Made by a program: the position numbers and the translations under genes. Of a stretch of 57,853 nucleotides of DNA, positions 1-57,853 are shown one piece after another. The notes beneath the pieces were generated by a model. The model was given only the letters and a program-made list of their open reading frames with translations. It was not told where the DNA came from and searched no databases. Origin of the DNA: Flavobacteriaceae bacterium (GTDB lineage: Bacteria > Bacteroidota > Bacteroidia > Flavobacteriales > Flavobacteriaceae); contig JABAYY010000064.1 in assembly GCA_018608765.1 (NCBI GenBank), forward strand, positions 1-57,853, written 5' to 3'. Position 1 is the first letter of the stretch, and each line of letters starts with the position of its first letter.

Positions 1-52
1 TGGAAAGCGTGTATACGGCAACGTATCGAGGGTTCGAATCCCTTCCTCTCTG
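1..52 (+). tRNA. tRNA-Ser(GGA), 3' part only
   Basis: The window opens inside the anticodon loop. Bases 1-7 read T-GGA-AAG, that is U33, anticodon GGA, then purines, followed by the 3' strand of the anticodon stem (GCGTG). A long variable arm with a CGGCAA loop follows (about 12-27), which is characteristic of class II tRNAs such as serine. The T arm is GAGGG-TTCGAAT-CCCTT, and the acceptor 3' strand ends at the discriminator G at 52. The following bases are CAAA, so the CCA end is not encoded and must be added enzymatically. The 5' half lies outside the window. Confidence 0.9.
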
Positions 53-245
53 CAAATACCTTTGTGTTAATGACTTAGGCTTTTTAGTTGACAAAGAATC
101 ACTTTCTTTTTGAAATTAGTATTAAGATTTTCAACTAAAAATTTATCGAGTTTTGTCATTTTTATTTTGGTAATTACATTTTTTTTATATCTTTAACATC
201 TTGTAGAAACACTAATATTTTAATAAAAATCAACAACATAGAACA

Positions 246-1031
246 ATGAAAAGATTAATTCCAATTCTAGCTATTGCATTTGTAATGGCATTCGGGTCTG
301 TAAGTGCAACTTCATACACGAACATTAACATGAACTCTCTTACAACTACTATTGTAAGTCCAGTTCAAGAAGAAGCTGCTTCAGACAGTGCAGAAGAATC
401 TATCGGGTTTCACCAAGAACTAAAAAACAGATTTATTGAAGGTGGTCCTGGATTTATGGGGATCGTTTTGTTATGTCTTATTTTAGGACTTGCAATTGCA
501 ATTGAAAGAATTATTTTCTTAAACCTTTCAACTACAAACTCAAAAAAATTAATTGACCAGGTAGAGGGTGCATTAGCTTCAGGTGGTTTAGATGCTGCTA
601 AGGAAGTTTGTAGAAACACAAAAGGCCCTATCGCATCCATATTTTACCAAGGATTAGACCGTGCTAACGAAGATTTAGACTCCGCAGAAAAAGCAGTGGT
701 AGCTTATGGTGGTGTTCAAATGGGACAGTTAGAGAAAAATGTATCTTGGATTTCATTATTTATAGCTTTAGCACCAATGTTAGGATTCATGGGAACTGTA
801 ATCGGAATGATTCAAGCCTTTGATAAAATTGAAGAAGCTGGAGATATGCAACCATCACTTGTTGCTGGTGGTATTAAAGTAGCACTTTTAACAACGGTAT
901 TTGGACTGGTTGTTGCAATTATATTACAAGTCTTTTATAACTACATCATTGCTAAAATAGACAGCATCGTAAACGACATGGAAGATTCCTCTATATCATT
1001 AATGGATATATTGGTTAAAAACAAAAAATAA
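246..1031 (+). CDS. exbB: ExbB/TolQ/MotA-type proton channel
   Basis: Inner-membrane proton channel subunit of an ExbB-ExbD motor that energises TonB- or Tol-type transport across the outer membrane. The 261-residue protein has an N-terminal signal-like hydrophobic stretch (about 3-20), an acidic linker, a membrane segment at about 70-92, a cytoplasmic loop, and two segments near 168-193 and 207-233. The second of these carries the family signature APMLGFMGTVIGM (176-188). The N-terminal extra hydrophobic segment is usual in Bacteroidota ExbB. It is the first gene of a four-gene operon ending at 2613, and the two downstream exbD genes support the assignment. Start ATG 246 is chosen because it gives the hydrophobic leader. 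TolQ is the main alternative name. Confidence 0.93.
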   Translation: MKRLIPILAIAFVMAFGSVSATSYTNINMNSLTTTIVSPVQEEAASDSAEESIGFHQELKNRFIEGGPGFMGIVLLCLILGLAIAIERIIFLNLSTTNSKKLIDQVEGALASGGLDAAKEVCRNTKGPIASIFYQGLDRANEDLDSAEKAVVAYGGVQMGQLEKNVSWISLFIALAPMLGFMGTVIGMIQAFDKIEEAGDMQPSLVAGGIKVALLTTVFGLVVAIILQVFYNYIIAKIDSIVNDMEDSSISLMDILVKNKK

Positions 1032-1059
1032 TAACACCTCAATACTAAATTAGATAATT

Positions 1060-1500
1060 ATGGATTTACAAAAATTATTGAAAATTGTAGCTATTGTCAT
1101 CGGTGTGATTTCAATCTATTTTCTTGGAGATATTATATCTACTGGAAATGATCAGATAAGAGCTGGCGAAGGGAGCGGAACTGTAAACATGTTTATGTAT
1201 GTGTCTTATATTGTCCTAGCGATTGCAGTCCTTATTGTATTGGTTTTTTCAGTACTCAACTTAGCTTCAAATACTGCAGGATTGAAAAACACTCTTATAG
1301 GTGTTGCTGCTTTTGCAGTTCTAAGCTTGCTTTGCTACTATGGTTTTGCCAACGGCGTGGAAACACCCCTTAAAGATGGTAACATGCTCTCTGCAAGTGG
1401 ATCAAAGTTAATAGGTGCTGGTTTATACTTATTCTACCTATTAGCATTAATTGCTGGTGGAATCATGTTAGGATTTGGAATCAAAAAAATGGTAAAATAA
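1060..1500 (+). CDS. Small integral membrane protein of the ExbBD operon
   Basis: A 146-residue, very hydrophobic protein with four likely membrane segments: about 8-27, 47-69, 76-96 and 120-142. I recognise no catalytic motif. It sits 28 bases after exbB, and its stop is followed after one base by the ATG of exbD (1502), so it is almost certainly cotranscribed and probably translationally coupled. Position suggests an accessory membrane subunit of the ExbB-ExbD motor, but this is inference from neighbourhood alone. Confidence 0.8.
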   Translation: MDLQKLLKIVAIVIGVISIYFLGDIISTGNDQIRAGEGSGTVNMFMYVSYIVLAIAVLIVLVFSVLNLASNTAGLKNTLIGVAAFAVLSLLCYYGFANGVETPLKDGNMLSASGSKLIGAGLYLFYLLALIAGGIMLGFGIKKMVK

Positions 1501-1501
1501 T

Positions 1502-2107
1502 ATGGCTAAGCGATCTGCACCTGAAGTGAATGCTGGCTCAATGGCCGACATAGCCTTCTTATTGTTAATATTTTTCTTGGTCACAACAACCATAGAAAAG
1601 GATTCTGGACTCAACCGTAAACTTCCACCTATGGAAGAAGATGTTGAGCCGCCAATCATTAAGCAAAGGAATATTTTCACAGTACTCTTGAATGGTAAGG
1701 ATCAATTGCTTGTAGAGGAAGAATTGATGGAAATCAAAGATTTGAGAGCTGCGGCTATCGAGTTTTTAGATAATAATGGCGATGGAACTTGTACCTATTG
1801 TAAAGGGGTAAAAAACTCATCTTCATCAGATAATCCAGATAAAGCAATTATATCGTTAAAGAACGATAGAGAAACTACCTATGCAACGTATATATCAGTT
1901 CAAAATGAATTGGTAGCAGCTTATAATGTACTTCGAAATAGAAGAGCACTTGAAGTAGGACCTCCACAAGGATTTACAGATATGAATTTTGTAGAAATGC
2001 AAAAAAATTATAAAGATGCTCGCTTTGTAGGAAACAAAACAAAGTTGAAAGAAGTGATCAATCAGATAAAAGTAGAGTTTCCTCAGAAGCTTTCTGAAGT
2101 TCAGTAG
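1502..2107 (+). CDS. exbD: ExbD/TolR family biopolymer transport protein, long form with CxxC insert
   Basis: Single-pass partner of ExbB. The short cytoplasmic N terminus is followed by a membrane segment (about 15-32) holding the family Asp at residue 16 (MADIAFLLLIFF), the proton-responsive residue of ExbD/TolR. The rest is periplasmic. At 201 residues it is longer than typical ExbD (about 140), and the extra segment (about 90-115) contains C97-x2-C100 in a Gly/Ser/Asn-rich stretch, which could form a disulfide in the periplasm. It is followed by a second, shorter exbD, so the motor may use two different ExbD chains. Confidence 0.92.
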   Translation: MAKRSAPEVNAGSMADIAFLLLIFFLVTTTIEKDSGLNRKLPPMEEDVEPPIIKQRNIFTVLLNGKDQLLVEEELMEIKDLRAAAIEFLDNNGDGTCTYCKGVKNSSSSDNPDKAIISLKNDRETTYATYISVQNELVAAYNVLRNRRALEVGPPQGFTDMNFVEMQKNYKDARFVGNKTKLKEVINQIKVEFPQKLSEVQ

Positions 2108-2133
2108 TTTAACTAAAAAAGTAAAGAAACAAA

Positions 2134-2613
2134 ATGTCAAAATTTAAAAAGAAATCTGACGGAGGTACACCAGCCATTTCAACGGCCTCGCTTCCAGATA
2201 TTGTATTTATGTTGCTGTTCTTTTTTATGGTAGCTACCGTGATGCGTGAAAATTCTCTCAAAATCAAGAACGCACTTCCTGTTGCCAACCAAGTTGAAAA
2301 ACTTGATAAGAAAAACCCAGTAAGTTATATTTACATGGGAAAACCAAGTGCTGGCTTTGAAAAATATGGAACAGAATCTAGAATTCAACTCAACGATCAA
2401 TTTGCAGAACTTTCTGAAGTAGGTGCATTTATCGGTGCTGAAAGAGCTGCTTTAAGAGAGGAATTAATTCCATTTCTTACCGTTGCCCTTAAAGTTGATA
2501 AAGATGCCAATATGGGAATCGTAGGAGACGTCAAACAAGAACTTAGAAAAGTAAACGCACTCAAGATCAATTATACTACTGGTGTTGGTGATGCGTTGAA
2601 TAACATCAAATAA
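2134..2613 (+). CDS. exbD: ExbD/TolR family biopolymer transport protein, short form
   Basis: Second ExbD paralogue of the operon (159 residues), starting 26 bases after the first. A Lys-rich cytoplasmic tail precedes a membrane segment (about 20-38) with the conserved Asp at residue 22 (PDIVFMLLFFFMVA). The periplasmic domain lacks the Cys-containing insert of its neighbour. Last gene of the operon, followed by a clear terminator at 2638-2665. The pair probably contributes different subunits to one ExbB pentamer, as TonB-dependent transport in Bacteroidota often involves two ExbD genes; that point is general knowledge, not shown here. Confidence 0.92.
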   Translation: MSKFKKKSDGGTPAISTASLPDIVFMLLFFFMVATVMRENSLKIKNALPVANQVEKLDKKNPVSYIYMGKPSAGFEKYGTESRIQLNDQFAELSEVGAFIGAERAALREELIPFLTVALKVDKDANMGIVGDVKQELRKVNALKINYTTGVGDALNNIK

Positions 2614-2637
2614 AAAAGTACTTTAAAACATTTAAAA

Positions 2638-2665
2638 GGCATTCTACTTAGAATGCCTTTTTTTA
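2638..2665 (+). terminator. Rho-independent terminator after exbD
   Basis: Perfect 8-bp inverted repeat GGCATTCT/AGAATGCC with a 4-base loop, followed by a run of T. It begins 24 bases after the exbD stop and closes the exbB operon. Confidence 0.85.
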
Positions 2666-2699
2666 TTTAATTTAGTGTCATAAATCAAGGCCATCCCTT

Positions 2700-3383
2700 A
2701 TGAGATTTCGTGTATTTTTATTCTTTTTTTACAACTTTTGTGTCGGTGTTTTTGCCCAATCTATCAACGTAACTGAATTGGACAGTCTGTATAGAGAAGA
2801 CCAAATTTATATTGGAGTTACTTATAATGCCCTTATGAATTTACCGAATGGAGTGTCTCAAAGTAGTTTTTCCACGGGGTTTCATTTTGGTGTTATTAGA
2901 GACTTTCCTATCAACAAACAACGCAATATAGCCCTTGGATTAGGACTGGGGTTTTCCATTAATTCCTTTAATCAAAACATTAGGATTAGTGCTTCGAATC
3001 CCACTTCCTACACTATTTTGGAAGACATTGATTTCTCCAAAAATAATTTTTCTCAACACCTTTTAGAAATACCCTTTGAGTTTCGTTGGCGTACGTCTAA
3101 CTCTGAAACTTATAAGTTTTGGCGGATTTATGCAGGCCTTAAATTAGGGTATGTATTGGCTTCAAAATCTGTATATAAAGGAGCGCCAAGGGATGAAACA
3201 CACAGCAAGCTGTCTGGGTTAAATCCTTGGCAATACGGATTAACTATGAGCGTTGGGTATAATACGTGGAATGGATATATCTATTATGGCCTAAATCCAA
3301 TTTTTGACTCTATTTCATCTACAAGCGCACAGTCTATCGATATGAATGCATTGAAAATAGGTCTTATCTTCTATCTCTTATAG
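2700..3383 (+). CDS. Outer-membrane beta-barrel protein, PorT-like family
   Basis: A 227-residue protein with a signal peptide (about 1-19, cleavage near VFAQ) and then alternating hydrophobic/polar strands typical of a small outer-membrane barrel, e.g. IYIGVTYN near the N terminus and a final strand LKIGLIFYLL ending without charge. It resembles the OMP_b-brl_2 / 'PorT family' proteins of flavobacteria. It should not be equated with the T9SS component PorT without a search. It lies between the exbD terminator and an opposite-strand membrane gene, whose 3' end it overlaps by 6 bases. Confidence 0.75.
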   Translation: MRFRVFLFFFYNFCVGVFAQSINVTELDSLYREDQIYIGVTYNALMNLPNGVSQSSFSTGFHFGVIRDFPINKQRNIALGLGLGFSINSFNQNIRISASNPTSYTILEDIDFSKNNFSQHLLEIPFEFRWRTSNSETYKFWRIYAGLKLGYVLASKSVYKGAPRDETHSKLSGLNPWQYGLTMSVGYNTWNGYIYYGLNPIFDSISSTSAQSIDMNALKIGLIFYLL

Positions 3384-3986
3384 CCAGTGATTATACACTA
3401 AAAGTTGAGGGACTACGCCAACAAAAAGGCCTGCTACAAGTTCTTTGACAGTGTGTGCATTTAAATGCAATCGTGAACTCGCCATGGCTCCCATTACAAT
3501 TACAAAGAGGGCAAAAGCATTGCTAAAAGAATAGCCATAATGCAAATTAACCAGAGCCATAAAAATGAATGCACCCCCTGTACTCATCATGTGAATACTT
3601 GTTTTGAATTTTAAAACAGCTAAAATCGTTCCTAAAACTGCAGTCATCACAGCCCCTAAAAAAAAATAGTGTAATTCAACACATATCGGTTCTGATAAAA
3701 TTATAAAACTTAAATATCCCAGTATAATACCGTTCAGTAGTAAGGGCCAAATACGTTCTTTCGAAGTTTTTAGGTCAATGGAATGGACAAGCTTGAATTT
3801 ATTTAAAATAAAATACAAAAATAGTGGTACTACAACACTCCAAAGGATGATTGAAAGCAACCAGAAACTGATTTTAAATGGGTGGTATTGAAGCGGAGTT
3901 ACTGTAAAAAAATACACCGCACCCATCCATGGCATGAGTAAGGGGTGTAAAATATAAGAGATGCTTTTTAAAAATGTAGTTAACAT
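3378..3986 (-). CDS. Polytopic membrane protein with degenerate PAP2-like motifs
   Basis: A 202-residue protein with about six membrane segments. Three short motifs are reminiscent of the PAP2 (type 2 phosphatidic acid phosphatase) signature in the right order: KTSKERIWP (compare KxxxxxxRP), SIHMMSTGG (compare PSGH) and SRLHLNAHTVKELVAG (compare SRxxxxxHxxxD, with E for D). PAP2 enzymes dephosphorylate lipid phosphates at the membrane. The first two motifs are weak, so this may be a non-enzymatic relative. It converges on the barrel gene and starts 171 bases upstream of ileS, from which it is divergent. Confidence 0.7.
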   Translation of the reverse strand: MLTTFLKSISYILHPLLMPWMGAVYFFTVTPLQYHPFKISFWLLSIILWSVVVPLFLYFILNKFKLVHSIDLKTSKERIWPLLLNGIILGYLSFIILSEPICVELHYFFLGAVMTAVLGTILAVLKFKTSIHMMSTGGAFIFMALVNLHYGYSFSNAFALFVIVMGAMASSRLHLNAHTVKELVAGLFVGVVPQLLVYNHWL

Positions 3987-4128
3987 AGGTAGGATTCGTT
4001 CTTGTAATATTACTAAAAAAAATAGTATTTAGGGGACTCGTACAGCTAAAATCAAACCTATAAGTTTAAGAATTATTACTAAACTCAAAATGACCTGCGT
4101 TATTCGGTGGCTTTTTATTTAAATTTCT

Positions 4129-4136
4129 TAATTTTG
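4129..4136 (+). promoter_or_regulatory. Candidate -7 element (TAATTTTG) for ileS operon
   Basis: TAATTTTG matches the Bacteroidota -7 consensus TAnnTTTG and lies 21 bases before the ileS ATG. No clear TTG -33 box is seen at the usual 17-23 base spacing, so this is a partial match. Confidence 0.45.
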
Positions 4137-4157
4137 CGACCTTAATAGCAATGAATA

Positions 4158-7100
4158 ATGAGCGCGACATTTCCTGAGTATAAAGGACTTAACTTACCAA
4201 ACGTAGCAGACCAGATGCTGAAGTTTTGGGAGGACCATGATATTTTTGATAAAAGCATTACTTCTAGAGAAGGGAAACCTCCTTATGTGTTTTTTGAAGG
4301 CCCTCCATCCGCCAATGGATTACCTGGCGTACATCATGTTTTGGCACGTGCTATAAAAGATATTTTTCCACGCTACAAAACCATGAAAGGGTTTCAAGTA
4401 AACCGTAAAGCGGGCTGGGATACACATGGACTTCCTATTGAACTGGGCGTTGAAAAAGAATTAGGAATTACAAAAGAGGACATCGGTAAAACCATTTCTG
4501 TGGAAGATTACAATGCCGCCTGTAGAACAGCAGTAATGCGCTATACAGATATATGGAATGACCTTACACAAAAAATGGGGTATTGGGTTAATATGGACGA
4601 TCCCTATGTTACTTACGATCCAAAATACATGGAAAGTGTTTGGTGGCTTCTAAAACAAATTTACAATAAGAACCTTATTTATAAAGGCTATACAATTCAA
4701 CCGTATTCGCCAAAAGCAGGGACGGGCTTAAGCTCTCACGAGCTGAATCAACCAGGCACCTATCAAGATGTCACGGACACAACCATTGTGGCGCAATTTA
4801 AAGCAATAGAAACATCACTTCCAGAATTTTTACAGAATGAAGGACCTGTTTTGTTTTTAGCATGGACGACAACTCCTTGGACTTTGCCAAGTAATACAGC
4901 TTTAACTGTAGGTTCAAAAATTGAATATGTTCTTATAAAAACCTATAATCAATATACGTTTGAAGCTACTAATGTAGTAGTTGCAAAAGCTTTGGTTGGA
5001 AAACAATTTAACGGAAAATTTAAAGAAGTAGAAAATGTAGAAGGATTGGAAGGTTACCAGTCTTCAAATAAAAGCATTCCGTTTTTTGTTGTAAAATCGT
5101 TTACAGGAAAAGACCTTGTAGGGATTTCCTATGAGCAATTGTTAGAATATGCCCTGCCAAATGACAATCCTCAAGATGCCTTCAGAATTATCTCTGGAGA
5201 TTTTGTAACCACTGAAGATGGAACGGGAATAGTACACACAGCCCCAACATTTGGAGCGGATGATGCACTAGTTGCCAAACAAGCAACCCCAGAAATTCCT
5301 CCATTATTGGTAAAAGATGCAGATGACAATCTAGTTCCCCTTGTGGATTTACAAGGCCGATTCAGACCTGAAATGGGAGAGTTTGCAGGGCGATTTGTTA
5401 AAAACGAATACTACCCAGAAGGCGAAGCACCCGAAAAATCTGTTGATGTAGAGCTGGCAATTAAGTTAAAAACTGAAAACAAAGCCTTTAAGGTTGAGAA
5501 ATATAAGCACAGTTATCCAAATTGTTGGAGAACAGATAAGCCTATTTTATACTATCCGTTAGATTCTTGGTTTATTAAAATCACAGACGTTAAGGACCGC
5601 ATGTTTGACCTTAATCAAACGATTAATTGGAAACCAAAAAGTACAGGCGAAGGTCGTTTTGGAAATTGGTTAGCAAATGCAAACGATTGGAATTTATCAC
5701 GCTCACGTTATTGGGGAATACCACTTCCAATATGGCGGACAGAAGATGGAAAAGAAGAAATCTGTATTGGGTCTGTGGAAGAACTCAAATCAGAAATGCA
5801 AAAAGCAGTCCAAGCAGGAGTTTTGGAAAATGATATTTTTGAAGATTTTATTGTTGGAGATCAGTCGCTTGAAAATTACTCCAAAATTGATTTGCATAAA
5901 AACATTGTGGATACCATTACATTGGTATCGCCTTCTGGAAAACCAATGCACCGCGAAAGCGATTTAATTGATGTATGGTTTGACTCTGGAAGCATGCCGT
6001 ATGCTCAATGGCATTATCCATTTGAAAACAAAGACCTTATTGATGACAATAAAGCCTTTCCAGCAGATTTTATCGCAGAAGGAGTCGATCAAACACGGGG
6101 ATGGTTTTATACACTTCATGCCATTGCAACCATGGTTTTTGATTCTGTAGCTTATAAAAACGTTGTTTCAAACGGCTTAGTCTTAGATAAAAACGGACAG
6201 AAAATGTCCAAACGTTTGGGCAATGCAACCGATCCTTTCGAAACCTTATCTACTTACGGCGCTGATGCAACGCGTTGGTATATGATTAGCAATGCCAACC
6301 CGTGGGATAATTTAAAATTTGATGTAGAAGGTATTGAAGAAGTGAAACGAAAGTTTTTCGGAACCTTGTATAATACGTATTCCTTTTTTACTCTTTATGC
6401 AAATATTGATAAATTTAGTTATGCCGAGGCAGATATTTCAAGCCAAGACCGTCCTGAAATTGACCGTTGGATCCTTTCAGAACTAAATTCTTTAGTTGAA
6501 AAAGTAGATGCCTATTACGCGGACTATGAGCCTACGAAAGCAGCCCGTGTTATCTCTGAGTTTACACAAGAGTATTTAAGCAACTGGTATGTTCGCCTTA
6601 GCAGAAGACGCTTCTGGAAAGGGGAGTATGAAACCGATAAAATATCAGCATATCAAACCTTGTATACTTGCATGGTAACCATTGCAAAGCTTGGAGCGCC
6701 AATAGCCCCATTTTTTATGGATCGTTTGTATTTAGATCTAAATTCGGCTACAAATAAAGAAACATTTGAAAGTGTTCACTTAGCAGATTTCTCATCTGTG
6801 CAGGCGGCTCTAATTGATAAAAATTTAGAACGTAAAATGGAGCAAGCGCAAACAATTTCATCATTAGTGTTGTCCTTACGAGCAAAAGAAAAAATTAAAG
6901 TCAGACAGCCTTTACAAAAAATCATGATTCCGGTGAATTCCACCACTCATAAAGAAGATATTTTAGCAGTTGCGGATTTAGTAAAACATGAAGTTAATGT
7001 AAAAGAAGTTGAGCTATTAGAAGATGCTAGCGATATTTTAGTGAAACAAATCAAGCCAAATTTTAAAGCCTTGGGGCCTCGATTTGGAAAGGATATGAAA

Positions 7101-7565
7101 CTAATTGCCAATGCCATTCAAAATTTGAAACCTGAAGACATTAAGCAAATTGAAGAAAAAGGAGAGTTAGGTATTGAGATTAATGGAAAAAGTATTAATT
7201 TGGAGCGCAATGATGTAGAGATTACTTCTCAAGATATCGAAGGATGGTTAGTGGCCAATCAAGGAGCTGTAACGGTTGCTTTGGATGTTACTATTTCGGA
7301 GGCTTTGAAAGAGGAAGGAATAGCTAGAGAATTAGTCAATAGAATTCAAAATTTAAGAAAAGATTCTGGATTCGAACTCACTGATCGAATTGAGGTTTAT
7401 TTACAATCAGAAGTTGCTATTGAGAACGCTATAAAACAAAATTTAGAATATATTAAACTAGAAACATTAACGGAAGAGCTACACTTAGTAGCGCAACTAG
7501 ATACTGGTGTTGACATTTCATTTGATGCTATTAATACCAAGTTGCATATCCAAAAATCCATATAA
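4158..7565 (+). CDS. ileS: Isoleucine--tRNA ligase, type 2, with GVHH signature
   Basis: Charges tRNA-Ile with isoleucine in the cytoplasm. At 1135 residues it fits the long, eukaryote-like IleRS2 group. Landmarks: the N-terminal ATP-binding signature, normally HIGH, here reads G57-V-H-H60; the CP1 editing domain contains TWTTTPWTLPSNTA and GTGIVHTAPTFGADD; the second signature KMSKR is at 682-686; an anticodon-binding and C-terminal extension follow. The swapped GxHH form keeps the last His of HIGH but exchanges the Gly and first His positions. It heads an operon with a DksA-like gene two bases downstream and lspA. Type 2 enzymes are usually less sensitive to mupirocin (family knowledge). 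Confidence 0.97.
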   Translation: MSATFPEYKGLNLPNVADQMLKFWEDHDIFDKSITSREGKPPYVFFEGPPSANGLPGVHHVLARAIKDIFPRYKTMKGFQVNRKAGWDTHGLPIELGVEKELGITKEDIGKTISVEDYNAACRTAVMRYTDIWNDLTQKMGYWVNMDDPYVTYDPKYMESVWWLLKQIYNKNLIYKGYTIQPYSPKAGTGLSSHELNQPGTYQDVTDTTIVAQFKAIETSLPEFLQNEGPVLFLAWTTTPWTLPSNTALTVGSKIEYVLIKTYNQYTFEATNVVVAKALVGKQFNGKFKEVENVEGLEGYQSSNKSIPFFVVKSFTGKDLVGISYEQLLEYALPNDNPQDAFRIISGDFVTTEDGTGIVHTAPTFGADDALVAKQATPEIPPLLVKDADDNLVPLVDLQGRFRPEMGEFAGRFVKNEYYPEGEAPEKSVDVELAIKLKTENKAFKVEKYKHSYPNCWRTDKPILYYPLDSWFIKITDVKDRMFDLNQTINWKPKSTGEGRFGNWLANANDWNLSRSRYWGIPLPIWRTEDGKEEICIGSVEELKSEMQKAVQAGVLENDIFEDFIVGDQSLENYSKIDLHKNIVDTITLVSPSGKPMHRESDLIDVWFDSGSMPYAQWHYPFENKDLIDDNKAFPADFIAEGVDQTRGWFYTLHAIATMVFDSVAYKNVVSNGLVLDKNGQKMSKRLGNATDPFETLSTYGADATRWYMISNANPWDNLKFDVEGIEEVKRKFFGTLYNTYSFFTLYANIDKFSYAEADISSQDRPEIDRWILSELNSLVEKVDAYYADYEPTKAARVISEFTQEYLSNWYVRLSRRRFWKGEYETDKISAYQTLYTCMVTIAKLGAPIAPFFMDRLYLDLNSATNKETFESVHLADFSSVQAALIDKNLERKMEQAQTISSLVLSLRAKEKIKVRQPLQKIMIPVNSTTHKEDILAVADLVKHEVNVKEVELLEDASDILVKQIKPNFKALGPRFGKDMKLIANAIQNLKPEDIKQIEEKGELGIEINGKSINLERNDVEITSQDIEGWLVANQGAVTVALDVTISEALKEEGIARELVNRIQNLRKDSGFELTDRIEVYLQSEVAIENAIKQNLEYIKLETLTEELHLVAQLDTGVDISFDAINTKLHIQKSI

Positions 7566-7567
7566 TT

Positions 7568-7951
7568 ATGTCTATTGAAAATACAAGCAGATACTCGGAT
7601 AACGATTTAAAAGAATTCAAAGCGCTCATTTTAAAAAAAATTGACAAAGCGCAGCACGATTTAGATCTCATTAAAAGTGCTTACATGAATGATTTAAACA
7701 ACGGTACTGAAGATACATCACCTACCTTTAAAGCTTTTGATGAAGGCAGTCAAGTGATGAGTAAAGAATCAAATTCACAATTGGCTATCCGTCAAGAGAA
7801 GTTTATTAGAGACCTAAAAAACGCCTTAAACAGAATTGAAAATAAGACGTATGGTGTTTGTAGAGTGACAAAAAAACTCATCAACAAAAAACGTTTGGAA
7901 TTGGTTCCACACGCTACTTTAAGTATTGAGGCAAAGAACATGCAAAAATAA
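7568..7951 (+). CDS. TraR/DksA-family protein lacking most zinc ligands
   Basis: A 127-residue protein with an N-terminal helical region (about 10-95, likely coiled-coil hairpin) and a C-terminal segment corresponding to the DksA zinc finger. DksA proteins bind RNA polymerase through the secondary channel and modulate transcription with ppGpp. Of the four zinc Cys positions only C98 remains (YGVCRVT); the others are T101, S119 and A122 (LSIEAK against the usual LCIDCK). It is therefore expected to fold without a four-Cys zinc site. It sits between ileS (2 bases upstream) and lspA (one base downstream), a conserved flavobacterial arrangement as far as I recall. Confidence 0.85.
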   Translation: MSIENTSRYSDNDLKEFKALILKKIDKAQHDLDLIKSAYMNDLNNGTEDTSPTFKAFDEGSQVMSKESNSQLAIRQEKFIRDLKNALNRIENKTYGVCRVTKKLINKKRLELVPHATLSIEAKNMQK

Positions 7952-7952
7952 A

Positions 7953-8579
7953 ATGTCTAAAAAACAGACATTTTTATTAATTGCGTTGATTCTTCTTATA
8001 GATCAGACCTCAAAAATATATATCAAAACACACTTTGAACTAGGTCAAGAGTTTAAAGTATTTGAGTGGTTTAGAATTTACTTTATAGAAAACGAAGGCA
8101 TGGCATGGGGTGCAAAACTCAGTGATATTTCTTCTTTTATTTCGGATTCTAGTGCCAAGTTGTTTTTAACAATTTTTAGAATTTTTGCTGTCTGCGGAAT
8201 TGGCTATTGGCTTTATCAAAGCCTCATCAAGAACACTTCTAAGATATTAACTTTTGCACTTGCGTTGGTTTTTTCGGGAGCGTTAGGAAACATTATTGAC
8301 TCTGTTTTTTATGGCATTCTTTTCGACGAAAGTTTAGGGCAAACAGCGACCATATTCACTTCTGAAAGCTATGGAAATCTCTTTCATGGAAAAGTTGTTG
8401 ATATGCTTTATTTCCCCTTATTGAGAGGCTATTTTCCAGAGTGGATTCCATTTTTTGGAGGGAATTATTTTTCTTTTTTCGACCCTGTTTTTAATGTTGC
8501 TGACATGGCGATTAGCACAGGAGTTGGGTTACTTTTGGTGTTTAATAAACAAGTATTTCCAAAATCCTCAACGACCTAA
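7953..8579 (+). CDS. lspA: Lipoprotein signal peptidase (signal peptidase II)
   Basis: Inner-membrane aspartyl protease that removes signal peptides from diacylglyceryl-modified prolipoproteins. With start ATG 7953 the protein is 208 residues with four membrane segments. Family motifs are DQTSK (17-21), FIENEGMAWG (44-53), GNIIDSVFYG (112-121, catalytic D116) and FNVADMAIS (180-188, catalytic D184). It is longer than the E. coli enzyme because of an insert (about 122-175) between the catalytic aspartates, as commonly seen in Bacteroidota. A start at 7926 would overlap the upstream gene and add a non-conserved extension, so 7953 is preferred. The many lipoproteins in this window are its substrates. 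Confidence 0.95.
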   Translation: MSKKQTFLLIALILLIDQTSKIYIKTHFELGQEFKVFEWFRIYFIENEGMAWGAKLSDISSFISDSSAKLFLTIFRIFAVCGIGYWLYQSLIKNTSKILTFALALVFSGALGNIIDSVFYGILFDESLGQTATIFTSESYGNLFHGKVVDMLYFPLLRGYFPEWIPFFGGNYFSFFDPVFNVADMAISTGVGLLLVFNKQVFPKSSTT

Positions 8580-9139
8580 AAAGTATATGTTTTATTTGGA
8601 GTAACACAAAAATCTAAGGGCATGTCATGCGGTTCGATATCATCTATGAAGATTTCAGCACCAAAAAATGACAGTCCAATTTTTATAGTATCTTCTGAAC
8701 ATTTTTTTAGAAACCCATCATAAAACCCTTTTCCATAACCAACACGATTCCCTTTTTCATCAAAAGCAACGAGTGGAATAAAAACCACCTCTATTTGTTT
8801 GTCGCTTATTGAGATTCCGTTCTCGGGTTCTGGAATATTCCAAGAGTTTGGTTTTAAAATAGTATTATCTTGCAGTAGTACATGTGACATGGTTCGAGTT
8901 TCAAAATCGCTTTTAGACACCACAATATGCTTATCTTTACCTGAAAGAATCGACATAATAGGCTCTGTGAGGACTTCATTTAAGGACTCAATTGTCAAAA
9001 ATATATGAAAAAATGAATGTTCCCATATTGGAAGTTTAAGGACTGAATTTGCGATTTGAAGACTCAAGTCATCCCTCTTTTTTAAGTTTATTTCCTTTCT
9101 AAGTGTTTTATATTTTAATCTTAATACTGATTTTTTCAC
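8576..9139 (-). CDS. 5-formyltetrahydrofolate cyclo-ligase
   Basis: ATP-dependent conversion of 5-formyl-THF to 5,10-methenyl-THF in folate metabolism. The 187-residue protein has the expected basic N terminus (K/R-rich, substrate binding) and the C-terminal ATP-binding signature GYGKGFYDGFL, preceded by PLVAFDEKGNRV. Length is usual for the YgfA/MTHFS family. It lies 36 bases downstream of rimK on the same strand and converges on lspA, with the two stop codons overlapping in the four bases CTAA (8576-8579). Confidence 0.92.
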   Translation of the reverse strand: MKKSVLRLKYKTLRKEINLKKRDDLSLQIANSVLKLPIWEHSFFHIFLTIESLNEVLTEPIMSILSGKDKHIVVSKSDFETRTMSHVLLQDNTILKPNSWNIPEPENGISISDKQIEVVFIPLVAFDEKGNRVGYGKGFYDGFLKKCSEDTIKIGLSFFGAEIFIDDIEPHDMPLDFCVTPNKTYTF

Positions 9140-9175
9140 TCTATGATTTTTGTTGAAATATAAATACTCCTCTCA

Positions 9176-10054
9176 TTATAAGCGTCTATTTCTTTCGATA
9201 TAAGTAATAATAGCTTGTGCAATATTTTTTTCTGAAGCTCCTTCAATTCCTTCAAGTCCAGGAGTCGAATTGATTTCCATTATTAAAGGTCCACGGTTCG
9301 ATTGTAAAATATCAACACCACAAATTGGTAATTTCAATTTTTGAGCCGCCTTCAAAGCAAGCTTGCTTTCTTCTTCGCTAAGTTTGTGATACGAGTAGGT
9401 TCCTCCTCTGTGAAGATTAGATCTAAATTCACCTTCTTTTCCTTGACGTTTCATAGCACCAAGAACCTGATTATCTACAATTAATGCCCGTAAATCGCTG
9501 CCATTAGACTCCGCAATATATTCTTGTACGAGTGCTCTCGCCTCCAATCCGTTAAAAGCTTCTAGTACCGATTCAGCAGCATTTTTGGTTTCTGCCAATA
9601 CCACGCCAATTCCTTGTGTACCTTCTAGTAATTTGATAACAACAGGAGTGCCTCCGACGTGAGCAATCACTTTTTCTACATCAAAAGAATAATTGGTAAA
9701 TACGGTTTTTGGCATATCGATGCCCGCTTTGGAAAGGTGTTGAAAGCTTCTCAGTTTATCTCTAGATCGGATAATAGCATCTGAAGAAACGGTCGAAAAT
9801 ACATTCATCATTTCAAACTGTCTGACCACCGCACACCCATAATATGTCACCGAAGCACCAATACGCGGAATGATAGCGTCCACATCGTCTAGATATCTAT
9901 CGTTATATAAAACTGTTGGTTTTTCCTTTTCAATAATCAAATCGCAGTTCAAAGGGTCAATCACTTCTACTTGGTGATTCCGCCGCTGCCCTTCTTCAAC
10001 GAGTCTTTGCGTTGAGTACAAATCTTTATTGCGCGATAATATTACAATGTTCAT
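9176..10054 (-). CDS. rimK: RimK-type ATP-grasp ligase (ribosomal protein S6 glutamylation family)
   Basis: ATP-grasp ligase that, in the best-known family members, adds glutamate residues to the C terminus of ribosomal protein S6. Start MNIVILSRNKDLYS at 10054 matches the family N terminus; an in-frame ATG at 10081 would add nine non-conserved residues. Visible landmarks are DAIIPRIGASVTYYG (N-terminal domain), SRDKLRSFQHLSKAGI, GTPVVIKLLEGTQGIGV (ATP-grasp lysine loop) and LIMEINSTPGLEGIE (metal-binding Glu/Asn). Length of 292 residues is usual. It is divergent from uvrC, with 85 bases between the starts. Exact substrate is inferred from family membership. Confidence 0.92.
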   Translation of the reverse strand: MNIVILSRNKDLYSTQRLVEEGQRRNHQVEVIDPLNCDLIIEKEKPTVLYNDRYLDDVDAIIPRIGASVTYYGCAVVRQFEMMNVFSTVSSDAIIRSRDKLRSFQHLSKAGIDMPKTVFTNYSFDVEKVIAHVGGTPVVIKLLEGTQGIGVVLAETKNAAESVLEAFNGLEARALVQEYIAESNGSDLRALIVDNQVLGAMKRQGKEGEFRSNLHRGGTYSYHKLSEEESKLALKAAQKLKLPICGVDILQSNRGPLIMEINSTPGLEGIEGASEKNIAQAIITYIERNRRL

Positions 10055-10126
10055 GATATTAGACAGGTTAATCCTCTGCAAGATACTAAAAATGCAAATT
10101 CAATTTTTACAATCGTTGGAATTAAT

Positions 10127-10134
10127 TATCTTTG
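10127..10134 (+). promoter_or_regulatory. Candidate -7 element (TATCTTTG) giving a near-leaderless uvrC mRNA
   Basis: TATCTTTG matches TAnnTTTG exactly and ends only five bases before the uvrC ATG at 10140. With the usual spacing, transcription would start on or next to the initiation codon. No TTG box is present at standard spacing. Confidence 0.4.
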
Positions 10135-10139
10135 AATTA

Positions 10140-11942
10140 ATGAGTAATTCGAATATTGAACTTCAACTAAAAACCTTACCCAATACGCCTGGTGTCTATC
10201 AGTTTTATGACACTGCAGGTGTGGTTATTTATGTTGGCAAAGCAAAAAATTTAAAAAACCGGGTTCGTTCCTATTTTAATAAAGTTCATGACTACGGAAA
10301 AACAAATGTACTTGTTAAAAAAATTGTTGAAATCAAGCACATTGTTGTAGAGACAGAAACGGATGCCTTATTGCTAGAAAATAATCTTATTAAAAAATAC
10401 CAACCTCGGTATAATGTGCTCTTAAAAGATGATAAATCCTACCCTTGGATTTGCATTAAAAAAGAACCTTTCCCGAGAGTGTTCCAAACCCGTCGCATGA
10501 TTAAAGATGGGTCCGAATACTTTGGGCCTTACACCAGTATTAAAACTGTATATACTCTATTAGACCTTATTAAAGGCTTGTTTCCACTTCGTACGTGTAA
10601 ATATGATTTATCGAAAGAAAAAATTCACAATCAAAAATATAAAGTATGTTTAGAATATCATTTAGGGAACTGTAAAGGGGCTTGTGAAGCCAAAGAAGCT
10701 GAGGTCTCTTATTTGGAGAATATTGCTACGATTCGTGAAATACTGAAAGGAAATTTTAAAAATTCAATTTCGGTTTTTAAGTCCCAAATGAAAACTTTTG
10801 CAGAAAACTTAGAGTTTGAGGCGGCACAATCTCTAAAAGAAAAATTACTCATTCTCGAGAACTATCAGGCAAAATCAACCATTGTGAATCCTAAAATTAG
10901 CAATGTGGATGTATTTACAATAGTAAGCGATGAAAGTTATGCGTACGTCAATTTTTTACAACTATCTTATGGAGCCATCATTCGCTCTCATACCATGGAA
11001 CTAAAAAAGAAACTTCAAGAAAGTGATCAAGCGCTCTTAGAACTTGCTATTACTGAAATGCGTCAACGCTTTGCACTTGAGTCCAAGGATATTTATGTTC
11101 CATTTGAAGTTAATTTAGGAGCAGATTTCAGAATTACGGTTCCTAAAGTAGGAGATAAAAAGCAGCTTATTGATCTTTCGTTACGTAATGCGAAGTACCA
11201 ACGTTTGGAACAATTAAAGCAAGTTAAAATAACAGATCCTGACCGTCATGTGGAGCGAATCATGGCACAGATGAAATCAGACTTGAGGCTTTCGGAGGCC
11301 CCAACGCATATTGAATGTTTTGATAATTCTAATATTCAGGGAACACACCCCGTTGCTGCTTGCGTTGTTTTTAAAAATGGAAAGCCGAGTAAAAAAGAAT
11401 ACCGTCATTTTAATATTAAAACTGTTGAAGGGCCCGATGATTATGCTTCCATGACCGAGGTGGTTTATCGACGTTATAAACGTTTACTTGATGAAAAACA
11501 GCCCTTACCACAATTAATAATCATTGATGGAGGAAAAGGGCAACTCTCTGCGGCTTTAAAAAGTTTGGACGATTTAGAGCTTCGTGGAGAAATTGCGATC
11601 ATTGGAATTGCAAAACGTTTAGAAGAATTGTTCTATCCAAATGATCCAATTCCCTTATATTTAGACAAAAAAAGCGAAACCCTGAAAATTATTCAGCAAC
11701 TTAGAAATGAAGCACATCGATTTGGAATTGAACACCACAGAAACAAACGAAGTAAAACGGCCTTAAATTCAGAACTGGAATCAATTGCTGGTATTGGTGA
11801 CAAAACAATTCTAGAGTTATTAAAAAAATTCAAGTCTGTACAACGTGTTTCTTTTGCAGCATTGGACGAATTAGAACAGGTTGTTGGAGTGTCAAAAGCT
11901 CAGATTATTTATAATTATTATCAAAATAAACCCCATGCGTAA
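10140..11942 (+). CDS. uvrC: UvrABC excinuclease subunit C
   Basis: Makes the two incisions in nucleotide excision repair. From ATG 10140 the protein is 600 residues: an N-terminal GIY-YIG nuclease domain (GVYQFYD...VIYVGKAKNLKNRVRSYF, about 17-45), a UVR/UvrB-binding motif (SLKEKLLILENY region), the RNase H-like C-terminal nuclease (ECFDNSNIQGTHPVA and IIDGGKGQLSAA) and terminal helix-hairpin-helix repeats (SIAGIGDKTILELLKKF). An upstream in-frame ATG at 10029 would overlap rimK on the other strand and add 37 non-conserved residues, so it is rejected. The 3' end overlaps the next gene by 8 bases. Confidence 0.96.
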   Translation: MSNSNIELQLKTLPNTPGVYQFYDTAGVVIYVGKAKNLKNRVRSYFNKVHDYGKTNVLVKKIVEIKHIVVETETDALLLENNLIKKYQPRYNVLLKDDKSYPWICIKKEPFPRVFQTRRMIKDGSEYFGPYTSIKTVYTLLDLIKGLFPLRTCKYDLSKEKIHNQKYKVCLEYHLGNCKGACEAKEAEVSYLENIATIREILKGNFKNSISVFKSQMKTFAENLEFEAAQSLKEKLLILENYQAKSTIVNPKISNVDVFTIVSDESYAYVNFLQLSYGAIIRSHTMELKKKLQESDQALLELAITEMRQRFALESKDIYVPFEVNLGADFRITVPKVGDKKQLIDLSLRNAKYQRLEQLKQVKITDPDRHVERIMAQMKSDLRLSEAPTHIECFDNSNIQGTHPVAACVVFKNGKPSKKEYRHFNIKTVEGPDDYASMTEVVYRRYKRLLDEKQPLPQLIIIDGGKGQLSAALKSLDDLELRGEIAIIGIAKRLEELFYPNDPIPLYLDKKSETLKIIQQLRNEAHRFGIEHHRNKRSKTALNSELESIAGIGDKTILELLKKFKSVQRVSFAALDELEQVVGVSKAQIIYNYYQNKPHA

Positions 11943-14157
11943 CCTATTAATCTTATTTCTTCTACTCCTTTTTCATTGGAGTTTTTCCCAAGAACCTGAG
12001 CGAAAAAACCCAAGAGTTGGTTTGGTTCTTAGTGGAGGTGGTGCTAAAGGTTTGGCACATATAGGAGTGCTAAAAACATTAGACAGTTTAGGTGTTCGTA
12101 TTGATTACGTTGCAGGAACAAGTATGGGCGCTGTTATGGGAGGCTTGTATGCAACTGGATACACTGGCAAACAAATAGACTCCATTATTAGTGCCACCGA
12201 TTTTGATTTACTAATCACTGATGATGTTCCAAGAAAATCCAGGACGTTTTATGAACGAAAAAACGCAGAAAAATATGCTCTTACACTCCCGTTCAATAAT
12301 TTTAAGATACAATTACCCTCTTCTATTTCGAGGGGACAAAACGTATTCAATTTACTTTCAAAATTAACATTAGATGTAAGTGGAGTTGAAGATTTTAGTA
12401 AACTTCCGATTCCTTTTTATTGTATTGCAACCGACATGTTAACAGGGAAAGAAGTTGTTTTAGATCGTGGAAATTTAGCACAAGCAATTTCAGCGAGTAG
12501 CGCCTTGCCAACCCTTTATCAGCCAGTAAGATTGGATAATAAATTATTAATGGATGGAGGGATCGTAAATAATTACCCCATCCTTGGTTTAGAGTCAAAA
12601 GATTTAGACATTATTATTGGGGTTGATGTTCAAGATGATCTTCTGACAATTAATAAATTGGAATCTGTGTCTAATATTTTGATTCAAATAAGCAACTTTA
12701 GAGTCGCTAAAGAGATGGTCGGTAAGTCCAAATTAACAGATATATATATCAAACCTGAAGTCTCTGAATATTCGCTTGTTTCATTTAAAGAAGGTGCTGA
12801 AATTATTCGTAAAGGACAAACAGCAATAACTTCTCAGCTAGAGGAATTAAAAATTATTGCTAAAGCTCAAAACTTTACAAAAAGAAAGGCTAAAATTCCT
12901 GAAATACAGAAAATTAAAATTAATGATATTTCAATTTTTGGTTTAAATAAATATACTGCTTCTTATGTAAGAGGAAAACTCAGGTTTAGAACAGGTGAAA
13001 CAATTAGTTTTGACAACTTCAGTAAAGGGGTGAATAATTTAGTAGCTACCAATAATTTTGACAGTTTCTTATATAAATTCTCGCCCGACGGTGAAGGCTA
13101 TGTTTTTAGTGCGAAAGTTACGGAAGCAAAAAACACTACTTTCATAAAGTTTGGAGCACATTATGATCAGTTGTACAAAAGTGCAGCACTTTTAAATTTG
13201 ACTAAAAAACAATTGCTGCTCAAAAACGATGTATTATCGTTAGACTTTATTTTAGGGGATAATTCCCGTTATAATTTCGATTATTACATTGACAAAGGGT
13301 TTTATTGGAGCGTTGGTATTAATTCGAAATATATAGGGTTTACTAATTTCACCAATCCAAGATCCCTAATCAGTGAAAGTGTAGATCCAGATATCGACAA
13401 AATTCAAATGAATTTTAGCGAATTTACGCACCAGTTTTTTGTTGAAACTCTCATCAAAAAAGACTTAGCACTCAAAATAGGAATAGAGTTAAAAGATTTG
13501 AAAATTACTACTAATGACAATGTATTTTTAACTGTTTTTGACACCCCAGAATACAAGTTTGAGGATGGAGAGTATTACAGTCTTTTTGGTTCAATAAAGA
13601 TTGATACCATCGACAATGAGTTATTTCCCACTAGCGGTTTTCTCTTTGAAGGTAGTTCTAAATTTTATTTTGGTTCCTCAGCCCTTAGAGATGATTTTAA
13701 TGAATTATCAATCTTTAAATCAAAAATTTCAAAAGCCTTTACAATCGTTGACAAGCTCTCAATCAATATTACCACAGAAGGTGGGTTTAAAGTTGGAAAC
13801 AGCAACACGAAGGCACTTCATTTTGGACTTGGTGGGTATGGTTCTGATTATTTTAATAACTATTCTACGTTTTATGGCTACGATTATTTTTCGTTGAATG
13901 GGAATAGTTATGTTAAAGTAGATTCGACACTTGATTATGAGTTTTTAAATAATCATCATATTAATTTTTCAGCTAATTTCGCAAACATTGGCGACGATAT
14001 CTTTTTAAGTAGCGATTGGTTTGAATCCCCTTCTTACGAAGGGTATTCAATAGGGTATGGGTTGGAAACAATTATCGGGCCTATCGAGTTAAAGTATAAC
14101 TGGTCTGAGGGGTCTAAGGAGTCCGGTTTTTATGTCAATGTTGGTTACTGGTTTTAG
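11935..14157 (+). CDS. Patatin-like phospholipase fused to an outer-membrane (BamA/TamA-type) barrel
   Basis: A signal peptide (1-18, ending in FSQ) precedes a patatin domain with the oxyanion motif SGGGAKG (33-39), nucleophile GTSMG (61-65, S63) and DGG (D207), a Ser-Asp dyad hydrolase. After about residue 310 there is a POTRA-like segment and then a C-terminal region of aromatic, alternating strands ending in GYWF, the pattern of an Omp85-type barrel. The architecture is like type Vd autotransporters such as PlpD, where a lipase is displayed or secreted through its own barrel. At 740 residues it is full length. The start is the ATG at 11935, inside the end of uvrC, because it gives a clean signal peptide. 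Confidence 0.88.
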   Translation: MRNLLILFLLLLFHWSFSQEPERKNPRVGLVLSGGGAKGLAHIGVLKTLDSLGVRIDYVAGTSMGAVMGGLYATGYTGKQIDSIISATDFDLLITDDVPRKSRTFYERKNAEKYALTLPFNNFKIQLPSSISRGQNVFNLLSKLTLDVSGVEDFSKLPIPFYCIATDMLTGKEVVLDRGNLAQAISASSALPTLYQPVRLDNKLLMDGGIVNNYPILGLESKDLDIIIGVDVQDDLLTINKLESVSNILIQISNFRVAKEMVGKSKLTDIYIKPEVSEYSLVSFKEGAEIIRKGQTAITSQLEELKIIAKAQNFTKRKAKIPEIQKIKINDISIFGLNKYTASYVRGKLRFRTGETISFDNFSKGVNNLVATNNFDSFLYKFSPDGEGYVFSAKVTEAKNTTFIKFGAHYDQLYKSAALLNLTKKQLLLKNDVLSLDFILGDNSRYNFDYYIDKGFYWSVGINSKYIGFTNFTNPRSLISESVDPDIDKIQMNFSEFTHQFFVETLIKKDLALKIGIELKDLKITTNDNVFLTVFDTPEYKFEDGEYYSLFGSIKIDTIDNELFPTSGFLFEGSSKFYFGSSALRDDFNELSIFKSKISKAFTIVDKLSINITTEGGFKVGNSNTKALHFGLGGYGSDYFNNYSTFYGYDYFSLNGNSYVKVDSTLDYEFLNNHHINFSANFANIGDDIFLSSDWFESPSYEGYSIGYGLETIIGPIELKYNWSEGSKESGFYVNVGYWF

Positions 14158-14297
14158 AACTTCCAAATTGTGAATTGATTTGTTGCTTAAAAATTATTTA
14201 AGACTTAAGAGGTATTCATTTTATAGTTTGGAATAATAATTGCAAATTTGTAACAAACATCAAAATATCTCGAAATAATTATCTATCATAGGTTTCC

Positions 14298-15074
14298 ATG
14301 AAAAAATCAGTATTAATCTTCCTTATATTTATGGGTTTTAAATTCTTAGGAGCTCAAGCGCCCTCTTCTTTTCAAGAAGGGGAATGGCTTCGATTTAAAC
14401 TTAGCTATAGCGGATGGGTAAAAGCTGGTAATGCAACTCTTGAGATTTCTGAAACTACTTACAATGACAAACCTGTGTATAAAGTAGTAGGAAAAGGTTG
14501 GACAACTGGTGCTGTAAAATGGTTTTTTAATGTAGAAGATCATTACGAAAGTCATTTTGACAAACAAACAGGTCAGCCATACAAGTTTATTAGAAATATT
14601 GACGAAGGTGGCTATACCAAAAATCGAATTGTAGATTTTGACTATGTGCAAAATAAAGCCCTGATAAATGATTTGAAGGAAAACACAAAATCAACTGTAG
14701 ATATAGATCAAAACATCCAAGATTTGGTTTCGGCATACTATTATTTGAGAGATCATTACGATACAGAAACCATTCAAGAAGGAGGTGTTGTAGAACTTAA
14801 TATCTTTTTTGACAGTGAAATATTTTTATTCAAATTAAAATATTTAGGGCGAGAAACTATTAATACGCCGTTTGGAAAAATTAAATGCATAAAATTCAGA
14901 CCCTATGTGATGGCTGGTCGTGTTTTCAAAGAAGAAGAAAGCTTAACCTTGTGGGTAACAGCTGACGAGAATAAAATACCAATGAAAATAAAAGCTGATT
15001 TACGTGTCGGCTCTTTAAGAGCTGATTTAGACGCTCTAAAAGGACTAAAACACCCCTTTGAAATACAATTATAA
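14298..15074 (+). CDS. DUF3108 domain-containing exported protein
   Basis: A 258-residue protein with a signal peptide (about 1-19, cleavage near LGAQ) and a mostly beta mature part beginning at EWLRFKLSYSGWVKAGNATLEI, which is the hallmark start of DUF3108. Mature sequence also has the family pattern GRETINTPFGKIKCIKFRP and LTLWVTADENKIPMKI. The function of DUF3108 is not known to me; a periplasmic lipid- or glycan-binding shell is possible. It lies six bases upstream of the tryptophan dioxygenase gene and is likely first in that operon. Confidence 0.85.
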   Translation: MKKSVLIFLIFMGFKFLGAQAPSSFQEGEWLRFKLSYSGWVKAGNATLEISETTYNDKPVYKVVGKGWTTGAVKWFFNVEDHYESHFDKQTGQPYKFIRNIDEGGYTKNRIVDFDYVQNKALINDLKENTKSTVDIDQNIQDLVSAYYYLRDHYDTETIQEGGVVELNIFFDSEIFLFKLKYLGRETINTPFGKIKCIKFRPYVMAGRVFKEEESLTLWVTADENKIPMKIKADLRVGSLRADLDALKGLKHPFEIQL

Positions 15075-15080
15075 TAAGCG

Positions 15081-16016
15081 ATGACAAAAAAACCAACAAC
15101 CGAAGAATTATTAAACCTCCTTGATGATAAATACCACGCGATAGATCAAGATCGTGAGGTACATTTGGAAGGACTATTACACAGTAATTCGATAACCTAT
15201 TGGGACTATATCCATACAGATGCGTTGCTAGGATTACAAATCCAACGTACAACCTTGCCAGATGAAATGGTATTTATTGGCTATCATCAAATCAATGAAT
15301 TAATTTTTAAAATGATTCTTTGGGAAATCAAACAAGTAGCTGACGCACCCTCACTGGAAGTTGTTTTTTTTCAAGATAAACTCATGAGAATCAGTCGTTA
15401 TTTTGATATGTTGACCACCTCTTTCAATATCATGAGAGAAGGGATGGATATTGCTCAATACAATAAATTCAGACACACCCTAACCCCTGCGAGTGGGTTT
15501 CAAAGTGCGCAATACCGTAAAATTGAATTCGCTTCAACTGAGCTTATTAACCTGATTGACGTGCGTTTTCGTTCCAATATAGACAGAGAAACCCCTTTTG
15601 AACATGCCTTTGAACACCTATATTGGCAAGCTGCTGGGAAAGATTACAAAACAGGTCGTAAATCCCCCTTGTTGTCTAACTTTGAAAATCGTTACAAAGA
15701 AGAATTTATAACCTTTATGAAAGTTTATAACACCAAAAATATATGGACCCGTTTTAAGGAACTTTCGGTTGACAGCCAAAAAGATAAAAGCCTCATTGAT
15801 GCCATGAGACACTACGACTATACAGTAAATGTTACCTGGGTAATGGCTCATTACAATGCTGCAAAGCACTATATTTTAGGAAAAGAGGGCGATGGAGAAG
15901 CAACCGGTGGAAGCGATTGGCAAAAATATATGCACCCAAAATACCAAAAAAGAATATTTTTTCCAGAACTTTGGAGCCAAGATGAAAAAGATAATTGGGG
16001 ACATGACGTGGAGTAA
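15081..16016 (+). CDS. kynA: Tryptophan 2,3-dioxygenase family protein
   Basis: Cytoplasmic heme enzyme that opens the indole ring of L-tryptophan to N-formylkynurenine. Family landmarks visible in the 311-residue protein are DEMVFIGYHQINELIFKMIL (the HQxxEL substrate/heme region), LTPASGFQSAQYRKIEF (substrate carboxylate-binding segment) and the C-terminal TGGSDWQKYM. No kynureninase, formamidase or other kynurenine-pathway gene is in this window. Neighbours are a DUF3108 protein (6 bases upstream) and an M23 peptidase that starts inside its last codons. Confidence 0.92.
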   Translation: MTKKPTTEELLNLLDDKYHAIDQDREVHLEGLLHSNSITYWDYIHTDALLGLQIQRTTLPDEMVFIGYHQINELIFKMILWEIKQVADAPSLEVVFFQDKLMRISRYFDMLTTSFNIMREGMDIAQYNKFRHTLTPASGFQSAQYRKIEFASTELINLIDVRFRSNIDRETPFEHAFEHLYWQAAGKDYKTGRKSPLLSNFENRYKEEFITFMKVYNTKNIWTRFKELSVDSQKDKSLIDAMRHYDYTVNVTWVMAHYNAAKHYILGKEGDGEATGGSDWQKYMHPKYQKRIFFPELWSQDEKDNWGHDVE

Positions 16017-17265
16017 GTATAAAAAGTATTTTAATGTAAAATTTTTTCTTTACGGAATTGTTATAATCAGTTTTTATAGTGTTATTAAAAGTTGCTCAAA
16101 AGATTCCTTAGACGATGTTGAAATAGAAGAAACAGTCTTTGAGCCAGATAATTTTAAGTTCGGCTACAACCTCAATAATTATCAGGTTATAAATGACACC
16201 GTTAGAAGTGGAGATAGCTTTGGCGTACTTCTCGAAAAACATCAGTTGTTTTACCCGAAAATCCATCATATTGCCGAAAAAACAAAAGAAGTTTTTGATG
16301 TCCGACGTCTCAGAATTGGAAAACCCTACACGGTTTTGTTTTCAAAAGAAGCTGTTAAGACCCCTTTAGTTTTTATATATCAACCCAATAAAGTCGAATA
16401 CTTAGTTGTTGAGTTTTGTGATTCAATTATTACCAGTATCGAAAGAAAACCTGTTAAAATCATTGAAAAGGAAACCTTTGGCTTTATTGAAAGTACACTT
16501 TCTGAAACGATGGAGGATCAAGGACTTCCTACTCAATTGATTTACGATATGTCAGATGATATTTATGCTTGGACCATTGATTTTTCGAGACTTCAAAAGG
16601 GGGATAATTTTAAAGTGATTTACAACCAACGTTTTGTGGATGACTCTGTGTATGCAGGGATTGAAAGCATCAAGGCTGCATTTTTTGAGCATAAAGGGGA
16701 GTCATTTTACGCCTTCAATTATATGAATGAAGCATCCAAAAATAATACTGACTATTTTGATGAAAACACCAAAAGTTTGCGAAAAGCTTTTTTGAAAGCC
16801 CCGCTACAGTTCAGTCGTATTTCATCCAGATACAATCTAAAAAGAAGGATTGCTTATTACGGAAATCGCGTCAAACCTCATAAAGGCACTGATTTTGCCG
16901 CTCCTATTGGTACACCAATTTTAGCAACCGCCAACGGAACCGTCATAGAGTCAAGACGAAAAGGAGGGAATGGGAACTATGTGAAAATTAGACATAACGC
17001 AACTTACAGCACACAATATCTACACATGAGCAGACGCTTGGTAAACGTTGGAGACTATGTCAAACAAGGCGATGTAATTGGGAAAGTAGGTATGACGGGA
17101 AATACTGGTGGCCCTCACGTATGTTATCGTTTTTGGAAAAATGGCAAACAAGTCGATCCATTTCGTCAAAAACTTCCGGACGCTAAAGCATTACCCGCAC
17201 ATTTAAAATCTAATTTTGAGGAATTTATCGCACCCTTGAAGCAACAACTCGATTCAATAAATTAA
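16003..17265 (+). CDS. M23-family metallopeptidase, membrane-anchored, with HxC zinc motif
   Basis: Predicted peptidoglycan endopeptidase of the LytM/M23 family. One N-terminal membrane segment or lipoprotein-like signal (about 12-30, SVIKSC) is followed by a long periplasmic region (SH3/LysM-like, about 45-270) and the peptidase domain. First metal motif is H293-KGTD297, the middle His is H341 in YLHMS, and the last motif is PH372-V-C374 instead of the usual HxH, so the third zinc ligand position is Cys. The start overlaps the dioxygenase gene by 14 bases; an in-frame ATG at 15982 is the alternative. Followed 23 bases later by pgi. Confidence 0.88.
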   Translation: MTWSKYKKYFNVKFFLYGIVIISFYSVIKSCSKDSLDDVEIEETVFEPDNFKFGYNLNNYQVINDTVRSGDSFGVLLEKHQLFYPKIHHIAEKTKEVFDVRRLRIGKPYTVLFSKEAVKTPLVFIYQPNKVEYLVVEFCDSIITSIERKPVKIIEKETFGFIESTLSETMEDQGLPTQLIYDMSDDIYAWTIDFSRLQKGDNFKVIYNQRFVDDSVYAGIESIKAAFFEHKGESFYAFNYMNEASKNNTDYFDENTKSLRKAFLKAPLQFSRISSRYNLKRRIAYYGNRVKPHKGTDFAAPIGTPILATANGTVIESRRKGGNGNYVKIRHNATYSTQYLHMSRRLVNVGDYVKQGDVIGKVGMTGNTGGPHVCYRFWKNGKQVDPFRQKLPDAKALPAHLKSNFEEFIAPLKQQLDSIN

Positions 17266-17288
17266 CTCTATATATTTAAAATTATCCA

Positions 17289-18908
17289 ATGGCATTACAA
17301 TCAATAAATCCAACGCAAACAAAATCTTGGGCAAAATTAAAAGTTCACTTTGAAGCAGTCAAGGATGCACATATGAAAACATGGTTTGCTGAAAACCCAG
17401 GTCGTGCGGATGAATTCACTATAAATTGGGAAGATTTTTATGTAGATTTTTCAAAAAACAGAATCAATTCTGAAACCATTCTTCTTTTTAAAGAACTGGC
17501 TGAAGAGCTACAACTTAAGGATGCAATTTCAAAATATTTTGAAGGGGATATAATCAACCATACCGAAGGGAGAGCCGTACTTCATACAGCACTTAGAGCC
17601 CCTCAAGACGCCAATGTTTTAGTAGACGGTGAAAATGTGATTCCCGAAATTCACGCAGCAAAAGCTTTAATAAAAAACTTTTCGGAAGCCATTATTAATG
17701 GTTCCAAAAAAGGATACACCAACAAAGCGTTTACTGATATTGTAAACATTGGAATTGGAGGCTCTGATTTAGGGCCTGCCATGGTTGTAGATTCTTTGGC
17801 TTTTTATGGCAACCATCTCACGCCTCATTTTGTGAGTAATGTTGATGGCGATCACGTCAACGAGGTCATAAAGAACCTCAATCCAGAAACCACACTTTTT
17901 GTGATTGTGTCTAAAACATTCACCACTCAAGAAACCCTTTCCAATGCAAATACAATTAGAGAATGGTTTTTACAACATGCCACCCAAGAAGATGTCGCAA
18001 AGCATTTTGTAGCCGTGTCTACCAATACTGCCAAGGTACAAGCCTTTGGAATTGAAGCTTCCAATATTTTCCCAATGTGGGATTGGGTAGGGGGTCGTTT
18101 TTCACTTTGGAGTGCTGTAGGACTAAGCATTAGTTTGGCTGTTGGATACGATCATTTTGAGGCTCTTTTAGAAGGAGCTCATAAAATGGATACGCATTTT
18201 AAAGAGGAAGAATTTGAAAATAATATCCCTACCGTTTTAGCTTTTCTAAGCATCTGGTATAATAATTTCTTTAAAGCAGAAAGTGAGGCGGTCATCCCTT
18301 ACACCCAATATTTAAATCAATTTGCAACCTATCTTCAGCAAGCCATTATGGAAAGTAATGGAAAAAGTATCGACCGATCTGGCAAGCAAGTAGAGTATCA
18401 AACAGGAAATTTGGTTTGGGGAGAGCCAGGCACCAATTCTCAACATGCCTTTTTTCAATTAATTCACCAAGGGACTAAACTAATTCCAGCCGATTTTATT
18501 GGATTTACACAATCCTTACATGGTAATAAGGACCATCAAGACAAACTGATTTCTAACTTTTTCGCACAAACAGAAGCTTTGTTAAATGGAAAAACAGAAG
18601 CTGAGGTACAAGCAGAAGGTACAGCAGAAGAAATCGTTCCTTTTAAAATATTTGAAGGCAACAAACCCACCAACACCATTTTTATTAAGCAACTAACTCC
18701 GGAAAGCTTAGGAAAATTAATTGCGATGTACGAACATAAAATATTTGTTCAAGGAGTGGTTTGGAATGTATTTAGTTATGATCAATTTGGAGTTGAGTTG
18801 GGTAAACAACTAGCGACCAAAATTCTTGATGAAATTAATACAGGTTCAGTCACAAACCATGATGCTTCCACAGTAAATCTTTTAAATCACTACAAGAAGT
18901 ACAGTTAG
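17289..18908 (+). CDS. pgi: Glucose-6-phosphate isomerase
   Basis: Interconverts glucose-6-phosphate and fructose-6-phosphate in glycolysis and gluconeogenesis. The 539-residue protein carries the phosphoglucose isomerase signatures: [14 protein letters not shown] (phosphate-binding region), ISKT-like [29 protein letters not shown], and [19 protein letters not shown] with the catalytic-region His. The C-terminal catalytic Lys lies in the segment [13 protein letters not shown]. Length is that of the E. coli-type enzyme. It probably ends the DUF3108-TDO-M23-pgi operon. Confidence 0.97.
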
Positions 18909-18926
18909 AAAATAACTGTTAAATTT

Positions 18927-18957
18927 TTATTAACAATTAGATGTAGATTGTTAATAA
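18927..18957. promoter_or_regulatory. Perfect 11-bp inverted repeat upstream of the first TonB-dependent receptor
   Basis: TTATTAACAAT and ATTGTTAATAA flank a 9-base spacer. No T-run follows, so it is a poor Rho-independent terminator for pgi. Its centre is about 56 bases before the expected transcription start set by the -7 element at 18987, a common activator position. It may be an operator or an mRNA-end hairpin. Confidence 0.5.
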
Positions 18958-18986
18958 TAAGATAACTGCATCCGTCTTTTAATACT

Positions 18987-18994
18987 TACTTTTG
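18987..18994 (+). promoter_or_regulatory. Candidate -7 element (TACTTTTG) for receptor/lipoprotein operon
   Basis: Exact match to TAnnTTTG, 39 bases before the ATG at 19034. No TTG lies at standard -33 spacing, which would fit an activator-dependent promoter given the palindrome just upstream. Confidence 0.5.
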
Positions 18995-19033
18995 TGTTAA
19001 TTAATTTAACTAATTATTAAACACAACTAAAAC

Positions 19034-21583
19034 ATGAAAAAGATTAAACAACTTTTATCTTTGGCCTTGATGGTATGTACGTTATCTGTTGCTGCGCAAA
19101 GCACAATTACAGGTACTGTCGTCGATGGTGGACAGCAAGCACCTTTACCGGGAGCTACTATTGTAGAGAAAGGAACGTCCAATGGCGTATCTTCTGATTT
19201 CGATGGAAACTTTACAATTACTTCTTCAAGTTCAACAGGAGAGATTACAATATCTTATGTTGGCTATGTAACAACAACAATTTCTTTTTCAGGAAATATG
19301 GACCTTGGTTCAGTTTCACTTGAAGCCAGTGAATTAGGCTTAGAAGAAGTTCAGCTTTTTGCTTCTGTTGCAGTAGATAGAAAAACCCCCGTAGCGGTTT
19401 CAACTATTAAAGCGGCTGATATTGAGCTTAAACTTGGAACTCAAGAATTTCCAGAAATCTTAAAATCAACTCCTGGAGTCTATGCTACTAAGTCAGGTGG
19501 TGGTTACGGAGATGGACGTATCAACTTACGTGGATTTAGTTCTGAAAATGTAGGGGTACTTATCAATGGAATTCCAGTGAATGACATGGAAAACGGAAGA
19601 CTTTACTGGTCTAACTGGGCTGGTTTAGGAGATGTTACAAGCTCAATGCAAGTACAAAGAGGTTTAGGAGCTTCAAGAGTTGCTGTACCTTCTATTGGTG
19701 GAACAATCAATATTGTAACTAAAACAACAGATGTTGAAGCTGGTGGATCTGTACGAATGGGAACTGCAAATGACGGGTACCAAAAATATGGAATGACGTA
19801 TTCAACTGGATTAATGGATAATGGTTTTGCTGCTACAGTATCCCTTGCTAAAATCTTTGGAGATGGATATGTAGACGGAACTGAATTTGATGGTTTCAAT
19901 TACTTCGTTAACTTGTCTAAGCAAATAAATGACAATCATAAACTTTCATTCACCGCTTTTGGAGCAAAACAAACGCATGGTCAACGTTACAACAGACGTA
20001 CCATCGCTCAAAACAGAGCTACTGAACAAGGGGGGAAACGATTCAACCCAGACTGGGGAATCAGAAATGGAGAAGTAGAACACTTATCTTATAACTTTTA
20101 CCACAAACCACAAATATCTTTAAACCACTATTGGGATGTTAATGACAACACTTCAGTATCAACAGCACTTTATGCTTCATTTGGAAATGGTGGAGGAAGA
20201 AGACAACGTGGATCTAAATTTTATGATGACAGCTACCGTTTAGGAGATGTAGATCAACCAATTGATTTTGATCAAATCGCACAAGAAAACAAAGATAGAG
20301 GCGCACTTGGATCTTCAGACATCTTTGCAGCTTCTAGAAACTCACACAACTGGTACGGATTATTATCAACGTTAAAAACAAACCTTTCTGATGATTTAGT
20401 ACTTTCAGGTGGTATTGATGCACGTTACTATGTAGGGTCTCACTGGTATGAAGTTGCAGATCTTTTAGGAGGTCAGTTTTATATCAACGAAAGTGATGAT
20501 GAAAACACGTTTGGACAAGCTTTAAAAGTGGGCGATCGTTTTAATAAAGATTATGACGGTAAAGTAGTGAGAGGCGGTCTTTTTGCACAAGCAGAATACT
20601 CGCCAAGTACTGATTTATCAATCTTCGTTGCAACTGCGGTATCTAATACCACATACAGTAAAGAAGAATTTATGTATTATGCTCCTACCGATCCAGCACG
20701 TGAATCAGATAAAGTTGATTTCCTTGGATACAGTGTTAAAGGGGGTGCAAACTACAACATCGATGACACAAACAATGTGTTTGTGAATATTGGATACTTT
20801 TCAAAAGCACCTTTCTTAGACGGAAATGTTTTCCAAAGTGACAGTTCAACGAAATTCAATGAAGAAGCATTAAACGAAAAAGTATTCAGTGCAGAACTAG
20901 GATATGGAGTTAGAGGAGATAAATTTTCAGCAAATGTGAATGTGTATTACACAACTTGGATTGATAAATCTTTAACTGGAAGCGTCTTTGATCCAGACAA
21001 TCAAGGAGAACGTATCAACTACAACATCGCTGGCCTTGATGCTTTACATACAGGTGTAGAGGTTGATTTTGTTTATAAAGCTACAGATGCAATTACGTTG
21101 ACAGGGATGGCTTCTTTAGGAAACTGGAATTGGAAAAATGATGCTAGTGGTAGTTTATTTGATGAAGGTGGACAACTTATTGAGTCGATCAATGTATTTG
21201 CAAAAGATTTAAAAGTATCTGATGCTGCACAAACAACTTTTGCTTTGGGATCTAAATTTAAGTTGATGGAAAAAACATCACTTTATATTGATTATAACTA
21301 TGCGGGAGACTTATATGCAAGTTACAGAATTACCGACAGAAATGATGAAACTAACAGATCAGATTCATGGGAATTACCAGCTTATGGTTTATTGGATATG
21401 GGCTTAAACCACGGATTTAGTTTTGGTCAGTTTGACGCATCATTATCAGCGAGAATGAACAATGTTTTGAATACGGAATATATTTCAGATGCGCGTGATG
21501 GTACTGGCTCAACAGCTCAAACAGCTGGGGTTTATTACGGAGCAGGAAGAACATTCAGTCTTGGATTAAAAATTAATTTCTAA
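19034..21583 (+). CDS. TonB-dependent outer-membrane receptor with CarboxypepD_reg N terminus
   Basis: Outer-membrane active transporter powered by the TonB-ExbBD system. Order in the 849-residue protein: signal peptide (1-21, ending VAAQ), a carboxypeptidase regulatory-like beta domain (about 23-105, GTVVDGGQQAPLPGATIVEKG), plug (about 115-230, RINLRGFSSENVGVLINGIP and YWSNWAGLGDVTSS), then a 22-strand-type barrel ending in SLGLKINF with the terminal aromatic residue. It lacks a SusD partner; instead a lipoprotein gene follows 11 bases later. It shares the 'MENGRLYWSNW' type of plug with the second receptor at 25010. Substrate unknown. Confidence 0.93.
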   Translation: MKKIKQLLSLALMVCTLSVAAQSTITGTVVDGGQQAPLPGATIVEKGTSNGVSSDFDGNFTITSSSSTGEITISYVGYVTTTISFSGNMDLGSVSLEASELGLEEVQLFASVAVDRKTPVAVSTIKAADIELKLGTQEFPEILKSTPGVYATKSGGGYGDGRINLRGFSSENVGVLINGIPVNDMENGRLYWSNWAGLGDVTSSMQVQRGLGASRVAVPSIGGTINIVTKTTDVEAGGSVRMGTANDGYQKYGMTYSTGLMDNGFAATVSLAKIFGDGYVDGTEFDGFNYFVNLSKQINDNHKLSFTAFGAKQTHGQRYNRRTIAQNRATEQGGKRFNPDWGIRNGEVEHLSYNFYHKPQISLNHYWDVNDNTSVSTALYASFGNGGGRRQRGSKFYDDSYRLGDVDQPIDFDQIAQENKDRGALGSSDIFAASRNSHNWYGLLSTLKTNLSDDLVLSGGIDARYYVGSHWYEVADLLGGQFYINESDDENTFGQALKVGDRFNKDYDGKVVRGGLFAQAEYSPSTDLSIFVATAVSNTTYSKEEFMYYAPTDPARESDKVDFLGYSVKGGANYNIDDTNNVFVNIGYFSKAPFLDGNVFQSDSSTKFNEEALNEKVFSAELGYGVRGDKFSANVNVYYTTWIDKSLTGSVFDPDNQGERINYNIAGLDALHTGVEVDFVYKATDAITLTGMASLGNWNWKNDASGSLFDEGGQLIESINVFAKDLKVSDAAQTTFALGSKFKLMEKTSLYIDYNYAGDLYASYRITDRNDETNRSDSWELPAYGLLDMGLNHGFSFGQFDASLSARMNNVLNTEYISDARDGTGSTAQTAGVYYGAGRTFSLGLKINF

Positions 21584-21594
21584 AAAATAAGAAA

Positions 21595-23250
21595 ATGAAA
21601 AAAATAATTTATTTATTGACACTTTCGGCGTTCGTGTTTACAGCATGTGCCCCGAATGAAGACATCAATGCAGAGATTGATGCACAAGACAACCCTATCG
21701 TAGGGGACGCAACATATACCTTTACAGACGAAGATTATGAAGCTTTAGAATTAGGTTTCGGTTCTTTTTCATCGGTTGATGATGCTAAAACAATGATCGC
21801 ACCTTACTTACAAACGATCGCTCCCTTTCAGTATTGGGGCAATGGATCTTCGGTAACAGTAAACTATGAGCTTTATGTAGGTTCAGCGGATGGTGTAAGT
21901 GATTACACGTACGCGGATTCTTATGAATTCTCAAATGCGGATTACGCTGCAACTGGAAGTAATGCCTTTGGTTTCTATCCAAATGTAGATCCTAATGATG
22001 AAATTCCTGCCGTTCTTGATGCACAAATCATGGATGCGACTGAAGGACAAATTCTTTTGGTTGAATACGACCAATACATTGACACACCAGATGTTGGTCT
22101 AACAAATTTATACCAAGCATCATTCCCAGCAAATTTTGATGATTTCGAACTTATTGATGCTTCTGGATCTCTTGACGCTTGGACAACAGGATCAAGTAAT
22201 GTTCAAGGATCTGGTTTTTCTTCAGGCGCTCAGGCGAATGAAGAATGGTTGATTTCGCCAGAAGTAGATTTATCAGACGGGTCTGATTTATTATTCCAGA
22301 TTACACAAGAAATTGATTTTCTGGGTGATGAGAGTTTAATTGATATTTTAATTGCAACCGATTACATAGAGGGTGGAGATGTTGCATCAGCAACATGGAC
22401 TGCATTGAGTTTTGATAAAACAATCTACGGTAGTATGACTACATCTGAAGATTTTGATTTTTCTGCTTATGATGGAGAAACTATTCATATCGCTCTTAAA
22501 TACAGCTCTACAGATTCAGATTCTCCAAGGTGGAGAGTTCAAGACTTTGCTGTAAAAGCAATTGGAATTTCTGGTGATGCTGTAAGTTACGGAACGTATT
22601 ATATGTATTCTGGTGGTGCTTGGGAATTAGCAGAAAATGTATACTATTTAAGTTCAGCGGATTTTGATTCTATGGGCGAAGGTTCTGGAGAGCCAGGGAG
22701 ATTTGACAATTTCTCAAGTTCTGTTTCTCCAAATAGTTATCTTCCTGCATTTTTAGCCATCAACTTCCCTTACGGACAAGAAGAAGAAGAGCTAATTGTA
22801 ACGTACGCTTATTACTCAAGTTCAAGTGGAGCACAAGTAAGAGGAAACCTTTACACTTTTACGGATGGCGCATGGATGGCACACCAGTCAACCATTTCTA
22901 CATCTCTTCAGTTTGGTCATGACGGAACGCAATGGGTACCAGATAATACTATTAGATACACGTTGGTAGATTCAGATTATGATGTAGTAGCGAGCACGCT
23001 TTTAACTACAGCAGGTTTTGAAGATGCTGCAGGTAACTTAGATAACTACGGTAACTTTAATAGAACAGGCGGAGGTTCTAGTTGGAGTGATGAAATGATG
23101 TTCACTGCAATGGGTGTTATGTTAGATAACTTAGACCCATCTGCTGCGGACGGTCAAAAATACATTACAACCTATAATATTTATGACGGTTCTAGTGGAA
23201 CTGAAGATCGCTCTCTTATCAAAGAAGCGGGTGTTTGGATTCAAAACTAA
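21595..23250 (+). CDS. Surface lipoprotein with central choice-of-anchor J module
   Basis: A 551-residue lipoprotein (signal 1-16, lipobox FTAC, C17) followed by acidic residues. The central part (about 180-323) has the choice-of-anchor J/MAM-like pattern: WTTGSSNVQGSGFSSG, EEWLISPEVDLSDG, and a closing strand near FAVKAIG. The N-terminal (about 40-115) and C-terminal (about 335-420) parts resemble each other: an aromatic xFxxxDxDxx segment, then a loop rich in F/S, then SYLPAFL- or APYLQTI-like helices, suggesting a duplicated domain flanking the anchor-J core. It is the partner of the upstream receptor and precedes a strong terminator. No enzymatic motif was recognised. Confidence 0.8.
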   Translation: MKKIIYLLTLSAFVFTACAPNEDINAEIDAQDNPIVGDATYTFTDEDYEALELGFGSFSSVDDAKTMIAPYLQTIAPFQYWGNGSSVTVNYELYVGSADGVSDYTYADSYEFSNADYAATGSNAFGFYPNVDPNDEIPAVLDAQIMDATEGQILLVEYDQYIDTPDVGLTNLYQASFPANFDDFELIDASGSLDAWTTGSSNVQGSGFSSGAQANEEWLISPEVDLSDGSDLLFQITQEIDFLGDESLIDILIATDYIEGGDVASATWTALSFDKTIYGSMTTSEDFDFSAYDGETIHIALKYSSTDSDSPRWRVQDFAVKAIGISGDAVSYGTYYMYSGGAWELAENVYYLSSADFDSMGEGSGEPGRFDNFSSSVSPNSYLPAFLAINFPYGQEEEELIVTYAYYSSSSGAQVRGNLYTFTDGAWMAHQSTISTSLQFGHDGTQWVPDNTIRYTLVDSDYDVVASTLLTTAGFEDAAGNLDNYGNFNRTGGGSSWSDEMMFTAMGVMLDNLDPSAADGQKYITTYNIYDGSSGTEDRSLIKEAGVWIQN

Positions 23251-23270
23251 ATCCAAATAAAATACAATTA

Positions 23271-23297
23271 AAACCCTCACTTAGTGAGGGTTTTTTT
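23271..23297 (+). terminator. Rho-independent terminator after receptor/lipoprotein operon
   Basis: AACCCTCAC-TTA-GTGAGGGTT stem-loop followed by seven T. It begins 21 bases after the lipoprotein stop. Confidence 0.88.
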
Positions 23298-23313
23298 ATG
23301 CCTAAAATTCTTG

Positions 23314-23321
23314 TACTTTTG
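23314..23321 (+). promoter_or_regulatory. Candidate -7 element (TACTTTTG)
   Basis: Exact TAnnTTTG match 23 bases before the ATG of the membrane gene at 23345 and just after the terminator of the previous operon. No clear -33 box. Confidence 0.45.
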
Positions 23322-23344
23322 TAGAAACTTATAAACCATATACC

Positions 23345-23776
23345 ATGATAAAAATAATACATTCCTATTGGGCTTATTTAGTACTTCTGGTACTTCTATT
23401 GGCGGTCTTTAAATCTCTTACAGGTTACTTTGGAAAAAAAGACTATGATGCAAAAGCATTTCGAGTCTCACTATTTACATTGATTGTTTCTCACATTCAA
23501 TTGCTTATTGGACTGTTATTATACTTTACTTCTGAGCGTTTTGGTTTGTGGAGTGACTTAGGGGTAGGAGAGGTTATGAAGAATTCGAATATACGCTTGT
23601 ATCTTGTAGAACATCCAACCATTAATATTTTAGCCGTTGCCTTGATTACCATAGGCTACTCCAAGCATAAGAAAAAATTAATCTCGGGACCTAAATACAA
23701 AACCATCGCGATTTTTTATACCATCGCCTTAATTTTGATTTTATCTAGAATTCCATGGAATGTTTGGCCAAACTAA
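23345..23776 (+). CDS. Four-helix membrane protein, cytochrome-like conserved family
   Basis: A 143-residue protein with four membrane segments (about 7-25, 41-63, 90-107 and 121-138). Three histidines lie at or near membrane boundaries (HSYWAYL at the N terminus, SHIQLLIG in helix 2, EHPTINILA before helix 3), spaced as in small b-type cytochromes, but heme binding is only suggested. I recall similar flavobacterial proteins annotated as hypothetical or 'cytochrome B'. Single-gene unit with its own promoter element and terminator. Confidence 0.75.
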   Translation: MIKIIHSYWAYLVLLVLLLAVFKSLTGYFGKKDYDAKAFRVSLFTLIVSHIQLLIGLLLYFTSERFGLWSDLGVGEVMKNSNIRLYLVEHPTINILAVALITIGYSKHKKKLISGPKYKTIAIFYTIALILILSRIPWNVWPN

Positions 23777-23787
23777 CACCTATAAAA

Positions 23788-23813
23788 AAAGCAGCCTATT
23801 GGCTGCTTTTTTT
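23788..23813. terminator. Bidirectional terminator between convergent genes
   Basis: AGCAGCC-TATT-GGCTGCT stem with an A-run on the left and a T-run on the right, so it can stop transcription of the membrane gene (+) and of the endonuclease-fold gene (-), which converge here. Confidence 0.85.
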
Positions 23814-23833
23814 ATGAATATAGGAAAATAGAT

Positions 23834-24910
23834 TTACTCCACTTCCTTGATAACGTGTACATATACTGGAAAGTGATCGCTGTAGCCTCCTGTAAACCCT
23901 CCATACGAAAAGCTTCTAAACGGATACCCTTTATAACGTCCTTTTTTGCTTATTAGGAATTGCTTGTTAAAGATGCCCGCCTTATAAAATCTAAAGGAAG
24001 AAAAATCTTCTTCTAGTAAAGGCTGCGTCACTAAAATTTGATCAAACAAACTCCAGGCGTCTCTGTAGGCATTGGACCCTAAGCCTGCCTTAAAAAAGCC
24101 TTCCATTGGATTGTACAATCCTTTGAGTCCAACCGATTCTTTGTTCTTTTTGGACTTGAGTACTTTCTTGAAACTTGCGTTTGTAGGGTTGTCATTAAAA
24201 TCGCCCATTGTGAATATTTTTGCATACGGATCATTCGCTTGTAAAGAGTCAATCAAACGCTTGTTAAGGGTAGCGGCTGCCACACGTTTCGAACGACTTT
24301 TGGCTTCACCACCACTTCGGGATGGCCAGTGATTTACAATTACATGAATCAGATCGCCTTCTAAATAACCACTCACCAACAATTGATCTCTTGTGTGATC
24401 GGGTTTACCTCTCTTTTCATCATATAGCTTTAATTCATGTGCGCTAGTACTTACAGGAACAAACAATGCTTTTTGATACATTAGAGCCACATCAATACTT
24501 CGTTCGTCTGGGGATTCAAAATGTACAATCCCATAATCTTTAGATATTAAAGTTGGGTCGTTTGCTAAGTCTTCAACAACATTTCGGTTTTCTACTTCAC
24601 AGATTCCAATAATGGCGGGCGTGTTTTTTGAAACGTCAGCACCAATTTGAGAAATTACACGGGCCATGTTCTTCACCTTCTTGTTATACACCTCTTGACG
24701 GTTAAACTTTAGCTCCATGATTGGGCTTCTCTCGTCAAATTTATTGGGGTCATTGATGGTATCAAATAGGTTTTCTACATTATAAAATGCAATGGTATGC
24801 ACTTTAAACTTCCGTTTGTTTTGTGCTTCCGCAGAAATGCTAAACAATGCAGCTACAAAAAATGTAAAAAAATAAATTTTAATATTCCTCAGATAAGATA
24901 CGTGTGTCAT
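23834..24910 (-). CDS. Secreted endonuclease/exonuclease/phosphatase (DNase I-fold) protein
   Basis: A 358-residue protein with an N-terminal signal peptide (about 1-30, cleavage after AEAQ) and a complete DNase I-like fold signature: YNVENLFD (N44, E46), GICEVENR (E105), NHWPSRSGG (H194), MGDFND (D237, N239) and SDHFPV (D345, H346). The family cleaves phosphodiester bonds in DNA/RNA or removes phosphate from lipids and sugars. It lacks a lipobox and a T9SS C-terminal domain, so it is probably periplasmic. It is flanked by the two TonB-dependent receptor/lipoprotein pairs, and is divergent from the second. Confidence 0.88.
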   Translation of the reverse strand: MTHVSYLRNIKIYFFTFFVAALFSISAEAQNKRKFKVHTIAFYNVENLFDTINDPNKFDERSPIMELKFNRQEVYNKKVKNMARVISQIGADVSKNTPAIIGICEVENRNVVEDLANDPTLISKDYGIVHFESPDERSIDVALMYQKALFVPVSTSAHELKLYDEKRGKPDHTRDQLLVSGYLEGDLIHVIVNHWPSRSGGEAKSRSKRVAAATLNKRLIDSLQANDPYAKIFTMGDFNDNPTNASFKKVLKSKKNKESVGLKGLYNPMEGFFKAGLGSNAYRDAWSLFDQILVTQPLLEEDFSSFRFYKAGIFNKQFLISKKGRYKGYPFRSFSYGGFTGGYSDHFPVYVHVIKEVE

Positions 24911-24965
24911 AAAATGTTGTGTATAATTACTTCACCCAAAAGTATAAATTTTAAAATCAATAATG

Positions 24966-24973
24966 TAAATTTG
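24966..24973 (+). promoter_or_regulatory. Candidate -7 element (TAAATTTG) for second receptor operon
   Basis: Exact TAnnTTTG match 36 bases before the ATG at 25010, in the 99-base divergent region shared with the DNase I-fold gene. No TTG at standard -33 spacing. Confidence 0.5.
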
Positions 24974-25009
24974 TGAAACAATTATTAACAAACAAATTCA
25001 AAAACCAAA

Positions 25010-27820
25010 ATGAAAAAAAATAGTATTATTTTTTTGATCGGTTTACTAACGTTCTGTACCTCTTTTGCACAACAAACTGTTGTTGAGGGAAGTGTGAAGG
25101 ATTTAACTTCTAACCAAGCTTTGGCTGAAGTTACTGTTTCCTTTGAAGGACTGTTACTAAGCACACAAACAGATGCCTTAGGGGTGTTTATGTTTTCTTC
25201 CGATGTTCCATTAGGAGAGCAAGTATTGACCTTGACAAAAGACGGTTATAGAATCGCGCGCTATCCAATTGTTGTGAATGAAGGAAAGACTTTAAGCATT
25301 CAAGATATGATGATGTCTATAGATGATTCTGACGACGATTTGTTTACCATTACACTATCAGATGATGAACTAAGTGATGACACGAGTGGTGCAGATAACA
25401 TCTCTGGATTGTTATCGTCTTCACAAGATGTATTTCAACGAGCTGCGGCCTTTGAATTCAGTTCTTCGTTTTTTAGAGTTCGTGGACTCAATTCCGATAA
25501 CGGAAATGTGTTGATGAACGGAATCGAAATGAACAAAGTATATAATGGCAGACCACAGTGGAGTAACTGGGGAGGTTTAAACGACGTTCTTAGAAATCAA
25601 GAGTTAACCACTGGTTTAGCTCCGTCCTCTTATAATTTTGGAGGTATTCTAGGAACCACCAACATTAACTTAAGAGCTTCTGAATACCGAAGCGGCTCTC
25701 GTGTTACGTACTCATCTTCTAACAGAAGTTATACCAACAGAGTTATGGCAACCCATGCTTCTGGAGTCGTGAAAGGTGGCTGGTCTTATGCATTTTCTTT
25801 AGGAAGACGTTGGGGTAATGAAGGCTTTCAAGACGGAACGTTTTATGATGCGAACTCATTTTTTGTTTCTGTTGAAAAGAAAATTAATGACAACCACAGC
25901 TTAAACTTTACGGGGTTTTATACTCCAAACAAGCGTGGAAAATCATCTCCAAATACGCAAGAAGTATATGATTTAAAAGATATTAAGTACAACGAATATT
26001 GGGGCTACCAAGATGGTGAAAAGCGTAATTCGCGTGTCAAGCGTATTGCAGAGCCTGTTTTAATGTTGAACCATTATTGGGATTTTAACGAAAAAACAAG
26101 TTTAAATACCAATGTTGCTTACCAATTTGGAGAACTCGGAAATAGCCGTTTGGACTATGGAGGGACTCGATTGAATAATGACAATATTATTATCGGTGGA
26201 GGAACAAACCCAAGCCCTACATATTACCAAAAACTACCAAGTTATTGGTTAACTGAGGCAGCGGGTCCAAATCCTGCTGAAGCATATCTTAGAGAACAAG
26301 AATTTCTAAGCAATGGGCAAATTGATTGGGGATCACTTTATCAAGCAAATAGAGAAAACGAAGGTGGATTATCATCTTATGCATTGTATGAGGATCGTAG
26401 TGACGACACTCAATTGACTGTTAACACCATTTTTAATTCAGAAGTCTCTGAACATGTAACCTTGAATGCTGCTGTTAACTACAAGCAATTTAGATCTGAA
26501 AACTTCGGAGAAATATTAGACTTGTTAGGAGGTCAAGGATACCTAAATGTAGACTCATTTGGAGGAAATCAATTTAACACTCTAAATCCAAATCAAGTTG
26601 TTGGCGTAGGTGACAAGTTCAGATATAATTATAACATAGAATCTACGAGCATGAGTAGTTTTGTACAAGCTCAATTTAAATATAATAAAATTGACTTTTT
26701 CACGGCTCTTAGTTACACTAAAACATCTCACCAAAGAGAAGGCTTATATAAAAACGAAGTTTATTCGGAGGATTCTTATGGAAAAGGAAAAAAAGTCACC
26801 TTTAGTGGTATTGGAGCTAAAGGAGGTTTTACGTATAAGTTTTCTGGAAAGCATTTATTAGTAGCCAATGCAGGTTATTTAACAAAGGCTCCAACGCTTA
26901 GAAACACCTACACGAACTCTAGAGAAAATCATGCGATTGTAGGAGATAATTCAAATTTTGATATTACTGAAGAAAAAATTACTTCTTTTGATTTGAACTA
27001 TGTTTACAGATCTCCAATCGTTAAAGCTAGATTGACTGGGTATTTCACGAAAATGCAAGATGCAAATGAAGTGTCATTTTACTATGCTGATGGAATTGGT
27101 GGAGACAACACCGCTTTTGTTCAGGAAATTCTTCAAGACATTGATAAGAAACATTTAGGAATTGAATTTGGTATTGAAGCTCAAGTGACCCCAACCATTA
27201 AATTAACCGGAGTTGCTTCTATTGGTCAATATACGTATGATAATAATCCTAATGTGACTTTAAGGTCAAGTGATTTTGCTAACGAAACCATGCCTATCGA
27301 CGGTAACAATCCTGACTATATAGATGCTGGAGAAGCCTCTTTAAAAGATTATAAAATTGCTGGTGGCCCACAACAAGCTTTCTCTTTAGGGTTTGAATAC
27401 CGCGACCCTAATTACTGGTGGTTTGGTACCACGGCAAACTTTATGTCTAATGCCTATGTAGATGTATCTCCCTTAACGCGTACAAGTAATTTTTATCAAG
27501 ATCAAGATGGTTTACCATTTAATGATTATGACCCAGCCCTTGCACGCGAACTTTTAAAACAAGAAAAATTTGATTCTTATATGGTATGGAATGCTGTAGG
27601 GGGAAAATCTTGGAAAGTTGGCGACAAGTACATAAGCTTGTTTGTAAGTTTAAACAACATTCTTAACAAGAAATTCAAAACGGGTGGTTACGAACAAGGA
27701 CGTAACGCCAATTATCGCAATCTAAAACAAGACGTTAGTAATGACAAACGTGTTTTTGGATCTAAATACTGGTATGGTAGAGGGACTACTTACTTTTTAA
27801 ACTTAAACTTAAGATTCTAA
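25010..27820 (+). CDS. TonB-dependent outer-membrane receptor (second copy type)
   Basis: 936-residue relative of the receptor at 19034. Signal peptide (1-20, ending SFAQ), CarboxypepD_reg-like domain (about 22-100), an acidic linker rich in D/S (about 103-130), plug with FRVRGLNSDNGNVLMNGIE and RPQWSNWGGLNDVLRN, and a long barrel ending in FLNLNLRF. The matching 'YWSNW/QWSNW' plug motif and the barrel phrase LNHYWDxNxxTS shared with the first receptor indicate common ancestry. A DUF5689 lipoprotein follows after 24 bases. Substrate unknown; the neighbouring nuclease-fold gene suggests a phosphate-containing molecule. Confidence 0.92.
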   Translation: MKKNSIIFLIGLLTFCTSFAQQTVVEGSVKDLTSNQALAEVTVSFEGLLLSTQTDALGVFMFSSDVPLGEQVLTLTKDGYRIARYPIVVNEGKTLSIQDMMMSIDDSDDDLFTITLSDDELSDDTSGADNISGLLSSSQDVFQRAAAFEFSSSFFRVRGLNSDNGNVLMNGIEMNKVYNGRPQWSNWGGLNDVLRNQELTTGLAPSSYNFGGILGTTNINLRASEYRSGSRVTYSSSNRSYTNRVMATHASGVVKGGWSYAFSLGRRWGNEGFQDGTFYDANSFFVSVEKKINDNHSLNFTGFYTPNKRGKSSPNTQEVYDLKDIKYNEYWGYQDGEKRNSRVKRIAEPVLMLNHYWDFNEKTSLNTNVAYQFGELGNSRLDYGGTRLNNDNIIIGGGTNPSPTYYQKLPSYWLTEAAGPNPAEAYLREQEFLSNGQIDWGSLYQANRENEGGLSSYALYEDRSDDTQLTVNTIFNSEVSEHVTLNAAVNYKQFRSENFGEILDLLGGQGYLNVDSFGGNQFNTLNPNQVVGVGDKFRYNYNIESTSMSSFVQAQFKYNKIDFFTALSYTKTSHQREGLYKNEVYSEDSYGKGKKVTFSGIGAKGGFTYKFSGKHLLVANAGYLTKAPTLRNTYTNSRENHAIVGDNSNFDITEEKITSFDLNYVYRSPIVKARLTGYFTKMQDANEVSFYYADGIGGDNTAFVQEILQDIDKKHLGIEFGIEAQVTPTIKLTGVASIGQYTYDNNPNVTLRSSDFANETMPIDGNNPDYIDAGEASLKDYKIAGGPQQAFSLGFEYRDPNYWWFGTTANFMSNAYVDVSPLTRTSNFYQDQDGLPFNDYDPALARELLKQEKFDSYMVWNAVGGKSWKVGDKYISLFVSLNNILNKKFKTGGYEQGRNANYRNLKQDVSNDKRVFGSKYWYGRGTTYFLNLNLRF

Positions 27821-27844
27821 AATAAAAAATTAATATATTAAATT

Positions 27845-29143
27845 ATGAAAGCAAACAAATTTTTATCTTATTTAGTAGTGTTTACTGCTGCTATTATGAT
27901 CTCTTCTTGTGTTCAAGATGACGATTATGAAATTCCATCTGTTGTTGTAACGAATGTTGAATTAGTTCCAAATACGACTATTGGTTTAGTGAAATCTATG
28001 TACACAGGCTCTTTAGTTGAATTTTCAGAGGCTAGTAACGGTGGAAACCTGATTATGGAAGGTTATGTAATTTCCAATGATGAAGCTGGAAATTTTTATA
28101 AAACACTAATATTACAGGATGCTCCTGAGAACCCTACGGCAGGAATTAAAATTGATATTGATGCAGTATCACTATTTTCTTTTTATAAGCCAGGAAGAAA
28201 GGTATATGTAAAGCTATCTGGACTTGGAATGACGGAGTCTAATGGAGTGTTACAAATTGGTACAATTTCAGGGACTGGTGTAGAGAGAATCTCTGCAACG
28301 AATTACCAAGACTATATTGTACGATCTGAAGAGATTGCTACAATTGTTCCAAAAATCATTACACCAGCGCAATATTCTGATGTACTAATCAATACATTAA
28401 TACAGTTAGAGGATATGCAGTTAAGCGGAGCAGAAGTTGGTCTCCCTTATGCGAATGCATATGATACCTACAATGTAAACAGATCTCTTAAAAATTGTGT
28501 TGATGATTCTTACACAATCTTAAGAAATAGTGGTTATTCTAGTTTTAGTAAAGAACTTTTTCCAGTAGGAAAGGGCTCTATTTCAGGGATATTTAGTAAG
28601 TACAATTCAGATTATCAATTATTTATTAGAGATACGGAAGATATTTCTTTTGACGGTGACAGATGTGATCCGTTATTCGAAGAATATTTTGAAACTAACT
28701 TTACAACATGGACTGCATTTAGTGTTACAGGATCTCAAGTTTGGTCTCCTAATTCTTACGGTAACCCAGGGTATTGCGCAGCAATGTCTGGATACAGCAG
28801 TGGTTCAACTAGTGAAAATGAGGACTGGTTAATTACACCTGCAATTGACTTATCTGCAGTTTCTTCTGCAGTTCTTACTTTTCAAACCGCAAAAAACTAT
28901 ACAGGAAATGTATTAGAAGTTTATATGTGTACAGACTATTTAGGAGGAGATCCTAATGATAGTGGAAGCTGGGTTCCGTTATCCGTTACACTTTCTACGG
29001 GTAGCTGGAGTTGGACAGATTCAGGAAATATTGATGTATCTGCTGCCGCTGGCGAAAATCTTTTTGTAGCGTTCAAATATACGTGTACAGGGTCTTCTTC
29101 AGCAACATATGAGGTAGATAATGTAAAAGTTTTTGTACCATAA
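27845..29143 (+). CDS. DUF5689 lipoprotein with C-terminal choice-of-anchor J domain
   Basis: 432-residue lipoprotein: signal peptide with lipobox ISSC (C22), then VQDDDYE, an acidic stretch right after the Cys that resembles the Bacteroidota surface-export signal. The DUF5689 region (about 40-275) has the OB-fold-like pattern GNLIMEGYVISNDEAGNFYKT, TAGIKIDID and GRKVYVKLSG. The C-terminal 150 residues are an anchor-J type module: FEEYFETNFTTWTAFS, ENEDWLITPAIDLSA and YEVDNVKVF. The lipoprotein of the first receptor also has an anchor-J module. Likely a surface ligand-capture partner of the receptor. Confidence 0.85.
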   Translation: MKANKFLSYLVVFTAAIMISSCVQDDDYEIPSVVVTNVELVPNTTIGLVKSMYTGSLVEFSEASNGGNLIMEGYVISNDEAGNFYKTLILQDAPENPTAGIKIDIDAVSLFSFYKPGRKVYVKLSGLGMTESNGVLQIGTISGTGVERISATNYQDYIVRSEEIATIVPKIITPAQYSDVLINTLIQLEDMQLSGAEVGLPYANAYDTYNVNRSLKNCVDDSYTILRNSGYSSFSKELFPVGKGSISGIFSKYNSDYQLFIRDTEDISFDGDRCDPLFEEYFETNFTTWTAFSVTGSQVWSPNSYGNPGYCAAMSGYSSGSTSENEDWLITPAIDLSAVSSAVLTFQTAKNYTGNVLEVYMCTDYLGGDPNDSGSWVPLSVTLSTGSWSWTDSGNIDVSAAAGENLFVAFKYTCTGSSSATYEVDNVKVFVP

Positions 29144-29161
29144 TTTATTATAACCCATTTA

Positions 29162-29192
29162 AAAAGCCGTTATTTATAACGGCTTTTTTTTT
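29162..29192 (+). terminator. Rho-independent terminator after second receptor/lipoprotein operon
   Basis: Perfect 12-bp inverted repeat AAAAGCCGTTAT/ATAACGGCTTTT with a 2-base loop and further T. It starts 19 bases after the lipoprotein stop. Confidence 0.88.
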
Positions 29193-29201
29193 ACACCATA
29201 T

Positions 29202-29579
29202 ATGAACTTTTTCAATCAACTCTATCTAACCGTTTTTAACCGTTTTAAAGGTCGTTACAAACAAAAAGCGAACACCATAGCATTGTTCTATACTTCGGTG
29301 TTACAAATCGCGCTTTTGTTTCTAGGCGGGGTCTTCTTCATTAAGTTTTTAGAACAAATGAAGGTTGTGGTCATGTCCAGTTCCAATACATGGATTGTCT
29401 TTGTTTTGACAGCCGTGTTTATTCACTTTAAAAACTGGGTGAATTACAGCGGACGCAAACGCCGTGTCTTAAACGCTAAACTGTCCAACAAAAAAGACTT
29501 GGGCTATTCACTGTTTATTCTTATCGCTTTGCCCATCGCTATTATTGCTTTATCCGTTTTGTTTTATAAAGCGGTTTAA
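29202..29579 (+). CDS. Small membrane protein of unknown function
   Basis: 125 residues with a basic N terminus and three likely membrane segments (about 28-47, 62-76 and 100-122). The loops are Lys/Arg-rich (HFKNWVNYSGRKRRVLNAK). I recognise no family motif. It begins only 10 bases after the terminator of the previous operon, so it must have its own promoter inside that stretch or be read through. Reality as a gene is supported by length, hydrophobic pattern and the good packing of the region. Confidence 0.65.
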   Translation: MNFFNQLYLTVFNRFKGRYKQKANTIALFYTSVLQIALLFLGGVFFIKFLEQMKVVVMSSSNTWIVFVLTAVFIHFKNWVNYSGRKRRVLNAKLSNKKDLGYSLFILIALPIAIIALSVLFYKAV

Positions 29580-29582
29580 ATA

Positions 29583-29606
29583 AAAAAGCCCCGCAAATGC
29601 GAGGCT
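29583..29606 (-). terminator. Rho-independent terminator for the OmpA-protein operon (minus strand)
   Basis: Inverted repeat AGCC-C-CGCA/TGCG-A-GGCT with one C-A mismatch and a 2-base loop. Read on the minus strand it is followed by six T, so it serves the gene ending at 29635. Confidence 0.75.
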
Positions 29607-29634
29607 GTTTATATATAAAAAAGTGTTTTAGAAT

Positions 29635-31548
29635 TTACTCATCATTTGGATTTCCTTCCAAGATAAAGAATTCAGAACGTCTGTTTAGTTGGTGTTCATC
29701 TTCTGTACACTTGCTGCCACAATCAACATTTGGCATCGTTTCTCCTTTACCTGATCCTGTAATTCTACTGGCATCAATTCCTTTAGAAATCACATACTGT
29801 GCCGTTGTTTTGGCACGTCTGTCCGACAGGGATAAGTTATAAGAAGCCGATCCACGAGAATCGGTATGCGACTCTGCACTGATTACAATCGATTCGTATT
29901 TAGTCATTAATTGTACTAATTTATCCAATTCAAAAGCCGCTTGTGCTGTAATGTTCGATTTATCAAAATCAAAGTAAATAGGATTTAAGAGGACTTTGTT
30001 TGCAAGAATAATATCCTCAATAGGAGTGAGGATAACTTCTACAGAAACTTCTTCTTCACTAGTTCCTTCTACGGTAGCCATACCGCTTTCGTAATCTGCT
30101 TTAGTACCCGTTATTAGAGTGTTCACATCACATTCAATGATGTATTCAACAACGCCTTGTGCGTTTGATACTTTCGTTCCAAAAACAGTCCCTTCAGCAT
30201 CTTTGATGTCCACTGATGCACCTTCTAAAACCAAGCCAGTTTCGCTGTCTTTTACCGTAACGGTCATTAACACATCACAAATCGGTTGTAGTTTTTTGAT
30301 GGCATAGATATCATCGCTTCCTTTTCCGCCTTCTCTGTTTGAAGAGACAAAACCTTCTTCGGTTTCTTCATTCATGCTAAATGCAAAATCGTCAGCATTT
30401 CCATTCACGGGGATTCCTATATTTCGTACAGGACCTACTTTTCCATCCACTACCTTCGCAAAAAACACATCCATTCCTCCAAGCCCTAAGTGGCCATTTG
30501 ATGAAAAATAGAGCGTATTACTTGAACTGATAAACGGAAACATTTCTTGTCCCTCCGTATTTAGTTTTTGTCCCATATTTGTAGCTTCTCCAACAGATCC
30601 GTCTGCATCAATAGGAGCACTGTAAATATCAAATTGTCCAAAACCACCTGTTTTGTCTGAAGCAAAATACAAGGTACTTCCATCTGCACTGACGGATGGG
30701 TTTTTCACAGAATAGCTGTTTCCATTTAAAGACAATGATTCTGCTTCCGACCATTGGCCTTCTTGCTTGACACTCTTAAATAGATGTAAAACACTGATTT
30801 TGTATTTTGTCAAAGAATCTCTTTCAAAAACTTTTTCGTAATAACTCTCACGAGAAAAATACATTGTATTTCCATCTGGAGAAAAGCTTACAGTTCCTTC
30901 GTGATATTTTGTGTTTATATTTTCTTCGATAATCGCAGGCGTTTGAAATGCACCTTCACTATCCACAGATGCGGTATAGATATCTAAAAAAGGTTCTTCA
31001 TTCCATCCGTACGTTCTACGGTTGCTGTTTCTGGCCGAAGTGATGTACAGCTTTCCATCTTGAAGGGTGCCCCCAAAATCTGAAACCTCAGAGTTGATCG
31101 GTAAATTTTGAACATTAAATTTTTTACCTCTGTCTAAAATTTTAGGCAAATAATTAGGGTTGGCTCTAAATGCAGTAGCTCTGTGATCTGCTGGACGCAT
31201 GGAAGCGAATCTTTCTAGCTGATTGTTTGATTCTTCATACTTTCCATTTGCTTTTAGCATCTGAGAGTAGTTGTAAATCATTTCAGGGTTTGAAGAAGTT
31301 TCCAATGCTTTGGCATACCACTTTTCAGCTTCAACAGTTTTGAATACATTGTAGTAGCATTCGGCAAGTTGGCCATATACATAAGCATCTGCGTCTCCGT
31401 CAGTTGCTAATTTTAAGTAGTCTTCAGCTGCTTCTACAAATTGAAATTTGTTGAAATGCTTATCTGCTTTTTTTGTGGCATTACTTTGAGCAGTTAAGCA
31501 AAAACTACTCATTAAGGTGATAATAAAAATTGATATAATATTTTTCAT
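29635..31548 (-). CDS. OmpA-family protein with TPR and PD40 repeats (PorE-like)
   Basis: 637-residue envelope protein. Signal peptide (1-20, LTAQ), TPR-type helical repeats (about 22-115), a beta-propeller built of PD40/WD40-like repeats (about 165-420, e.g. GTVSFSPDGNTMYFSR and NPSVSADGSTLYFASD), a CarboxypepD_reg-like domain (about 424-515), and a C-terminal OmpA peptidoglycan-binding domain (about 520-637, SHTDSRGSASYNLSLSDRRA and NRRSEF). This order matches PorE and related proteins linked to type IX secretion. It is last in an operon with a PorP/SprF protein and a giant adhesin; its likely role is to tie that complex to peptidoglycan. Confidence 0.9.
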   Translation of the reverse strand: MKNIISIFIITLMSSFCLTAQSNATKKADKHFNKFQFVEAAEDYLKLATDGDADAYVYGQLAECYYNVFKTVEAEKWYAKALETSSNPEMIYNYSQMLKANGKYEESNNQLERFASMRPADHRATAFRANPNYLPKILDRGKKFNVQNLPINSEVSDFGGTLQDGKLYITSARNSNRRTYGWNEEPFLDIYTASVDSEGAFQTPAIIEENINTKYHEGTVSFSPDGNTMYFSRESYYEKVFERDSLTKYKISVLHLFKSVKQEGQWSEAESLSLNGNSYSVKNPSVSADGSTLYFASDKTGGFGQFDIYSAPIDADGSVGEATNMGQKLNTEGQEMFPFISSSNTLYFSSNGHLGLGGMDVFFAKVVDGKVGPVRNIGIPVNGNADDFAFSMNEETEEGFVSSNREGGKGSDDIYAIKKLQPICDVLMTVTVKDSETGLVLEGASVDIKDAEGTVFGTKVSNAQGVVEYIIECDVNTLITGTKADYESGMATVEGTSEEEVSVEVILTPIEDIILANKVLLNPIYFDFDKSNITAQAAFELDKLVQLMTKYESIVISAESHTDSRGSASYNLSLSDRRAKTTAQYVISKGIDASRITGSGKGETMPNVDCGSKCTEDEHQLNRRSEFFILEGNPNDE

Positions 31549-31568
31549 AATGTAATTATTAACTTAGA

Positions 31569-32486
31569 TTAGAAATAACGTGGAGATCTTGAAACTTTGG
31601 TTGAAAAATTAAGGTCAAAATTAATAAAGATTTCATGAGATGAACTGGTAACAATATTCAAATCCGATTGAATGGCATCATATGCATATCCAATTCTAAG
31701 ATTGTTTGCGACCTGAAAATTAATCATACCACTAAAGGAGTCTTCTAATCGATAGCCCACACCAACTTCTACAAGATCAAACATAAATACATTTGCATTG
31801 ATATCATAACTCATAGGAGCATCAAATGCATATTTTATAAGTGTATGTGGCTTTAATTTAAAGTTTTCTGAAAGATCAAACACATACCCTGCTGCTGCAA
31901 AAAAGTGTTCCGATTCCGAACCAATCTTTGTTCCATTAGCATCTAAATGAACGCCATTCAGAATGTTTGGGATCGACAGAGAAATATAGTATTTACTTGG
32001 CTTGTAAAAATACACGCCTGCTCCAACATTAGGAGTTGTTTCGTTGATTGCATTTGCAAAAAATGGATCTCCTTGGTCAACGAGGGTAATTTGACTTTCT
32101 GCAATTCCTATATCATGAAAGGTAAATCCTCCTTTCACACCAAAGGCTAATTTGGTAACGGTTCCTACTGGAATCGTATAAGAGAAATCTACATATGCAT
32201 TGGTTTCCTTTACAGGGCCAATTTGATCTGATATGATAGACATCCCTAAACCAACATTTTTCCCAACAGGAGAGTGGATGTTGAAAGTAAAAGTTTCTGG
32301 TCCTCCATCGAGTCCAACCCATTGGCTACGATACAACGCTCCAACTGCTAAGCCTTCTGTTGATCCTGTATAAGCTGGATTGATGATATTCATATTATAC
32401 ATATACTGCGTGTACTGTGGATCCTGCTGTGCATTCACTTGAAATGCACACAGTATTGTAAATAAAATTATTACTAAATTTTTCAT
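31569..32486 (-). CDS. PorP/SprF family type IX secretion membrane protein
   Basis: 305-residue outer-membrane barrel. Signal peptide (1-19, VNAQ) and the family-defining start QDPQYTQYMYNMNIINPAYTG, followed by ALYRSQWVGLDGGPETFTF. PorP/SprF proteins are needed for secretion or surface attachment of specific T9SS substrates with type B C-terminal domains, as SprF is for SprB. Here it lies 21 bases after such a substrate gene and 20 bases before the OmpA gene, which fits a dedicated partner for the 1891-residue adhesin. Confidence 0.94.
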   Translation of the reverse strand: MKNLVIILFTILCAFQVNAQQDPQYTQYMYNMNIINPAYTGSTEGLAVGALYRSQWVGLDGGPETFTFNIHSPVGKNVGLGMSIISDQIGPVKETNAYVDFSYTIPVGTVTKLAFGVKGGFTFHDIGIAESQITLVDQGDPFFANAINETTPNVGAGVYFYKPSKYYISLSIPNILNGVHLDANGTKIGSESEHFFAAAGYVFDLSENFKLKPHTLIKYAFDAPMSYDINANVFMFDLVEVGVGYRLEDSFSGMINFQVANNLRIGYAYDAIQSDLNIVTSSSHEIFINFDLNFSTKVSRSPRYF

Positions 32487-32507
32487 TATTGTTTGTTGTT
32501 ATATTGG

Positions 32508-35500
32508 TTAGTAATTTAGGTATATCCAGCTTGTTGTTGGTGCTCTTCCAGAACCAAATTGAATCACATAGAAATAAGTTCCAACAGGTAATAAGTTGTT
32601 AGAGTCTGAATTTCCAGAACTCGCATCTTGTCCACACCATTGGTTTGTGTAATCATTCAATTCAAACACCTTCACTCCGTATCTGTTATATATTTCAGCC
32701 TTGATAATATTATCAGATGCTTCCAAGTGATCTAACATAAGACAGTCATTAACACCATCGCCATTTGGAGAAAGTCCTTGCGGGATATCCACACAATTAG
32801 CATTCATATAGCTAGCGACTTCAATTAGTGTCGATGCTTCACACGTCGTCACTAGGTCCATAACTACAACTTCCACAAATCCTAGTGCTTGTCCTGCAGT
32901 ATGTGTATATGAATAATCTGGACCTGATTGAACTTCTGTTCCACCAATATACCAAATATATTCAAGATCACTTCCTAAAAGATCTGCATTTAGAACGTTT
33001 ACTGAAAGTTCTACATCCTCGTTCATACATTTTCTGAAAACAGTATCATCTTCAAGTTGAGGTGTCTCGCCAGCGACCAAAGTAATGGTAGTTTCACCAA
33101 AACAGTCTCTTTCATCAATTACAGTGACAAGATATTCGCCAATTTGATCTGAACCAGCAGGGACTAAATAAGTATTGTCAGAGCCTGCTTGTACATCAAC
33201 ACCATCATAGGTCCAATAATACGTCATCGTATCTAAAACATCTGAATTAGAAACAGTTACTTCCAAAACACTGTCTACATCTGAACAACGAAAAACGGTG
33301 CTTTCAGTTGGAACAGGTTCTGGACTTGGATTAATACCGACTTCTACATCATCTGTTATGGTAGCTGTGCCACCAATACAAAGGCTATAAGTAATTGCTG
33401 CGGTATATACAGTTGTTTCTGTTGGTGCTACCGTTACGGTTTCACCAGTTCCTATAGACGTTTCTCCGTCAAACCATTCAATTGTGAAATCAGGGTCACC
33501 TAAGGAAGGTGTAAACCTCCAAAATTCATCTGTTGCATCCCAAACACTTGTGTTTCTTTCTGGAGGAGTAAACGCTACTGTTCCTGGTACGTTCTGAACT
33601 CCAACAACAGCATTCCCACTATTCCAAGAGGTACAAGTTGGTTTGTCGTAAATATTTACATCAATTGCGTTAGAAGATTCATAAAGAATAATTTGTGAAC
33701 TAGATTTGTTATCATTACAAGCAGAGCCAAAATGACAGACTTCCGAATAGTTGACTACAAATTGTCGAGATGGTGTTGCACCCAATACGACATAATTGAT
33801 ATCTCCACAAACAGAAGGATCAATATCATGTCCAACTCCAAATATGTTTGCTTCTGATAAGGTCGAATTTGAATTGTTGGGTAAAGTGTCAGCACTGTTT
33901 AAAGCATAGCCATTTCCGCCCCCTGCATTTTCTAATTCAAAAGAGAGTACTCCGTTTGATCCTATTAAAATTTGATCGTAAGTTTCTCCAAAGAAACAAA
34001 ACTCAAATCCTAGGTCAATAATGTCAGACCATGTATCGTCAATATCCAAACTTGTTGGTGTTCCACCAGTCAGTACTGGCATTGGACAGCCTTGTTGTAA
34101 ATTAACTTCATAAGATGAAGTGTCTTGTCCTAAAAGATGGTAAGTAGCTGTTAGGCTAGTGCTAGTTCCTTCACAAAATGTAGTGTCTTCTCCAGCATAT
34201 ATAATAGAACACTCGTTTGGAGGTGGTGGACACAAAAAGGTTAAGGCTCCACTATTGACCACACAAGAGTTATCATCGTTGTTTATGGCAGAGATTAAAA
34301 CATTAACTCCTGCAGTGTACGGTCCAAATGTAACCACACCCGTGCTAGTCACCGTCTGTTCTGCACTTGCCAAGTTATCTGAAATAACTACCGATGTTGC
34401 AGTCCCTAAATCAGAAACATCCACATCAATATAAAAATCTTGACTTACTGCACAGTCCCCTAAGACAGCAAAATCAACTGTTTGAGTAATACAAGATTTA
34501 CAACTAACATCAAAATCCCAAGGGGTGTAGAAAGTACTTCCATCACAATTGCCACTTCCATCGGACTCTACTTCTATATACATGGATGTTGAGGTCGATT
34601 CAATAACCAGACCTTCTAAATCATCCAAATCGTTGGTATTGTTGTTAAACAACACTGTCCCTGAGTTATCAAGTCCGTCGTATATAGTAATGTCATCATA
34701 AAACCCTTCTATAGTACCCGCATTAAAAGTTATTGTTAAAGGATAGCCAGTTGTAGAGGTGAATACCCAAAACATGGTTTCATTTCTTGTATAACAATAG
34801 TTTATGTTAACAGGTGCTCCCGATGCACAGTCCACAGTATAATTTGTTTGTTGTGTAGTTGTAAAGGTCACAGGGCCAACCCATGTAGAAAAACCATCTT
34901 CAGTACCACAATCTGCACGTACATAGGCATCATAGGTAGTTTCAAAGTCCAGCCCTGTAAATTGTGTTGACGTCACTGTTGCAGCAGTCCCATTTCCAGT
35001 TGGGGCAGGATCACCTGTTGGAACTAGTACATATTCCCAAGTGCTATTTCCGGTTCCTGCAGTCCAATCAAAATCAGCTGTACTTCCAGAAATGTTAGAA
35101 ATCGTCAGTCCAGTAGGAGGATAACAACTCGGAGCAGGTGCACAAGAGATTGAAATTTCATATCCCGGATCATTCACAAAACCATCACTGGTAAATAAAA
35201 AGGTCAAGGCGCCAGTCGCATCTGTAGATGAAATTGGGTCCGGAATAGTTGCTCCACTAAACGTTCCTAATTCTTCTGAGGATGTGTCTGGTCCATTGTA
35301 AACAGTAAAGAAATCCCATCCTGCTTCGATATCAAAATTTAGGAAGGTAAACGTGACTAGATCTCCTGCAGTTTCAGGAAATATAGTAACCGTTATTGAT
35401 TCATTATTCGCATAATTTCCAGTCGCACCTCCAGAATCAAAAAGTACATCGCCACAACCAGGGGCCGTAGTGAAGACTAGAGGACCTACCCAATCACTTG

Positions 35501-38183
35501 TTGTTGTACCACAATCTGCTTGTACATAAAAATGATAGGTTGTATTGGATTCTAGTCCACTTAAGTCATAAGTTGTTGCCGTAGTCGTATCTGTAACTCC
35601 TGTTCCTTGTGTAAATCCAGCAGTACCATATTCAATATTCCAAGAGGTTTCAGCTGCACCTGCTGTCCAGTTAATAGTGGCGCTTGAAGTAGTAATAGCT
35701 TCTGCTATTGCTGCTCCAGGCTGCGTACAAGTTGGAGCGGTAATACAGATATTGTCAATCAGAGATTGATCGCCAGGCGACGAGTAAGCTGCGTTATATT
35801 TTCCACTGTGCTCAAGTCTTAAATCAAAACTTGTGCCTGCAAAGGCACTTAAATCGTAGTATTGATTTACAAAAGGATCCGCATCAGCAGTTGTTGGTCT
35901 TAGAGTGGCTCCAATTTGGGCACCATTGACCGTTACTCTAAAGTTTGAGTAGGTAGCCCCGTAGCTGTAAGTTTGTTTTAAGTCAAAAGTCAAAACAACA
36001 ATGGTTTCAGCGATTGCATCTACAGTCATACTCACTGCCGATTGGTGTGTAACGTTATCAACCCAAGCTTCAGTTTCTGTAGTAGAGGTAGAACCACCAG
36101 ACCATCCAGTACCACTATCACCACCAGTAAGAAGGATTCCAAAATCTGAAGCGAATGCCGCAGCTCCAGCGTCTATGCTAGCATCCGAATAAATATCTGA
36201 TGATAAGGCTGCATTAGCTCCTAAGATTCCATCTTCAAAATCAAAACATCCCGGCATCGTAAAGGGTACTGGAAGTGTTGTAAAGCTCAAAGGCCCTACC
36301 CATGCACTCGTATCTCCATCTCCACAGTCGGCTTGTACATAAAAATCATAAGTGGCGTTGTTGTCTAATCCAGTTAATGTAAAAGGATTTGAATTTGCTA
36401 CAATGGTTGTTCCTGTTTCTTGCGTAAATCCAGCAGGACCATACTCTATATTCCACAAAACTTCAGAGTTGTAAGCTGACCAGCCTAACTCTACTGAATT
36501 TATTGTCGTATTAGTAGCGGTCAAATCACTCACTTGAAGACAAGTAGGTGCTGGTGAGCAAGAGATTAAAATTTCATATCCTGGGTCATTTACAGAACCA
36601 TCACTGTCAAACACAAAAGTTAAAGCGCCTGTTGGATGTGTCGAAGAAATAGGGTCTGGAATGGTAGATCCAGAAAAGCTTCCTACTTCTGTTGATTCAA
36701 TATCTGGTCCATTATAAACCGTTAGGAAATCATAGTTAGCTTCCGTTTCAAAATTAAGAAAGGTAAACGTGACAAGATTCCCCGCATCGTCAGGATACAC
36801 GGTAACTGTTGTGAGGTCATTACTGGAGTAATCTCCCGTAGCTCCACCAGAATCAAACATTGTGTCTCCACAAAGATAGGATGTAGTAAAGTTAACTGGG
36901 CCTCTCCAAGGACTTGGGTCTGTACCATCACAAATAGCTCTTACAAACACTTCATAATTTGTTGAAGAAACTAAATCGGTAATTGTATAAGGGTTTGTTG
37001 TGATTGCAACTCCTGCAGTGGTTGGCTCACCCGTGCCTTGAGCTTGTATTACATACTCCCAAGCAGTTTCTCCATTATTTGCAGTCCAAGATATATCAGC
37101 GGTACTTCCCGTAGCTGTTGACACCACCAAATCACTTACTTGAAGACAAGAAGGTGCTGGTGAGCAAGAAATTAAAATTTCATATCCAGGATCATTTACA
37201 GAACCATCACTATCAAACACAAAGGTCAAAGCGCCTGTTGGATGTGAGGACGTGATAGGGTCTGGAATGGTAGATCCAGAAAAGCTTCCTAATTCGTTAG
37301 ACGTAATGTCTGGTCCATCATAAACCGTTAGGAAATCATAGTTAGCTTCCGTTTCAAAATTAACAAAGGTAAACGTGACAAGATTCCCCGCATTGTCAGG
37401 ATACACGGTAACTGTTGTGAGGTCATTACTTGAGTAATCTCCAGTAGCCCCTCCAGAATCAAAAAGGGTGTCTCCACAACCAGAATTTGTAGTAAATTCA
37501 AAAGGACCTACCCAACTACTGGTGGAATCTCCACAATCTGATTGTATATAAAAATCATAGTTCGTATTAGAACTCAACCCCGTAAGGCTATAAGTCGTCG
37601 TTGTTGCTGAATCCGTAGTACCTGCACCTTGAGCAAATCCTTCAGCACCATATTCAATATTCCAGGCAGTTTCAGTAGCACCTGCGGTCCAACTTAAGTC
37701 TGCTGAGTTGGGTGTTGAGCTAGTTAATGCTAAATCTGCAGGGGTCAAACAGGATGGAGGACTTGTTACCACAATTTGAAATGAGGCTTCGAGCTCGGCT
37801 TCAGGAGTTTCCCATGAACCATTGCTGTCATTGGTGGTTGGGTCACTTGGAGAAGTTCCTCCATTATTTCCCAAAAGGACTCCATAAGATGTCACTGAAA
37901 TTAATGTGCCATCCCAACCATCAGAGTAGCTGTCATAACAGTTGACATAGTAAGTCCCGGCAGGCAGGTCAATATCTTCGTTAATCAAACTAGAACCATT
38001 GCCATAAGTTCCATCTCCTTGCCCCCAAACTTGGGTGCCTCCGCCATTAGCTTCTGTAGTGACACTTACCCATTTTTCAGTAGGATAACTGCCACCAGAT
38101 GTCGTTATATTTATTATTGATTGTGCATTAATTTGGAAATTGAACGCAAAAAATGCGAAAAATATTAAAATAATCTTTTTCAT
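32508..38183 (-). CDS. Giant T9SS type B surface adhesin with Fn3, CUB and MAM-like modules
   Basis: 1891 residues. Signal peptide (1-20), an N-terminal beta domain (about 22-140), then alternating fibronectin type III modules (about 144-232, 344-434, 547-637, 818-907, 1018-1110) and CUB-like modules (236-340, 438-542, 910-1014 and a divergent one at 1119-1228). A MAM-like module occupies about 644-818. Further on are a nidogen-like section and Ig/PKD-like repeats. The last about 95 residues are a gliding-motility C-terminal domain (PQGLSPNGDGVNDCLML, IYNRYGVKVFEL, GTYFYVIQF), the type B T9SS sorting signal. The CUB modules 1 and 2 are nearly identical. Probably a cell-surface adhesin secreted with the help of the downstream PorP/SprF gene. 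Confidence 0.9.
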   Translation of the reverse strand: MKKIILIFFAFFAFNFQINAQSIINITTSGGSYPTEKWVSVTTEANGGGTQVWGQGDGTYGNGSSLINEDIDLPAGTYYVNCYDSYSDGWDGTLISVTSYGVLLGNNGGTSPSDPTTNDSNGSWETPEAELEASFQIVVTSPPSCLTPADLALTSSTPNSADLSWTAGATETAWNIEYGAEGFAQGAGTTDSATTTTYSLTGLSSNTNYDFYIQSDCGDSTSSWVGPFEFTTNSGCGDTLFDSGGATGDYSSNDLTTVTVYPDNAGNLVTFTFVNFETEANYDFLTVYDGPDITSNELGSFSGSTIPDPITSSHPTGALTFVFDSDGSVNDPGYEILISCSPAPSCLQVSDLVVSTATGSTADISWTANNGETAWEYVIQAQGTGEPTTAGVAITTNPYTITDLVSSTNYEVFVRAICDGTDPSPWRGPVNFTTSYLCGDTMFDSGGATGDYSSNDLTTVTVYPDDAGNLVTFTFLNFETEANYDFLTVYNGPDIESTEVGSFSGSTIPDPISSTHPTGALTFVFDSDGSVNDPGYEILISCSPAPTCLQVSDLTATNTTINSVELGWSAYNSEVLWNIEYGPAGFTQETGTTIVANSNPFTLTGLDNNATYDFYVQADCGDGDTSAWVGPLSFTTLPVPFTMPGCFDFEDGILGANAALSSDIYSDASIDAGAAAFASDFGILLTGGDSGTGWSGGSTSTTETEAWVDNVTHQSAVSMTVDAIAETIVVLTFDLKQTYSYGATYSNFRVTVNGAQIGATLRPTTADADPFVNQYYDLSAFAGTSFDLRLEHSGKYNAAYSSPGDQSLIDNICITAPTCTQPGAAIAEAITTSSATINWTAGAAETSWNIEYGTAGFTQGTGVTDTTTATTYDLSGLESNTTYHFYVQADCGTTTSDWVGPLVFTTAPGCGDVLFDSGGATGNYANNESITVTIFPETAGDLVTFTFLNFDIEAGWDFFTVYNGPDTSSEELGTFSGATIPDPISSTDATGALTFLFTSDGFVNDPGYEISISCAPAPSCYPPTGLTISNISGSTADFDWTAGTGNSTWEYVLVPTGDPAPTGNGTAATVTSTQFTGLDFETTYDAYVRADCGTEDGFSTWVGPVTFTTTQQTNYTVDCASGAPVNINYCYTRNETMFWVFTSTTGYPLTITFNAGTIEGFYDDITIYDGLDNSGTVLFNNNTNDLDDLEGLVIESTSTSMYIEVESDGSGNCDGSTFYTPWDFDVSCKSCITQTVDFAVLGDCAVSQDFYIDVDVSDLGTATSVVISDNLASAEQTVTSTGVVTFGPYTAGVNVLISAINNDDNSCVVNSGALTFLCPPPPNECSIIYAGEDTTFCEGTSTSLTATYHLLGQDTSSYEVNLQQGCPMPVLTGGTPTSLDIDDTWSDIIDLGFEFCFFGETYDQILIGSNGVLSFELENAGGGNGYALNSADTLPNNSNSTLSEANIFGVGHDIDPSVCGDINYVVLGATPSRQFVVNYSEVCHFGSACNDNKSSSQIILYESSNAIDVNIYDKPTCTSWNSGNAVVGVQNVPGTVAFTPPERNTSVWDATDEFWRFTPSLGDPDFTIEWFDGETSIGTGETVTVAPTETTVYTAAITYSLCIGGTATITDDVEVGINPSPEPVPTESTVFRCSDVDSVLEVTVSNSDVLDTMTYYWTYDGVDVQAGSDNTYLVPAGSDQIGEYLVTVIDERDCFGETTITLVAGETPQLEDDTVFRKCMNEDVELSVNVLNADLLGSDLEYIWYIGGTEVQSGPDYSYTHTAGQALGFVEVVVMDLVTTCEASTLIEVASYMNANCVDIPQGLSPNGDGVNDCLMLDHLEASDNIIKAEIYNRYGVKVFELNDYTNQWCGQDASSGNSDSNNLLPVGTYFYVIQFGSGRAPTTSWIYLNY
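36527..36872 (-). repeat. Direct repeat copy B inside adhesin gene (CUB module 2)
   Basis: Nearly identical at DNA level to copy A at 37130-37478, for example both contain TCACTT/C-ACTTGAAGACAAG, GGTGCTGGTGAGCAAGA and GGAATGGTAGATCCAGAAAAG. The copies are 606 bases apart, i.e. 202 codons in frame, one Fn3+CUB unit. Confidence 0.9.
37130..37478 (-). repeat. Direct repeat copy A inside adhesin gene (CUB module 1)
   Basis: Partner of 36527-36872. A third, more diverged relative lies at about 35142-35456 (CUB module 3). Encodes residues 236-340 plus the linker to the next Fn3 module. Confidence 0.9.
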
Positions 38184-38250
38184 AATATTAAATTGGTTAG
38201 ACAGTGAAGTTAGTTGTTTTTTTTAAGTAAAAATTAACAGAATCTTAATA

Positions 38251-38290
38251 AATCGATAAAACGCAAATTAAATCGATAAAACGCATTTAA
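38251..38290. repeat. Two tandem 20-base repeats in the adhesin/hflX divergent region
   Basis: AATCGATAAAACGCA occurs at 38251-38265 and again at 38271-38285, a 20-base period (about two helical turns), in the 190-base region between the divergent adhesin operon and hflX. The spacing suits two binding sites on one DNA face. No known regulator motif recognised. Confidence 0.6.
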
Positions 38291-38351
38291 TTAGATTTCA
38301 TTCCTCTTAAAATAATTAAATTTTGAATGATTCAGTCTAGCTATTAATTTT

Positions 38352-38359
38352 TACCTTTG
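38352..38359 (+). promoter_or_regulatory. Candidate -7 element (TACCTTTG) for hflX
   Basis: Exact TAnnTTTG match 14 bases before the hflX ATG. A TTG at 38323-38325 lies 26 bases upstream, a few bases more than usual. Confidence 0.5.
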
Positions 38360-38373
38360 ACCAATACGTTTAT

Positions 38374-39588
38374 ATGATTGAGAAAAAAGTTGTCAGTTTA
38401 GAAAAAGCTGTTTTAATAGGTGTGATTACAAAATTACAAGACGAAACTAAGTCTGAAGAATACTTGGAGGAGCTTGAATTTTTGACTTATACTGCTGGTG
38501 GGGAAGTGCTCAAACGTTTCACTCAAAAAATGGACAAGCCCAACCCCAAAACCTTTATTGGAACAGGTAAAATGGAGGAGCTGCGTCTGTATATTGAAGA
38601 ACACAAAGTTGGCACTGCCATTTTTGATGACGAGTTGTCTTCCGCTCAAGAACGAAATATTAGTAAAATATTAAACTGTAAAGTTTTAGATCGTACCAAT
38701 CTTATATTAGATATTTTTGCACAACGTGCACAAACAAGTTATGCCCGAACCCAGGTTGAATTGGCACAATGCGAATATTTATTACCCCGATTAAAAGGAA
38801 TGTGGACGCACCTCGAACGTCAAAAAGGGGGGATTGGAATGCGTGGACCTGGAGAAACGGAAATTGAAACAGACCGCCGTATTGTAAGAGAGAAAATAGC
38901 ACTTTTAAAGGCCAAGATTAAAAAAATTGACAAGCAAATGTCTATTCAACGAAGCAATAGAGGCGCCATGGTTCGTGTGGCTCTTATAGGCTATACAAAT
39001 GTTGGGAAATCAACTTTAATGAATGTCATTAGCAAGTCGGATGTGTTTGCTGAAAATAAATTATTTGCAACGCTAGATACAACTGTTCGAAAAGTGGTGG
39101 TCAGAAATTTGCCCTTTTTGATGAGTGATACCGTTGGGTTTATTAGAAAGTTGCCAACACAATTGGTCGATTCATTTAAGAGTACATTGGATGAGGTTCG
39201 AGAATCAGATTTATTACTGCATGTTGTTGATATTTCACATCCAAATTTTGAAGATCATATAGCGTCTGTAAATCTTATTTTAGGAGAAATTAATGCGTTG
39301 GACAAGCCAACACTTATGGTGTTTAATAAGATTGATGCTTATGAAGCGGAACCTTTTGATGACACAGATTTGATAGCGGTTCGTACCGGAGCTCATTATT
39401 CTTTGGAGGAATGGAAGTCCACATGGATGTCAAAAATTGGTAAAAATTCGTTGTTCATCTCTGCACTAAATAAAGAAAACTTAGAGGATTTCAGAAAACG
39501 TGTGTATGATGCGGTTCGAGAAATTCACGTAAAACGCTTTCCATACAATCGGTTTTTATATCCCGATTATGAAGAAATTATGGAGTAA
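38374..39588 (+). CDS. hflX: GTPase HflX
   Basis: Ribosome-associated GTPase that splits stalled or stressed ribosomes. The 404-residue protein has the HflX N-terminal domain (e.g. NPKTFIGTGKMEEL at about 57-70), the glycine-rich linker GGIGMRGPGETEIETDRR (152-169), then a coiled-coil segment and the G domain: Walker A GYTNVGKST (206-214), the G3 DTVGF motif, and G4 NKID. A C-terminal domain of about 35 residues completes it. Single gene, divergent from the adhesin operon and convergent with the DUF3078 gene. Confidence 0.96.
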   Translation: MIEKKVVSLEKAVLIGVITKLQDETKSEEYLEELEFLTYTAGGEVLKRFTQKMDKPNPKTFIGTGKMEELRLYIEEHKVGTAIFDDELSSAQERNISKILNCKVLDRTNLILDIFAQRAQTSYARTQVELAQCEYLLPRLKGMWTHLERQKGGIGMRGPGETEIETDRRIVREKIALLKAKIKKIDKQMSIQRSNRGAMVRVALIGYTNVGKSTLMNVISKSDVFAENKLFATLDTTVRKVVVRNLPFLMSDTVGFIRKLPTQLVDSFKSTLDEVRESDLLLHVVDISHPNFEDHIASVNLILGEINALDKPTLMVFNKIDAYEAEPFDDTDLIAVRTGAHYSLEEWKSTWMSKIGKNSLFISALNKENLEDFRKRVYDAVREIHVKRFPYNRFLYPDYEEIME

Positions 39589-39661
39589 ATAAAGGGCTAA
39601 AAAGACCTTGCTTTGTCATGACAGATATGCTGTTTTCAGCCCCCTTTAAAGCTGATTTTTC

Positions 39662-40501
39662 TTAGAAATTATAATTGACTCCCAATCCAAACACTTGTCG
39701 CGTTTGTAAGCCTTCAAAAGCGTTGTCATCATAAATAGTTTGATATGCCAGCGTGGTTGAGATATATTTGTTAATATTCATGACTAAATTCATGGTGTAA
39801 TCTAGATCAACATTTTGTGGGTCTTCCAAATAATTTGAATACAGATTCAAAATGTTTTCCATTGAAATATTTTTCATCAAATCAAACTTATAATAGGCGC
39901 CTATAGAAGCTCCAAACTCAAAGCGGGTACTTTTCCCTTCTTCCACACCAAAATAAGCTGCGTTAGGGAGAGTGAGGTTTTTATCAACAACAATTAATTT
40001 GCTCGTGGTAGGTGCGATATTCACCTTTAAATTTTCGCTTTTTTTCCAAAGCATACCAGGTCCAATTTGTAGGTATCCAGGAGATAAAAATTTTGTTGGC
40101 CCTTCCGTATCACTGTCTAAATCATCTGTAAACTGTGTTTTAAAATTAATGAATCCAGAGTAATACCAATAACCTGATGCTTTTTTTCCGAGGACTGAAT
40201 TCCATTCCAAGCGGTCATCAGATTTTTGAGTGTCTTGATCTTTAATTTTTGTAATTCCAAAAGACGCTATGATTTTGTTGTCCCAAGACCAATCGTCTTT
40301 AAGATAGTTCGCATCATAGTTGATACCTACGGTTCCAGAAACACTACTGACACCTCCGGCGACCCAGTTTTCAAATGCAGATTGGTTTAATAAAAATGTA
40401 AATGTTCCGCTTCTAGACCAGGCAGTTGTTTCGTGAGTTTCTTGGGCATAAAGACTTTGAAGTTGAATACTAAGAGCAAAAAGTAAGATAAGTTTTTTCA
40501 T
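39662..40501 (-). CDS. DUF3078 outer-membrane barrel protein
   Basis: 279 residues with a signal peptide (1-19, LYAQ). The mature start TAWSRSGTFTFLLNQSAFENWVAGG is the typical opening of DUF3078 proteins, with the N-Q-S-x-F-x-N-W-x-x-GG pattern. The remainder is alternating amphipathic strands ending in GLGVNYNF, as expected for an outer-membrane barrel. Function unknown to me. It lies 86 bases downstream of the DUF2480 gene at the end of the suf cluster and may be a read-through member or separately expressed. Confidence 0.85.
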   Translation of the reverse strand: MKKLILLFALSIQLQSLYAQETHETTAWSRSGTFTFLLNQSAFENWVAGGVSSVSGTVGINYDANYLKDDWSWDNKIIASFGITKIKDQDTQKSDDRLEWNSVLGKKASGYWYYSGFINFKTQFTDDLDSDTEGPTKFLSPGYLQIGPGMLWKKSENLKVNIAPTTSKLIVVDKNLTLPNAAYFGVEEGKSTRFEFGASIGAYYKFDLMKNISMENILNLYSNYLEDPQNVDLDYTMNLVMNINKYISTTLAYQTIYDDNAFEGLQTRQVFGLGVNYNF

Positions 40502-40587
40502 AGGTTTGTAGATTTTGGGGTTTTAAATTAGATACAAATATATAAAATTGGACACTATCGAAACATGTGAAGGAAAGAATCCTTATT

Positions 40588-41094
40588 TTATTTTTTAAAT
40601 AAAGGCACCGATGAACAAGCTTCTCCATACATAATGGATTTTGCAATGGGTTGTAATTTGTCAATCAAAAAAAGATAGGCATTTTGTGGCACGGGCTTGT
40701 TAGAACACCCTTTTATAATAACCGGTTTATTTTCACAGAAATTAAGGTCTAAATCAGAAATAATTGTTTGATATAAAGTTGTTTCTAAGGCTTCTAAGTC
40801 GCCTATAACAACTTGTTTGGCAATGCCAGAAAGTTGCAGTCTGATCAACATAAAAGCCCAGCCAGGAATGATGGCATCAGAGGTGCAATGCAACGCAATG
40901 AATTGATCTTTATAAGCCGACCAATCGTGGATGTTCACAAACGATCTGAATTCTTTTTCACGAAGTACCAAGCCTTCATATAGCCAATCCTTGATGTCAA
41001 AACAAATGCGCGCTCCTTTAGGATAATAATCCTCTAAATCAATTGTGACAAGAGCACTGTTGGCAACACGATTTACAATTTCACCACTCGCCAT
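40588..41094 (-). CDS. DUF2480 family protein of the suf cluster
   Basis: 168-residue soluble protein with no signal peptide. Sequence features: GEIVNRVANSALVTIDLEDYYP at the start and NKPVIIKGCSNKPVPQNAYLFLIDKLQP near the end, the pattern of DUF2480. C-terminal cysteines (KGCSNKP and GEACSSVP) might bind metal or Fe-S, which is a guess. It begins two bases after the DUF59 gene, so it belongs to the suf transcription unit. Conserved beside suf genes in Bacteroidota as far as I recall. Confidence 0.85.
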   Translation of the reverse strand: MASGEIVNRVANSALVTIDLEDYYPKGARICFDIKDWLYEGLVLREKEFRSFVNIHDWSAYKDQFIALHCTSDAIIPGWAFMLIRLQLSGIAKQVVIGDLEALETTLYQTIISDLDLNFCENKPVIIKGCSNKPVPQNAYLFLIDKLQPIAKSIMYGEACSSVPLFKK

Positions 41095-41096
41095 AA

Positions 41097-41423
41097 TTAC
41101 AGCATTCCAAGTTCTAGTTTAGCCTCTTCACTCATTAATTCTTGAGTCCATGGTGGGTCAAACGTAATTTCGACTTCTGCATCTTTTACAGCATCCAAAG
41201 ATTTAATTTTTTCTTCCACTTCTAAAGGGAGTGTTTCCGCAACAGGACAGTTCGGTGTGGTTAAGGTCATCAATACTTTTACTTCATAATCTTCGTTGAC
41301 GAATACGTCGTAAATCAGTCCTAATTCATAAATATCTACTGGAATTTCTGGATCAAAAATAGTTTTTATTACACGTACTATTTTTTCTCCTAAAGCATTT
41401 ACATCAATTTTCTCGGTACTCAT
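41097..41423 (-). CDS. DUF59/MIP18-family Fe-S assembly protein (SufT-like)
   Basis: 108 residues. Contains the DUF59 core IKTIFDPEIPVDIYELGLIYDV and the cysteine segment LTTPNCPVAETLPLEVE, followed by VEITFDPPWTQELMSEEAK. Members such as SufT, PaaD and human CIA2/MIP18 help mature Fe-S proteins. It overlaps the 3' end of sufE by four bases, indicating translational coupling within the suf operon. Confidence 0.92.
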   Translation of the reverse strand: MSTEKIDVNALGEKIVRVIKTIFDPEIPVDIYELGLIYDVFVNEDYEVKVLMTLTTPNCPVAETLPLEVEEKIKSLDAVKDAEVEITFDPPWTQELMSEEAKLELGML

Positions 41424-41845
41424 AATCCTAGTTGTGTTTGGTATGCAAGTGCATACATTTTTATTTTTTTAACCATGCTCACCAATCCGTTAGCTCGGGT
41501 AGGAGATAAGTGTTCTTTAAGTCCTATTTCGTCAATAAAATCCGTCGTTGTATTTAGTATTGTGTTGGGACTTTGATTCGAAAATACACGAATTAAAATA
41601 GCAACAATACCTTTGGTTATAATGGCATCACTATCAGCAGAAAACACGACTTTTTCATTTTCTAGATCGGCATGAAGCCATACTTTACTCTGACATCCTT
41701 TTATAATATTGTCTTCAGTTTTGAATTTCGAATCAATCAGAGGAAGTGATTTCCCTAAATCAATCATGTGTTCATAGCGGTCCATCCAATCGTCAAACAT
41801 GGAAAACTCATCTATTAAATCCGCTTGTATCGTTTCAATTTTCAT
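41420..41845 (-). CDS. sufE: SufE cysteine desulfuration protein
   Basis: Accepts persulfide sulfur from SufS and passes it to the SufBCD scaffold. With start ATG 41845 the protein is 141 residues. The active-site Cys is C51 in IIKGCQSKVWL, and the family phrase LSPTRANGLVSMVKKIK is near the C terminus. An in-frame ATG at 41860 would add MYFCI, not conserved and hydrophobic, so it is rejected. Overlaps the DUF59 gene by four bases. Confidence 0.93.
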   Translation of the reverse strand: MKIETIQADLIDEFSMFDDWMDRYEHMIDLGKSLPLIDSKFKTEDNIIKGCQSKVWLHADLENEKVVFSADSDAIITKGIVAILIRVFSNQSPNTILNTTTDFIDEIGLKEHLSPTRANGLVSMVKKIKMYALAYQTQLGL

Positions 41846-41876
41846 AATGCAAAAATACAATTCTTAAATGGGAATT

Positions 41877-42332
41877 TTAATCTTCTTGTAGAGATAATAT
41901 ATGTTCTACCAATGGCTTTAGTTCCGTAGGAGGATATTTATGATCAAAACCACTCGATTGAATCGTGTCTCCTTTTTGAATGATTGTTAATTGGGCGAAT
42001 GGCGCACCATCATACTGTCTGTAATTTGTTGGAGATTTTAAATTCGGTAAAGTTTTTAGATTAATGTTTGCTAATAACGCTACACATTCATCCCAATCTT
42101 TTGCGTGTAAAGTACTCGAAATAGCATTTGTTTTTTCGTGATCTTTGAATTCCGTGAGGCTGTTTTGTTTTAGAATAAGTTCTTGAAAAAATCCACGTGT
42201 ATGCGCACTGTAAGAAATGGTCACCGTACTTTGTTGTGAAGTATTTTCGTTGCTGTTGTTTAGGGCTGTTTTTTTTGAATTACAGTTAGTAGCTAGGGCA
42301 ATTAATGTAAAACAGGCGACAAATAGTTTCAT
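41877..42332 (-). CDS. Predicted lipoprotein inside the suf operon (151 aa)
   Basis: Signal peptide with lipobox ATNC (C17) followed by a Ser/Asn/Gln-rich linker and a globular part of about 110 residues. No enzymatic motif recognised; the phrases YSAHTRGFFQELILK and YDGAPFAQLTIIQKGDTIQSSGFDHKYPP suggest a beta-rich domain. It sits between sufS (44 bases upstream) and sufE (31 bases downstream), on the same strand, so it is expressed with the cytoplasmic Fe-S machinery although it should be in the periplasm or outer membrane. Function unknown. Confidence 0.8.
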   Translation of the reverse strand: MKLFVACFTLIALATNCNSKKTALNNSNENTSQQSTVTISYSAHTRGFFQELILKQNSLTEFKDHEKTNAISSTLHAKDWDECVALLANINLKTLPNLKSPTNYRQYDGAPFAQLTIIQKGDTIQSSGFDHKYPPTELKPLVEHILSLQED

Positions 42333-42375
42333 GTGTCTAATATTTATTGTTTTTTTAAATATACTAAAATCTAAA

Positions 42376-43614
42376 CTAACGCAACATCATGGCCGCTTTT
42401 TTAACCCCTTCCACAAAAGTGTCTATCTCTTTTTTAGTATTGTAAAAACAAAATGAAGCTCTGGCAGTCCCAGAAACTTTAAAGAAATCCATGATGGGTT
42501 GGGCACAGTGTTGACCAGTTCGAATGGCTATCCCAAGTTTGTCAACGATAGTGCCAAGGTCGTAAGCATGAACCCCTTCAATATTAAAGGAAATAACCGA
42601 AGTTTTTTCTATTTTCGGACCATAGATTTGCATGCCTTCAATGGTGTTTAATTTCTCGGTAGCATACTCTAAAAGTTCGTTCTCATAAGCAGCAATAACC
42701 TCAAAACCGATTGAATTCATATAGTCAATTGCAGCTCCAAAAGCGATACCTCCACAAATGTTTGGAGTCCCTGCTTCAAACTTATGAGGCAGATCTGCAT
42801 AGGTTGTTTTTTCAAAGGTTACTTCAGCGATCATTTCGCCACCTCCCTGATATGGTGGTAATTTATGCAGCCATGATTCTTTTGCGTACAGCATTCCTAC
42901 ACCAGTAGGACCGCACATTTTGTGACCAGAGGTTACATAAAAATCGACATCTAAATCTTGAACATCTGGTTTGATATGTGGACATGCTTGTGCGCCGTCA
43001 ACCAACACTGCAGCTCCTACAGAATGTGCTTTTTGTATCATTTCCTTAATAGGATTAATCGTTCCTAAGGCATTGGAAATATGGTTTACAAAAACCAATT
43101 TTGGATTTAAAAGTAACAAGTCTTCATAAGCAGATATGTCCAAGGCGCCTTCCGAAGTCATTGGAATGACTTTTAAGGTCGCTTTGGTTTTTTCGCAAAG
43201 CATTTGCCAAGGTACTATATTGCTGTGGTGCTCGAGTGCTGAGACCAAAACAGTATCTTTTTCGTTTAAAAAACTTGCAAATCCATTGGCTACTAAATTA
43301 ATACTGTGTGTGGTGCCTGAAGTAAAAATAATTTCATGTAGCTGCGCCGCATTTACATGTTTTTGAATGGTTTGGCGAGCATTTTCGTATTTGTCTGTGG
43401 CTTCCTGACTTAGACTATGAACCCCTCTATGAATATTGGAATTATAATTAGAATAATAATCGACAATGACATCAATGACATATTGTGGAGTTTGTGATGT
43501 TGCCGCATTGTCAAGATATATTAATGGTTTCCCATTGACAGTTCTTGAGAGTATTGGAAAATCCTTTCGGATTTTTTCAACATCAAAAGGGGTATTTGAA
43601 TTTAGCTCCTTCAT
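42376..43614 (-). CDS. sufS: SufS-type cysteine desulfurase
   Basis: PLP enzyme that removes sulfur from cysteine as a persulfide for Fe-S assembly. 412 residues, with the PLP Lys at K232 in VTSGHKMCGPTG, the substrate/PLP motif DGAQACPH near 206-213, and the persulfide Cys at C370 in RTGQHCAQP, the short loop form typical of group II (SufS) enzymes. It starts one base before the sufD stop region ends (the two genes share one base at 43614), so translation is coupled. Confidence 0.96.
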   Translation of the reverse strand: MKELNSNTPFDVEKIRKDFPILSRTVNGKPLIYLDNAATSQTPQYVIDVIVDYYSNYNSNIHRGVHSLSQEATDKYENARQTIQKHVNAAQLHEIIFTSGTTHSINLVANGFASFLNEKDTVLVSALEHHSNIVPWQMLCEKTKATLKVIPMTSEGALDISAYEDLLLLNPKLVFVNHISNALGTINPIKEMIQKAHSVGAAVLVDGAQACPHIKPDVQDLDVDFYVTSGHKMCGPTGVGMLYAKESWLHKLPPYQGGGEMIAEVTFEKTTYADLPHKFEAGTPNICGGIAFGAAIDYMNSIGFEVIAAYENELLEYATEKLNTIEGMQIYGPKIEKTSVISFNIEGVHAYDLGTIVDKLGIAIRTGQHCAQPIMDFFKVSGTARASFCFYNTKKEIDTFVEGVKKAAMMLR

Positions 43615-44930
43615 TATAAATCAAATCCTATATTAACTCCCAACTTGTCGGCAATTAAGGCGTTTATTCTATTTTTAAGTTGTGGGATCTTTACACTTTC
43701 CAGAACGTTATTTGCAAAGGCATACATCAAAAGGGCCTTGGCTTCTTTTTCGGGAATTCCTCTTGCACGTAAATAAAACAGAGCATTTTCGTCCAATTGT
43801 CCAATGGTACAGCCGTGAGAGCACTTCACATCATCTGCAAAAATCTCTAATTGAGGTTTGGTGTTGATGCTTGCTTTGTCACTAATAAGTAGATTATTAT
43901 TAGCCTGAAATGCATTTGTTTTTTGAGCTTCTTTATTAACAAGTACTTTTCCATTAAAGACTCCTATAGAGCTATCGCCAAAAATACCTTTATAATCTTG
44001 ATGGCTTTCACAATTGGGTTCAATGTGATGTACCAAAGTATTGTGGTCAACATGTTGTTTGTTTCCAATAATAGTGACACCATTTAAAGTAGAATCAATA
44101 TATTCCCCGTTCTGATAAAAGTTCAAATTATTTCGGGTCAATTTGCCTCCAAAACTAAAGGTGTGGACCGATACATGGCTTTCCCTTTCTTGGTCTATAA
44201 AAGTGCTGTCGATAAGTGACGCATTTTCTTTGTCGTTTTGAACCTTATAATAGTCAACAATTCCGCGTTTGGCAGCAAATATTTCGGTGACACTGTTGGT
44301 CAAGCTTGGATTGTCTGTAAGGCTTTGATGGCGTTCTATAATCTGAACATGTGCATTCTCATCAACTACAATTAAATTTCTAGGTTGAAGTAAAAGTGCT
44401 ACTTCACTTCCTGTAGAAAAATGAATGATTTGAATTGGTTTTTCAACCAACTTATTTTTGGTGATATGAATATAAGCACCTTCATTTGAAAATGCAGTAT
44501 TCAAGGATGTTAAGCTATCTTTTTCAGCTATTTTGTTGAAATAATTCTCAATTACAACCTGGTACTTAGGTTTACTTAAGGCTGCTGACATTAAACAAAT
44601 ATCAATCCCTTCATGCGTGGTTTCCGAGAGGTGAGAGGCATATTTACCATCTACAAATACAATTTTGTAACTGTCAATATCATGTATAAAATAAGGTTGA
44701 ACATCTTTATATTCAACAGCGAATTCTTTTTTTGCAAACACACTAAAATCTTGTTTTAAGACTTTCTTTAGGGATGTATATTTCCAAGCCTCATCTTTCT
44801 TGGCAGGGAAGCCTTCAGTTTCAAAGCGTTTGATGGCTTCTGTGCGCATGTCGTGCACAAAAGTGTTGTCTAATGAAATCTGATTTTCAAAAGCAATAAA
44901 AGAGGATACTAATTTTTCTTTAAGTTCCAT
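43614..44930 (-). CDS. sufD: SufD scaffold subunit
   Basis: Partner of SufB and SufC in the SufBC2D Fe-S scaffold. 438 residues, with an N-terminal helical region (EAWKYTSLKKVLKQDF, 42-57) and the right-handed beta-helix core, plus the SufB/D signatures KCSHGCTIGQLDENALFYLRARGIP in the C-terminal half, including a Cys/His pair as in other SufD. It begins 17 bases after sufC. Confidence 0.96.
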   Translation of the reverse strand: MELKEKLVSSFIAFENQISLDNTFVHDMRTEAIKRFETEGFPAKKDEAWKYTSLKKVLKQDFSVFAKKEFAVEYKDVQPYFIHDIDSYKIVFVDGKYASHLSETTHEGIDICLMSAALSKPKYQVVIENYFNKIAEKDSLTSLNTAFSNEGAYIHITKNKLVEKPIQIIHFSTGSEVALLLQPRNLIVVDENAHVQIIERHQSLTDNPSLTNSVTEIFAAKRGIVDYYKVQNDKENASLIDSTFIDQERESHVSVHTFSFGGKLTRNNLNFYQNGEYIDSTLNGVTIIGNKQHVDHNTLVHHIEPNCESHQDYKGIFGDSSIGVFNGKVLVNKEAQKTNAFQANNNLLISDKASINTKPQLEIFADDVKCSHGCTIGQLDENALFYLRARGIPEKEAKALLMYAFANNVLESVKIPQLKNRINALIADKLGVNIGFDL

Positions 44931-44947
44931 AAAGGCAATGCGTTCTT

Positions 44948-45700
44948 TTAATTTTCAGCTTCTTGTTTGATCCAGTCGTATCCTTTTTCTTCCAACTCAA
45001 AGGCTAGTTCTTTGGTTCCAGACTTTACAATTTTTCCATTGTGAAGTACGTGTACAAAATCGGGTACGATATAATCTAAAAGACGTTGGTAATGCGTAAT
45101 AACAACTACGGCATTATCTTTGGTTTTTAATTTGTTGACTCCATTGGCTACAATGCGAAGAGCATCAATATCCAACCCTGAATCAGTTTCATCTAGGATC
45201 GCTAATTTTGGATCTAACATAGCCATTTGAAAAATCTCATTTCGTTTTTTCTCACCCCCAGAAAACCCTTGGTTTAAGGAACGGGATAAAAACTTTCGAT
45301 CAATTTCTAACAGTTCAGATTTTTCACGGATCATTTGAAGCATTTCTTTTGCCGGCATGTCTTCTAAACCTTTTGCTTTACGCATTTCGTTTAAAGATGT
45401 TTTCATGAAGTTAGTCACTGTCACACCAGGTATTTCAACAGGGTATTGAAAGGATAAAAAGACACCTTTGTGTGCGCGTTCTTCAACAGAAAGTTCGTCA
45501 ATATCTTGACCCTCAAAAGTGATTTCTCCTTTTTCAACTTCGTATTCTTCTTTTCCTGCAATGACAGAAGCCAAGGTACTTTTCCCTGAACCGTTAGGGC
45601 CCATAATAGCGTGAACTTCTCCTGGTTTTATTTCTAGATTGATGCCTTTAAGAATTGACTTACCGTCAATGTTTGCATGTAAATCGGTTATTTTTAACAT
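44948..45700 (-). CDS. sufC: SufC Fe-S assembly ATPase
   Basis: ABC-type ATPase of the SufBC2D scaffold. 250 residues: Walker A GPNGSGKST (34-42), Q-loop SFQYPVEIPGV, ABC signature GFSGGEKKRNEI, Walker B LAILDETDSGLD and the H-switch VITHYQRLL. Separated from the upstream lipoprotein gene by two bases and from sufD by 17. Confidence 0.97.
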   Translation of the reverse strand: MLKITDLHANIDGKSILKGINLEIKPGEVHAIMGPNGSGKSTLASVIAGKEEYEVEKGEITFEGQDIDELSVEERAHKGVFLSFQYPVEIPGVTVTNFMKTSLNEMRKAKGLEDMPAKEMLQMIREKSELLEIDRKFLSRSLNQGFSGGEKKRNEIFQMAMLDPKLAILDETDSGLDIDALRIVANGVNKLKTKDNAVVVITHYQRLLDYIVPDFVHVLHNGKIVKSGTKELAFELEEKGYDWIKQEAEN

Positions 45701-45702
45701 AG

Positions 45703-46077
45703 TTATTCTGTTCCTAGTTTTAATATATTCTCTGTTTCTTCAGCTGTAGAAATACTAATGATTTCAACAATTTCTAGTTTGTTTTCCCATAAAATTTTAG
45801 GATTCTCTTTTGTAGAGATAATTCCTCTTACTTCTACACTCACCATGTCAGTTTCGTTGGTTTTAAGTGGTGCTGCTTTTTTATTTAACTCTTTTGCTAG
45901 ATCATTTAAAATGACACCATAAATTTGGACGTCATTTTGTAAGACAGCGGCATCTTTAAAAAAGATGTAATTCCCTGTGATGATTTCTGTGTCATCAGTG
46001 GTTTCACTGCTATTTTTTGAATTGTTTTTACACCCTAAAATAGAGATTACAAAAACAAAAATTAATAATTTTTTCAT
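45703..46077 (-). CDS. Predicted lipoprotein inside the suf operon (124 aa)
   Basis: Signal peptide with lipobox ILGC (C16), then KNNSKNSSETTDD, a flexible acidic linker, and a compact domain of about 85 residues beginning TGNYIFFKDAAVLQ. No family recognised; the alternation of strands and a helix (YGVILNDLAKELNKKAAPL) suggests a small beta-alpha fold. It is wedged between sufB (11 bases) and sufC (2 bases), so it must be cotranscribed. Presence of an envelope lipoprotein between the two scaffold genes is unusual. Confidence 0.8.
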   Translation of the reverse strand: MKKLLIFVFVISILGCKNNSKNSSETTDDTEIITGNYIFFKDAAVLQNDVQIYGVILNDLAKELNKKAAPLKTNETDMVSVEVRGIISTKENPKILWENKLEIVEIISISTAEETENILKLGTE

Positions 46078-46088
46078 ACTAAAAGTTT

Positions 46089-47537
46089 TTATCCAACTGA
46101 GCCTTCAAGGCTTATTTCTAATAGTTTTTGAGCTTCCACAGCAAATTCCATCGGGAGTTTATTGAGTACTTCCTTGCTAAATCCATTCACAATTAATGCA
46201 ATTGCTTTTTCGGTTTCAATTCCTCGCTGATTGCAATAAAATATTTGATCTTCTCCAATTTTACTTGTGGTTGCTTCGTGCTCAATCTGAGCCGATTTAT
46301 TTTTAGCTTCAATATAAGGGAATGTATGTGCACCACATTCGTTACCCATCAGTAAACTATCACATTGAGAAAAGTTTCTCGCATTTTCTGCTCTTGACCC
46401 AATTTGAACCAATCCTCTGTAACTATTTTGTGATTTCCCTGCAGAAATCCCCTTGCTAATAATCGTTGATTTTGTGTTTTTCCCCAAATGAATCATTTTG
46501 GTGCCCGTATCTGCTTGCTGATAATTATTGGTCACAGCAATGGAATAAAATTCTCCAACAGAGTTGTCCCCTTTAAGGATGCACGAAGGGTATTTCCATG
46601 TGACAGCACTTCCAGTTTCAACTTGTGTCCAAGAAATTTTTGCGTCTTTTTCACAGATTCCCCGTTTGGTCACAAAATTGTAAACACCTCCAATACCTTC
46701 GGTATTTCCAGGGTACCAGTTTTGAACGGTTGAGTATTTGATTTCAGAAGCGTCCATCGCAATCAGTTCTACAACGGCGGCATGCAATTGATTTTCATCT
46801 CTACTTGGAGCGGTACAGCCCTCAAGATAACTTACATAACTTCCTTCATCTGCAATCAAAAGGGTGCGTTCAAATTGACCCGTTCCTCCTTGATTAATTC
46901 TAAAATATGTAGAGAGTTCCATTGGACATTTGACTCCTTTTGGAATGTAGCAAAAACTACCATCACTAAAAACAGCACTGTTTAAGGCAGCGTAATAATT
47001 GTCGGTTGTTGGAACTACGGTTCCAATATATTTTTTGACGAGTTCAGGGTGTTCTTTAATGGCTTCAGAAATACTCATAAAAATGATGCCCTTTTCGCCA
47101 AGTGTCTTCTTAAAGGTCGTCGCAACAGATACAGAATCAACAACAATATCCATAGCGATATTGTTCATTTTTTTCTGCTCATCGATTGATATCCCCAATT
47201 TTTTATACATCGCCAATAAGTCCGGATCCACATCATCCAAGGTTTTATTTGGATCTACTGATGCTGGTGCAGAGTAATAAGCAATCGCTTGAAAATCGGG
47301 TTTTTGATATTTTACATTAGCCCAGTCTGGCTCTTCCATAGCTTTCCAAACCTTAAAAGCTTCCAGACGCCATTGGGTCATCCATTCAGGTTCCTCTTTC
47401 TTTTTAGAAATGGCTCTCACAATGGATTCATCCAAACCAATAGGAAACGTTTCTGAATCTATATCTGTATAAAAACCATATTCGTATTCTTTGGTTTTTA
47501 ATTCTTCTCTTAAATCATCTTCGGTGTACTTACTCAT
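46089..47537 (-). CDS. sufB: SufB scaffold subunit
   Basis: Main scaffold for nascent Fe-S clusters. 482 residues with the SufB signatures [34 protein letters not shown], the core [66 protein letters not shown] with the conserved Cys residues. Second gene of the operon, 18 bases after sufA. Confidence 0.97.
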
Positions 47538-47555
47538 ACCACTAATAAAATTATA

Positions 47556-47885
47556 TTATAAAGAAAAAGATTCTCCACACCCACAAGTACGATTTGCATT
47601 GGGGTTATTAAACACAAATCCTGCACCGTTTAGGCCACCAGAATACTCTAAAGTTGTTCCAATGAGATATAAAAAACTCTTTGTATCAACCACGATTTTC
47701 ACACCGTTGTCTTCAAATAATTTGTCGCCTGCACTCTGAGATTTGTCAAATTTTAAGTCATAAGATAACCCTGAACACCCCCCACTTTTAACCCCAACTC
47801 GAACAAAGTCATTGGTAGGGTCAAATCCGTCATCTTGCATTAATTGCAAGACTTTACTTTTTGCTGTTTCAGATACTTTTATCAT
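47556..47885 (-). CDS. sufA: SufA/IscA-type Fe-S carrier
   Basis: HesB-like A-type carrier that takes clusters from the scaffold to target proteins. With start ATG 47885 the protein is 109 residues, starting MIKVSETAKSKVLQ, with the three ligand cysteines in GVKSGGCSGLSY and RTCGCGESFSL. An upstream in-frame ATG at 47960 would add 25 residues that are not conserved, so it is rejected. First gene of the suf operon. Confidence 0.94.
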   Translation of the reverse strand: MIKVSETAKSKVLQLMQDDGFDPTNDFVRVGVKSGGCSGLSYDLKFDKSQSAGDKLFEDNGVKIVVDTKSFLYLIGTTLEYSGGLNGAGFVFNNPNANRTCGCGESFSL

Positions 47886-47917
47886 AATGCTTATGTAGAT
47901 ACTTTCTAAATAGGGCA

Positions 47918-47925
47918 CAAATATA
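47918..47925 (-). promoter_or_regulatory. Candidate -7 element (TATATTTG, minus strand) for the suf operon
   Basis: TATATTTG on the minus strand, exact TAnnTTTG, 32 bases before the sufA ATG at 47885. No clear -33 TTG. No Fe-S or iron operator recognised. Confidence 0.5.
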
Positions 47926-47990
47926 CAACATACAGAGGGGATTTCCATACATCCTAACATTATATTAGTAGATGCGTTTATAGGATTTGC

Positions 47991-49067
47991 CTATGGGTTA
48001 GAAAAGTTCGGATTATTTATAAAATCTAGGTCCGTTAGGCTTAAAAGAAATGCCTTTAGATCGGCTTTTTCTTGAAGGCTGAGTTGTACACCACCTTGGT
48101 CCACTTTTTTCATTAAGGGGTCAATGGTTGGAGAATTTTGTAAGCCTTCGCTGTAATGATTGATAACTTCTTCAATTGTTTCAAACCGTCCATCATGCAT
48201 ATAAGGTGCTGAGAAAGCAAGGTTTCTTAGGGATGGGGATCTAAATTTTCCGTTATCAGCCGGATCGCCAGTTACCTCCCCAAAACCAAGGTCTGAAAAA
48301 GTAGTGTCTAAGCCGTTATTGTGGAATTTGTTATCTGTCCAAAGTGGATTGTTGTCGCTCCCATGACAATGAAAACAATCGCCTTTTGATTCGTCCATAA
48401 AAACATTAAATCCATTTGTTTCTTCAGGTGTTAAGACAGCGTCACCTTGAAGGTATTTGTCAAATTTTGAATTCGCCGAAATGAGTGTTCTCTCAAACTG
48501 AGCGATGGCTTTAGATACCAAAACAGAGTCAATAGTGGCCGTGCCAAATGCTGCATTAAAAAGCTCAGGGTATTCAGAATGCTGCTGTAGTTTTTGTGTA
48601 ACCGCTTCCCATGTAGTGTGCATTTCGATGGGATTGGTGACAGGTTCAAATGCCTGATTTTCAAGTCCAGACTCGCGTCCATCCCAAAAGAATTTGTTGT
48701 CATAATTCCATGCTAAATTAAAAAGAGGCATTGAGTTTCGGTTCCCAAACAAGCCGTCGATTCCATCACTAAAGCGGGTATCATCAGTAAATGCGTTGGA
48801 TGTTTTATGACAACCTGCACATGCTTGAGTATTATCAGCAGATAAAATGGGATCAAAAAACAGTTTTCTTCCTAGAGTGATGCCTTCTTCTGTTTGGGGA
48901 TTATTTGAAGGAATGACAGGGTCTAAGATGAGGTCTTGGAACAATTGAGGAATTTCTAGCGGACGCGGCGTAGGTGTATTTACATAAGACTCCACGGAAT
49001 CGTTGTTGCAAGATGTAATACACAAAGCAAACATAACTATAAAAAAATAAGATGTTTTTGGTGTCAT
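47991..49067 (-). CDS. Diheme cytochrome c peroxidase / MbnH-like lipoprotein
   Basis: 358-residue lipoprotein (lipobox ITSC, C20) with two heme-binding motifs, C83-AGC-H87 and C231-FHC-H235. Other family landmarks: GRKLFFDPILSADN, FWDGRESGLENQAFEP, NPIEMH, and SAPYMHDGRFETIEEVINHY, the distal-heme region with M290. The superfamily (bacterial CcpA peroxidases, MauG, MbnH) reduces hydrogen peroxide or makes post-translational oxidations of Trp. Its direct neighbour is an MbnP-like protein, the known substrate type of MbnH, which favours the MbnH reading. It is last of a four-lipoprotein operon, five bases after the MbnP-like gene. Confidence 0.9.
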   Translation of the reverse strand: MTPKTSYFFIVMFALCITSCNNDSVESYVNTPTPRPLEIPQLFQDLILDPVIPSNNPQTEEGITLGRKLFFDPILSADNTQACAGCHKTSNAFTDDTRFSDGIDGLFGNRNSMPLFNLAWNYDNKFFWDGRESGLENQAFEPVTNPIEMHTTWEAVTQKLQQHSEYPELFNAAFGTATIDSVLVSKAIAQFERTLISANSKFDKYLQGDAVLTPEETNGFNVFMDESKGDCFHCHGSDNNPLWTDNKFHNNGLDTTFSDLGFGEVTGDPADNGKFRSPSLRNLAFSAPYMHDGRFETIEEVINHYSEGLQNSPTIDPLMKKVDQGGVQLSLQEKADLKAFLLSLTDLDFINNPNFSNP

Positions 49068-49072
49068 TTTTT

Positions 49073-49843
49073 CTAGTTTATCCCTTCCAAAGTAAATACG
49101 TTTTGTCCATTTTCATACATCAAAATTTGAGCTGCAGAATTTGGCATAAGCGTTTGATTATACACATTAAGATCCCATGAATTAGGGTTTTTGAACCATT
49201 CTTCAATATGCATCGCGATGCTAATTTCTACATCAGATTCAATCGTAATTACCCCCAAGTCCACTCTAAAAAAAGTGTCTTGTGGAAAGGTTGGATTTGC
49301 CCCAGCATTGTCAGCTGCTCGGATGGCATGGTAATTATAGCCTTGCGCATCATTATTACTATTTATGAATTTTCCATCTAATTGCATGTAGTGATACCCA
49401 CCTCCAAGCATAGAGGGCACATTCCACGATGCCGCATTCAAATCGTTGTAAGTGCCATCGGTATTTTTTTCATTTACCAACCCAAATATAAAAGAGACAT
49501 TACTGTAAGTGCCTTTTTCGATTTTTTCAATAGGTGTATAAGACAGGTTGGTTTGATTGGTAACATCCACTAAGTTGTAGCCTTCTATCAAAATGGTTTG
49601 CCCATCTGTTTTAGTAAATTCAACGTCTGAAATTAAATAGCGTAAGCGTTCAATGCTCAATAGTTCGCCATGATCATTTGTATAATTAAGAGAGTTAAAA
49701 TCAGAGTTCGACACGGGCACATCCTCCCAATAATGAGAAAATGCAATCGTTATATTTGCAGTTGCTACAACGTCATCTGAATCTGAACTACATCCAAATA
49801 TAAGCACTAAGCTAAATATTAATATTGTATATAATTGGTTCAT
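49073..49843 (-). CDS. MbnP-like copper-binding-family lipoprotein
   Basis: 256 residues, lipobox IFGC (C18) followed by SSDSDD, a surface-export-like acidic patch. Matches the MbnP family pattern: NITIAFSHYWE (31-40), LLSIERLRYLISDVEFTKTDG (61-81), SFIFGLV, ASWNVPSMLGGGYHYMQLDG (138-157) and IAMHIEEWFKNP (209-220). In methanotroph MbnP and its relatives a Trp is oxidised to kynurenine by the paired diheme enzyme and takes part in copper binding; W140 in the GGGYHYM segment is the natural candidate here, and H37, H151 and H212 are possible ligands. This last part is inference. Overlaps the propeller gene by four bases. Confidence 0.85.
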   Translation of the reverse strand: MNQLYTILIFSLVLIFGCSSDSDDVVATANITIAFSHYWEDVPVSNSDFNSLNYTNDHGELLSIERLRYLISDVEFTKTDGQTILIEGYNLVDVTNQTNLSYTPIEKIEKGTYSNVSFIFGLVNEKNTDGTYNDLNAASWNVPSMLGGGYHYMQLDGKFINSNNDAQGYNYHAIRAADNAGANPTFPQDTFFRVDLGVITIESDVEISIAMHIEEWFKNPNSWDLNVYNQTLMPNSAAQILMYENGQNVFTLEGIN

Positions 49844-51183
49844 TTTAATTTAAGTATTAATAGGTCAGTAAACCCTTTGTTTTCAGAAATATCTTCATTG
49901 GAGCTATTGGAGTCTCCAACCACCACAATTGTTTGGTCGTTGAGTTCTACTACATCATAAAAAAAATCGACTTCACTGCCGCCTATGGCTTTTTGCCATT
50001 CTAAGTTGCCATTGCTATTAATTTTTACGACCCATGCATCATTCTGTCCTTTATTAGAAGTAAGGTTTCCATTGGTACTTCGTGAACTTCCAGATATTAA
50101 AAACCCGTTGTCTTGTGTTTTTGAAATAGACCTTCCAACATCAAAACTACTACCACCCAAGGTTTTTTCCCAAAGCAAAGTGCCATCGGGAGTTATTTTC
50201 ATGACCCATAAATCTGCGGCGCCATTGTTTTGAGAGATGTCCAAATCACTACTTCTAGTATCTCCTACAATTAGATAGTTTCCATCTGCTGTTTTACTTA
50301 TGGCATGCGCTTCATCAATTTCGCTGCCGCCAAAGGATTTTTCCCAAACCAAAGTGCCAGTATCAGAGATTTTAATAACCCAAAAATCGTAACTTCCACG
50401 AGGATTTGAGATATCTACATCATCACTATCTGAAGAGCCAATAATTATATAACCATCATCTTCGGTTTGAATGGCATCGTAGGCTGTGTCTGTAAAACTT
50501 CCACCATAATAGTTGCTCCATTGTTTGACACCATTTGCATTTAATTTAATCACCCAATAATCGCCCCCTGCGTGCCGGCTTCCAATTGAATTTCGATCGC
50601 CTTGACCATTAGAAGCTGAGACATCCAAAACACCTGACAACAAGTATCCGTTGTCATTGGTTTGAATGATTGAATACGGCGTGTCGCTTCCTGCAAATCC
50701 AAAAGTATATTCCCAAGAAATTGAGCCACTGCTGTCTAGTTTAGAAACCCAAAAATCATCAAAGCCTGCATTTTCAGAAACATCAAGGTCATTACTTTTG
50801 CTTTTTCCAATCACAGCATAACCACCATCGGAAGTTTGAATTAAATCAGTTCCTCTATCGTCATCACTCCCACCATAGGTTTTTTGCCATTGTAGTTGAT
50901 TGGTTGTGTCAAATTTTAGCACCCAATAGTCATAAGATTCGTTTGACTTATTAGTGACATCTCCGTCCATACTTTGGGCGTGTCCTAAAACGGCATATCC
51001 GCCGTCTGTTGTGTTTACCACGGCTTGTGCACTTTCATTTTTTGAACCTCCTAAGGTGGTTATAAAATCGACTACAATGTCTGGTGCTTGTGGGGTAGAG
51101 TTGTTATTGTCTTCCGAACAACCCATCAAAGAGAGTGTTATAAAACACACACTGTAAAGAAGGTATAAAGATACTTTATGCAT
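49840..51183 (-). CDS. Seven-repeat beta-propeller lipoprotein
   Basis: 447 residues, lipobox LMGC (C22) followed by SEDNNN. The mature part consists of about seven repeats of 55-60 residues with the pattern 'xxWxKxxGGSxxDxxxxIxxTxDGGYxIxGxxxSxxxDxSxNxGxxDxWVxKL', for example LQWQKTYGGSDDDRG and LLWEKTLGGSSFDVG. This is a beta-propeller with a conserved D-x-W-V-x-K closing strand. No enzymatic residues are evident; it probably binds a partner or ligand at the cell surface. It is the second gene in the four-lipoprotein unit (six bases after the first). Confidence 0.85.
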   Translation of the reverse strand: MHKVSLYLLYSVCFITLSLMGCSEDNNNSTPQAPDIVVDFITTLGGSKNESAQAVVNTTDGGYAVLGHAQSMDGDVTNKSNESYDYWVLKFDTTNQLQWQKTYGGSDDDRGTDLIQTSDGGYAVIGKSKSNDLDVSENAGFDDFWVSKLDSSGSISWEYTFGFAGSDTPYSIIQTNDNGYLLSGVLDVSASNGQGDRNSIGSRHAGGDYWVIKLNANGVKQWSNYYGGSFTDTAYDAIQTEDDGYIIIGSSDSDDVDISNPRGSYDFWVIKISDTGTLVWEKSFGGSEIDEAHAISKTADGNYLIVGDTRSSDLDISQNNGAADLWVMKITPDGTLLWEKTLGGSSFDVGRSISKTQDNGFLISGSSRSTNGNLTSNKGQNDAWVVKINSNGNLEWQKAIGGSEVDFFYDVVELNDQTIVVVGDSNSSNEDISENKGFTDLLILKLK

Positions 51184-51189
51184 AAAAGA

Positions 51190-52647
51190 TTATTCGCTTT
51201 TTCGAATGATAAACAATCCACGATCAATATCACTAATGACAATATTTCTACTCGTAAAAAAAGGATAAACATTCCATACACCATCAAATGCTGCACTATC
51301 ATTGTCGGGGTAGGTGTCAAAATAGCCGATTTCAGTTAAAGAGTTATTTCCAATTTGAGATAAATCAAGGACACGCACTCCAGCACGATAATTGGCCAAA
51401 AAGTAATCATTTCCATAGGGGTAGCCGTTATGGTCTATGGCAGCGGTAGGCCCTAAATACTCAAAGCTATAAACAGGGTTATCTAAATCCGATAAGTCAA
51501 ATACTAAAGTTCTGGTATTGTTACCAAAATCTCTTTCATCTAGCTCGTCTCCTACAATAAAATAGTTAAAGTCTTCTGTAAACCACCCTTGGTGGGTGTA
51601 GCTAACATTAGAGTAGGTGACAGTCGATAAAATTGTAGGATTCGCTTTGTCTGAAACATCCGCAATTACAATTTCATTTTCGTTACTGCCTACTAATATT
51701 TCTTTTCCAGTATGATCGCTGTCGGGCCCTGTATAGGTAATCACCTGTACATCGTGAGAATAGCCTCCAGCAGCAAAGCCACCCTCTGAAACAGGTGAGG
51801 TTGGATTTTGGATATTTATAAACCAGGCACCCCCCGAAAAAGGACCGTTACGATTAGTACCCACCACGTAGGCATATCCAGAAGTTTCGTTAATAAAAAT
51901 ATTATGAGCTCTCCCAAACTCAGTAAAATGTGTATCTGCATTAAACGTTTCAGGAGGGCTGGCAACAGATCGTAAGCGAGTCAAGTCAAAAACTTGCATG
52001 CCATGGCCATTGGCTTCACTCACTATAAAAGCATGATTTTGATAAACCTTTATATCTCTCCATGAACTATTAACGGTGGCTGTAGGGAGAATTCCTACAA
52101 GAATAGGCGCCACAGGATTGCTTATATCTACAAAAGCTGCATGAGAATTGAGCCCAACAAGTGCATATTCCTTATTAGTTGTTGGGTCCGTCCAGCCCCA
52201 TGAATCATTTCCAGAGAGACTGCCTGCGCCATTACCAGGAGTCAAATCATCTAAAGACAAATAACCCACAAGATCATAGCCATTACAAGGGTATATGTCT
52301 GCCATTCCATTCTCGCAAGGCGCTAATGGGTCACAAGCATCGCCAATACCATCACCATCGGAATCTTCTTGATTTGGATTTGCCTTCTCAGGACAGTTGT
52401 CTTGGGAGTCAATTATGGAGTCGCCATCTGTATCTGTGTTTTCTGTTAAATCACAAGCATTTCCAATACCATCACCATCGGAATCTTCTTGATTTGGGTT
52501 GGCAATTTCAGGGCAATTATCAATACTATTAATAATTCCATCCCCATCAGAATCTGTGGACACAGCTCCCGTAGGTTCATTGTTACAAGAGAATATAGTT
52601 CCAATGACAATAAAAACACACAACAGATGTGAAAAAATAGCTTTCAT
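51190..52647 (-). CDS. Choice-of-anchor B lipoprotein with thrombospondin type 3 repeats
   Basis: First gene of the four-lipoprotein unit. From ATG 52647 the protein is 485 residues: lipobox IFSC, then TSP3 calcium-binding repeats (about 28-110; [55 protein letters not shown]), then a large LVIVD/propeller domain (choice-of-anchor B) starting near YDLVGYLSL, with phrases [13 protein letters not shown] and [13 protein letters not shown] start at 52671 would precede the signal peptide by eight extra residues and is less likely. The TSP3 repeats should bind calcium and act as a stiff spacer. Function otherwise unknown. Confidence 0.85.
52331..52500 (-). repeat. Two near-identical TSP3 units, 120-base period
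   Basis: 52331-52380 and 52451-52500 are the same 50 bases apart from a few positions (shared core CCAATACCATCACCATCGG). They encode the two DSDGDGIG-x-ACD repeats and are exactly 120 bases (40 codons) apart. Confidence 0.85.
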
Positions 52648-52674
52648 AGTATAGAATTTAGGTATATTCATGGA

Positions 52675-52687
52675 ACGTAATTTACGT
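52675..52687. promoter_or_regulatory. 13-bp palindrome upstream of the four-lipoprotein operon
   Basis: ACGTAA-T-TTACGT, perfect 6-bp arms with one central base, located 27 bases upstream of the first start codon (52647) of the MbnP/MbnH-type operon and 84 bases upstream of the divergent thiL ATG. A good candidate operator, regulator unknown. Confidence 0.5.
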
Positions 52688-52759
52688 CAAAAAATTATAT
52701 ATAAATGAAAATCAGTTGAATTATGCATCTTTTGTATAAGGAATTCTCCAAAAGCGTCT

Positions 52760-52767
52760 TATTTTTG
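52760..52767 (+). promoter_or_regulatory. Candidate -7 element (TATTTTTG) giving a leaderless thiL mRNA
   Basis: Exact TAnnTTTG ending four bases before the thiL ATG at 52772, which puts the expected transcription start at the A of ATG. A TTG at 52732-52734 is 25 bases upstream, slightly further than usual. Confidence 0.45.
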
Positions 52768-52771
52768 CAGT

Positions 52772-53830
52772 ATGATAGAAGATAAAAACCAAGAAAACAC
52801 ACCCTTAAGCAGTTTAGGAGAATTTGGATTAATTGATCATTTAACCAAGCAATTTACGGATAAGAATAATTCCACGATTAAAGGAATTGGAGATGATGCC
52901 GCGATATTAGATTTTAAAAATAAATCGGTGGTGCTCACTACAGATTTATTAGTTGAAGGGGTTCATTTTGATTTAAGTTATATGCCCCTAAAACATTTGG
53001 GATATAAAGCTGTGATGGTTAATCTTTCAGATGTGTATGCTATGAATGCAAATGCCACACAAATCACTGTTTCTATTGCAGTTTCCAATCGTTTTCCATT
53101 AGAAGCTCTTGAGGCCTTATATGAAGGGATTTATAAAGCCGCTGAGGTTTATGGCGTTGATGTGGTTGGAGGTGACACAACTTCTTCTACAACAGGTTTA
53201 ATGATTTCTGTAACCGCTCTTGGAGAGGTTGATTTAGATACGGTTGTTAAGCGAAGTGGTGCGCAACCAAACGATTTGTTGGTAGTGAGTGGAGATCTTG
53301 GTGGGGCCTATTTAGGGCTTCAGGTCCTGGAACGTGAAAAAGAAGTTTTTAAAGTAAATCCCAACAGTCAACCAGATTTGGATGATTACACTTATATCAT
53401 TGAACGTCAACTAAAGCCTGAAGCGCGAAAGGACATTGTAAAACTTTTAAAAGATTTGGAAGTAGTGCCAACGTCAATGATAGATATTAGTGATGGCTTA
53501 TCTTCTGAAATCATTCATTTATGCAAACAAAGCGATGTTGGTTGTGATTTGTATGAAGATAAAATCCCTTTAGACCCTCAAGTGATTTCAACTTGTGAAG
53601 AGTTTAATATGGACAGCACAACTGTCGCTCTGAATGGGGGAGAGGATTATGAACTTCTCATGACTATTTCTCAAGAACATTTCCCTAAAATTAAAGCCAA
53701 TCCAAATTTAACGGTTATTGGTTATATGACGGATCCGAGTGTGGGGATGAATTTAGTGACACGTGCAGAGACTAAAATTCAATTAACAGCTCAAGGGTGG
53801 AATTCTTTAGGTTCGGATTCAGAGGATTAG
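52772..53830 (+). CDS. thiL: Thiamine-monophosphate kinase
   Basis: Phosphorylates thiamine monophosphate to the active diphosphate. 352 residues with the ThiL/PurM-fold signatures: GEFGLIDHLTK at the start, GIGDDAAILDF (nucleotide and Mg-binding), TTDLLVEGVHFDLSY, VGGDTTSSTTGLMISVTALGEV, and IDISDGLSSEIIHL with NGGEDYELLMTI. Divergent from the four-lipoprotein operon and convergent with gldD (seven bases between the stops). Confidence 0.95.
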   Translation: MIEDKNQENTPLSSLGEFGLIDHLTKQFTDKNNSTIKGIGDDAAILDFKNKSVVLTTDLLVEGVHFDLSYMPLKHLGYKAVMVNLSDVYAMNANATQITVSIAVSNRFPLEALEALYEGIYKAAEVYGVDVVGGDTTSSTTGLMISVTALGEVDLDTVVKRSGAQPNDLLVVSGDLGGAYLGLQVLEREKEVFKVNPNSQPDLDDYTYIIERQLKPEARKDIVKLLKDLEVVPTSMIDISDGLSSEIIHLCKQSDVGCDLYEDKIPLDPQVISTCEEFNMDSTTVALNGGEDYELLMTISQEHFPKIKANPNLTVIGYMTDPSVGMNLVTRAETKIQLTAQGWNSLGSDSED

Positions 53831-53837
53831 TGATAGG

Positions 53838-54398
53838 TTATTTCCAGCGTAAACTTTCAATAAAATGCAGCAAATCTTTTTGAATGTAATTGATGGCTGG
53901 TAAGATAGAATCGTAATTGGGTTTGGTTTCAAAATAAAGTGCCCCCGATATAAAATGTTGTGTACTGTCGGTTACATAAAATTGGGATTGTGATGCTACA
54001 TTTCCTTTGAGGTCATAAAACATACCGTACAAATTCTGTTGTGTATTTTCATACATCCGTTCAGAAATCTCATCTGCTACTTGAAGGTGTTTTTTAGTCA
54101 TTGACCGCGTGTCTGAAATGTACTTTTCGAGGTTGTTATCTATTTTTTTATAATTGATAAAAACAGATGCTTTTAGGGTAGGATAGCGAAGTACAATTCC
54201 TTCTAGCGTGTTGTTTTTTTTAGAAACATTCAGCCGCGCTAATTTATTTTTCTCAAACTCAAAAGGGATGTCTAATTGACTTTTTAAATAGGTTGCTTTT
54301 GGATAATCCAGACTCAAAAAAGCCTTTGGTTTTGGCACATGGATTTCGTCACAAGAAAAACACATAAAAACACATAAAATAAAAGCGTAAGGTTTCAT
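53838..54398 (-). CDS. gldD: Gliding motility lipoprotein GldD
   Basis: 186 residues with lipobox CFSC (C16) and the GldD start IHVPKPKAFLSLDYPKATY, then NYKKIDNNLEKYISDTRSMTKKHLQVADEI. GldD is an envelope lipoprotein required for gliding in Flavobacterium johnsoniae (established). Its gene is in the conserved mutY-ssb-gldE-gldD order and shares one base with gldE. Confidence 0.93.
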   Translation of the reverse strand: MKPYAFILCVFMCFSCDEIHVPKPKAFLSLDYPKATYLKSQLDIPFEFEKNKLARLNVSKKNNTLEGIVLRYPTLKASVFINYKKIDNNLEKYISDTRSMTKKHLQVADEISERMYENTQQNLYGMFYDLKGNVASQSQFYVTDSTQHFISGALYFETKPNYDSILPAINYIQKDLLHFIESLRWK

Positions 54399-55720
54399 TA
54401 TTTTTTTAGAGTTACTTTGAGTTGTTTGATGCGTTTATTATTGAGCGCTTCAATAGTAAACAGATACGTTTTAAACGCAATTATACTGTTCACTTTTGGG
54501 AAGCTTTTGGAAATTTCAAGAACAAATCCTGCAAGGGTTTCTGCTTCTCCTTTCTCATCTTCAAAAACAGATTCATCTTCCAATTTGATGATTCTATAAA
54601 AATCTTTTAGCGTTGTTTTACCCTCAAAAACATAGTTATGAGCATCGAGCTTTGAGTAAATCAAATCGTCGTCGTCAAACTCATCACTAATGTCCCCCAC
54701 AATTTCTTCGATGATATCTTCAAGAGACACCACTCCAGATGTTCCGCCATACTCATCAACTACAATGGCTAAATGGATTTTTTTCTCCTGGAATTCCACC
54801 ATCAAATCATCTAGTTTTTTATTTTCAGGAACAAAAAACGGTTCTCTTAGTAGTGTAGTCCAATCAAATTGTTTTTTCTGAAGGTGTGGTAACAAGTCTT
54901 TGACGTATAAAATCCCAACAACGGTATCAATACTTTCGTTATACACAGGAATACGTGAGTATCCATGTTTTACGATTTCAGGAATAATTTTTTTGTAATC
55001 AACCGATTGATCCAAAGCAAATATATCTATCCGTGGACGCATTACTTGTTTTGTGTCTGTATTTCCAAACGATACAATTCCTTGTAATATTTTTTGTTCT
55101 TGTTGGGTTGTGTCATCCTCACTAGCAAGCTCTAATGCTTGCGATAGATAATCGACATTAAGATTGGATTTTTGTTTTCCTAATTTTTTATGAATCCCTA
55201 AAGTTACTTTTTGCATGGGAAGACTAATGGGCGAAATGACAACATCTAAAACCTTTAAAGGATAGGCCATGAACTTTGAAAATTTCAAATTATTTCTGTT
55301 GGCATAGACTTTTGGTAAAATTTCTCCAATCAGCAAAATCAAAAATGTAATTAAGATCACTTCAATAAAAAACACGAGGTCAATTTTGAAAAACCCTAGA
55401 TCTAGTTCTGAATGTACTCCGCTAAATAAGGTTTCGCTTAAAGAAGCAAATAATATGACGATTGCAATGTTGATAAAATTGTTGGCGACCAATATAGATG
55501 CCAATAATTTTTTTGGTTGTTTTAAAAGGTCAATAATAATCTCAAACGATTTTGACTTGCTTTCTTTTGCCTCATCTAAATCTTTTTGTGTCAGTGAAAA
55601 AAGAGCGACTTCAGCTCCCGATATAAGTGCTGAACATATTAAAAGAACAAGCAATCCCACGACGCCAGTGATAAAAGTACTGTCAAAAAGGGGAGTAAGG
55701 CTAGAGGGTTCAGGATCCAA
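54398..55720 (-). CDS. gldE: Gliding motility-associated protein GldE (CNNM/CorC-like)
   Basis: 440 residues. N-terminal CNNM/DUF21 transmembrane domain with about four segments (about 13-200, SALISGAEVALFSLTQKDL), two CBS domains (about 215-345, VMRPRIDIFALDQSV and IPVYNESIDTVVGILYVKDL), then a CorC_HlyC C-terminal domain (DEYGGTSGVVSLEDIIEEIVGDISDE). Related proteins are Mg/Co transporters; GldE is a gliding accessory protein that can partly support GldD-deficient cells (as I recall). Upstream of gldD in one operon. Confidence 0.93.
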   Translation of the reverse strand: MDPEPSSLTPLFDSTFITGVVGLLVLLICSALISGAEVALFSLTQKDLDEAKESKSKSFEIIIDLLKQPKKLLASILVANNFINIAIVILFASLSETLFSGVHSELDLGFFKIDLVFFIEVILITFLILLIGEILPKVYANRNNLKFSKFMAYPLKVLDVVISPISLPMQKVTLGIHKKLGKQKSNLNVDYLSQALELASEDDTTQQEQKILQGIVSFGNTDTKQVMRPRIDIFALDQSVDYKKIIPEIVKHGYSRIPVYNESIDTVVGILYVKDLLPHLQKKQFDWTTLLREPFFVPENKKLDDLMVEFQEKKIHLAIVVDEYGGTSGVVSLEDIIEEIVGDISDEFDDDDLIYSKLDAHNYVFEGKTTLKDFYRIIKLEDESVFEDEKGEAETLAGFVLEISKSFPKVNSIIAFKTYLFTIEALNNKRIKQLKVTLKK

Positions 55721-55743
55721 TTATAGAGTGTTTTTTAAACTAA

Positions 55744-56181
55744 TTAAAATGGTAAATCGTTTGGTTCTTCGTTTTTTTCAGTGGGCTTCGCAGCAGAGGT
55801 TTGTGGTGCTTGGTTTTCAGGCATTACAGATGATGAATTATCATTTTTGGTTGTCAAAAACGTAAAATCAACACATTGAATTTCCGTTGAATACCGGTCA
55901 TTTCCTTTGTCGTCCTGCCATTTTCTGGTTTTTAATCGTCCTTCAATATATACTTTATCCCCTTTGTTGAGGTATTTTTCACAAATCTCAGCCGCTTTAT
56001 TTCGAACTACAATATTGTGCCACTCTGTATTGGTTACCTTTTCATTTGTTTGCTTGTTCGTGTAGGTTTCATTGGTAGCCAATGGAAAACGTCCGACACA
56101 ATTTTTATCATCAAAATAATGCATTTTTACGGCATCTCCCAGATGTCCAATAAGCATTACTTTATTTAAAGTTCCTGACAT
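55744..56181 (-). CDS. ssb: Single-stranded DNA-binding protein
   Basis: 145 residues, OB fold beginning MSGTLNKVMLIGHLGDAV, with TEWHNIVVRNKAAEICEKYLNKGDKVYIEGRLKTRKWQD, then a flexible Ser/Pro/Glu-rich tail ending in NDLPF, the acidic terminal tip that binds partner proteins. Located between mutY and gldE on the minus strand, 23 bases before gldE. Confidence 0.96.
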   Translation of the reverse strand: MSGTLNKVMLIGHLGDAVKMHYFDDKNCVGRFPLATNETYTNKQTNEKVTNTEWHNIVVRNKAAEICEKYLNKGDKVYIEGRLKTRKWQDDKGNDRYSTEIQCVDFTFLTTKNDNSSSVMPENQAPQTSAAKPTEKNEEPNDLPF

Positions 56182-56213
56182 AATAGTTGATTTTTGAGTG
56201 TATAAATTTGAAA

Positions 56214-56221
56214 CAAAATTA
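56214..56221 (-). promoter_or_regulatory. Candidate -7 element (TAATTTTG, minus strand) for ssb
   Basis: Exact TAnnTTTG on the minus strand, 32 bases before the ssb ATG at 56181, in the 78-base gap after mutY. No clear -33 box. It suggests ssb-gldE-gldD can be transcribed separately from mutY. Confidence 0.45.
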
Positions 56222-56259
56222 ATGATATAAAGATATCTAAAAAATGTAAAAGCACATAC

Positions 56260-57300
56260 TTAATTATAAAAATTCTTTATAAACCGTTCGATGACAGCAG
56301 GGACAGGATAGGTTGTGATATCGGACCATTTCACAGCATTTTCAGGACTTTGTTTTGTTCTTATAATCCAAAATTTTACATGCAACTGCTGATGAGACAG
56401 CTTGTGAATAATATCCTCAGTATTAAAAAGTGTGAGCTTTTTGTAGGGTGTTGTAATTTTATTTGTGTTTTTAAAATGCGTCAAAAACTCTTTTTCCGAC
56501 ACTGAAGCAGCCGTTTCAATTAAGGGAAATTGATACAATTGTTGCCAGATTCCTTTTTCTGTGCGTTGTTCTAAATAGGTTTTTTGATCGTCTGAATCAA
56601 CTACTAAAAAATTAAAATACTTTTTAGTGACTTTTGTTTTTTTGAGTTTAACAGGCAATATTTTAATAGACCCAGTCGCATAAGCCTTGCAAGATGAAGC
56701 CAATAGACACAGCTCGCAATTTGGAGATTGAGGCTTGCATTGTTGTGAGCCAAACTCCATAACAGCCTGGTTATAATCTCCAAAATTAGAGAGTGGTAAT
56801 AACGATTGAGCCAGTGTTTTAAACTGTTTGATTCCTTCTGTACTGTTAATAGGAGTGTCAATTCCAAAATACCGAGCTAAAACACGGTAAACATTACCAT
56901 CGACAACAGCTACAGCTTCTTCGTAACAAATAGAGGCGATAGCACTGGCTGTATAGTCGCCAACTCCTTTGAGTTCAAGCAACGACTTATAGCTTTTAGG
57001 GAATTCACCATTTAGATTTTCAGTGATATGTTTGGCAGTAAAATGCAAATTCCGAGCGCGGGAATAGTAGCCGAGCCCTTGCCACAAGTTTAAAATCTCA
57101 GTTTCAGAAGCCTCAGCAAGCGCTTGAACAGAAGGATAATTTGACAGAAATGCCTCATAATAAGGCAGGCCTTGTTTGATTTGAGTCTGTTGCAAAATAA
57201 TCTCTGATAACCAGATGTTATAGGGGTTTTTAGAGCCACGCCAAGGCAAGCTCCTTTTGTTTACTGAATACCAGCTAGTTAATGTTGAATGAAAATTCAT
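56260..57300 (-). CDS. mutY: A/G-specific adenine glycosylase MutY
   Basis: Removes adenine mispaired with 8-oxoguanine. From ATG 57300 (MNFHSTLTSWYSVNKRSLPW) the protein is 346 residues. Catalytic Glu is E33 in SEIILQQTQ, the HhH motif LKGVGDYTASAIAS is at 110-123, catalytic Asp is D134 in VVDGNVYRV, and the [4Fe-4S] cluster is C188-x6-C195-x2-C198-x5-C204. A C-terminal NUDIX-like domain (about 225-346) recognises 8-oxoG. An upstream in-frame start at 57396 would add 32 non-conserved residues that reach into the HU promoter region, so it is rejected. Confidence 0.96.
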   Translation of the reverse strand: MNFHSTLTSWYSVNKRSLPWRGSKNPYNIWLSEIILQQTQIKQGLPYYEAFLSNYPSVQALAEASETEILNLWQGLGYYSRARNLHFTAKHITENLNGEFPKSYKSLLELKGVGDYTASAIASICYEEAVAVVDGNVYRVLARYFGIDTPINSTEGIKQFKTLAQSLLPLSNFGDYNQAVMEFGSQQCKPQSPNCELCLLASSCKAYATGSIKILPVKLKKTKVTKKYFNFLVVDSDDQKTYLEQRTEKGIWQQLYQFPLIETAASVSEKEFLTHFKNTNKITTPYKKLTLFNTEDIIHKLSHQQLHVKFWIIRTKQSPENAVKWSDITTYPVPAVIERFIKNFYN

Positions 57301-57361
57301 TTTGAAATTGGTTGAGCCACAAAAATAATCTTTTAATATATTTAATTTTAATTCTTTAGGT

Positions 57362-57393
57362 TTGAAATATTGAATATAAAATACATATATTTG
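57362..57393 (+). promoter_or_regulatory. Promoter of the HU-family gene (TTG-N21-TATATTTG)
   Basis: TTG at 57362-57364 and TATATTTG at 57386-57393 are separated by 21 bases, the full Bacteroidota -33/-7 arrangement, 40 bases before the ATG at 57434. It is the best full promoter match in the window. Confidence 0.6.
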
Positions 57394-57433
57394 CAAGCCT
57401 ATTAAAAAAACATTAATTTAAATAAGAAATAAA

Positions 57434-57724
57434 ATGACTAAAGCTGAAATTGTAGCTAAAATTTCCAACGATTTAGGAATTGAAAAAGGAGATGTATTAG
57501 CAACTGTTGAATCTTTTATGAGCGAAGTTAAAGGATCGTTAGAGACTGGAGAAAATGTTTATTTAAGAGGATTTGGGAGTTTCATCATCAAAACTAGAGC
57601 TGAAAAAATTGGAAGAAATATTTCTAAAAATACGTCTATCAAAATACCAGCACACAACATACCTGCGTTTAAGCCTTCAAAAGTATTTATTGAAGGGGTA
57701 AAATCTAAGGTTAAAGTAAACTAA
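57434..57724 (+). CDS. HU/IHF-family DNA-binding protein
   Basis: 96-residue nucleoid protein. N-terminal helices MTKAEIVAKISNDLGIEKGDVLATVESFMSEVK, then the beta-arm motif YLRGFGSFIIKTRAEKIGRN with the intercalating-arm end IPAHNIPAFKPSK and a C-terminal helix. Length and sequence are usual for HU. It is divergent from mutY and followed 29 bases later by a 29-codon gene. Confidence 0.95.
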   Translation: MTKAEIVAKISNDLGIEKGDVLATVESFMSEVKGSLETGENVYLRGFGSFIIKTRAEKIGRNISKNTSIKIPAHNIPAFKPSKVFIEGVKSKVKVN

Positions 57725-57753
57725 TTATAAACTAATTTTAAAAAATCACATTT

Positions 57754-57843
57754 ATGCCAAGCGGTAAAAAACGTAAAAGACATAAGGTAGCAACGCACAA
57801 GCGTAAAAAAAGACGTCGCGCTAACCGTCACAAGAAGAAATAA
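57754..57843 (+). CDS. 29-residue very basic protein, AURKAIP1/COX24 (mS38)-like
   Basis: Starts MPSGKKRKRHKVATH and ends RHKKK, with 20 of 29 residues Lys, Arg or His. Too short for most gene finders. The Lys/Arg/His pattern with the KRKRHK and KKRRR blocks resembles the AURKAIP1/COX24 domain, whose mitochondrial member mS38 is a small-subunit ribosomal protein. It probably binds rRNA. The same short protein is found downstream of HU genes and upstream of an rne/rng gene in flavobacteria as far as I recall; only 10 bases of the window remain after its stop. Confidence 0.75.
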   Translation: MPSGKKRKRHKVATHKRKKRRRANRHKKK

Positions 57844-57853
57844 TTTGAAAAAG

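Follow-up and report, generated by a model that had tools for sequence, protein, structure and literature searches.

MbnP/MbnH pairs are widespread and have been studied mainly in methanotrophs; the host group considered here consists, to our knowledge, of cultured marine bacteria, not methanotrophs. The available part of PMC3621798 treats the pairs under the section heading 'mysterious partners', gives TIGR04052 as the accession of the four-Cys metallo-mystery MbnP subfamily, and describes MbnP as having no marked sequence similarity to MopE or CorA. A surface location is reported for CorA, MopE, and SACCP in the accessible portion of PMC3912023. A literature search that took in few subscription papers returned no paper with 'metallo-mystery pair' or 'choice-of-anchor B' and, within the same scope, none joining 'choice-of-anchor B' with 'cytochrome c peroxidase'; in the available text of PMC10269597, 'MbnP' has an unrelated meaning (a dinoflagellate nuclear protein).

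Organization and conservation of the locus

In the window (the whole stretch of 57,853 nucleotides that was analyzed), four co-directional minus-strand genes are arranged in the order A-B-P-H: A, a lipoprotein of the choice-of-anchor B type that carries a C-terminal propeller in addition to three TSP3 repeats (51190-52671); B, an SBBP-like seven-repeat propeller lipoprotein that comes after A in four-gene loci (49840-51183); P, an MbnP-family lipoprotein (49073-49843); and H, a MauG/MbnH-type diheme lipoprotein (47991-49067). According to the ORF list, A and B are separated by 6 bases, B and P overlap by 4, and P and H are separated by 5. A signal-like segment leading up to a Cys was recognized by eye in all four proteins (IFSC in A, LMGC in B, IFGC in P, and ITSC in H), with the lipoboxes of A and P being loose (Phe at -2). 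The ORF coordinates and these Cys-ending segments confirm the initial annotation of four consecutive minus-strand lipoprotein genes with a short overlap or gaps of 5-6 bases. Translation of A could also begin at a second ATG, at 52647. An inverted repeat seen by eye 5' of A (ACGTAA-A-TTACGT, 52675-52687) occurs in some same-genus loci and was not seen in the other genera.

The block sits between two neighbors that are fixed in the synteny comparison, the divergent upstream gene thiL (52772-53830, plus strand; TIGR01379, 317.5 bits, cut-off 184) and the downstream suf operon (42376-47885, minus strand). In this conserved version of MbnP/MbnH, both the partners and the place beside suf are fixed. 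The operon comprises a sufA-type gene, sufB, a small lipoprotein gene (45703-46077), sufC, sufD, and sufS (TIGR00049, TIGR01980, TIGR01978, TIGR01981, and TIGR01979, all over cut-off). Between H and suf lies a promoter-like element, TATATTTG (47918-47925, minus strand), which precedes the start codon of sufA (47883-47885) by 40 bases. Of 74 loci, 73 have the motif TAnnTTTG, which we take to be a promoter consensus, no more than 200 bases from sufA (12% in shuffles), and 69 have it 20-80 bases before sufA (4% in shuffles); a TTG 17-23 bases further up was seen in only 5 of the 74 and is absent from the window. Since suf has its own promoter-like element, co-transcription of A-B-P-H with suf is not to be assumed. 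The small lipoprotein of the suf operon was considered as a partner of P-H, being present in 21/21 non-genus P-H loci and in 1/11 loci having A but not this MbnP. This link was rejected because the gene also occurs in L203-L205, which have no A, B, P, or H, and because none was seen between sufB and sufC in the P-H-bearing loci L187-L189 and L191-L194.

The A-B-P-H block is a conserved unit in Flavobacteriaceae. Of 60 MbnP stretches that were fetched, 38 show the same order (17/17 from the same genus plus 21 from further Flavobacteriaceae), as do 79 of 80 named loci; the remaining locus is interrupted by a contig end. These two sets overlap, and members of a family partly inherit their gene order, so that the locus counts are not independent events. 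The arrangement is nonetheless not one of chance, given its recurrence in both sets. Outside the genus, the order was kept in 36 of 37 fetched subtype loci, the exception being L186, where P stands alone, with no A, B, or H at the locus. Judged from sequence scores, P is a discrete MbnP subtype, with 91 of 300 family genomes scoring at least 278 bits and the next genome only 85. A strong A is present in 90 of these 91 genomes, and A is also found without this MbnP subtype in 69 genomes.

The initial annotation had paired MbnP and MbnH with two propeller partners. Although that grouping is borne out by its conservation across Flavobacteriaceae loci, the four-gene picture missed two further arrangements. 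Among 11 genomes chosen for having A but not this MbnP, 10 have A-B in the same place with no P-H, and a second, distant lineage of classical-type MbnP/MbnH also follows A-B in seven selected loci (L202, L206-L210, and L214); the five MbnHs of this lineage that could be tested group in a separate clade. The occurrence of A-B without P-H in those 10 genomes, and the observation of the MbnP subtype in one family only, would fit four genes that are syntenic neighbors by vertical descent only, with no joint function. Such a reading is very improbable, as a different MbnP/MbnH lineage sits in the same place after A-B, L186 misses A, B, and H together, and the genes overlap or nearly overlap.

The diheme protein H

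As the initial annotation had proposed, H is supported as a MauG/MbnH-type diheme protein by its match to CCP_MauG (PF03150, 198.5 bits), and both of its CXXCH motifs (residues 83-87 and 231-235) are present in 112/112 MbnHs. It scores 265.4 bits against TIGR04039 (MbnH family di-heme enzyme), under the cut-off of 362.85. The best solved relative is 6e1c (E 1e-51; entry name 'Di-heme enzyme'), which we take to be the MbnH of M. trichosporium. From its alignment, H has the residues predicted for the MauG/MbnH-like class, namely a putative axial Tyr (Y305), inter-heme Trp (W128), and distal Glu (E148), all three kept in 112/112 MbnHs.

The CCP_MauG fold, the presence of bacterial peroxidases among the close sequence relatives of H, and the fixed place upstream of suf could also be explained if H were a plain peroxide-detoxifying cytochrome c peroxidase serving oxidative-stress defense, with P, A, and B as accessories. 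We regard this as improbable: the peroxidases 3o5c and 2c1u have a Met where H has its invariant Y305, the W-Q-P-E spacing is that of MauG, H is paired with P in every complete four-gene locus seen, and suf carries its own promoter-like element.

The MbnP subtype and its candidate target residues

The assignment of P to MbnP holds in both profile and predicted fold. The Pfam search suggested in the initial annotation placed P well over the PF20243 cut-off (91.5 versus 27 bits), and the AF2 model (pLDDT 90) has the MbnP structure 7l6g as its nearest fold (Z 16.4, rmsd 3.5, 214 aligned residues), followed by an entry at Z 7.0. MopE and CorA are absent among the fold matches listed for P, an absence that does not argue against a common fold. 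Two findings had been named in advance as counting against the annotation, a separation of the MbnP/MbnH homologs from the propeller genes in related genomes and a failure of P to match the MbnP family; neither came true, since the four-gene unit is conserved and P matches. The protein has a single Cys, the lipid Cys, and hence no four-Cys motif; the four-Cys model TIGR04052 gave no match to P at E 0.1 in NCBIfam, assuming that the release includes this model.

Conserved and candidate residues of P include W39, W140, H151, H172, W216, and W223. Among 114 distinct subtype MbnPs, W223 is invariant, H172 is found in 114, and H151 in 113 (the exception being L186, the locus lacking A, B, and H), while W39 is replaced by Phe in 4. 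The initial annotation had proposed a surface copper or redox module with W140 as the residue modified by MbnH; in its copper version, H would turn W140 into kynurenine and a Cu(I) site would result. In the alignment, W140 corresponds to the first Trp of the WxW motif of MbnP. This Trp is present in 19 of 20 classical MbnP rows and is presumably where the MbnP of M. trichosporium carries its kynurenine, and P is an MbnP by profile and fold. The binding of copper through kynurenine and two His in CorA and MopE, as described in the available part of PMC3912023, adds to the case. Against it, position 140 is Phe in 32 of the 114 subtype MbnPs with MbnH kept in 32/32, and quick trees place 3-4 such changes; WxW has also lost its second Trp, P reading W140-N-V142 (V in 105/114, W in 9/114); and no copper-named protein was found among the 11 flanking window proteins scanned. 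We consider the copper module with W140 as its target unlikely, and W140 as the residue modified by MbnH throughout the subtype is not supported, given the Phe-140 proteins. Lineages without W140 must have another target, if any, with W223 or W39 as candidate alternatives. Because Trp and Phe both occur naturally at the expected target, what MbnH modifies can be tested directly by mass spectrometry in named strains: Algibacter luteus (L110) has Trp at position 140, and Winogradskyella echinorum (L127) and W. thalassocola (L151) have Phe. In raw counts, MbnH M149L accompanies 18/32 Phe-140 rows versus 2/82 Trp-140 rows, and H304F accompanies 4/32 versus 0/82; with only three independent contrasts on the tree, no conclusion is drawn from this covariation.

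Propeller partners, probable surface location, and comparison with known systems

The TSP3 plus choice-of-anchor B protein and the seven-repeat propeller of the initial annotation were both recovered. A scores 539 bits against TIGR04312 (choice-of-anchor B; cut-off 100), has three TSP_3 stretches in the profile search, and in its AF2 model (pLDDT 87.7) has propellers as structural neighbors (Z about 30); its C-terminal propeller is probably seven-bladed. Five His (H223, H256, H306, H360, and H414) are invariant in 36 rows. The seven blade-like repeats of B were counted by eye, and its profile matches are sub-cut-off and of SBBP type only (e.g., 53.6 of the 400 bits required for the LipL53 SBBP lipoprotein, NF047494). 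The first Foldseek match of A is 5hrm, a phosphotriesterase propeller with a binuclear metal site. The 50 listed entries tie at Z 29-31 and no sequence relationship appears; the match was rejected as evidence that A is a metal enzyme.

A, B, P, and H are probably surface-exposed. The initial annotation took acidic residues after the lipid Cys as a sign of surface exposure; at least two D/E occur at positions +2 to +7 in 108 of 114 distinct subtype MbnPs, a count confined to MbnPs and not set against other lipoproteins. In nine A proteins a type IX secretion (T9SS) tail replaces the lipid anchor. The use of either anchor by A gives independent support for a surface site, and the surface location itself stays at probable.

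On balance we lean slightly towards the view that the A-B-P-H proteins of Flavobacteriaceae form a single extracytoplasmic module for redox maturation, probably exposed at the surface, in which H would oxidize P with the propellers in a holding or presenting role. The basis observed for this is the family assignments, the gene order, the two P-H lineages joined to A-B, the A anchor swap, and the heme-enzyme residues. H would reach a high-valent state using peroxide (or oxygen) and would oxidize an aromatic residue of its partner P, an oxidation that may mature a small metal site in P with H172 and H151 as likely side chains; A and B may keep P and H at the surface or display a ligand or target for them, and copper is suggested by analogy. 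Several findings weigh against this module, namely the retention of H with Phe-140 proteins, the occasional Phe at position 39, the sub-cut-off TIGR04039 score of H and missing four-Cys match of P, the lack of copper names among the flanking proteins scanned, the separate promoter-like element of suf, and the partial inheritance of gene order. A doubtful but possible extension is that the enzyme switched its target to another Trp (W223 or W39) or to a residue of A or B, which, if true, would create a new metal or redox center, protein-derived and located on the surface of the flavobacterial cell, that is tied to Fe-S metabolism rather than copper uptake.

New here are the position of the block between thiL and suf, A-B without P-H, the second MbnP/MbnH lineage after A-B, and the A anchor swap. 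The locus resembles the MauG/pre-methylamine dehydrogenase system in the W, Q, P, E spacing and axial-position Tyr of H (described in the accessible part of PMC6405878), and differs in that no methylamine dehydrogenase gene was found among the flanking window proteins scanned. It shares with MopE/SACCP and CorA/CorB of methanotrophs the combination of a partner protein and a diheme enzyme, whereas the Kyn-x-His spacing of MopE and CorA is not seen in P (W140-x-V142). A is like other choice-of-anchor B proteins in its TIGR04312 match but is tied to B and MbnP/MbnH. The closest system is methanobactin MbnP/MbnH (GenProp0940; 7l6g, 6e1c), which has in common with this locus the MbnP fold, an adjacent MauG-like diheme enzyme, the Tyr of H aligned with that of 6e1c, and W140 of the window P as the first WxW Trp. 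The flavobacterial module differs in its two propeller partners, in lipid-anchor signals on all four proteins, in a P with one Cys instead of the four-Cys motif, without the second WxW Trp, and with an extra invariant W223 and near-invariant H151, and in adjoining suf rather than methanobactin genes.

Gene content and genomic setting

The initial annotation described four consecutive minus-strand genes, each of which was recovered as an open reading frame with spacings of 6, -4, and 5 bases (A/B, B/P, and P/H). The product of gene A (51190-52671), which contains TSP3 repeats, is a choice-of-anchor B protein (TIGR04312, 539 bits); B (49840-51183) encodes an SBBP-like propeller with seven repeats by eye and weak SBBP-type matches only, P (49073-49843) an MbnP, and H (47991-49067) a diheme protein. 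Profile searches bear out both family assignments, since P matches PF20243 at 91.5 bits (cut-off 27) and H matches CCP_MauG at 198.5 bits. By score, H lies below the TIGR04039 cut-off and is therefore left out of that equivalog; its nearest solved structure by sequence is 6e1c. The assembly (2.07 Mb, 87% complete) has Flavobacteriaceae MAGs, some labelled Formosa, as near named relatives.

Neighboring genes in the window match NCBIfam models for sufS, sufD, sufC, sufB, an IscA/SufA-type protein, and thiL over cut-off. Among the best 80 of 454 named loci, some of them cut by contig ends, the downstream side carries a sufA-like family in 77 and sufB in 78, and a thiL-like family is present upstream in 74. 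sufA follows the four genes in the 21 loci from other genera and in 15 further complete loci picked as divergent or odd, with a single reversed ORF intervening in L191 and L192; a divergent thiL is present in 21/21 and 13/15, respectively (L189 and L197 end near A). In 69 of 74 loci, versus 4% in shuffles, a TAnnTTTG element precedes sufA by 20-80 bases, so suf may have its own promoter; TTG at promoter spacing upstream of the element was found in just 5/74. A TAATATAATGTTAGG-like block (47953-47967), upstream of the promoter-like element, recurs, on visual inspection, both where the four genes are present and where they are absent (e.g., L203 and L204) and may be a suf regulatory site. Elsewhere in the window, a small lipoprotein between sufB and sufC (45703-46077), present across many of the family's genomes, has a weak, sub-cut-off NlpE_C-like match, and its matches in genomes G233, G244, G338, and G351 contain stops. 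Beyond thiL, at 53838-55720, are the gliding-motility genes gldD (PF25593) and gldE (TIGR03520).

Conservation and separability of the gene pairs

PF20243 was found in 84 of 149 relatives and in 17/17 same-genus genomes. When 60 MbnP stretches were fetched (all PF20243 matches in the family and part of those elsewhere in the order), tblastn placed A, B, P, and H in a single order in 38, namely in every one of the 17 same-genus genomes and in 21 stretches from the family's other genera; the remaining 22 lack A and B, and 21 of these have an MbnH match. The four-gene order was likewise complete in 79 of the best 80 of 454 named loci encoding a relative, a set overlapping the 60 stretches, the other locus being cut by a contig end; all 80 are labelled as Flavobacteriaceae genera or Bacteroidetes bins, bar one labelled Rhodobacteraceae. 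A profile of the MbnP variant of this cluster (the subtype), built from 39 four-gene MbnPs, splits the family sample cleanly, with 91 genomes (our own included) at 278 bits or above and the next at 85.2. In an order-wide draw of 395 genomes, all 12 matches over 250 bits fall within the same family, and the best outside it scores 145 bits. As raw counts uncorrected for relatedness, 300 rows comprise 90 with subtype MbnP and strong A (E below 1e-100, six weak matches dropped), 1 with MbnP alone, 69 with A alone, and 140 with neither. In L199, L200, L196, and L195, the choice-of-anchor B gene stands in tandem, in two to five copies, before B, P, and H.

A-B was present in 10 of 11 genomes fetched for having A but not subtype MbnP; nine of these A-B loci have sufA downstream with no P-H in between, and in L203-L205, which have neither pair, thiL directly adjoins suf. 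A-B is thus separable, and P-H is an addition to it. Classical MbnP, carrying a WxW motif, follows A-B with MbnH next in seven loci selected by eye from coordinates, a choice that gives no frequency (L202, L206-L210, and L214); all of these but L209 and L214 lie between thiL and suf, two ORFs separate P and H in L210, and H matches are weak in L202 (186 bits) and L214 (192 bits). Other fetched classical pairs (L211, L212, L213, and L215) have no adjoining A-B. An MbnH tree built from 70 of 82 rows by a quick method sets the 40 subtype rows apart on one side of a branch (SH-aLRT 99), with L088 and L091 next to them (92), while the five A-B-linked classical rows passing cut-offs group with L213 in another clade (95). 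That two distant MbnP/MbnH lineages are found with the propeller pair speaks for a functional link. L088 and L091, from another family of the order, encode an intermediate MbnP (GGYH type) and MbnH, with no A-B.

Residues of the enzyme and its candidate target

Both CXXCH motifs, W128, E148, and Y305 are present in 112/112 distinct MbnHs (matches over 400 bits, L091 included and classical MbnHs excluded), and Q138 and P142 in at least 90% of 60 rows. In an alignment read by eye, Y305 stands opposite a Met of 3o5c and 2c1u, which is the axial ligand; a Tyr at the axial-Met position marks the MauG/MbnH class. PMC6405878 gives Tyr-His ligation for MauG and a numbering in which W93-Q103-P107-E113 has the same spacing as W128-Q138-P142-E148 of H. 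The His at residue 304, beside Y305, is replaced by Phe in four of the 114 rows; position 140 of MbnP is Phe in each of the four, which represent few independent events.

The model of P (pLDDT 90) has one good structural match, MbnP 7l6g (Z 16.4 over 214 residues; next entry Z 7.0). The initial annotation proposed W140 as the residue modified by MbnH, which is not supported as the target throughout the subtype. A mixed alignment covering 34 rows places W140 at the first Trp of WxW, present in 19/20 classical rows; Manesis et al. 2021 reportedly found that this Trp is converted to kynurenine in M. trichosporium. Yet across the 114 distinct subtype MbnPs, position 140 carries Trp in 82 and Phe in 32 (Winogradskyella, Bizionia, Lacinutrix, Psychroserpens, Jejuia, two Seonamhaeicola, Hyunsoonleella ulvae, and others), with four parsimony changes on the MbnP tree and three on the joint tree, and MbnH is kept in all 32 Phe140 cases. 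Whole Phe140 proteins contain three Trp (28/32) or four (4/32). Better conserved are W223 and H172 (114/114 each), H151 (113/114), and W39 and W216 (110/114 each); H151, W223, W216, and W39 have no counterparts at aligned positions in 20 classical rows. The H151 exception, L186, is, contig ends apart, the sole subtype locus seen without A, B, and H; two MbnH-like genes lie elsewhere in its genome. This lone MbnP (L186:7485-8264), with Tyr for H151, lies between thiL and suf and is possibly a relic.

Probable surface location and comparison with known systems

The surface exposure first suggested by acidic residues gains independent support from A, which is lipid-anchored or carries a type IX tail. 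A lipobox pattern was matched in 25 of the 39 best A proteins, and in most others inspection by eye shows a Cys following the signal segment. Nine without a lipobox, picked for their tails, all match the type IX secretion domain PF18962 above its cut-off. The tailed form replaces, or adds to, the lipid-anchored copy in L054, L056, L057, L060, L061, L065, L068, and L069, and is the only A found in L054, L056, L061, L065, and L068. As a raw rate, 108/114 MbnPs have at least two acidic residues at +2 to +7, a stretch similar to SDDFE, the surface signal described for F. johnsoniae (PMC5080379).

On balance, we lean towards A-B-P-H being a surface redox-maturation module in which H acts on P. This reading starts from the families, linkage, anchor, and residues observed here; H would oxidize an aromatic residue of P, the oxidation would form or tune a putative metal site around H151/H172, and A and B would hold or present the P-H pair. 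Copper is suggested as the metal by analogy. CorA and MopE bind copper via Kyn and two His (PMC3912023), but their Kyn/His spacing is not kept in P; a scan of 11 window proteins flanking the block found none named for copper. PMC3621798 already describes MbnP/MbnH pairs in organisms that do not make methanobactin, and no description of a propeller-linked form was found in the literature searched.
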